From positions 1 to 25,846 of IMG/VR virus record IMGVR_UViG_3300044799_000240: a stretch of DNA of 25,846 nucleotides, one strand, 5' to 3'. The notes below the pieces were generated by a model, which had not been told where the DNA came from, searched no databases, and saw nothing but the letters and a program-made list of their open reading frames with translations. This document shows, one piece after another, positions 1 to 25,846 of this stretch (within the stretch, counting starts at the first letter, position 1; each line of letters begins with the position of its first letter). The position numbers were made by a program, and so were the translations under genes. This DNA is from a virus.

Positions 1-340
1 GGCTGTCCAGCGCGTACAGAGGGCATACCGCCGCTAATTCTGTAGGTTTGGCGTCACCTATTGCTTTGTATCGTGTCGGCGCCCCAATAGGCTACCGGGC
101 GCGGCCCTGTCCGTTGTCGCCAGGTTGTCCGGGAGGGGGGGGGCGCTCGTCGTCGTCGACGCCTTTGAACCTCCCATTTTCTTATAACTTGAAAACCCTA
201 AAGCGCAATTCTGGCGCAATTGAAAATATAGAAATTTCTGAAAGAGAAAACACCGGGGCGCAACTTGGGCGCAAAGAAAGCGCACCTGAAAATCACAGTA
301 GACAAAAAAATTGGATAAGCGTAACTTCTGCGCAAAGTGG
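1..340. other. Left-end region without a convincing gene
   Basis: I see no coding frame here with a good start, ribosome binding site and protein-like composition. The frame 48-344 begins at TTG, has no SD and encodes a low-complexity product. The region holds a run of nine G at 135-143 followed by TCG triplets, and then a GCGCAA repeat array around an AT-rich patch (listed separately). It probably precedes the rightward accessory operon as a control or origin-like region. Whether position 1 is a genome end cannot be judged from the window. Confidence 0.5.
202..289. repeat. GCGCAA direct repeats with 11-bp helical phasing
   Basis: GCGCAA occurs at 203, 214, 258 and 269, with a GCGCAC variant at 280. 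The intervals are 11, 44, 11 and 11 bp, all multiples of 11. Each unit is RGCGCAM plus four variable bases. The two clusters (202-223 and 257-289) flank 33 bp of AT-rich sequence containing the perfect palindrome AGAAATTTCT at 230-239. Eleven is not a multiple of three, so codon periodicity does not explain it. A further GCGCAA at 330 is out of phase. Direct repeats on one helix face around an AT-rich patch suit an iteron origin or an operator array. No binding protein is identified. Confidence 0.5.
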
Positions 341-544
341 ATGAGTGGAGTTATGTGTGCTTTGCGAAAGATCAATCCGACAAAACTGGCCAAGTTGATG
401 AAGCTTCTCTGTGACAATTTTTATGCGGAAACTCCGTTGCAGCGGTATCTGACGCGTGGCGGAAGAGGCCGGAAGGGAATGCAACAGTACCGGGCAAGAA
501 AGCGGATTCGCAGACCGCAAGAGTTTAGGCAAGACGTGTGGTAG
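341..544 (+). CDS. Small basic hypothetical protein
   Basis: This frame encodes 67 aa from ATG 341; it stays open upstream to a TTG at 311, and ATG 353 is another possible start. None of these has a strong SD, so the start and the gene itself are uncertain. The C-terminal half is very basic, with the stretches RGGRGRKG and RARKRIRR, which would suit nucleic-acid binding. I recognise no domain. It is first in the rightward gene series and ends 33 bases before the next start. It could also be non-coding sequence that happens to lack stops. Confidence 0.35.
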   Translation: MSGVMCALRKINPTKLAKLMKLLCDNFYAETPLQRYLTRGGRGRKGMQQYRARKRIRRPQEFRQDVW

Positions 545-577
545 GCGCAAAGGTTCCTCGTGAAACAGGTGCGAAGC

Positions 578-865
578 ATGAATGAGCAAATGGTTTGGTT
601 TTATGGCACGAACAGCAAGGGAATGGTTTCTGAGATCGAGAAGGAAGGATTTCAGGCGACAACGTATTTTGCGCAGCACATGGAAGATGCAGTTACTTTT
701 GGGGGTGCCTATGTGTTTTTTGTAAAGGCGCATTTTGTAACTGGCGGGGCTCATTGGGAAGTTTGCAGTTCAATGCCAATTCCTGCGTCGGCGATTATTG
801 GCCGCTGTTATGTTGCTGGTGCTGACAGATTGCGCAAGGCGCAAACTAGGGTGTTTGCCGATTAA
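578..865 (+). CDS. Small protein with possible ADP-ribosyltransferase-like fold
   Basis: This encodes 95 aa. ATG 578 is preceded by AGGTG six bases away, better than the in-frame GTG at 560. The order of motifs resembles small ADP-ribosyltransferase-like proteins: an N-terminal FYGT at residues 8-11 (where the family has H/Y-G-T/S), a G-F turn at 24-25, TYFA at 29-32 followed by an alpha segment ending FGG at 41-43, then a hydrophobic strand AYVFFVKAHF. A C-terminal Glu for an H-Y-E type site is not clear; E61 is a candidate. This is pattern recognition only. At 95 aa it would be a minimal version and may not be catalytic. In phages such proteins can modify host targets. Confidence 0.4.
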   Translation: MNEQMVWFYGTNSKGMVSEIEKEGFQATTYFAQHMEDAVTFGGAYVFFVKAHFVTGGAHWEVCSSMPIPASAIIGRCYVAGADRLRKAQTRVFAD

Positions 866-875
866 AAAATCATTG

Positions 876-881
876 TTGACA
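876..881 (+). promoter_or_regulatory. Isolated -35 hexamer (TTGACA) before the regulator gene
   Basis: A perfect TTGACA lies 35 bases before the start of the XRE-type regulator. At 16, 17 or 18 bases spacing the expected -10 is TGAAGT, GAAGTT or AAGTTA, none close to TATAAT. It could be a promoter that needs an activator, or a chance match. I report only the hexamer. Confidence 0.25.
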
Positions 882-915
882 GGGCACGGATTTTCGATGA
901 AGTTAGGGGTGAGAT

Positions 916-1173
916 ATGCCAAGACCGAAGCCTAGTGAGGAAGACCTGCAGCAGCGAGAGAGCCGCAAGCAGGAATGGTCGCAGTTCCGGAAAAAGAATC
1001 TTTTTACCCAGGTCAGGCTGGCGGAAGTTTTGGACATCAGCCGGCGCACGGTGCAACTGATTGAGTCCTGTCGTGTAAGTCCATTTCCAGGCACCCTGAG
1101 AAAGTTCCTGGCGCTGAAGACAAAATACGAACACGAGGAGCGGCACGATGAAGATTCAGGTAGTGCGCTGTGA
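916..1173 (+). CDS. XRE-type helix-turn-helix regulator
   Basis: This encodes 85 aa. ATG 916 follows the purine-rich AGGGGTGAGAT. The middle of the protein (about residues 28-60) has the pattern of a lambda-repressor/Cro-like HTH: FTQVRLAEVLDISRRTVQLI followed by E and S, with the recognition helix around SRRTVQLIE. The N-terminus is basic and the C-terminus acidic. The inferred role is DNA binding, perhaps controlling early or accessory genes. It overlaps the start of the next gene by 26 bases, so the two are probably cotranslated. There is no second domain, so it is unlikely to be a LexA/CI-type autoproteolytic repressor. Confidence 0.7.
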   Translation: MPRPKPSEEDLQQRESRKQEWSQFRKKNLFTQVRLAEVLDISRRTVQLIESCRVSPFPGTLRKFLALKTKYEHEERHDEDSGSAL

Positions 1174-1423
1174 TGGGCAGACAGAAACGCTCAATCTGAT
1201 CGGGAAGGTTTCTGTGATTGAAGCTGCGCCGGGGGGACAAGGGCATTTGGTGGTAGAGTCCACGGGCACATCGCATTTCTTCAGAACCGAGGATGGAACG
1301 TATGACGGCTGGGGCATGGATGTGTCCGATGCTGGTGGAAATTTGAACGAGGACGACATGGTCAAGCTGATTGACGCGGTTGAACTGGATCGCGAAATTC
1401 ATCAACCAAGAGAGGCGGCATAG
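1148..1423 (+). CDS. Hypothetical protein
   Basis: This encodes 91 aa. ATG 1148 has GAGGAG about eight bases upstream and lies inside the end of the regulator gene, suggesting translational coupling. The sequence looks like a compact beta-rich domain (alternating hydrophobics in residues 1-45) followed by an acidic segment (EDD near residue 68) and a short helix. I do not recognise the family. There are no membrane segments, signal or cysteine motifs apart from a single Cys near the N-terminus. Confidence 0.65.
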   Translation: MKIQVVRCDGQTETLNLIGKVSVIEAAPGGQGHLVVESTGTSHFFRTEDGTYDGWGMDVSDAGGNLNEDDMVKLIDAVELDREIHQPREAA

Positions 1424-1424
1424 G

Positions 1425-1829
1425 GTGGAAGACGATTACGTAGAGGGTTTGACGGGCGAAGAAATCATCAACGATGTGCTGGAACAGGTGGCGGAGAATC
1501 TGCGCCACAACTGCGATCTGCGCGAAGCGGATGCTTACACGGGCGGCTACGATGGCACGGTTGATGTGCATTTGAGGCTTCGCGGATTCGATCTGGCCGA
1601 AGTCAAGACCAAGATCGAAGTGAAGCGGCCGGCGGAAACAGAGCAATCTGGCGAGATCGAAGAGACTGAGGTCGATGAGCATGTGGACATTCCTTTGGAG
1701 CCACGATTGAATCTGGTTCGTGAGCGCAGCGGCCAGGAAATCCCGTCGCTGGGCAAAGACGAGAACGGAAATGCGGTCGTGAAGAAGCGGCGCTATGCCC
1801 GGAAGCAGCGTCCGGCGGAGAAAGCGTAA
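1425..1829 (+). CDS. Hypothetical acidic/charged protein
   Basis: This encodes 134 aa. I chose GTG 1425 because AGAGG lies about eight bases upstream and it starts just after the previous stop. The frame is open upstream to a TTG at 1371, but that would overlap the previous gene by 53 bases without a good SD. Residues 1-30 are acidic and likely helical. The middle contains GGYDGTVDVHLRLRGFD, probably beta strands, then an acidic linker. The C-terminus is basic (KKRRYARKQRPAEKA). No family is recognised. The opposite charges at the two ends might suit a DNA- or capsid-associated role, but that is a guess. Confidence 0.6.
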   Translation: MEDDYVEGLTGEEIINDVLEQVAENLRHNCDLREADAYTGGYDGTVDVHLRLRGFDLAEVKTKIEVKRPAETEQSGEIEETEVDEHVDIPLEPRLNLVRERSGQEIPSLGKDENGNAVVKKRRYARKQRPAEKA

Positions 1830-1989
1830 TTCGAGTGTGCGCGGCGGCGTGGAAAGCAGACACCCGTTGATAGTTGGACAGATTTATCACCACTAGATGC
1901 GGTCCTTTGGAATAAGGAAGCCGGAGTAGCGCCCGGCCCGCGCAATTTAACAAGAACAGATCCACAACCAATTGCACAGGGGGAAGGCA

Positions 1990-2835
1990 ATGAGAAGGTT
2001 TGCGCTTATCGTGGTTTTGCTCGCGTCAATTCCGTTGTCTGGATGCAGCATCGCTTCACCCGATGCCGGGCATGAGGCCGTCTGGGTTGAGCATCCAATG
2101 ATTTTTGGTCATGGCGGCGTTGATGACACGCCCGTTTCTTCCGGCTTGTCCTTCGGCGCCCTTACCAGCGATCACATCGATCTGGATATGCGGCCACAGC
2201 GCGTCGATATGGAATTCGACGACATGATGACGAAGAGCGGAGTTCCAGTCAGCTTCCATGTTGTGCTGACGTTCAGGGTTACTGACTCTGTGAAACTGGT
2301 GTCGAAGTTCGGCGCCGACCGCGGCACAGATGCATCCGGGCAACCAAGCACCTGGGGCTTCTGGAACCGCAATCTCGACCAGCCCATTCAGAACGCCGTT
2401 CGCGATGCCGTGAAGAAGCGCGATATGCAGGAGATGGCCATCGATCAGTCGGCGGCGGATGTTGTTGGCCAGGAGGTCGAAACAGCCTCACGAACCATCG
2501 TCGTGCAAACCGGAGTTCCGATTGCGCTCACTGCCGTCAATGTCGGTCGCGTCAATCCACCAGACGCCATCAAGAGCCAGCGCATTGAAACGGCGGCGCA
2601 GGAACAGAGAGTTATTACGGAACAGCAGCGCAAGCTCGCCGAGGATCAACGTAAAGCGGCAGAGACAAGCCGGGCAGATGCCGACAATGCCTACCGCGAG
2701 AACATGCACCTTTCACCAGATCAGTACATCCAGCTTGAACGCATCAAGATGCAGCAGGGGGTATGCGGTCATCAGGGCGCAAACTGCACGTTCATCATCG
2801 GTGGAAGTCCGACATTGACCAAGGGCGTGAACTAG
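1990..2835 (+). CDS. SPFH/band-7 domain lipoprotein
   Basis: This encodes 281 aa. ATG 1990 follows AGGGGGAAGG; the in-frame TTG at 1972 lacks an SD. The N-terminus is a lipoprotein signal: basic MRR, a hydrophobic run, and the lipobox LSGC with Cys19. Ser at +2 would favour outer-membrane sorting in a Gram-negative host. Residues about 35-190 look like an SPFH (stomatin/prohibitin/HflK-C) domain: a strand-rich start, LTFRVTD, then the helical segment with NAVRDAVKKRDM, and GVPIALTAVNVGRVNPPDAI. A Gln/Arg/Ala-rich coiled coil follows at about 190-240. HflK/HflC-like proteins modulate FtsH, which affects phage decisions. That this one does so is inference. Confidence 0.75.
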   Translation: MRRFALIVVLLASIPLSGCSIASPDAGHEAVWVEHPMIFGHGGVDDTPVSSGLSFGALTSDHIDLDMRPQRVDMEFDDMMTKSGVPVSFHVVLTFRVTDSVKLVSKFGADRGTDASGQPSTWGFWNRNLDQPIQNAVRDAVKKRDMQEMAIDQSAADVVGQEVETASRTIVVQTGVPIALTAVNVGRVNPPDAIKSQRIETAAQEQRVITEQQRKLAEDQRKAAETSRADADNAYRENMHLSPDQYIQLERIKMQQGVCGHQGANCTFIIGGSPTLTKGVN

Positions 2836-2858
2836 CACGTCTGCGAGCGAGGAAGAAG

Positions 2859-3080
2859 ATGAAATTGGAAGTTCAATATGGAGCGGTTCCTGTGGTCGCT
2901 CTGATTCCAGAGGACCGACGCGACACTGAGATATTCCACAGATTGGCAGAGCAAAACAACATACGGGTGCTGTACACAGGAACACCTGGAGCGACATTTT
3001 CCATGGAGCCCATGATGGTGCGGCAAGAAGAATTCGCATCAAGATTGCGCTTCCAGTTAGAACATAAGGAGAAAGCGTAA
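2859..3080 (+). CDS. Hypothetical protein
   Basis: This encodes 73 aa. ATG 2859 has GAGGA nine bases upstream; the frame extends upstream into the lipoprotein gene, but that part reads as a shadow. It is a small soluble protein with a beta-alpha-beta look (residues 1-40: strand, helix DTEIFHRLAEQ, strand IRVLYTG). I do not recognise it. Its stop overlaps the next start (TAATG), which points to coupled translation. Confidence 0.65.
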   Translation: MKLEVQYGAVPVVALIPEDRRDTEIFHRLAEQNNIRVLYTGTPGATFSMEPMMVRQEEFASRLRFQLEHKEKA

Positions 3081-3367
3081 TGGCAGACACACCGAAGTGC
3101 GAAGCATGTGGGGAGCCCATGCAACTGATGATGGACCCAGAAGACTATCCCAAAAAGCTCTACGCTGTTCTTAACTCCGATGCGAATCCAGATCCTTCGA
3201 TTCCACTAGACCCTATGAACGATCTGGTTGTTTTTACCAAGCTCAATACAGCGGCATTGAGCACCGGATACGCCGAAAACATGGTGGGCGAATACATCCT
3301 GAACAAAGTCTTCAGGGTGAAAGCGAAGATCGAAGTTGTTGAGAATGAAGCTGGCATTGAGTTGTAA
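3080..3367 (+). CDS. Hypothetical protein with N-terminal CxxC
   Basis: This encodes 95 aa, starting at ATG 3080, which shares its first base with the previous TAA stop; AAGGAGAAAG upstream is a strong SD. CEAC near residue 7 forms one half of a zinc-knuckle-like site, but there is no second Cys pair, so metal binding by the monomer is doubtful. The rest is mixed alpha/beta with no motif I can name. Confidence 0.65.
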   Translation: MADTPKCEACGEPMQLMMDPEDYPKKLYAVLNSDANPDPSIPLDPMNDLVVFTKLNTAALSTGYAENMVGEYILNKVFRVKAKIEVVENEAGIEL

Positions 3368-3378
3368 TCGAGTGACGG

Positions 3379-3498
3379 ATGACAGAGAAAAAAGAGAAGG
3401 TTCCAGAGAAACAACCAGAGAAGCGGATACGTCGGAGCAAGGAAAAGCCTGTTTCGACGTATCCCAATGGCTGTCCGATTCTGGAGGAAGAGCAATGA
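3379..3498 (+). CDS. 39-aa Lys/Glu-rich small protein
   Basis: This short frame encodes 39 residues: a highly charged Lys/Glu/Arg N-terminus (MTEKKEKVPEKQPEK and then RIRRSK) and a less charged end (YPNGCPILEEEQ). Its TGA overlaps the ATG of the next gene (ATGA at 3495-3498), the same coupling seen through this operon. That is the main reason to accept it. The SD is weak (GAGTGACGG). Without it there would be a 127-base gap in an otherwise gap-free operon. Function unknown. Confidence 0.5.
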   Translation: MTEKKEKVPEKQPEKRIRRSKEKPVSTYPNGCPILEEEQ

Positions 3499-3911
3499 GC
3501 GAGAAGAAGATTGTTGTACCGGAGGGAATGCATAGAGCAGCAGTTGAGCGGCTGTTGCTCTATGAATATTGCAAAGTCGATGCATTCGAGCCAAGTTCCA
3601 GCACGCCAGAACAACAAGCCAGTGGTCGTGCTAGTGTCGCTCTCGAAGCAGCTCTCCACTGGCTGTCCGAGAATCCACTAATACCAACAGACGACTTTGT
3701 GGAAGAGGTAATCAGGGAACATTCTCGCACGAACGTAAAATGGGCATGTTCGGATTGGCAGAGACGGATGTTCCTCGCCCCCGCGCCGGAAGTACCAGAG
3801 GAGATCAAGGACCTACTGGAAGTGTGGAATGGAGCAAAGTACGAGCGAGTGATGCAGAATTCTATACTCGATGCCTACCGGCGCGGCCAGGAGTCAAAAA
3901 CAGCAGCTTAA
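3495..3911 (+). CDS. Hypothetical protein
   Basis: This encodes 138 aa. ATG 3495 has GGAGGAAGAG just upstream; the frame is open further upstream but there it is a shadow of other genes. It looks mostly helical, with a Trp/Glu-rich middle (ALHWLSENP, KWACSDWQRR) and a C-terminal helix with NSILDAYRRGQ. There is no signal, membrane segment or known motif. It sits between two other small unknown genes and probably shares their transcript. Confidence 0.65.
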   Translation: MSEKKIVVPEGMHRAAVERLLLYEYCKVDAFEPSSSTPEQQASGRASVALEAALHWLSENPLIPTDDFVEEVIREHSRTNVKWACSDWQRRMFLAPAPEVPEEIKDLLEVWNGAKYERVMQNSILDAYRRGQESKTAA

Positions 3912-3928
3912 ACGAACAGGAGAAGACG

Positions 3929-4246
3929 ATGAAACATTGGTTGGCATTTTTTCTGCTGGCATCCATGCCAGCGTTTGCACAGGAGGCGCCGAAACCTTCT
4001 GCCGCCCCAATTCAGTTGACAACCACAGAGCGCATTGCCCTGCAGAGCTGCGAAAGCGCAAAGCAGGATTTGCAAAAGCGGTGGCAGGAAATCATGCAAC
4101 AAGAGCAAACCATTCTGGTTGAGTTTCATGCGGCGCATCCTGGTTACCATGTAAATTCGCAGACCTTTGCCGTGGAAGCCGATCAGGTAAAACCTGCGTT
4201 GCCAAAAGCTACAACGCCAAAGCCGGCATTGCCAGCAAAGAAGTAA
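3929..4246 (+). CDS. Small exported protein with signal peptide
   Basis: This encodes 105 aa. ATG 3929 has AGGAG eight bases upstream. The N-terminus is a classical Sec signal (MKHWLAFFLLASMPAFAQ) with a likely cut after AFA. The mature part begins with a Pro/Ala/Lys linker, then a helical segment (about residues 30-70) with one Cys near residue 45, and ends in a Pro/Ala/Lys-rich tail (PKPALPAKK). It should act in the periplasm. With the lipoprotein at 1990 it is the second envelope-directed accessory protein. I cannot name its function. Confidence 0.7.
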   Translation: MKHWLAFFLLASMPAFAQEAPKPSAAPIQLTTTERIALQSCESAKQDLQKRWQEIMQQEQTILVEFHAAHPGYHVNSQTFAVEADQVKPALPKATTPKPALPAKK

Positions 4247-4254
4247 GGTGCGCA

Positions 4255-4620
4255 ATGAGAGAGAGAAGGCTTTCATGGTTTGAACGCTTGATCGCGTTCT
4301 TCAGCTTGGAGACGGTTCACCACCGCACTTGCCGACTATGCCACAGGCGCATTCTGCGCACGCACAAGTACCGGCATGTCAGGGTGGGCCCATTCCTGGT
4401 GGATCAGGTAGAGCACAAGAATTGCGCCAACCCGACACTCGAAACGCCCTACCAGTTGGCACAGCGCTTGATGGACGTGCTGCCCTTCGATACGCCCGGC
4501 CTGGAAGGTGAGCCGATCAACCAAAATGCTTTTCGGCCATTGACCCCAGAAGAGGAGCCGGCGTATAGCGGCACTATCTTTCCAACTTACGGTGATGCCC
4601 ACCAGGAGGAGGTCCAATGA
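4255..4620 (+). CDS. Hypothetical protein with possible zinc site
   Basis: This encodes 121 aa from ATG 4255, with AAGGTG seven bases upstream. Residues 26-29 are CRLC, and 54-57 are HKNC, so a C-x2-C...H-x2-C zinc site is possible. The N-terminal 20 residues are basic and aromatic and could form an amphipathic helix. The C-terminal half is acidic and probably extended. The last four bases overlap the next start (ATGA). Function not recognised. Confidence 0.6.
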   Translation: MRERRLSWFERLIAFFSLETVHHRTCRLCHRRILRTHKYRHVRVGPFLVDQVEHKNCANPTLETPYQLAQRLMDVLPFDTPGLEGEPINQNAFRPLTPEEEPAYSGTIFPTYGDAHQEEVQ

Positions 4621-4895
4621 GCAAATATCGGTGGCTGCGAACTCGCATGGGCGAGATTGTCTACGAGAAGATATTCCGCGGTGTACTTCTTGCCATCAGA
4701 AGTGACGGCCAAAAGTTTGCTGTATGGAACGAACCATGTACTGCTCGAACGCGAAAGGATCTGCGCAAGATATTGGATGGTTTTTTGAATGATCCCGCTA
4801 TGCCGGAAATAGCCAGCCTCACTCCTGAAGAACGGAAACAACGGGTTGTCATGTTCAAAGGGGAAAAAGGCTGGGTGGAGGAACCGGAACCATGA
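4617..4895 (+). CDS. Hypothetical protein
   Basis: This encodes 92 aa, starting in an ATGA overlap with the previous gene after AGGAGGTCC, a strong SD. It appears to be a small alpha/beta protein: basic N-terminus, strands around residues 22-38 (GVLLAIRSDGQKFAVW), a helix with RKDLRKILDGFL, and an acidic end. I do not recognise it. Confidence 0.65.
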   Translation: MSKYRWLRTRMGEIVYEKIFRGVLLAIRSDGQKFAVWNEPCTARTRKDLRKILDGFLNDPAMPEIASLTPEERKQRVVMFKGEKGWVEEPEP

Positions 4896-5257
4896 CTGAA
4901 GAACAGGAAGAGCGGCTAGTCGCCGCGTTTGAACAGATTGCAACAGCTTTAACAGGCATCCATGACACAGAAGAAAAACAATTCGGCAAGCAATGGCCAG
5001 AGCGAAAAGAAGTCAGGGAAGCTGTTTACTCTCGCGTCCCCACCGAAGAAGATCGCATCCGCGAAGGACAAGGAGCCAGCGACCAACCCATCCCCATCGA
5101 AGACTGGTACTCCGACCTCGGCGAGCCGGAGCTTGTCGGCGAGCGCGAAAGAGCCTTCCTTGACGCCCAAGCCGCTGCCAGTGCCCAAGCTGCCAGTGAA
5201 GGTGAATCGGATGAAGGAAGCACTGCGGCGCCTGAAAATCAAACCGGAACAGCTTGA
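4892..5257 (+). CDS. Hypothetical acidic protein
   Basis: This encodes 121 aa, starting in an ATGA overlap; the upstream GGAGGAACC gives a good SD. The N-terminal 20 residues form a likely helix (EEQEERLVAAFEQIATAL). The middle has IPIEDWYSDLGEPEL, and the C-terminus is Ala/Glu/Ser-rich and probably disordered. From 4962 a second long frame runs through the same DNA. I prefer this frame for 4962-5210 because its residues look like a normal protein, while the other gives a low-complexity Lys/Ser/Pro/Thr string typical of a shadow. Confidence 0.6.
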   Translation: MTEEQEERLVAAFEQIATALTGIHDTEEKQFGKQWPERKEVREAVYSRVPTEEDRIREGQGASDQPIPIEDWYSDLGEPELVGERERAFLDAQAAASAQAASEGESDEGSTAAPENQTGTA

Positions 5258-5807
5258 GAACAGTCCGCGAATCACTCCCATGTTTAGAAAGGCCGAAGGC
5301 GGTTTGAGAACCGTTTTGAACGCAATGCGCTTTTCCGCAGCAGATGAAACCATCGCGGCGTTTCTGAAGAAATACGATGCGATTCCGGCTGGTGATCGCG
5401 GACATGTGCCATGGGAGGCCATTGCGCTTTCCGCCAAAATCGATCTTCAGCGCCTGACCGGAGCAATTTTGTTTGCCATGCAAGCAGCCTCCGTGAATAC
5501 CGTCAAGGTGATTGCGTTGAGCGCTCATCCACTCATTATGCAGAAAACAATTGAATTTGCCAAAATGCCTGGCGGGATTAAAGACCGAAACACAATGCAC
5601 CAGGCGCTTGGCTTCTTGCCGTCTCCGAAGGGGCCAACATTTATCGGCAAAGCAGTTTTTGGGCCGGGAAGCAGCAAGGAAACGGAAGGACCAGCCGATG
5701 CAACTGTTTTTGATGGCGACGATGATATTGACGAACTCTTTCCAGCGCCAAGTGACATGCAGGAAAAGCTGGTGCCAATCCGGCAGCGGCTATTGGAGAC
5801 GTCATGA
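5211..5807 (+). CDS. Hypothetical protein; possible terminase small subunit
   Basis: This encodes 198 aa from ATG 5211, chosen because GAAGGTGAA sits about seven bases upstream. The frame is open back to ATG 4962, where the SD is poor and the extra 83 residues are low complexity. The protein begins with a basic helix (MKEALRRLKIKPEQL), then a likely helical core including ILFAMQAASVNTVKVIALSA and KDRNTMHQALGFLPSPKGPT, and ends with an acidic tail (DGDDDIDELF). Its position one gene before the packaging unit and its size would fit a small terminase subunit, but I see no diagnostic motif, so this is only a suggestion. It overlaps the previous gene by 47 bases and ends in ATGA with the next. Confidence 0.55.
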   Translation: MKEALRRLKIKPEQLENSPRITPMFRKAEGGLRTVLNAMRFSAADETIAAFLKKYDAIPAGDRGHVPWEAIALSAKIDLQRLTGAILFAMQAASVNTVKVIALSAHPLIMQKTIEFAKMPGGIKDRNTMHQALGFLPSPKGPTFIGKAVFGPGSSKETEGPADATVFDGDDDIDELFPAPSDMQEKLVPIRQRLLETS

Positions 5808-6277
5808 AGATAGTTTTTCTCGATTTCGACGGACCCATCATTCCTGCGCAGAGCCATATGCCTGAACGCGCAATCGAAAGCAAGGCATGGCCAGATTCCG
5901 TGGAGGCGCTCAACCGCATCACGGACACAACCGGCGCCGTGATCGTTGTCAGCAGTAATTGGCGCTCGGACGGTCTGCACAGGATGCACGAGCTTTTGAA
6001 ATCCTGGGGCGTAACAGGCAAAGTAATCGGCATGACGCCGATTCTCTTCCGCAAGATAGACAGTTTATGGAGAGCCGCTTCACGTGGAGAAGAGATTGCC
6101 GAATATCTGCATGGCAAAACGAATGTCGAATCCTTTGTGATTTTGGACGATGATCGTGACATGGAAGAGCTGGAGCCCTACCTGATCCAAACGCCATTTG
6201 ACGTGGGACTGACGGAAAAGGATGCCGATCGAGCAATCGATATGCTGACACGCGCACATGATGTCAGGCTGGCATAA
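5804..6277 (+). CDS. HAD-superfamily phosphatase
   Basis: This encodes 157 aa, starting in an ATGA overlap. HAD motifs are clear: FLDFDGPI with nucleophile D7 and acid D9, motif II VVSSNWR with S50/S51, and motif IV ILDDDRD with D115-D117. A conserved-looking RGEEIAEYL follows at 94-102. This layout resembles the small HAD proteins fused to or near RNA/DNA end-repair enzymes, which remove 3' phosphates. The substrate here is not shown by sequence. There is no cap domain, which suits a macromolecular or open substrate. It is the last gene before the first repeated leader, and a nucleic-acid end-processing role beside terminase would make sense but is inference. Confidence 0.8.
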   Translation: MKIVFLDFDGPIIPAQSHMPERAIESKAWPDSVEALNRITDTTGAVIVVSSNWRSDGLHRMHELLKSWGVTGKVIGMTPILFRKIDSLWRAASRGEEIAEYLHGKTNVESFVILDDDRDMEELEPYLIQTPFDVGLTEKDADRAIDMLTRAHDVRLA

Positions 6278-6291
6278 GCCGGGAATAGGTC

Positions 6292-6320
6292 TTGACAAGA
6301 AAATCAATCCGGCATACATC
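6292..6320 (+). promoter_or_regulatory. Promoter of the packaging unit (copy 1)
   Basis: TTGACA at 6292-6297, a 17-base spacer, then TACATC at 6315-6320. The -35 is perfect; the -10 matches TATAAT at only three of six positions. The spacer end CCGGCATACA is nearly repeated before the copy at 12661, which has the same spacing. Initiation about seven bases after the -10 would fall at 6327, exactly where sequence shared by all three leaders begins. Confidence 0.65.
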
Positions 6321-6326
6321 TAAAAC

Positions 6327-6424
6327 AATCACCGAGACACATGCCCCCCCTCCAGGGAACAAGCAATGGCTCAAGACCGGAAATGGCCTTGGGCCATTTC
6401 TGTTCTAAGCCACTTCCAAGGAGG
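6327..6424 (+). promoter_or_regulatory. Repeated structured leader, copy 1
   Basis: The conserved core runs from AATCA (6327) through CCGAG and ATG plus seven C (6341-6350) to a hairpin and the SD. Stem A pairs AATGGCTCAAG (6365-6375) with CTTGGGCCATT (6388-6398), 11 bp with one G-T wobble. Alternative stem B pairs GAAATGGCC (6380-6388) with GGCCATTTC (6392-6400), nine perfect pairs, and excludes A because both need the same 3' strand. CCTCC (6349-6353) is complementary to the SD core GGAGG (6420-6424), while CCCT/AGGG in the same stretch can form a small local hairpin instead. Likely role: RNA control of the downstream miniprotein and terminase. Confidence 0.65.
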
Positions 6425-6430
6425 AACATC

Positions 6431-6550
6431 ATGACAAAGCGTAAGGGCAAGCAGATCTACACACCAAAGCTCAACCACCTGAAAAAGCAGACCGCGCGTG
6501 TGAAGCATCTCGGCAAGCGGGCCAGCAAGACACTCGCCGTCAAGGGATAA
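6431..6550 (+). CDS. 39-aa basic miniprotein A
   Basis: This encodes 39 aa from ATG 6431 behind AAGGAGG, the SD within the repeated leader. Composition is dominated by Lys/Arg, with MTKRKGK at the start, NHLKKQTAR in the middle and GKRASK near the end; there are no acidic residues. It resembles the 36-aa protein at 12801 in length, start (M-x-KR), a central HLKK, and GKRAS against GKKRS. Both sit directly behind copies of the same leader. Nucleic-acid binding is likely from charge alone. Either packaged-DNA condensation or RNA binding to the leader is possible. It lies 49 bases before the terminase. Confidence 0.75.
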   Translation: MTKRKGKQIYTPKLNHLKKQTARVKHLGKRASKTLAVKG

Positions 6551-6599
6551 TCCTTCAGCGATATAAATTCGTCTTGGGACTGCGGAATGTTGGAGATCA

Positions 6600-8759
6600 A
6601 TGTATTCCGAGAAGATCATTCTTCGGAACCTGGACGAATTTGCCGCGCGTGAGGGGTGGATGCCCGCTCCTCATACGTTCGATCAAATAGAAGAATTCAA
6701 GCATTACGTCGACTCGCTAACCAAAATTGAATCAAACTCTCGCAGTTCCTATGTCACCCTGATGCGGCCGATTACCCAAAAACGCCGTCAGGAAATTTGG
6801 CGCTGGATCGAGAATGAACAGGCGATGTGCGGCCTCGATGCCGGCTACTTCGAGAGCCGCTACGCCTATGTCTGCAACGAAAAAGGCGAAATCTTCAAGT
6901 TCCAAAATCGTAGATCGCAGGAAATCTTCGATTCTGTGATTGCCGGCTTCGACGAACTGCAAGTGGCAATTGAAATCCTGGTGATCAAGGCCCGGCAGGT
7001 TGGCATCACGACCAAGACCGCGTTGAAGTTCCTTCACCGCCTCTTGTTCATTCCCCATACGCAGGCTGTGATGGCGTCCGTGCAGTCGGATAAGTCCGAA
7101 CTGATCGGGCGCATTCTTGACATTGCCTACAACCGCTGCCCGTGGTGGCTGGTGCCGCGCAGAATGCCGAAGGGGGCTTTTGAGAACGGTTCCGTGCTTT
7201 CCATCCAGTCTGGCATGCAGGCCACCGGCATTGCTCAGGGGTGGACTCCGACCTGTATCCATGTGTCGGAAATTGCCGATATTCCCAAGCCGGAAAAGGT
7301 GATTGAAGAAGGTCTGTTGCGCGCTACGCACTCTTCAAAAAACCTGTTTCTGGTTTTTGAAGGGACTGGTGGCGGCAATACTGGCTGGCTGGCAAACACT
7401 TGGCGCAGCGCCAAGGAAGATTGGCCGAAGGGCCTTTCCCGGTTGTGCCCTATCTTCATTCCCTGGCCGATGGCGACCGATCTTTATCCAGAAGCCGATT
7501 GGATACGGAAATTCCCCGTTCCTGAAGACTTTATGAGCAAACGGCAGGAGATTACGCGCAAGCATGTTTTGCGCTGCGAACTCTACATCCGCAACACTCC
7601 ATATCTGTCCAAGGTGGTTGGCACGCGTTGGACAATGCCTGTCGAGCAGCAGTGGTTCTGGGAGTTCAACTATCTGCAAGCCTGCAAGAACCATACACAG
7701 AAAATCTGGCTGGCGCAGATGGCCGCCGATGACTTTGAAGCGTTGACCGGCTTGCATGACAGCGTCTTCGACGCGGAAACCATGCAGGAAATTGAAAACA
7801 ACGTTTATGAACTGCATGGAGACACGCGGGAAAGAAAGAAAGAAGTACAGGTGTATGCCATTACGGGTGACTCGATTGACGATGGCTTTGAACCCAACGA
7901 AGCATTCGTCGACGACGAGAAACCACGTATTCGCGTAAGTTGGGAGTCTGATCGGGGCCAGCAATACGACTGGGTTCTGGTTCCTCTTTTGCCAATTGAC
8001 GAAGACAAGGAACCTGATTCGTTCGACAAACTGCTGGTCTATGAAGCGCCCACGCCCGGCACCAGCTATAGTTGCGGAATCGATACGGCCGATGGCTTGG
8101 GCGGCGAGGATGAAGACCGGACCGTCGTGTCGATGACACGAAACAGGTTTGGCGATGAGTTTGACTACCAAGTGGCCGAGCTGACATCGAACCGCATCAA
8201 TTCCGCGCAGATTGTGGGCTTCGCAGCTTGTATGGCCGCCTGGTATGGAGAAAATGCGCGCGATGCGCGCGGCGTGAAGTTCTGCGTAGAGCAGATCGGG
8301 AGGCCGGGCGATACATGCCAGCACCAGCTCAAGCTGATGGGCTTCCATTGGCATCACATTCCACGGCGCTACGACAGTAAGAAGATCAAGGACAACTCCA
8401 CCAAAAAGCAGGGTTGGTACTCCAATGTGTGGAGCGTGCCGATGCTGATGACGCGCTTTACGGAAGCTGTGAACGGCGGCTGGTATCGGCCGGCATCCAA
8501 ATGGCTGATCGAAGAGCTGAAGACGCTGGAACGGCATGAAGCCGCAGGCCGTGTTTCCAAGCTGGAGCACCGCAGCGGCCAGCATGATGACCGCGTGCGT
8601 GCGGCGGCGCAATCTTACTTTACCGCGCACGACTTCGATATCTTGGCTGATCGTTCTCAAGCGCAAAAGCGTTACACGTTGCCGGCGGATCGAACACCAC
8701 CGCTGAATAAGTCTGTGTGCTCGGTGAATATGGTCTCGGTTGGTCGACTGGATTGGTAA
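6600..8759 (+). CDS. terL: Terminase large subunit (packaging ATPase/nuclease)
   Basis: This encodes 719 aa from ATG 6600 with TTGGAGATCA upstream. The N-terminal ATPase shows a deviant Walker A, KARQVGITTKT (130-140), a Walker B-like IHVSE (220-224) and a coupling-motif-like FEGTGGG (253-259). The C-terminal nuclease has the RNase H-like acidic set: GIDTADG (D495, D498), VEQIG (E564) and GQHDDRV (D663, D664). TerL translocates DNA into the prohead through the portal and cuts concatemers. At 719 aa it is longer than many TerL proteins (roughly 450-650), with extra sequence between the two domains. It lies behind miniprotein A in the unit driven by leader copy 1. Confidence 0.95.
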   Translation: MYSEKIILRNLDEFAAREGWMPAPHTFDQIEEFKHYVDSLTKIESNSRSSYVTLMRPITQKRRQEIWRWIENEQAMCGLDAGYFESRYAYVCNEKGEIFKFQNRRSQEIFDSVIAGFDELQVAIEILVIKARQVGITTKTALKFLHRLLFIPHTQAVMASVQSDKSELIGRILDIAYNRCPWWLVPRRMPKGAFENGSVLSIQSGMQATGIAQGWTPTCIHVSEIADIPKPEKVIEEGLLRATHSSKNLFLVFEGTGGGNTGWLANTWRSAKEDWPKGLSRLCPIFIPWPMATDLYPEADWIRKFPVPEDFMSKRQEITRKHVLRCELYIRNTPYLSKVVGTRWTMPVEQQWFWEFNYLQACKNHTQKIWLAQMAADDFEALTGLHDSVFDAETMQEIENNVYELHGDTRERKKEVQVYAITGDSIDDGFEPNEAFVDDEKPRIRVSWESDRGQQYDWVLVPLLPIDEDKEPDSFDKLLVYEAPTPGTSYSCGIDTADGLGGEDEDRTVVSMTRNRFGDEFDYQVAELTSNRINSAQIVGFAACMAAWYGENARDARGVKFCVEQIGRPGDTCQHQLKLMGFHWHHIPRRYDSKKIKDNSTKKQGWYSNVWSVPMLMTRFTEAVNGGWYRPASKWLIEELKTLERHEAAGRVSKLEHRSGQHDDRVRAAAQSYFTAHDFDILADRSQAQKRYTLPADRTPPLNKSVCSVNMVSVGRLDW

Positions 8760-8771
8760 GGGGGGAAGACA

Positions 8772-9170
8772 ATGAAATGTTTTGGCTTGCAGAAAGAAAA
8801 AAAGCGGGGTTTGACGTTACGAACTCCGTGGCTGCAATTCACGGTGTTGTTTGGCAAAGAGGCGACACAAACAGAATCAAGGGATGAAACTGTTTCTCAA
8901 TCTCGCGATCAAAATTGGTTTGAAGAACAAATGGAAGCAATTCGTCAAGGAGAGCGTCTGCATCCGGTCATGATGACTGCCAGAGAACGGCACATGGAAT
9001 CCGCTCGCGTGATCAAAGGACTTGATTGGAGCAAAGGTTTCTGCGATTCGCATGGCGTCATGGCGGGATTTGAGGCCATTCTCGGCAGTCATCTTGCACA
9101 TGCGAATGGTTGCGCCATCGAATATTCGTCTGAATTCACTGAAGCAGAACTTCGCCAGATCATCCGGTAA
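8772..9170 (+). CDS. Hypothetical protein, paralogue 1 (RLHPVMMTA family)
   Basis: This encodes 132 aa from ATG 8772 behind AAGGGGGGAAG. Residues 50-91 contain FEEQMEAIRQGERLHPVMM and then TARERH, with LDWSKGF at 84-90. The same region recurs in the next gene (VEKQFNEIAAGKRLHPVMM, TATELH, LKWSKTF), so the two are related by duplication. The N-terminal 40 residues differ. Position between terminase and portal suggests a packaging or head role, but no family is recognised. Confidence 0.7.
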   Translation: MKCFGLQKEKKRGLTLRTPWLQFTVLFGKEATQTESRDETVSQSRDQNWFEEQMEAIRQGERLHPVMMTARERHMESARVIKGLDWSKGFCDSHGVMAGFEAILGSHLAHANGCAIEYSSEFTEAELRQIIR

Positions 9171-9192
9171 GAAGTAAACGGAGATAAAACAA

Positions 9193-9816
9193 ATGAAAAT
9201 CAGCTTTAGCGACGAAAGAAAACCAGAGCAATGCTCGCGCAGTGTCACGTGGGCAACGCGCTGGTTCACGATTTTATTTGATTGGGGAGCCATGCTCTAT
9301 GGCAGAAGCGACGAGTTTGGTCTGGTAATTCTGCTCCGTGGTTGGGGACCGATCTTCTATTGGGGAAGGCGCGATCTTCACAATCTCGGGGAATCGAGCA
9401 AATTCAATTGGCTGCATTTTGTTACTCAGCATCCAAAGTACAGAAAGGCACGAAAGTATTACACGGAGCAGCGTGACTTTGTTGAGAAACAGTTCAATGA
9501 GATCGCTGCCGGCAAGCGGCTTCATCCGGTGATGATGACGGCAACCGAGCTGCACGCGCAAACAAAGAAGGCCACGCAAAAATTGAAATGGAGCAAGACG
9601 TTTGTCATGGCGATGAGTGCTCCGTTAGCTTTACGGGCTCTGGAAAATGGTGGTTATGCAAAAGATCCGCTCACGGGTGCTGCACTCCAGCTTACTCCGT
9701 CAGAGTTGGCCCGGCTCAAAAACGTTACGCGCCAAAACTTCCGAGAGTTCAATGACGTTTGGGCTGATACGGACAGGCTTATTTCCGAGAACAGGGAAAT
9801 GCTGGAGAGCAAATGA
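9193..9816 (+). CDS. Hypothetical protein, paralogue 2 (RLHPVMMTA family)
   Basis: This encodes 207 aa from ATG 9193 with CGGAGATAAAAC upstream. Residues 1-75 are rich in Trp, Tyr and Phe (FTILFDWGAMLYG, LLRGWGPIFYWGRRDL), perhaps a small beta domain or membrane-associated patch. Residues 95-140 carry the block shared with the previous gene, including RLHPVMMTA at 109-117. The C-terminus is helical (ELARLKNVTRQNFREFNDVW). The stop overlaps the next start (ATGA). Function unknown; it belongs to the packaging operon. Confidence 0.7.
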   Translation: MKISFSDERKPEQCSRSVTWATRWFTILFDWGAMLYGRSDEFGLVILLRGWGPIFYWGRRDLHNLGESSKFNWLHFVTQHPKYRKARKYYTEQRDFVEKQFNEIAAGKRLHPVMMTATELHAQTKKATQKLKWSKTFVMAMSAPLALRALENGGYAKDPLTGAALQLTPSELARLKNVTRQNFREFNDVWADTDRLISENREMLESK

Positions 9817-10202
9817 ACGCGCAACTGACAACAAAGATTGTTTTTTGGCTGGACACACTGAATGGCCAGATCAAGATGGGTTTGCCGGAAGAGTATCCCG
9901 CACCGGATTTTCACGAAAAGATTGTCTGTAACTCGGCGCACGAAGCCGAGTTGTGGTCCGAAAAGATGCGGCAGCAGGAAGCCCACAAGCAGCAGATGGA
10001 AGATGCAAAGCGGGAAGAAGTCGAGGGAAGAATCCGGCGGCAGCAGCGCGATCACATTTACCACCTGATGACCAATGCACGAAACAACGTAAACCGCGAA
10101 TTCCTGCGTCGGCACCTGGAACTCTATGACAAGCGCGCTGACAGAACGCAGATGCATACGGAAAGCTATCTGCACGCGGAGGCCTACGAAAAAGGACGCT
10201 GA
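9813..10202 (+). CDS. Hypothetical coiled-coil protein
   Basis: This encodes 129 aa, starting in an ATGA overlap after GGAGAGCAA. The N-terminal 40 residues look like a small fold (KIVFWLDTLNGQIKMGLPEEY). From about residue 45 the sequence is a long charged helix rich in Glu, Gln, Lys and Arg (WSEKMRQQEAHKQQMEDAK), likely a coiled coil. No family recognised. It is the last gene before the portal. Confidence 0.65.
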   Translation: MNAQLTTKIVFWLDTLNGQIKMGLPEEYPAPDFHEKIVCNSAHEAELWSEKMRQQEAHKQQMEDAKREEVEGRIRRQQRDHIYHLMTNARNNVNREFLRRHLELYDKRADRTQMHTESYLHAEAYEKGR

Positions 10203-10309
10203 GATGCGTAAGTTATGCGCAATGTTGAAATTAGCGTAGACGTGTAGACAAAATATGCCTACTATGCGCTCATGGCTCAGGAACTCACCGAGGAGGAAAC
10301 GGGCGATGT
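10203..10309 (+). other. Gap before portal gene
   Basis: This 107-base stretch has no convincing promoter: TTGAAA at 10225 has no -10 at usual spacing. GTAGAC occurs twice, eight bases apart, near 10235-10249. A short frame at 10273-10329 could encode 18 residues and contains the AGGAGG (10291-10296) that probably serves the portal GTG. It has no SD of its own, so I do not call it a gene. Confidence 0.3.
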
Positions 10310-12403
10310 GTGGAACTGCAAACTGTAAATTGGCAAGTACCGAAGTTTGAATCTTCCCCGAGTTCCCGTGTCGGCTGGGTCGAGGAGCAGATCCAGGAAG
10401 GTGAAGGCTTCCTGGAAGGTCAGTCGTGCTACAAAAACCTGGGCACGAACATGCGCATCTTCGATGCCATCTTCAGGGACAAATCGCGCTCGATTCTGGT
10501 CACCAATGATCTGAAATACGATATTCGGAAGTTTTGCGAAACACTGTCCGAAGTAAGGGAAATCGCCGGTTATGGATCGGACATCCCAGCCTTCAAGCAG
10601 ATGGCGGAGATGCTGACCCGCGTTTCCAAGGCCGTTTATCTGGAATCCGATTTCCCATATCAAATTCTAAAGGTTTTGCAATATGCCAGCGTCACGGGCA
10701 TCGGCTATCTATGGCCAAAAGTACGAGCGGATGAATATGGCTATGGCGAGCGCAAGCTGGTTTTCGATGCGTTGGGACTTCTGGACGTGGTTCCGGTACA
10801 GATTCCCAGAAGCAATGACGTGCAGGATGCTTATGCCGTCACCATTTACGACTACATGCCGATTGCGGAAGCGCATGGGCGTTTTCCGCTCTTCCAGGGC
10901 CAATTACAAACGGTGGGACCGCGGAGTTACAAAACACAGGTTCAAGCGCGCCGGATGGATTACGCGGAACGCTTTCGTTACGGGGAACAAGGACGGAGCT
11001 TTGGCAACCTCTACACGGAGATTCGCTACACGTTTGTCCGCGATTTGCGAATCAACGCGCCAATTAACGGCAAAGGGTATGAGATGCCCATGGGCGATCT
11101 TGGCACCAGTTGGTTCTATAAAGTGCCGTTTGTCGGGCAGGATATCTTTGGCGGGATGCGCAACGGACAACCCTTTATGCGGCCAGCAACCGTAGAAGAT
11201 TGCCGCGTCTATCCAAATTTACGACTCATCATTACGTCTTCCGGGCTTGATCGACCGATGTATGACGGCCCGGCTTTTGACTGGGACGGAAAAATGCCGG
11301 TGATCCAATACACCGTCGATGATTGGGCATGGGAGTCGCTTGGCCGTTCCCTGGTCGGCGATGTCGCTTCGATTGAAACCACGACGCGCAAGATTGAACG
11401 CAAGATCGACGACGTGATCACCATTACGTTGAATCCGCCGATCGGCTACGACCACACGGCGACGGGTGGCCCAAAAATTGAGCATTTTGACATTTTTGAC
11501 CAGAATGTCCGCTACGGAGTTGACGGCAAGCCGAAAGACATTTTGCAATCCTTGCTGCCAGAGGAAGTCCGTGTTGACAATACGCACTTCACTTTCCTGA
11601 AGTATCTGAAGGACTGCAAGCAATCGCAGCTTGGACTAACCGATCTGGGCAATCTTCAAAACATGAAGATGAACATTGCCAACGACACGGCCGACAAGAT
11701 GCTGGAATCAATCGGACCCATCGCCAAGGGCATTGCCGCACGCATTGAGAAAGGCAACAAAGCGGTTGGCTACCGCATGAAATTCCTGATTCTGCAATGG
11801 TTCAATGTGCGCCGGATTATGGAGTACGTGGGGCCGGATAACATTGCGCGCGAAGTCTTCGATTTTAATCCCGATGATCTGGTTCCCAGCCATCTGCCGG
11901 ATGAAATGGTTGGCGGCAATTTCCCGGAATCGCCCTCGCAGTATGACCAACTTACACGGGCGCGCTGGTTTGCCAAGCAGATTCGGCTGGTGTCCGTGCC
12001 CAGCACCTTGCTGAAGATTACGCAGATGCAAGAGCAACTAAAGTATCTGCAACTGAAGCGCGGTCAGGCGCCAATTTCCTGGGCGACGGTCATGAAAAAA
12101 ATGGGTGTCGAGAATTATGGGGAAGCGGCAGGCAACACCGAACGCGAAAAGTGGTTCAACGAGGAGCTGGAGACACAGAAGCTGCAAATTCTGGCGCAAG
12201 CTCAGGCTGCGCAGTTAATGAAGCAACTCGGCATTGAACCCCAGCAGGGAGCACCAGGAAAAGGCAAAGGGGGCGGTAAGGGTGGCGGCGGAGACAAAGG
12301 TGGCGGCGGCGGCGGTCGAGAACCGTCAGGAGGAAAAGCGCCCAAACTCAAGCAAAAAGGCGCACAGGGCGGAACCCCGCGTACGACGGTGACCGAAAGT
12401 TAA
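10310..12403 (+). CDS. Portal protein
   Basis: This encodes 697 aa from GTG 10310. AGGAGG lies 13 bases upstream, farther than usual, but no other in-frame start is available. The order (terminase, small genes, portal, scaffold, capsid) and the sequence fit a portal: an N-terminal region with repeated aromatic and charged helices, a wing with VPVQIPRSNDVQDAY, a stem-like helical part near residues 350-380 (VASIETTTRKIERKIDDVI), and a long C-terminal helix (about 560-625). The last 60 residues are Gly/Lys-rich (for example GKGKGGGKGGGG) and probably disordered; they may contact DNA or scaffold. The portal forms the dodecameric DNA channel at one capsid vertex. The assignment rests on synteny, size and general pattern. 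Confidence 0.85.
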   Translation: MELQTVNWQVPKFESSPSSRVGWVEEQIQEGEGFLEGQSCYKNLGTNMRIFDAIFRDKSRSILVTNDLKYDIRKFCETLSEVREIAGYGSDIPAFKQMAEMLTRVSKAVYLESDFPYQILKVLQYASVTGIGYLWPKVRADEYGYGERKLVFDALGLLDVVPVQIPRSNDVQDAYAVTIYDYMPIAEAHGRFPLFQGQLQTVGPRSYKTQVQARRMDYAERFRYGEQGRSFGNLYTEIRYTFVRDLRINAPINGKGYEMPMGDLGTSWFYKVPFVGQDIFGGMRNGQPFMRPATVEDCRVYPNLRLIITSSGLDRPMYDGPAFDWDGKMPVIQYTVDDWAWESLGRSLVGDVASIETTTRKIERKIDDVITITLNPPIGYDHTATGGPKIEHFDIFDQNVRYGVDGKPKDILQSLLPEEVRVDNTHFTFLKYLKDCKQSQLGLTDLGNLQNMKMNIANDTADKMLESIGPIAKGIAARIEKGNKAVGYRMKFLILQWFNVRRIMEYVGPDNIAREVFDFNPDDLVPSHLPDEMVGGNFPESPSQYDQLTRARWFAKQIRLVSVPSTLLKITQMQEQLKYLQLKRGQAPISWATVMKKMGVENYGEAAGNTEREKWFNEELETQKLQILAQAQAAQLMKQLGIEPQQGAPGKGKGGGKGGGGDKGGGGGGREPSGGKAPKLKQKGAQGGTPRTTVTES

Positions 12404-12413
12404 GGAGAAAAGC

Positions 12414-12653
12414 ATGAAGCCGGAAATCAAAATTCAGAGAGACTTCTATCTGACCGAAGCGAGCATTGAATTGCCCACGGATATTGGGCAATTGAGCGAA
12501 ATCCTGAAGGCAACAAAGACCACGGGAAAACTGGTGATTCAGTATAACCAGGGATCTGTGCAGGGCGTCAATGTCGAACAGCGCACCAAGATTTCTGATG
12601 CTCAGGCAGCCGAAATCCGTCCTTTGCTGGAGATTGGTGAAAAGATTTTGTAA
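12414..12653 (+). CDS. Hypothetical small protein
   Basis: This encodes 79 aa from ATG 12414, with TAAGGAGAAAAG upstream, ten bases after the portal stop. It reads as a compact alpha/beta protein: strand KIQRDFYL, helix IGQLSEILKA, strand GKLVIQYNQGSVQGVNVEQR, and a C-terminal helix. Unknown function. It ends eight bases before the promoter of leader copy 2. Confidence 0.7.
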   Translation: MKPEIKIQRDFYLTEASIELPTDIGQLSEILKATKTTGKLVIQYNQGSVQGVNVEQRTKISDAQAAEIRPLLEIGEKIL

Positions 12654-12660
12654 TTAGGCC

Positions 12661-12689
12661 TTGACACGAAAAAAGATTCGGCCTACAGA
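12661..12689 (+). promoter_or_regulatory. Promoter of the head-assembly unit (copy 2)
   Basis: TTGACA at 12661-12666, a 17-base spacer, then TACAGA at 12684-12689. It matches the copy at 6292 through the flank and spacer (TAGG before; CGGC and TACA at the same positions). Initiation near 12696-12698 would again coincide with the start of the conserved leader. Two independent copies with the same -35, spacing and downstream element make it more credible than either alone. Confidence 0.65.
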
Positions 12690-12697
12690 TGATTAAG

Positions 12698-12793
12698 AAT
12701 CAACCGAGCGACATGCCCCCCCTCCTTGGGGAATCAGCAATGGCTCAAGAACCGAAATGGCTCTTGGGCCATTTCTATTTTGCACCCAAGGAG
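12698..12793 (+). promoter_or_regulatory. Repeated structured leader, copy 2
   Basis: It begins AATCA (12698) and has CCGAG, then ATG and seven C. Stem A pairs AATGGCTCAAGA (12739-12750) with TCTTGGGCCATT (12762-12773), 12 bp with one wobble. Stem B pairs GAAATGGCT (12754-12762) with GGCCATTTC (12767-12775). CTCCTTGGG (12722-12730) is a perfect 9-base complement of CCCAAGGAG (12785-12793), which contains the SD. A competing local hairpin CCCC/GGGG uses the same upstream bases. This is the clearest case of possible SD sequestration among the three copies. Confidence 0.7.
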
Positions 12794-12800
12794 AAATCAC

Positions 12801-12911
12801 ATGGCGAAGCGTGGAAAAAAGGTCAGCGCAATGAAGGCAAGTCACCTGAAGAAGGGTGGCCGCAAGGGCCGTCGCAAGGGCGGAAAGAAACGCAGCAGCA
12901 TCAAGGCTTAG
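12801..12911 (+). CDS. 36-aa extremely basic miniprotein B
   Basis: This encodes 36 aa from ATG 12801, with AAGGAG in the leader as SD. About half of its residues are Lys or Arg, with Gly, Ser and Ala making up most of the rest (MAKRGKK, SHLKKGGRKGRRKGGKKR). There are no acidic residues. It is related to miniprotein A by length, M-x-KR start, central HLKK and GKKRS end. A different frame through the same DNA is open longer, but its product is compositionally odd and starts inside the leader. Likely a nucleic-acid-binding peptide: protamine-like DNA condensation or RNA binding. Confidence 0.75.
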   Translation: MAKRGKKVSAMKASHLKKGGRKGRRKGGKKRSSIKA

Positions 12912-12919
12912 TTAGCCGT

Positions 12920-12950
12920 TCCCCAACGGCAGCTTAGCCGCCGTTGGGGA
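12920..12950 (+). other. Perfect 11-bp hairpin after miniprotein B
   Basis: TCCCCAACGGC (12920-12930), nine-base loop, and GCCGTTGGGGA (12940-12950) form an 11-bp perfect stem. No T-run follows, so it is not a standard intrinsic terminator. Lying between miniprotein B and the next SD, it could be an RNA-processing or stability element that sets different expression on either side. Confidence 0.55.
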
Positions 12951-12967
12951 CCTCACCAGGAGATCCA

Positions 12968-13288
12968 ATGGCTACAGCTTCACAACCAATGCCAGATCAG
13001 CAAGGTCAGGGCGCGCCAGCTCCAGGTGGCGGCGCTCCACCGACTCCTCCAGATCAAGGCGCACCAGATCAAAATCAGCCGCAGCAGCCGGGAGCTTCCT
13101 CTCAGGCACCTGCGAACCCCATGCAGATGCTGCTTGCGCGCTGGTATCAGACGGTCAAGCAAATGGCCGCTTCCGACCCGCGTCTGGCTTCAGGCGCCGA
13201 AAAGATCGCGCAAGGAATTCAGGAAATGCAGACGGCATTAGTTAGTCCGCCGCAGCCAACCCCTGTAAGTCAACAACCGCAATATTAA
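12968..13288 (+). CDS. Pro/Gln/Gly-rich hypothetical head-assembly protein
   Basis: This encodes 106 aa from ATG 12968 behind CCAGGAGATCC; an upstream in-frame start at 12944 lies inside the hairpin and lacks an SD. Residues 1-60 are low complexity (Pro, Gln, Gly, Ala) and probably disordered. Residues 61-95 form a helical segment (MLLARWYQTVKQMAASD and GAEKIAQGIQEMQTAL). The last residues are again Pro/Gln-rich. The place just before the scaffold candidate suggests an assembly cofactor or minor head protein; no family recognised. Confidence 0.65.
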   Translation: MATASQPMPDQQGQGAPAPGGGAPPTPPDQGAPDQNQPQQPGASSQAPANPMQMLLARWYQTVKQMAASDPRLASGAEKIAQGIQEMQTALVSPPQPTPVSQQPQY

Positions 13289-13309
13289 CGCTTCGGGAGA
13301 ATACACGAA

Positions 13310-14326
13310 ATGCCGACTGTCCAAGAGGTTTTAAAGCAATCCGGGTTGACTGACGAGCAGATCGCCGCGCTTGATGCGAAGGCGATTTCTGCGTTTACTG
13401 GTGTTCTTACCACCGCCGAACAGGAACGGCAGACAGCACAGCAGGCTACTGCAAAAGCAGAGCAGGAAAGAAAAGCCGCGACGGAATCGGTCGAAAAGGC
13501 CGAACAGGAACGGAAGGCTGCAGCGGAAGCGCTCGAAGCGCAAGAAGTTCGCAAACGCAGCAACGATCAGTTTTACGAAGAAAGCATCGTGCCGGCGCTG
13601 AATAACTGGGGCAATGAAAAGACCCAGAAAGACGCTGAGCTGGCTTTCTACAAGACGCAACTGGAAAGCGCAAAGGCCACCGGATTTATTCCGACAGAGG
13701 CCCCCAACTATCAGCCGCAGCCAGCCGCCGCGCAGGCCACGCCGCAACGCGATGCGCAGGGCCGCTATGTGGCCGGCGTTCAGGGCGGCACGCCAGGCAG
13801 CCCGACCTTCACGATGGAAGCCATCGACCAGCGGCTGGGCAACGGCATCAGCAATATCGGTTGGGCCATGCAGGAGTACCAGAGATTGAGCGGTGGTCAG
13901 TTCCTCCCCGATTCCTTCGACAAGCTGGCGGAAGAAGCGAGCAATTCGCGGTTGCCTTTCCGCGATTACGTGGCGCGGAAGTACGACTTCGCAGGCAAGC
14001 AGTCCGAGATTCAGCGCAAGCAGGAAGAAGAACACGATACCAAGATTCGGCAAGAAGTTTCAGCGCCTTTTGAAGCAAAGTTGAAAGAAGCCGAAGCTGC
14101 CAAGCAGAAGGCGATTGAAGAAACTGATCGCAAGTGGGCCGAAAAGATTGGTTCCAACCCTGACGTGCATATTGCGCAGCCCAGCCGGTTCGCCGATGTT
14201 GCGCGCGCAGTCAAGGCCAACGAACGGCCAGATCCGTTGAATTTGAATGAACAGCAGCGCCGGCAGGCAACATCGCAGGCGATTCACCATGAAGTTGTGG
14301 AGCATGGGCAAGAAGTAGCAGCCTAG
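13310..14326 (+). CDS. Scaffolding protein candidate
   Basis: This encodes 338 aa from ATG 13310 with CGGGAGA about ten bases upstream. It has a small N-terminal helical domain (residues 1-35). A long Ala/Glu/Lys/Gln coiled coil follows (about 35-90, with repeated AEQERKAA and KAEQERKAA), then a Gln/Ala/Pro linker (about 125-160). A globular-looking middle comes next (GNGISNIGWAMQEYQRLSGG), and a second charged helix (about 225-275). This shape, and the position immediately before the capsid gene, fit an internal scaffold that directs capsid assembly. I see no protease motif. No direct family motif is known to me, so the call rests on composition and synteny. Confidence 0.7.
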   Translation: MPTVQEVLKQSGLTDEQIAALDAKAISAFTGVLTTAEQERQTAQQATAKAEQERKAATESVEKAEQERKAAAEALEAQEVRKRSNDQFYEESIVPALNNWGNEKTQKDAELAFYKTQLESAKATGFIPTEAPNYQPQPAAAQATPQRDAQGRYVAGVQGGTPGSPTFTMEAIDQRLGNGISNIGWAMQEYQRLSGGQFLPDSFDKLAEEASNSRLPFRDYVARKYDFAGKQSEIQRKQEEEHDTKIRQEVSAPFEAKLKEAEAAKQKAIEETDRKWAEKIGSNPDVHIAQPSRFADVARAVKANERPDPLNLNEQQRRQATSQAIHHEVVEHGQEVAA

Positions 14327-14345
14327 TTCCGCAGCAGTTTTGAAA

Positions 14346-14437
14346 AATCAATCGAGACGCATGCCCCCCTTCAGGGAATCAGCAATGGCTCAAGACCAGA
14401 GATGGCTTGAGCCATTTCTATTTCATTCTCAAGAAGG
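14346..14437 (+). promoter_or_regulatory. Repeated structured leader, copy 3
   Basis: It begins AATCAATCGAG (14346) and has ATG and six C. Stem A pairs AATGGCTCAAG (14384-14394) with CTTGAGCCATT (14406-14416), 11 perfect pairs; the wobble of copies 1 and 2 is replaced by a Watson-Crick pair. CCTTC (14368-14372) is complementary to GAAGG (14433-14437), the capsid SD. Both sides differ from copy 1 at the matching base. No TTGACA precedes it, so it would act in a read-through transcript. It leads straight into the capsid gene without a miniprotein. Confidence 0.65.
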
Positions 14438-14443
14438 TGTCCA

Positions 14444-15676
14444 GTGCCAACCGATCCTCTCTATAACGAAATCGATGCGTCGAACCTGGAAAGCGTCCGC
14501 AAAAATGTAGTCTTCAACAACCTGTTTGTGGATACGCCGTTTCAGGCCAAGCTCCGCAGGGCTGGTGTGTGGGATGAATTCCTCGGCGGCGCCGGCATGA
14601 TGGAAGGCATTCTCTACGGGCGCACGCAAGGCGCCGCAGTGAATCCCGGCCAGACGGTCACCGTGACCCGCCAACAGATCAACACCGGCATCAAGTTCCT
14701 GCCCAAGGCGTATGCCACCTGGTATCCGCTGGACGACTGGGAAATGGATGACGGCTCCGGCACGGGCGGTGTGATTAACTCCGGTCCGTCAAAGATTGTC
14801 GACGAGTACCAGCTCTACATGGAAGCCATGGTAATGACCATGAACACCATGCAGGAGATGGATTCCTTCCGGCATGGCCAGCCTTCCTCGACAACTGTTC
14901 TCGACAATCGCATCAAGACCATCAACGGCATGGACGAAGCCTTGAACAACGGCATCGATCCCTCCGTCTACGGCAACATCTACACGAATTACGGCGGACA
15001 AGCGCGCAATGGCAACATCGGCACGGCGCTGAACACGACGCCGCAATATCTGGGAACATCGGCTGGAGCACCCGGCCAGATCGACTTTGCCGCCCTGATG
15101 CAGTTGTGGTCGACAATCAAGGTCGCAGGCGGCAATCCGACGCTGGGCATCACCAACGTTTTCGGGTTCAGAGCCATCGCCGTCGCGCTCGATGCGCAGC
15201 GCCGCGACATTTCGAACACCAAGCACGACATCAAGTGGGATGGCCTGAACTTCAACGGCGTCGACATTTATGCCGATCCGCTGGCGCCTTCAGCCCAGGC
15301 TCAGAACTACATCGAACTGGCTCCGGCGAACGGCGCAGCCGGCAATACGAACCTTCAGGACGGCGTTGGATCGAGCACCACAACGGTGTCGTTCACGACT
15401 CCGCAGTTCACCAAGAACGGCGCGAACGTCCTTGTATCGCCGACCGGTTCCGGTTTGCCTTCGGTCACCACGATTCAGCCCAGCGAAGTGATTTACTTCC
15501 TGGAGCCGGAAAGCTTCAAGATTCGCCCGACCAACAAGAAGGGCTGGAACTTTGGTCTGCGCCGTGCGCCAATGCCGAATAACGTGAGCATCGATGCTCT
15601 GTTTATGCGGCTGGGCACGAACCTGTACAACGTGCAGCCGCGCCACAACAACTATGCTTTTGGATTCTCGGTCTAA
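14444..15676 (+). CDS. Major capsid protein candidate
   Basis: This encodes 410 aa from GTG 14444, with AAGAAGG in the leader as SD. Position after the scaffold, size and sequence fit a major capsid protein, probably HK97-like fold. An N-terminal arm is followed by an extended loop-like region (GRTQGAAVNPGQTVTVTRQQ), a long spine-helix candidate (about residues 118-145, EYQLYMEAMVMTMNTMQ), and a beta-rich C-terminal half. That half ends SIDALFMRLGTNLYNVQPR. Asn, Gly and Thr are common, as in many capsids. Hundreds of copies would build the shell. Fold assignment is from pattern, not from a recognised signature. Confidence 0.85.
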   Translation: MPTDPLYNEIDASNLESVRKNVVFNNLFVDTPFQAKLRRAGVWDEFLGGAGMMEGILYGRTQGAAVNPGQTVTVTRQQINTGIKFLPKAYATWYPLDDWEMDDGSGTGGVINSGPSKIVDEYQLYMEAMVMTMNTMQEMDSFRHGQPSSTTVLDNRIKTINGMDEALNNGIDPSVYGNIYTNYGGQARNGNIGTALNTTPQYLGTSAGAPGQIDFAALMQLWSTIKVAGGNPTLGITNVFGFRAIAVALDAQRRDISNTKHDIKWDGLNFNGVDIYADPLAPSAQAQNYIELAPANGAAGNTNLQDGVGSSTTTVSFTTPQFTKNGANVLVSPTGSGLPSVTTIQPSEVIYFLEPESFKIRPTNKKGWNFGLRRAPMPNNVSIDALFMRLGTNLYNVQPRHNNYAFGFSV

Positions 15677-15682
15677 AGGCCA

Positions 15683-15712
15683 GCAGGCAGCGATCAGCTA
15701 TTCGTTGCCTGC
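15683..15712 (+). other. Strong hairpin after the capsid gene
   Basis: GCAGGCAGCGA (15683-15693), an eight-base loop and TCGTTGCCTGC (15702-15712) give an 11-bp stem with one wobble. It begins seven bases after the capsid stop and is followed by AAAATC, not a T-run. It may protect the 3' end of capsid mRNA or lower read-through; a standard intrinsic terminator is not supported. Confidence 0.5.
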
Positions 15713-15730
15713 AAAATCAGGATTTTCGAA

Positions 15731-15761
15731 CTGTTAGCTGCTGGCTGTTAGCTGGCAGCTA
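15731..15761 (+). repeat. GTTAGCTG direct repeat and inverted repeat
   Basis: CTGTTAGCTG occurs at 15731-15740 and 15745-15754. TAGCTGC (15735-15741) is also the inverted partner of GCAGCTA (15755-15761). Short iterations of this kind resemble intergenic repeats of some soil bacteria. It lies just before the SD of the next gene and has no clear function. Confidence 0.45.
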
Positions 15762-15779
15762 GTTTCAAGGAGAAGGACG

Positions 15780-16628
15780 ATGCCACTGCAACAGATTGTT
15801 CCAACTTGGACAGCATGGAATAACGCGAACTTCACCTCGCCGACCGCGCTTACGGATCTACGCACTGGTTTGCCCTTTGCGGCAGGTGGCCTGAACCTGG
15901 GCGACTACTTTGACGCCACGGAGCAGGAAGCCAACTCTGCATCCTACACGACCAACGGCTTGCTGCACTCGGGACGCTATCGCTATGTGCAGGTGGCGTC
16001 GAATGCCACTGCGGCCAATGTGAAGACGAACACGGTGGGATACATCCAACCAGGCACTTTTGTGCAAAACGTTTACCAGCTTGTAGCTGGCTCTGGCATG
16101 GCACCGGGCACCTACATCGTTACCACTGCAGGCGGCGGCGGTACGACACAAGCGACGATTCAAATTGTGGTGCTGACCGCAACGACCATTGCCCCGCCAA
16201 TCGTTTTGACACCGGGTACTGGATTCACATCGCTGCCAACCGCCACACTGACAGGCACGGGTGGAACACCTGCGACGCTTACCGTTGAAATGGGTTATAG
16301 CGTAAACCAAGTTACCAGCGCAGATATTTCCACCAACATGGTTCGCCCAGTGGTTTTCTTAAACTCAATTACACCGGGCAACTATGGATTTGTGCAGGAA
16401 CTCGGAGTGGCTACCGTACTGTCCGTGGCAGGAGCTGCGCAAGCTGTAAACAATTGGGCAGTTGCGACTGCTATGGGTTCCACCCCAATTGGCTTGATGC
16501 CTGCTTCGGTTACGACCATCACACCATATGTGATCGGTCTTGTCCTTGATCCTGTGACTACCGGATCGACGGCGACTACGCCATTCAAGATTGTTCTTGG
16601 ATATGCTTGCGCGACGGTTCAGGACTAA
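15780..16628 (+). CDS. Virion structural protein with inserted beta module
   Basis: This encodes 282 aa from ATG 15780 with CAAGGAGAAGGACG upstream. Residues 1-100 and 172-282 look like one structural domain (QNVYQLV; FVQELGVATVL near the middle). Between them, about residues 104-171, sits a Gly/Thr-rich beta module (APGTYIVTTAGGGG, PIVLTPGTGFTSLPT, GGTPATLT) that recurs in the next gene. Following the capsid gene, it could be a head decoration protein. The inserted module may be surface-exposed and bind carbohydrate or host surface. The base domain is not recognised. Confidence 0.7.
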   Translation: MPLQQIVPTWTAWNNANFTSPTALTDLRTGLPFAAGGLNLGDYFDATEQEANSASYTTNGLLHSGRYRYVQVASNATAANVKTNTVGYIQPGTFVQNVYQLVAGSGMAPGTYIVTTAGGGGTTQATIQIVVLTATTIAPPIVLTPGTGFTSLPTATLTGTGGTPATLTVEMGYSVNQVTSADISTNMVRPVVFLNSITPGNYGFVQELGVATVLSVAGAAQAVNNWAVATAMGSTPIGLMPASVTTITPYVIGLVLDPVTTGSTATTPFKIVLGYACATVQD

Positions 16629-16633
16629 CACCT

Positions 16634-16661
16634 TTCCGGCGACGGTAATCCGTCGCCGGAA
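16634..16661. other. Perfect 12-bp hairpin between structural genes
   Basis: TTCCGGCGACGG (16634-16645), loop TAAT, and CCGTCGCCGGAA (16650-16661) form a perfect GC-rich hairpin five bases after the upstream stop. No T-run follows on either strand. It probably affects mRNA stability or partial termination, separating expression of the two virion genes. Confidence 0.6.
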
Positions 16662-16679
16662 CTTCAACAAGGAGCGGCA

Positions 16680-17246
16680 ATGCAACTTACATTGCTTCAT
16701 GGTTACCCGGATTTTGTTGGACTGCGCTGCACATGGTGCGGTTACGGAAGCGGTCCTACGTCGTTGCTTTCGACGGGCGATCCGATTTCGCTTCCGCGCT
16801 ACAACTACTACATCGATGACATTGGCGGAAATTTCCGCAGCGTGAGCGGAACCTACGACGTGATTGGCCAACCGGCGGCTGTCGGACCGCGCGCCAGTTG
16901 GTCCCTGATCTGGCGGTTTGCGACCAGCGGCAGTATTGCAAGCGCAACAATTGCCGGGGCTGGCACTGGACAAACGCCTGGCACCTACACCCTTACCACA
17001 AGCGGTGGTGGTGGAACGGGAGCTGCAATTTCCATTACGGTTGCCGCAGGAGGAACCGTAACGGCAACGCCGATTGTTCTTACTCCTGGAAAAAACTACA
17101 CTTCGGCGCCAACATTTACGGCAGCGGCAGGAGGCACACCGGCAACATTTACAGGTGTTCTTTCCACCATCGGCGCACCAGTGGCAGCCGGTGCCAACCT
17201 TTCCGCCGAGCAGGTGCAACTGATGGGATTTGGCGGACAGTATTAA
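16680..17246 (+). CDS. Virion structural protein sharing the beta module
   Basis: This encodes 188 aa from ATG 16680 with AAGGAGCGGCA upstream. The N-terminus has CTWC (residues 17-20) and an aromatic, Gly-rich segment. Residues about 95-161 repeat the module of the previous gene: TPGTYTLTTSGGGG, PIVLTPGKNYTSAPT, GGTPATFT at the same spacing. A short tail ends MGFGGQY. Because the flanks of the two proteins differ, the module has moved as a unit. Likely a small surface or head-tail decoration protein; a strong terminator follows. Confidence 0.7.
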   Translation: MQLTLLHGYPDFVGLRCTWCGYGSGPTSLLSTGDPISLPRYNYYIDDIGGNFRSVSGTYDVIGQPAAVGPRASWSLIWRFATSGSIASATIAGAGTGQTPGTYTLTTSGGGGTGAAISITVAAGGTVTATPIVLTPGKNYTSAPTFTAAAGGTPATFTGVLSTIGAPVAAGANLSAEQVQLMGFGGQY

Positions 17247-17275
17247 ACGAGGTCTTTCCCCCGAAGACAAACCAG

Positions 17276-17310
17276 ACGCCTCTTGCGGGGTAACTCGCAG
17301 GAGGCGTTTT
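17276..17310 (+). terminator. Intrinsic terminator after head genes
   Basis: ACGCCTCTTGCG (17276-17287), an eight-base loop, and CGCAGGAGGCGT (17296-17307) form a 12-bp stem with one G-T wobble. TTTT completes at 17310. This is the best rho-independent terminator in the window. It separates the head genes from the neck and tail genes and implies that another promoter, or antitermination, serves 17346 onward. Confidence 0.8.
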
Positions 17311-17318
17311 GGTAAGAG

Positions 17319-17341
17319 AAGGGGTCAGGGGTCAGGGGTGG
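17319..17341 (+). repeat. GGGGTCA tandem repeat
   Basis: GGGGTCA is repeated twice and followed by GGGGT, giving three G4 runs within 20 bases between the terminator and the next start. It resembles the G-rich repeat at 18358-18406. On the coding strand it could form a G-quadruplex with the nearby GG pairs. It may also supply the purine-rich stretch before the neck gene, which has no ordinary SD. Confidence 0.5.
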
Positions 17342-17345
17342 CGGC

Positions 17346-18356
17346 ATGGCGTTTCAAAACATGATTCAAGAGTTGCTCGGCATCCCTGGTTGCAATCTTG
17401 GCTTGGTCAAAACCAAGCTCAATGAAGCCCTGCAGGCCATCCAGAACGAAAACGTCTGGAGCTTCCAACTTCAAACCGGAGGCTGGCTGACGCCCTCGCT
17501 GCTGGGCGGCCCTACGACGCAGTTTCTCAGCCCCGGAACAATTACCGTTACGCCCTTTACCAACACCATCACCGGCGACGCCACGGCCTCGGCCGCATGG
17601 ATTGCCACGATCACCAACCCGCCGCTAATTACCCAGTACCAGATCCGCGTTCCGTATTATTCGCTCTATAACGTCGTTGCCCTCGATGCGACAAACACCT
17701 CCGCCGTGGTGCTGACGCTGGACCGGCCATGGATGGAACCCGCACAGACGAACGGGACCTACATGGCCTACCAAGCCTACTATCCAGCTCCGGCAGGCTT
17801 CAAACGCTGGTACAACATACGCGACACGACCAACAACAACCAGCTCGACTGGTGGAGCAAGACGCAAATCGACTTGGCCAACGAAGACGCGGAACGGACC
17901 GATTTCGACGAGCCACTTTACGTTGTTCCCTACGGCCAGGACACGCGAACCGGTTCAGCAACTTATGGACAGATGCTGTATGAGCTGTGGCCGCATCCGA
18001 TTACGCAACTGCCCTACACCTTTTGTTGCCAAGCAAACTGGCCGGCGCTGACCAATCCAGCCGATACGCTGCCCTTTCCGCTGACGGAAGAGCTGGTAAA
18101 GCTGCGCGCCTACGAGATGCTCTATCTCTGGAAAGAGTCGCAAAAGGGCGACGAGATGGAGCGCGGCTCGGGCGCCAACTGGCAATTCCTGATGCAGGCG
18201 TCGCGCGCCGAATATGCCAACCGGCTGCAAATGATTCGCAACATGGACAGAAATCTTGTTGATCTGTACTTCACCCGGATGGAACGGTTCCCGTCGGCGT
18301 TTGGCGAGCCGTACAGCACGGTGGAAGGACAGCTCAATGTTGGCGGATGGGGATAG
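17346..18356 (+). CDS. Neck / head-tail adaptor protein candidate
   Basis: This encodes 336 aa from ATG 17346; upstream GGGGTGGCGGC is a poor SD. The N-terminal 45 residues are helical (KLNEALQAIQNENVWSF). The middle is a beta-rich domain (residues 55-160). The C-terminal part has LTEELVKLRAYEMLYLWKE and a following helix with LMQASRAEYANRLQM. This combination of structural sandwich and terminal helices, after the capsid genes, fits a head completion or tail-tube adaptor of short-tailed phages. It would bind under the portal. The call is by pattern and order. Confidence 0.65.
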   Translation: MAFQNMIQELLGIPGCNLGLVKTKLNEALQAIQNENVWSFQLQTGGWLTPSLLGGPTTQFLSPGTITVTPFTNTITGDATASAAWIATITNPPLITQYQIRVPYYSLYNVVALDATNTSAVVLTLDRPWMEPAQTNGTYMAYQAYYPAPAGFKRWYNIRDTTNNNQLDWWSKTQIDLANEDAERTDFDEPLYVVPYGQDTRTGSATYGQMLYELWPHPITQLPYTFCCQANWPALTNPADTLPFPLTEELVKLRAYEMLYLWKESQKGDEMERGSGANWQFLMQASRAEYANRLQMIRNMDRNLVDLYFTRMERFPSAFGEPYSTVEGQLNVGGWG

Positions 18357-18357
18357 A

Positions 18358-18412
18358 GACAGGGATTAGGGGTTAGGGGTTAGGTGACAGGGATTAGGGG
18401 TTAGGGAACAGG
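18358..18412 (+). repeat. Telomere-like TTAGGGG repeat with 21-bp duplication
   Basis: A 21-bp unit (18358-18378) beginning GACAGGGATTAGGGG recurs at 18386-18406. Together they give six runs of three or four G separated by TTA or ATTA, so a G-quadruplex can form on the coding strand. It starts two bases after the neck gene stop and ends before the next SD. Such G-rich heptad-like repeats are typical of some bacterial genomes but unusual inside a phage structural operon. Confidence 0.7.
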
Positions 18413-18423
18413 AAGGTGCAGAG

Positions 18424-18801
18424 ATGCCAGCATACACAGGACCAGCACAAGCGCAACTTCTTTACGAGAATCGCCAAGCGTTTCTCTTTCAAAACGAAAC
18501 CGTGGCGGCAGGGACGGCCAGCATTGCCTATCAGCTGCGCCGGGAGCGCGGCGCATTTTATCCATGGGGCATCTCGCTGGAATTGTCATTCAGCGGCGAT
18601 CCGGGAACGTTTGAAGTCGACATTCAGACCGCCGATGTGGATACGGATTCGCATTTTGTGACCATCAACACAATAACTGGCGGGTTGAATACTTCCTATG
18701 TCGGTCGTCTCGAATTGCCTTCTTTCTGGGCAAAGTATGTGCGCGCACAAGTGGTTGCATTAACAAACACGGTAGCAGTCACCATTTTGCTGACGAGGTA
18801 A
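18424..18801 (+). CDS. Small virion structural protein
   Basis: This encodes 125 aa from ATG 18424 with GGAAGGTGCAGAG upstream. It looks like a single beta-sandwich: GTASIAYQLRRERGAFYPWG, then strands ISLELSFSGDPGTFEVDIQT, and a hydrophobic C-terminal strand pair (RAQVVALTNTVAVTILLTR). There is no signal or membrane helix. Place between the neck and fibre genes suggests a tail-associated part. No family recognised. Confidence 0.65.
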   Translation: MPAYTGPAQAQLLYENRQAFLFQNETVAAGTASIAYQLRRERGAFYPWGISLELSFSGDPGTFEVDIQTADVDTDSHFVTINTITGGLNTSYVGRLELPSFWAKYVRAQVVALTNTVAVTILLTR

Positions 18802-18805
18802 GAGT

Positions 18806-20047
18806 ATGAGTGGACAAGTTCAGGTTGGAGATTATGGATCAACGTCGGTCGCGACAAGCCTGGCGGGCGGCACCACTGGAGCGGAGCCCTACCAGTCTTC
18901 GGCTGGCACCACATCGTTTGCGTATCCTGGATCGTCAGTAGCCTCGTTTTATTTGGACGGCACGCGCACGGACAGCTATACGCCCAATGGAACGGAATTG
19001 CTGCCGTACACAACGCTGACTCAGCTCATTGCAGGCGTGGCCAGCGCAACAGGGCCGTGCGTAATCTATTCCACGCCTACCGCATCCAGCTATACCTATA
19101 CCGGCAATGTGTCCTTCCCTGCCTATTTCATGACCATCTTTGGCAATGGCTCGACATGGGCGTTCACGGGCAATGTGCAATTGAACGCGGCCTTCCACAT
19201 TGAAAATCTGTACACCACGGCAACTGGAACGCTGACCTATGCGGCAACAACTGCGACTGAATCGGAGCGTATTGGCGGGTCGTTGACCATCACTGGCGGC
19301 ATCTTCACCAGCGGCTACGAACACTTCTTCGATATGTCGATTTTGACGAACACACTAGTAACACTGAATGTTGGCGCAACGCCAGTCTTCACGAACGTTG
19401 TCGGCACGCCGCGATTCAAGAGTGCATCGAGCGCTACGGCAGCGACTGTGTTGACCGTCATCGATAGCCAATCGTTGGCTACGGGCGCTTACACCAACAT
19501 CGATATGAGCAATGGCGGACTTGCGCTTTTGCGCGGATTTCTTGCCACAAACAATAACAGCGTGGTCAACATCAACCTCTCTGGAAGTAGCGCCGTCAGC
19601 TCCACGGTGGCTAATTATCTGACGGGCGTATCGGCTGGACAAGTCACTTGTGGATCTGCCTACACATATGTCGCTCCTGACGGAATTATGGCTCTGTTAA
19701 GTGGCACTGCGCTTCACTTTACGGGGGCGCTGGAACTGGCGCAGTACAGCTTGCTGACTCAATCGTCCAGCGTTGCCGCGACTACGCTCTATACCACCCT
19801 GGCAACAGGAATCTACCGTGTGACGGCATCCGTGCAGACCACTACGGCTGGTTCGGCTGGAACAGTATTGGCTACGGTCAACGGGACGGCATCCGCTACG
19901 GCATCCTTAACAACCTTAGCGGCTGCACAAAGTCTTTCAACGACGTATTACGCTGCTGCTGCGACTGTAATCCAATACACAACCACGGTGGCCAGCAATA
20001 CGGGTGGCGTATATCGGATCGACGCGATTGTGGAGCGCGTGGGATAA
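18806..20047 (+). CDS. Beta-helix tail fibre / appendage protein
   Basis: This encodes 413 aa from ATG 18806; AAGAGT upstream is a weak SD, so coupling to the previous gene (four-base gap) is likely. The composition is Ser/Thr/Ala/Gly-rich with regular short strands. Residues about 55-300 look like a right-handed beta-helix (GNVSFPAYFMTIFGNGSTW, then further rungs). The C-terminal 100 residues (LLTQSSSVAATTLYTTLATG through a Tyr/Ala-rich end) look like a jelly-roll cap such as those ending fibres. No catalytic motif is seen. A receptor-binding or fibre role is inferred. Confidence 0.7.
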   Translation: MSGQVQVGDYGSTSVATSLAGGTTGAEPYQSSAGTTSFAYPGSSVASFYLDGTRTDSYTPNGTELLPYTTLTQLIAGVASATGPCVIYSTPTASSYTYTGNVSFPAYFMTIFGNGSTWAFTGNVQLNAAFHIENLYTTATGTLTYAATTATESERIGGSLTITGGIFTSGYEHFFDMSILTNTLVTLNVGATPVFTNVVGTPRFKSASSATAATVLTVIDSQSLATGAYTNIDMSNGGLALLRGFLATNNNSVVNINLSGSSAVSSTVANYLTGVSAGQVTCGSAYTYVAPDGIMALLSGTALHFTGALELAQYSLLTQSSSVAATTLYTTLATGIYRVTASVQTTTAGSAGTVLATVNGTASATASLTTLAAAQSLSTTYYAAAATVIQYTTTVASNTGGVYRIDAIVERVG

Positions 20048-20049
20048 GG

Positions 20050-23000
20050 ATGAAGATGAAGAGAACTGCATTTTTGTATGTTTTGGTGTCTTTGCTTGCG
20101 GCCCCAGCGTTTGCCCAGACGGCGGCAGTTGAGAATTACTGCGTTTTGGGCGCAAAACAAGCGTCTACCTCCGGCCTGAATTCCACCAATTACTTGCAAG
20201 GCGTCATTCCGTCCTGCAGGGTGACCGTGTATCTGACCGGCACAACAACGCCGGCGACAATCTACTCCGATTCTTCTTCCACGGTTCTGACGAACCCGTT
20301 CACGGCTAACACGGATGGTTCCTGGCTGTTCTTCGCAGCAACCACTCAAGGCTACGATGTGGTACTGAACGGAGGAACAAGTCCGAATGTCTATCCTTCG
20401 CCGGTGACGTTGACTGACCTCTTCCCAGGCGGCGGTTCGGGGGGAGGCACGACTGTCAACGTAAACGGAAGTTCTGTCAGCAACCCCAATTTCAACAGCA
20501 CGACGCCAGCCGCCGCAAGCGGCTACGTCAACGGCGTGTTTCAGGTAAGCGGCAGCAGCGTCAGTGTGGAGGTGCCAACCAGTTCAGCCGGAGGAGTTAC
20601 CCAAATTGTTCCTGGCGCGAACGTGAGTGTGTCGCCTTCCGGCGGCGTGGGTACGGTAACGCTTGCTGTCACCGGCGGAACGTTTACCAGCCCAACCACC
20701 GTGTCAAATACTTTTGCCGCCAAAAATCTGACCAGCATTGGTCCTCGCTATGACGTGACACAATACGGCGCGGTGGGAAATGGCTCAACTGACGATACAA
20801 GCGGCATCCAAGCAGCGTATGCGGCGTGCTACAACAACGGAGTTGCCCCTCGCGGTGGGGTTGTTGAGTTTCCTGGCGCAAAAACATATGTCATCAGTTC
20901 CACGATCAACGTATATGATGGATGCGCCACTGAAGGCGTAATCGAAACCTATACAGGTGGCCAAGCTCCGCCAGAAATCAAATGGAACGGCGCGGCTGCG
21001 GGAGCGACCTCGGCCACCACTGGTTTTGTTGTAGCCAGCAATTCAGCTTATATAACCACCCCGAGTTCGCCGATAGCGAGTGTCGCCCCATCGCACCTTG
21101 CCACCTTCACGGGCACTAACTCATTTTCCGTGCATAATTGGGCGATTATTACCGGTTGCACAAGCACTTCGTCACTGGGCATGAATTATGCAATGGGTGA
21201 GGTTACCTCAGCCTCTTCCTCGCAATTTACGATTGCTACTGGTGAACCACTTGTATCGAATGGCACCTATACCGATACCTGCACGGCTACAACGATCAAC
21301 GTTGCAATTGCGACTGACTCTGCAGCACGCTATCAAGAATCGTTTACAAACATACTGGTTCAGGGGCCAACGGTAACAAGCGCTTCCGCACTTGGAATCA
21401 ACATATATTATGGGTCTCGGGTAGACACAGGAACTCGGCTGTATAACACATGGATGCAGGACGCACAGTATTTTGGCTATTATTTCTCCGGCGGCGGTAT
21501 CAATACAAATATGGGCGGAGGCTGGCGGTGCGATTCTGTCGAAACATCGTGCGTGTACTGGCGGCTTAATGCTTTCGATGATTTAGAGATGGGTGTTGGC
21601 ACAGTCGATAACAGTTGCTCCTCATGCACCAGCGGCAGCGGCGGGGTAATTATGGTGGACGCCACCGGTCGCACGGGAGACATTTATCTCGACATGCACG
21701 ATATCAAGTTCGAGAGCAACACGAATCTGCAATCCGGTATAGGTATGGTCACGTTGCTCAATAACCCGAACAACACAAGTACGTCTCAGGCTTTTTTCAA
21801 TTTCAATACTGTTTGGAACCAGCATGGAGGAACCGTGACGACTTATCCGTCAATTGTCGTTTCTCCTGCCAACGACGCAGCTCTTGAGATTACCGTAGTC
21901 AATAGTTTGATGGGAGGCAGCGCTCCTTTTGTCGGTATTCCCGCATTGTCCCGGATCAATACAATGGGATCTGCCGGTTCGTTGCCTTTTCTTTCCTACT
22001 CGCCATCGTGGAGCATGGGCATACGCGCTGGCTCCTCGAAAGCAGTCTTGAGTTTGCTGGGCGACGTGAACATCGGTCAGTTGTATCAGAACGCTGTTCA
22101 GGCTTCCGCATTTTTGTATTCGGATACCGCCTTTGGCGCACTGCCAAACGGAACGACCTTGCTACCAGGCCAGATTATTGCTCCGCCAACCTACTGGAAG
22201 GGCGTGAATGGCAACCGATATGCCATCGACGTGGTTTATCAATCTGGAACAACTGGTACCCTTAACAGCGGAAATACAACCTGCACCGGCACAAGCGGGA
22301 CTTATGTGCTCACTTGCAGCAGCGCTACCGACCTGTCGGCTGGGCAAAGAATCAGCATCGGGACAGATACAAACAAAAGTATTTCTTACATTGATGCCAC
22401 GAATTCCAGCGCGGTGACTGTAAACCTGCAAAGCACCCTCGGCTCAACCTATTCCACCGCAACGGCGCTGACTTTCTTTACCCCGACGTTTGGCCCGGAG
22501 ATGCAGTTCCCGACGAAGTCCTCTGTCGCACCCACGACGCTCACCTGGTCGCAGGGAGACATGGAGCAGAACTCCGGCGCGTCTGTGAATGGCATCGCCG
22601 CCTGGGTTAACGTGGCGGGAGGCACGCCGGGAACCTGGGCGGGAATCCCGCTCGGCAACAGCAGCGGACAGATCAACACTTCGCAGATATCGAACACGAC
22701 CGGTTCCGGCGCGGCAGTGCTGGCTACATCTCCGACGATAAGCAACCCCATCATCACAGGGGCACCCACTTATTTGGGTACAGTTGCCTATGAACAAGAT
22801 TTTCTGATCAAATACTCTTTGGCTGTAAGCTCGGGTACAAATTCTCAGGTGATTACCGTGACGGCCCCAACCACCGGAGACCCGGCACAAGCTATTAGCG
22901 CAATTGCCATTCTTACTTCAAGCGATGCACTTCGCACAGCAAATATTTATACCATCACCGGATATTCTACGGATGGCATATATATAGAGCAGATCGCTTC

Positions 23001-23748
23001 CAACAACGGCAGCAGTTCAACGCAGACGCTCTATTTGACAGCAGCAACGAGTGGCAGCGGAACAACGTGGACTTTTTCAATTGTGAATATGAGCGCCTCT
23101 TCCGCTGAAACTGGTGTTCTTAAAATGATTTTTCTGAACGATGGCGCCGCTTTCATATCCACCGTGACAGCGGGAACAGCGGTCAACTCGACAGCCACTG
23201 CCGCGCCATGGGAATATGCGCCTTCCTTCCAAGGTTCATTTTCAACATCCTTGGTGCCGTTTCAGTCCCTCACCACAACCGGTTCCGGGGCAGCATCATT
23301 GTCCGGCGGCGTCCTCAATGTTCCCACACCATCGGCAAGTACACTAGCAGGCACAACGCTGAATTCCACCATAGTAAATTCGAGCTTAACCAGTCTTGGC
23401 GCAGTCCCAAATTATGTAGGTGTATCCACAAATTTCTCTTGCACCCCTGGCGCGGCGGCAGGCACGGGAGCAACATGCGTTTGCGAAACGAACCACACTT
23501 GCACAACCAATAGCGGCGATCTGACGCTTACGACCGGAACAGGTACAACAACTGGCACGGCAGCTACAGTGGTGCTCTACGGATCGGCACAAACGACTTA
23601 TCCAAACTGTTCAGCCGAGGTTCACACGGCGGCGGCGGTATCCACAGTTGGCTACACGCTAGAAAACAGCACTGGATTCACTCGCTATGCGTTCTCAGCA
23701 CCGGCAGCAAGTACGGCGTACACCGTTCATTATCGTTGCGGATATTAA
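20050..23748 (+). CDS. Pectate-lyase-fold tailspike with N-terminal signal
   Basis: This encodes 1232 aa. ATG 20050 and ATG 20056 are both possible, with GGATAAGG upstream. The first 22 residues look like a Sec signal (KRTAFLYVLVSLLAAPAFAQ). Residues about 50-125 resemble fibre N-terminal domains (VYLTGTTTPATIYSD, NPFTANTDGSWLFFA). A Gly/Ser linker is followed at 234-260 by the pectate-lyase-superfamily signature YDVTQYGAVGNGSTDD and GIQAAYAAC, opening a long beta-helix (to about residue 690). Several Ser/Thr-rich beta modules and a Cys-containing C-terminal domain follow. Likely a polysaccharide-binding or degrading tailspike. A signal on a virion protein is odd; it could instead be a secreted depolymerase. 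Confidence 0.85.
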   Translation: MKMKRTAFLYVLVSLLAAPAFAQTAAVENYCVLGAKQASTSGLNSTNYLQGVIPSCRVTVYLTGTTTPATIYSDSSSTVLTNPFTANTDGSWLFFAATTQGYDVVLNGGTSPNVYPSPVTLTDLFPGGGSGGGTTVNVNGSSVSNPNFNSTTPAAASGYVNGVFQVSGSSVSVEVPTSSAGGVTQIVPGANVSVSPSGGVGTVTLAVTGGTFTSPTTVSNTFAAKNLTSIGPRYDVTQYGAVGNGSTDDTSGIQAAYAACYNNGVAPRGGVVEFPGAKTYVISSTINVYDGCATEGVIETYTGGQAPPEIKWNGAAAGATSATTGFVVASNSAYITTPSSPIASVAPSHLATFTGTNSFSVHNWAIITGCTSTSSLGMNYAMGEVTSASSSQFTIATGEPLVSNGTYTDTCTATTINVAIATDSAARYQESFTNILVQGPTVTSASALGINIYYGSRVDTGTRLYNTWMQDAQYFGYYFSGGGINTNMGGGWRCDSVETSCVYWRLNAFDDLEMGVGTVDNSCSSCTSGSGGVIMVDATGRTGDIYLDMHDIKFESNTNLQSGIGMVTLLNNPNNTSTSQAFFNFNTVWNQHGGTVTTYPSIVVSPANDAALEITVVNSLMGGSAPFVGIPALSRINTMGSAGSLPFLSYSPSWSMGIRAGSSKAVLSLLGDVNIGQLYQNAVQASAFLYSDTAFGALPNGTTLLPGQIIAPPTYWKGVNGNRYAIDVVYQSGTTGTLNSGNTTCTGTSGTYVLTCSSATDLSAGQRISIGTDTNKSISYIDATNSSAVTVNLQSTLGSTYSTATALTFFTPTFGPEMQFPTKSSVAPTTLTWSQGDMEQNSGASVNGIAAWVNVAGGTPGTWAGIPLGNSSGQINTSQISNTTGSGAAVLATSPTISNPIITGAPTYLGTVAYEQDFLIKYSLAVSSGTNSQVITVTAPTTGDPAQAISAIAILTSSDALRTANIYTITGYSTDGIYIEQIASNNGSSSTQTLYLTAATSGSGTTWTFSIVNMSASSAETGVLKMIFLNDGAAFISTVTAGTAVNSTATAAPWEYAPSFQGSFSTSLVPFQSLTTTGSGAASLSGGVLNVPTPSASTLAGTTLNSTIVNSSLTSLGAVPNYVGVSTNFSCTPGAAAGTGATCVCETNHTCTTNSGDLTLTTGTGTTTGTAATVVLYGSAQTTYPNCSAEVHTAAAVSTVGYTLENSTGFTRYAFSAPAASTAYTVHYRCGY

Positions 23749-23767
23749 AAGCAAGAAAGGGCCAAGC

Positions 23768-24103
23768 ATGACGAACGAAGACGTGGCGGTGGAACTGGGA
23801 AAACTGAAGACGCGGTTGAAGCCGGTAGAGGAGGGAGTCAGCAACTTTCGCGCTTTTCAGCGCCGGATGGAACGGCACATGGGATTTGAGAAAGCCGCAA
23901 TCTGGATCTCCGGGGGATTGTTCGCAATCTTCCTGGCTTTTACCAGTTGGGCGCTCGATCAAATTGTTCCTGCCGCGAAGCTCGTCATTGAGGATTATTA
24001 CCACAATCATCCAAGTGCGCAAACTCAGCAAAAGACCGTTGTGTCGCAGCCACCAGTACCTTATGATGCAGCTACCAGAATGCCGCAAACCGCGGCCCAA
24101 TGA
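23768..24103 (+). CDS. Single-span membrane protein, holin-like
   Basis: This encodes 111 aa from ATG 23768, with AAAGGG upstream. Residues 1-40 are a charged helix (AVELGKLKTRLKPVEEGV). Residues about 43-62 are one hydrophobic segment (AAIWISGGLFAIFLAFTSWA), then a Pro/Gln-rich tail. The layout recalls XhlA-type haemolysin-like holin partners. It begins the lysis cassette and ends in ATGA with the next gene. A spanin-like or other envelope role is possible. Confidence 0.6.
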   Translation: MTNEDVAVELGKLKTRLKPVEEGVSNFRAFQRRMERHMGFEKAAIWISGGLFAIFLAFTSWALDQIVPAAKLVIEDYYHNHPSAQTQQKTVVSQPPVPYDAATRMPQTAAQ

Positions 24104-24111
24104 GGGGATTT

Positions 24112-24366
24112 ATGAACAGCATCATTACGTGGTTCAAAAGCAAAAACATTACTTCGCACACGGTACTCGCGGGCGCGGTAGCGCTGGCGGTGTTGATTAC
24201 CACCGATCAGCAGGCGCAAAGCTTCATTGTGTCAATCCTTCAAGCGCATCCAGTCGCGGCGTCAAACATCATTCTACTGGCGGGCGTTGTCGCCAAGTAT
24301 TCGCACTCAACCATCCAAGAGAAGCTGCCCGTGGACGGCACAGCCACGCTTGGCTTGAACAAATGA
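24112..24366 (+). CDS. Two-span membrane protein, holin candidate
   Basis: This encodes 84 aa from ATG 24112, with GAGGGG six bases upstream; the in-frame ATG 24100 overlapping the previous stop would add four residues. A dual start is a known holin/antiholin feature, but here it may be chance. Hydrophobic segments lie at about 17-30 (TVLAGAVALAVLI) and 50-62 (ASNIILLAGVVAK). The short basic N-terminus and polar C-terminus fit a small class II holin that would permeabilise the inner membrane at lysis. Confidence 0.65.
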   Translation: MNSIITWFKSKNITSHTVLAGAVALAVLITTDQQAQSFIVSILQAHPVAASNIILLAGVVAKYSHSTIQEKLPVDGTATLGLNK

Positions 24367-24373
24367 GGGTTGT

Positions 24374-24484
24374 ATGAACATGCTCGATAAAGTTGTACTT
24401 GGTGGCTATGTTGTCCTAACCGTTGGAACCTTTTTTACCTTGGTGGCAATGGTTTGGAGCGATAGCAGAAAGAAACAGAAATGA
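24374..24484 (+). CDS. 36-aa single-span membrane peptide
   Basis: This encodes 36 aa from ATG 24374 with GAGGG seven bases upstream: a short N-terminus, a hydrophobic segment (VVLGGYVVLTVGTFFTLVAM), and a basic tail (SRKKQK). Its TGA overlaps the next ATG (ATGA at 24481-24484). The SD, membrane segment and coupling support a real gene. It is the third membrane protein in a row and may regulate the holin or serve in the spanin/lysis complex. Confidence 0.65.
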   Translation: MNMLDKVVLGGYVVLTVGTFFTLVAMVWSDSRKKQK

Positions 24485-24705
24485 TGAATCTGAACGGGCG
24501 ACCGGCAAAACGGTTTGTTTGGACCATTTCGGAGAAACAGTTCCAGGTGGCGGTGGAGATCGATGACAAGTATGAAATCTTTGCCGAGAGCAGTAGCTGG
24601 AGCACTCTGGAAAATGCGTTTTCAGACATGATGGCCGTGATGGGCGACGGCAAACGCCACCAGTACAGAATCGAAGAAGTACCGGAGAAAGCAGGAAAGG
24701 AATGA
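24481..24705 (+). CDS. Hypothetical small protein in lysis cassette
   Basis: This encodes 74 aa, starting in an ATGA overlap; a second ATG follows at once (24484). The residues suggest a small alpha/beta fold: strands KRFVWTISEKQFQVAVEID and YEIFAES, a helix LENAFSDMMAVMG, and a final strand HQYRIEEV. No family recognised. It shares ATGA junctions with both neighbours, so it is translated with the membrane peptide and the following peptidase-like gene. Confidence 0.65.
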   Translation: MMNLNGRPAKRFVWTISEKQFQVAVEIDDKYEIFAESSSWSTLENAFSDMMAVMGDGKRHQYRIEEVPEKAGKE

Positions 24706-25457
24706 ATCTGCTGCAATTTCACAAGTCGGTTCCCGTTCTAAAACAGCACGCCCGGCACGACAAGCGCAATCTGAAGCTGGCAACCTATACGCAAGCTCTA
24801 GCCCCGGCGCCGGAAGCCTATGGTCTGCTCGGCATTCCTGACACCACGCCCAGCTACTATGACAATGACACTTTGGGGGACTGCACCAAGGCGGCCTATG
24901 CCGGCATGGTCTACAGCCTCTCGACCGCAGCAGGAAAGCCCTTCGATTACACAGATGCTCAGGTATTGCAGATGTATGAAGAGTGCGACGGATACAAGCC
25001 GGGGGACTCCAGCACGGACAACGGCAGCGACGGCCTGACCACGCTCAAATACCTGCAGAAGTCGGGGGCTTTTGGTCACGCGCCGGTTGCCTATCTGGCG
25101 CTGAATCTTGGCAAGCCGGACGAGATCAAGCTAAGTGCGCGGTACTTTGGTGGCCTGTATATTGGCGTAGCGTTGCCGACGGCCTGGCAGGGAGAAACGA
25201 CGTGGGATGTGTCGCCGCAGGGGCTGACGACCGGCTCGTGGGCTCCGTGGAGCTGGGGCGGGCACATGATCTATGGCAAGGCCAGATACACGCCTGACTA
25301 CCTGGAATTCTTGACGTGGGAGCAAACCTACCGCATCACCTGGAAAGCGTTGGCGCTGTACCCGGACGAGCTATACGCCGTCATCGTTCCAGACTTCAAA
25401 TCACCGGATGGATTTGACAGCGAACAATTGCAGACGGACTTGGCGGCAATCCAATGA
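24702..25457 (+). CDS. Papain-like cysteine peptidase-fold protein
   Basis: This encodes 251 aa, starting in an ATGA overlap after GGAAAGG. NDTLGDCTKAAYAGM at residues 55-69 places Cys61 at the head of a helix, as in papain-like enzymes. WSWGGHMIYG at 184-193 supplies His188, and LTWEQTYRITW follows at 204-214 where the third catalytic residue would be expected. Between them is a DSSTDNGSDGLTTLKYL region. Downstream of holin candidates it could cleave peptidoglycan cross-links (an endolysin) or act as a protease in virion maturation. No cell-wall-binding domain is visible. Fold assignment is from motifs and memory of similar proteins. Confidence 0.65.
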   Translation: MNLLQFHKSVPVLKQHARHDKRNLKLATYTQALAPAPEAYGLLGIPDTTPSYYDNDTLGDCTKAAYAGMVYSLSTAAGKPFDYTDAQVLQMYEECDGYKPGDSSTDNGSDGLTTLKYLQKSGAFGHAPVAYLALNLGKPDEIKLSARYFGGLYIGVALPTAWQGETTWDVSPQGLTTGSWAPWSWGGHMIYGKARYTPDYLEFLTWEQTYRITWKALALYPDELYAVIVPDFKSPDGFDSEQLQTDLAAIQ

Positions 25458-25846
25458 GCTATTTCGTTCAATGGCGCGTGGTGGCGGATAACGACCCGAT
25501 CGGCGAAGCCATCAAATTTGTCAGCCGGGGACAGGCCACGCATGTCGAATTCTGCGTTGACGACTGGACGCAGACCATCGGAGCGCGAGCCATGGGCGGA
25601 GTGCAGATACGGCCGATCAACTACGCCAAATTTCAGGCGGAGTGGCGCTTTCAGGCGGAAGTCTCCGAAGAGCAGTTGAATAACGGCATGAAGTGGCTCC
25701 ATGCGCAAATCGGCAAGCCGTATGACTTTCTGAATATCGCCGCTATTGCGCTGGACCGGAATTGGGATGATCCAAACAAGTGGATTTGCAGCAAATTGTG
25801 GGTGGAGGGCTTGGCGGCTTTCGGGCTGCTTCACCCGCTTGATCCC
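25454..25846 (+). CDS. Permuted NlpC/P60 (YiiX-like) hydrolase, truncated by window end
   Basis: The frame begins at ATG 25454, overlapping the previous TGA, and stays open for 131 codons to the last base, so the 3' end is missing. Motif order fits the circularly permuted NlpC/P60 or LRAT/YiiX fold: ATHVEFCVDD near residues 28-37 with candidate His30, then GKPYDFLNIAAI at 87-98, then KWICSKLW at 109-116 with candidate nucleophile Cys112. Such proteins are amidases or thioesterases acting on peptidoglycan or lipids. Being paired with another cysteine-peptidase-like gene, it may be the cell-wall hydrolase of the lysis set. Confidence 0.75.
   Translation, partial: MSYFVQWRVVADNDPIGEAIKFVSRGQATHVEFCVDDWTQTIGARAMGGVQIRPINYAKFQAEWRFQAEVSEEQLNNGMKWLHAQIGKPYDFLNIAAIALDRNWDDPNKWICSKLWVEGLAAFGLLHPLDP

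Follow-up and report, generated by a model that had tools for sequence, protein, structure and literature searches.

Riboswitches and ribosomal-protein leaders act through outputs that form a terminator or occlude the ribosome-binding site. Phage HK022 carries the put RNA, of which putL (~70 nt) lies just downstream of PL and putR lies ~270 nt from its promoter, and which acts via binding of the RNA polymerase beta-prime zinc-binding domain (PMC9378689). The SAS/ESAS elements of cluster K mycobacteriophages are inverted repeats that recur upstream of the start codons of many genes in one phage; ESAS, of unknown function, is conserved at orthologous genes, lies before non-structural genes and is tied to the 13-bp start-codon repeat GGGATAGGAGCCC, and its authors report little support for mRNA hairpins (PMC3203893). 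The canT antiterminator of Tn916 is a single-copy cis RNA of ~450 nt on a mobile element, located near the main promoter and shown by experiment to alter termination in long operons (PMC11658703).

We analysed a window of 25,846 nt, the whole of the presented stretch of an IMG/VR virus record, together with related phages, and found a repeated element that is probably an unreported RNA switch setting when or how strongly capsid and tail are made. Like put RNA, the element is a ~70-nt phage cis RNA with two stem-loops, located after a promoter (as putL) or further inside (as putR), and it recurs in several copies per genome; state B, one of its two predicted folds, places two adjacent stem-loops of ~70 nt near the transcript start in most copies. 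Unlike the element, put belongs to early operons and has two copies per genome, and no competing long hairpin is described for it (PMC9378689). No sequence relation to put emerged in a nucleotide search of 50,697 phage records, which returned no match to the element. With ESAS it shares repetition, inverted repeats and conservation at orthologous genes (PMC3203893); unlike ESAS, it precedes structural genes and its pairing is backed by compensatory changes, and the interval from element to start codon showed no GGGATAGGAGCCC in any copy inspected. The likeness to canT is that of a cis RNA near a main promoter of a mobile genome and in front of long operons, whereas canT is longer and single-copy. 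To our knowledge, the canT sequence is unrelated to the element. Riboswitches and ribosomal-protein leaders resemble it in having a constant half and an exchangeable output half, competing strands and a position at the transcript start, but the element matches no Rfam 15 family and is repeated several times per virus genome before unrelated structural units.

The preliminary description had reported three copies of a structured leader, at 6327-6424, 12698-12793 and 14346-14437. All three are present. A covariance model scores them at 95.2, 87.3 and 94.7 bits (6325-6407, 12697-12782 and 14345-14425), the next-best sense-strand site in the window reaching 17.4 bits. Because the model was trained on these copies together with their relatives, the independent evidence comes from a direct-repeat search of the window, which recovers the copies without the model, from folding energies well below those of dinucleotide-shuffled sequences (z = -3.8 to -4.1) and from the relatives. 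The features of the three loci are as follows.

6292..6321, + strand: sigma-70-type promoter of copy 1, TTGACA-N17-TACATC, with 13 nt from the end of the -10 to GAG
6334..6404, + strand: copy 1, class A, preceding a 39-aa basic protein and the terminase
6334-6372, + strand: hairpin I of copy 1, pairing GAG (6334-6336) with CUC (6370-6372) and CAUGC (6340-6344) with GC(A)AUG (6363-6368)
6347-6349 with 6355-6357, + strand: stem 1 of copy 1
6365-6375 with 6388-6398, + strand: long hairpin of copy 1
6380-6386 with 6394-6400, + strand: hairpin II of copy 1
from 6401, + strand: U-rich tail of copy 1
6431..6550, + strand: mini A, 39-aa basic protein, first gene after copy 1
6600..8759, + strand: terminase large subunit (PHROG 5989, E 2.3e-8; tblastn to the Tunturi_1 terminase, 8e-79)
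12662..12690, + strand: sigma-70-type promoter of copy 2, TTGACA-N17-TACAGA, with 16 nt from the end of the -10 to GAG
12706..12780, + strand: copy 2, class B, preceding a 36-aa basic protein and putative scaffold genes
12706-12746, + strand: hairpin I of copy 2
12754-12760 with 12769-12775, + strand: hairpin II of copy 2
12801..12911, + strand: mini B, 36-aa basic protein, first gene after copy 2
14354..14421, + strand: copy 3, class MCP, without a promoter, 20 nt after the preceding gene
14354-14391, + strand: hairpin I of copy 3
14399-14405 with 14412-14418, + strand: hairpin II of copy 3
14444..15676, + strand: major capsid protein behind copy 3, GTG start (PHROG 9953 major head protein, E 9.8e-5)

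Mini A has no PHROG or Pfam match and is, by composition only, a candidate RNA binder. The promoter spacing of copy 1 falls in the class seen for most A, B and tail copies in the relatives.

Across copies, a promoter lies at a fixed distance upstream in about 55 of 78, and most copies start 12-16 nt past the -10 of a sigma-70-type promoter. Hairpin I begins 5-9 nt behind the expected transcription start in most copies, within ~10 nt of the expected 5' ends. The term leader is accurate for the A and B copies, which have their own promoters, but not for the capsid copies, which are operon-internal and promoterless. The extent first proposed, ~95 nt ending at the Shine-Dalgarno (SD) sequence, had to be shortened: the conserved part spans only ~70-75 nt, and its end does not coincide with the SD in every copy. 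In most copies 11-28 nt separate it from the start codon; in some the distance is tens of nt, reaching ~130. Among the conserved blocks initially listed, AATCA is not generally conserved; the constant core reads GAG-N3-CAUGC(C)-stem-loop-AAYMA-GC(A)AUGGCUC, with the qualification that CAUGCCCC and GCAAUGGCUC served as search patterns, so that part of their constancy reflects the selection of copies, while GAG contained no search letter. The observation that short reading frames through the element are not conserved was borne out, as frames from AUGCCC differ in sequence, end at unrelated places and are frequently interrupted by one-base indels; a conserved leader peptide or leader-peptide attenuator was rejected on these grounds.

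Each of the 24 related IMG/VR phages that were searched in full has at least one copy; these phages had been picked because they carry the element, and most of them have several strong copies. The units behind the element in these phages comprise terminase, scaffold, capsid and tail, so that its association with head genes holds in the window but is too narrow for the relatives, where tail and other virion units are preceded as well. A search of the 1.57 Mb of fetched loci with the core pattern yielded 94 distinct sequences, and the same search of shuffled versions of this DNA yielded none. The suggested Rfam search was run: the whole window has no match to Rfam 15 at the curated gathering score, and a permissive search of copy 1 returned only far sub-threshold matches (best 14.8 bits, E 2.2). 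Among 84,980 genomes of bacteria and archaea scanned with one exact pattern, there were 15 matches in unrelated taxa, none of which was scored by the model at the matched place. An isolated Tunturiibacter phage has a related terminase, yet carries no element according to the covariance model. The native host of the element-bearing phages probably belongs to the Acidobacteriota. Literature searches found no description of a phage motif of this kind and, together with the Rfam and phage-record searches, uphold the initial impression that no named motif matches. The element may represent a new RNA family, and the soil phages that carry it form a group that has hardly been studied.

Comparison of the copies shows that the stem noticed initially belongs to one of two folds that exclude each other. 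State A consists of a small stem and a long GNRA-capped hairpin, and state B of hairpin I (GAG..CAUGC..stem..GC(A)AUG..CUC) and a short hairpin II ahead of the U-rich tail. Two partners are available to the strand GCAAUGGCUC: with the 5' strand GAG..CAUGC it can form hairpin I, and with the 3' strand CUUGRGCCAUU the long hairpin; the 3' strand has in turn another partner, GNRAUGG, with which it forms hairpin II directly before the U-rich tail. Such strand competition is well supported by the comparative evidence below. A single pseudoknot combining CUCAAG:CUUGAG with GNRAUGG:CCAUNNC was rejected, since no nucleotides link the 3' strands and the stems cannot coexist.

Standard pairs occupy 97.7% of cells in state A and 97.9% in state B, against at most 57% and 45%, respectively, when the strands are slid, and two-sided changes number 68 and 75 against shuffle means of 17 and 19. 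We also counted tree-branch events that keep complementarity and compared them with a tree-based chance level, on copies gathered by patterns in which some letters of the shared strand were preset, with a tree built from the element itself and with some helices first noticed on the same data that later scored them; this event test gave 10 events for stem 1 (chance 2.8), 5 for P0 (chance 0.14), 9 for hairpin II (chance 1.9), and 3 (chance 0.31, P 0.0016) and 5 (chance 0.90, P 0.0012) for the two parts of the long hairpin, the cap pairs not being significant. Both exclusive folds thus show compensatory changes by this test (P0, hairpin II and both long-hairpin parts), as in riboswitches. An all-pairs G-test with a tree-based null ranked the proposed pairs top, with no single pair at E < 0.05, which is why the event test was used; the covariation that the preliminary description had proposed to look for is above chance by the tree count and not significant by the stricter test. 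Five divergent copies show joint changes of the shared strand and its 5' partner (CAU:AUG to UAU:AUA, CGC:GCG and CGU:ACG), with the 3' partner following wholly or partly. In one relative, G015, stem sequences differ among copies of the same genome and retain complementarity, favouring base pairing over a plain DNA operator. The compensatory changes in several helices and the G015 stems sustain the earlier proposal of structure, not peptides, as the target of selection. The element is very likely a structured cis-acting RNA, and both folds are probably under selection.

In prefix folding, hairpin I is predicted to form first and the long hairpin to take over in longer prefixes, with the 5' half predicted as hairpin I in 73 of 79 copies; for copies 1 and 3 the predicted resting states differ. 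On average, state A is the more stable by 5.9 kcal/mol, and most copies would accordingly settle in it unless a factor intervened. A tail score of -2.5 or below, which we take to mark a terminator-like tail, is reached by 102 of 109 copies, compared with 19% of random tails; a U-rich tract directly behind a GC-containing hairpin gives the element the form of a putative intrinsic terminator or attenuator. As state A and hairpin II end at one and the same U-rich tail, a difference in termination between the folds is not obvious. A few tail-less copies keep the hairpin I half and have possible alternative pairing around the ribosome site.

These features suggest a regulatory RNA copied ahead of most structural-gene units in one phage lineage. 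Transcription would form hairpin I first, which the long hairpin could then displace, and hairpin I would serve as a sensor held or released by a single trans-acting factor (RNA polymerase itself or a protein of phage or host origin), which might switch all structural units jointly. A prevailing long hairpin would reduce expression of the gene that follows, through terminator-like stopping in ordinary copies and through closure of the ribosome site into a stem in the tail-less few; where hairpin I wins, expression would be on. Taken as a whole, we judge a cis-acting two-fold expression switch for structural genes to have about even chances of being correct. The assignment of outputs, with the long hairpin lowering expression by stopping or ribosome-site closure and hairpin I as the on state, is tentative, and a genome-wide phage RNA regulon, in which the hairpin I of each structural transcript is read by one factor that turns them all together from stop to go, is a more speculative and rather doubtful extension. 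Late phage genes are usually timed by new sigma factors, antiterminator proteins or the phage's own polymerase. Host-type promoters combined with a switch-like RNA before structural genes suggest instead late timing on the nascent transcript, and, were the regulon real, the early-to-late switch would be made on nascent RNA despite ordinary-looking host sigma-70 promoters. A compact element with many natural variants and compensatory changes for both folds would also be a good test case for co-transcriptional RNA folding.

State B might instead bind RNA polymerase near the promoter, like HK022 put RNA, and let it read through operon terminators. Two stem-loops within ~90 nt of the start, directly after promoters as in putL, would fit such processive antitermination, as would the variable spacing between element and ribosome site and a conserved terminator-like double hairpin in the structural region, ~2.8 kb past the capsid start, although this internal terminator might merely be leaky. 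We consider this reading unlikely: it accounts for state B but leaves selection for the long hairpin unexplained, in variant copies the pairing lies around the ribosome site, and the capsid copy lies far inside its transcript, an objection weakened by putR, itself separated from its promoter by ~270 nt. A passive role as 5' stabiliser or processing signal, with the 5'-end hairpin shielding abundant structural mRNAs from decay and the long hairpin aiding processing or ribosome loading, agrees with hairpin I lying within ~10 nt of the expected 5' ends and with the high expression that structural proteins need, with the capsid copy as a possible mark of a processed 5' end; such a role would require neither exclusive folds nor the constant internal loop AAYMA nor variants tied to the ribosome site, and appears quite improbable. 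Least credible is a site acting as DNA (operator, cruciform or mobile repeat), which we regard as very improbable. Paired changes can arise by template switching in a quasi-palindrome such as the near-perfect one in the 3' part, but the G015 copies bear different yet self-complementary stems and most copies lie at a fixed distance downstream of a promoter. Strong copies within one record all lie on a single strand in gene-sense orientation, and same-position identity between phages is 0.78-0.87 (A, B and capsid classes) versus 0.76-0.77 between positions within a phage; with these retained position classes and the orthologous gene contexts, a REP- or MITE-like mobile repeat was rejected.

Purely translational control, in which the SD and start codon of the downstream gene would be masked by the leader, either directly or via the stem-1 loop, until a late factor opens the leader, draws on the pairing near the ribosome site. 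In each of the three window copies, the extended leader has a minimum-energy fold in which the SD is paired with the element; the stem-1 loop of copy 2, UCCUU, complements its SD, AAGGA, and the B-class loop CCUCCUU, likewise complementary to the SD, is invariant (13/13). When native elements were compared with elements swapped in from other classes, in classes of small size, SD pairing was 0.64 versus 0.45 for B and 0.65 versus 0.48 for capsid copies, but no such specificity appeared for A (0.43 versus 0.59) or other copies (0.60 versus 0.59). Start-codon gaps reaching ~130 nt speak against this reading, which also leaves the U-rich tail and the promoter spacing unexplained, and on balance we doubt it, preferring the two-fold switch. 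Universal SD sequestration was rejected, the swap test giving no support in the A and tail classes. A few variant copies do have the ribosome site in or beside an alternative stem, and in the tail-less copies of a 64-aa protein gene this alternative pairing comprises just 4-6 bp.

All three copies of the leader listed in the preliminary description were found in the window where it had placed them. This leader RNA of about 75 nt precedes a 39-aa basic protein and the terminase (copy 1, class A), a 36-aa basic protein and putative scaffold genes (copy 2, class B) and the capsid gene (copy 3, capsid class). Folded together with its ribosome site, each copy scores about 4 standard deviations better than dinucleotide shuffles, and the Rfam check proposed in that description returned no family match. 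In a gap-poor 85-column alignment, whose numbering is used here, the constant frame of the element reads GAG(10-12)-N3-CAUGC(16-20)-C-(stem 1)-AAYMA(36-40)-GC(A)AUG(41-46) in its 5' part and G-CUC(48-50)-AAG-ACCA-GNRAUGG(58-64)-CUUGRG(66-71)-CCAUNYC(72-78)-U-rich in its 3' part. GCAAYGGCUCARR was a fixed part of the patterns used to collect copies, as was AUGCCCCCC in the first scan, so that the constancy of these letters is partly selected.

A scan of viral contigs with the element pattern identified 43 stretches, and a looser pattern 107. The covariance-model search suggested earlier did yield further copies, with at least one strong copy in 24/24 whole records, all reached via loci bearing the element, and several in most. 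Strong copies occupy a single strand per record, and in two records of 53.6 kb and 89 kb they fall within the structural part (10-42 kb and 9-42 kb, respectively). The element was not found in the isolated Tunturiibacter phage Tunturi_1; a nucleotide search did not reveal it among other phage records, nor did one exact pattern in bacterial and archaeal genomes. The window, a virus record of 25.8 kb in its own right, encodes a terminase related to that of Tunturiibacter phages (29% identical), which suggests that the host is probably an acidobacterium.

Units headed by the element in the records examined:
36-39-aa basic protein and terminase
second similar small basic protein and putative scaffold
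capsid
85-aa basic protein (MAKLTYKKR..)
800-1300-aa tail-region protein (MANPQ..)
MSFWSSLFGG unit

A promoter-like hexamer pair, usually TTGNNN followed after 16-18 nt by a TATAAT-like -10, lies upstream of approximately 55 of the 78 distinct element copies, with 12-16 nt between the end of the -10 and the GAG of the element, whereas no such promoter precedes the copies located before the capsid gene. The A, B and tail copies are therefore expected to form transcript 5' ends, while the capsid copy is intercistronic. The distance from element end to start codon is mostly 11-28 nt, reaching tens of nt in some copies and up to ~130. In A and B copies, in the window (6292-6321, 12662-12690) and in relatives, ATTCGG often precedes the -10 within the promoter spacer, which is more than a plain sigma-70 promoter requires. 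The very basic 39-aa (6431-6550) and 36-aa (12801-12911) proteins always lie directly behind the A and B copies, and similar small basic proteins begin these units in relatives too; the two window proteins have no PHROG or Pfam match and might be RNA or DNA binders. Three related loci (L003, L009, L014) carry an inserted putative homing-endonuclease-like ORF, its family assigned by eye, between the capsid-class element and the capsid gene, and three class A copies (L020, L025, L034) an additional hairpin, CCCGCAACAACCAAGTTGGCGGG, between element and SD.

The element is well supported as a structured RNA heading structural-gene units, with two competing folds. State A is the RNAalifold prediction: stem 1 plus a long hairpin in which 43-53 pairs with 66-76 beneath a CCA-GNRA-UGG cap. 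Covariation also marks pairs incompatible with this fold, namely 59:77 (A-U 51, C-G 19, U-A 1, G-C 1), 62:74 (U-A 64, C-G 10), 17:45 and 18:44, which together with the invariant GAG:CUC define hairpin I (10-50) and hairpin II (58-78) of state B. The strand GC(A)AUG..CUC is shared, pairing with the 5' strand in hairpin I or with the 3' strand in the long hairpin. Standard pairs occupy 97.9% of cells in state B, with 75 two-sided changes against a shuffle mean of 19, and 97.7% in state A, with 68 against 17; slid versions are paired to at most 45% and 57%, respectively.

The covariation test called for in the preliminary description was run in two forms. In an APC-corrected G-test over ~3,300 column pairs the top six are all proposed pairs, but with a tree-based null no single pair reaches E < 0.05. 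A more direct test, counting tree branches on which both partners changed and complementarity was retained, exceeded chance everywhere except in the cap, on a tree derived from the element itself and with many copies coming from related phages: 10 events against 2.8 for stem 1, 3 against 0.31 (P 0.0016) and 5 against 0.90 (P 0.0012) for the lower and upper long hairpin, and 1 against 0.32, not significant, for its cap. The state B helix P0 (5 against 0.14) and hairpin II (9 against 1.9) were noticed on the same data later used for scoring. In five divergent copies the shared GC(A)AUG is itself altered (two with UAU:AUA, two with CGC:GCG and one with CGU:ACG); in these the 5' partner co-changed and the 3' partner followed wholly or partly. 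In one related genome, G015, the copies differ in the 5' arm of hairpin II, with five versions (GAAAUGG, GCAAUGG, GCGAUGG, GAAACGG, GGGAUGG), and the 3' arm is complementary every time, which is not what one would expect of a shared protein operator.

Alone, the 5' half folds as hairpin I, with GAG:CUC pair probability above 0.5 in 73/79 copies. When prefixes of the window copies are folded in equilibrium, not kinetic, calculations, hairpin I has formed at a length of ~46-52 nt and is replaced by the long hairpin at ~64-70 nt. State A is lower in energy than state B in 67/79 copies (mean gap 5.9 kcal/mol); the predicted end state is state B, slightly lower, for copy 1 and state A for copy 3. 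In the proposed mechanism hairpin I, stabilised by one factor, would keep the unit on, and the long hairpin would turn it off.

A U-rich stretch lies 3' of both hairpins, and at the adopted cut-off (score at or below -2.5) the tail scores as terminator-like in 102/109 copies, against 19% of random tails; a few variant copies are without such a tail. Those before a 64-aa basic protein retain the hairpin I half, and their shared strand can pair near the SD and start codon through just 4-6 bp, while before the MANPQ protein in two phages a ~7-bp stem with an intragenic 3' arm encloses the SD and GUG start in its loop. The element thus looks like a constant sensor half joined to an exchangeable output half. 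Purely translational control is a less likely alternative: the B-class stem 1 loop CCUCCUU is invariant (13/13) and complementary to the SD, and exchanging the native element for one of another class lowers SD pairing in B and capsid copies. In the same swap test A and other copies show no such drop, so that translation may be affected in some copies and is not the common denominator. Antitermination of the put type and passive stabilisation are further, less likely alternatives. HK022 put RNA is anatomically the nearest known element (PMC9378689), and among repeated phage elements the closest is ESAS of cluster K mycobacteriophages (PMC3203893); we claim membership of neither. ESAS is located before non-structural genes and its authors found little support for hairpins (PMC3203893), whereas the present element fronts structural-gene units.

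Another conserved double hairpin lies at 17247-17312, ~2.8 kb past the capsid start and directly before the gene at 17346; it consists of a GUCUU..AAGAC stem-loop, a linker, a ~13-18-bp stem and UUUUGG. It occupies the same place in eleven relatives, with compensatory changes, and Tunturi_1 has a two-hairpin arrangement at the corresponding position. The structure is a possible intrinsic terminator where head genes give way to tail genes. Since the element covariance model scores it at 17.4 bits, it may be distantly related to the main element.
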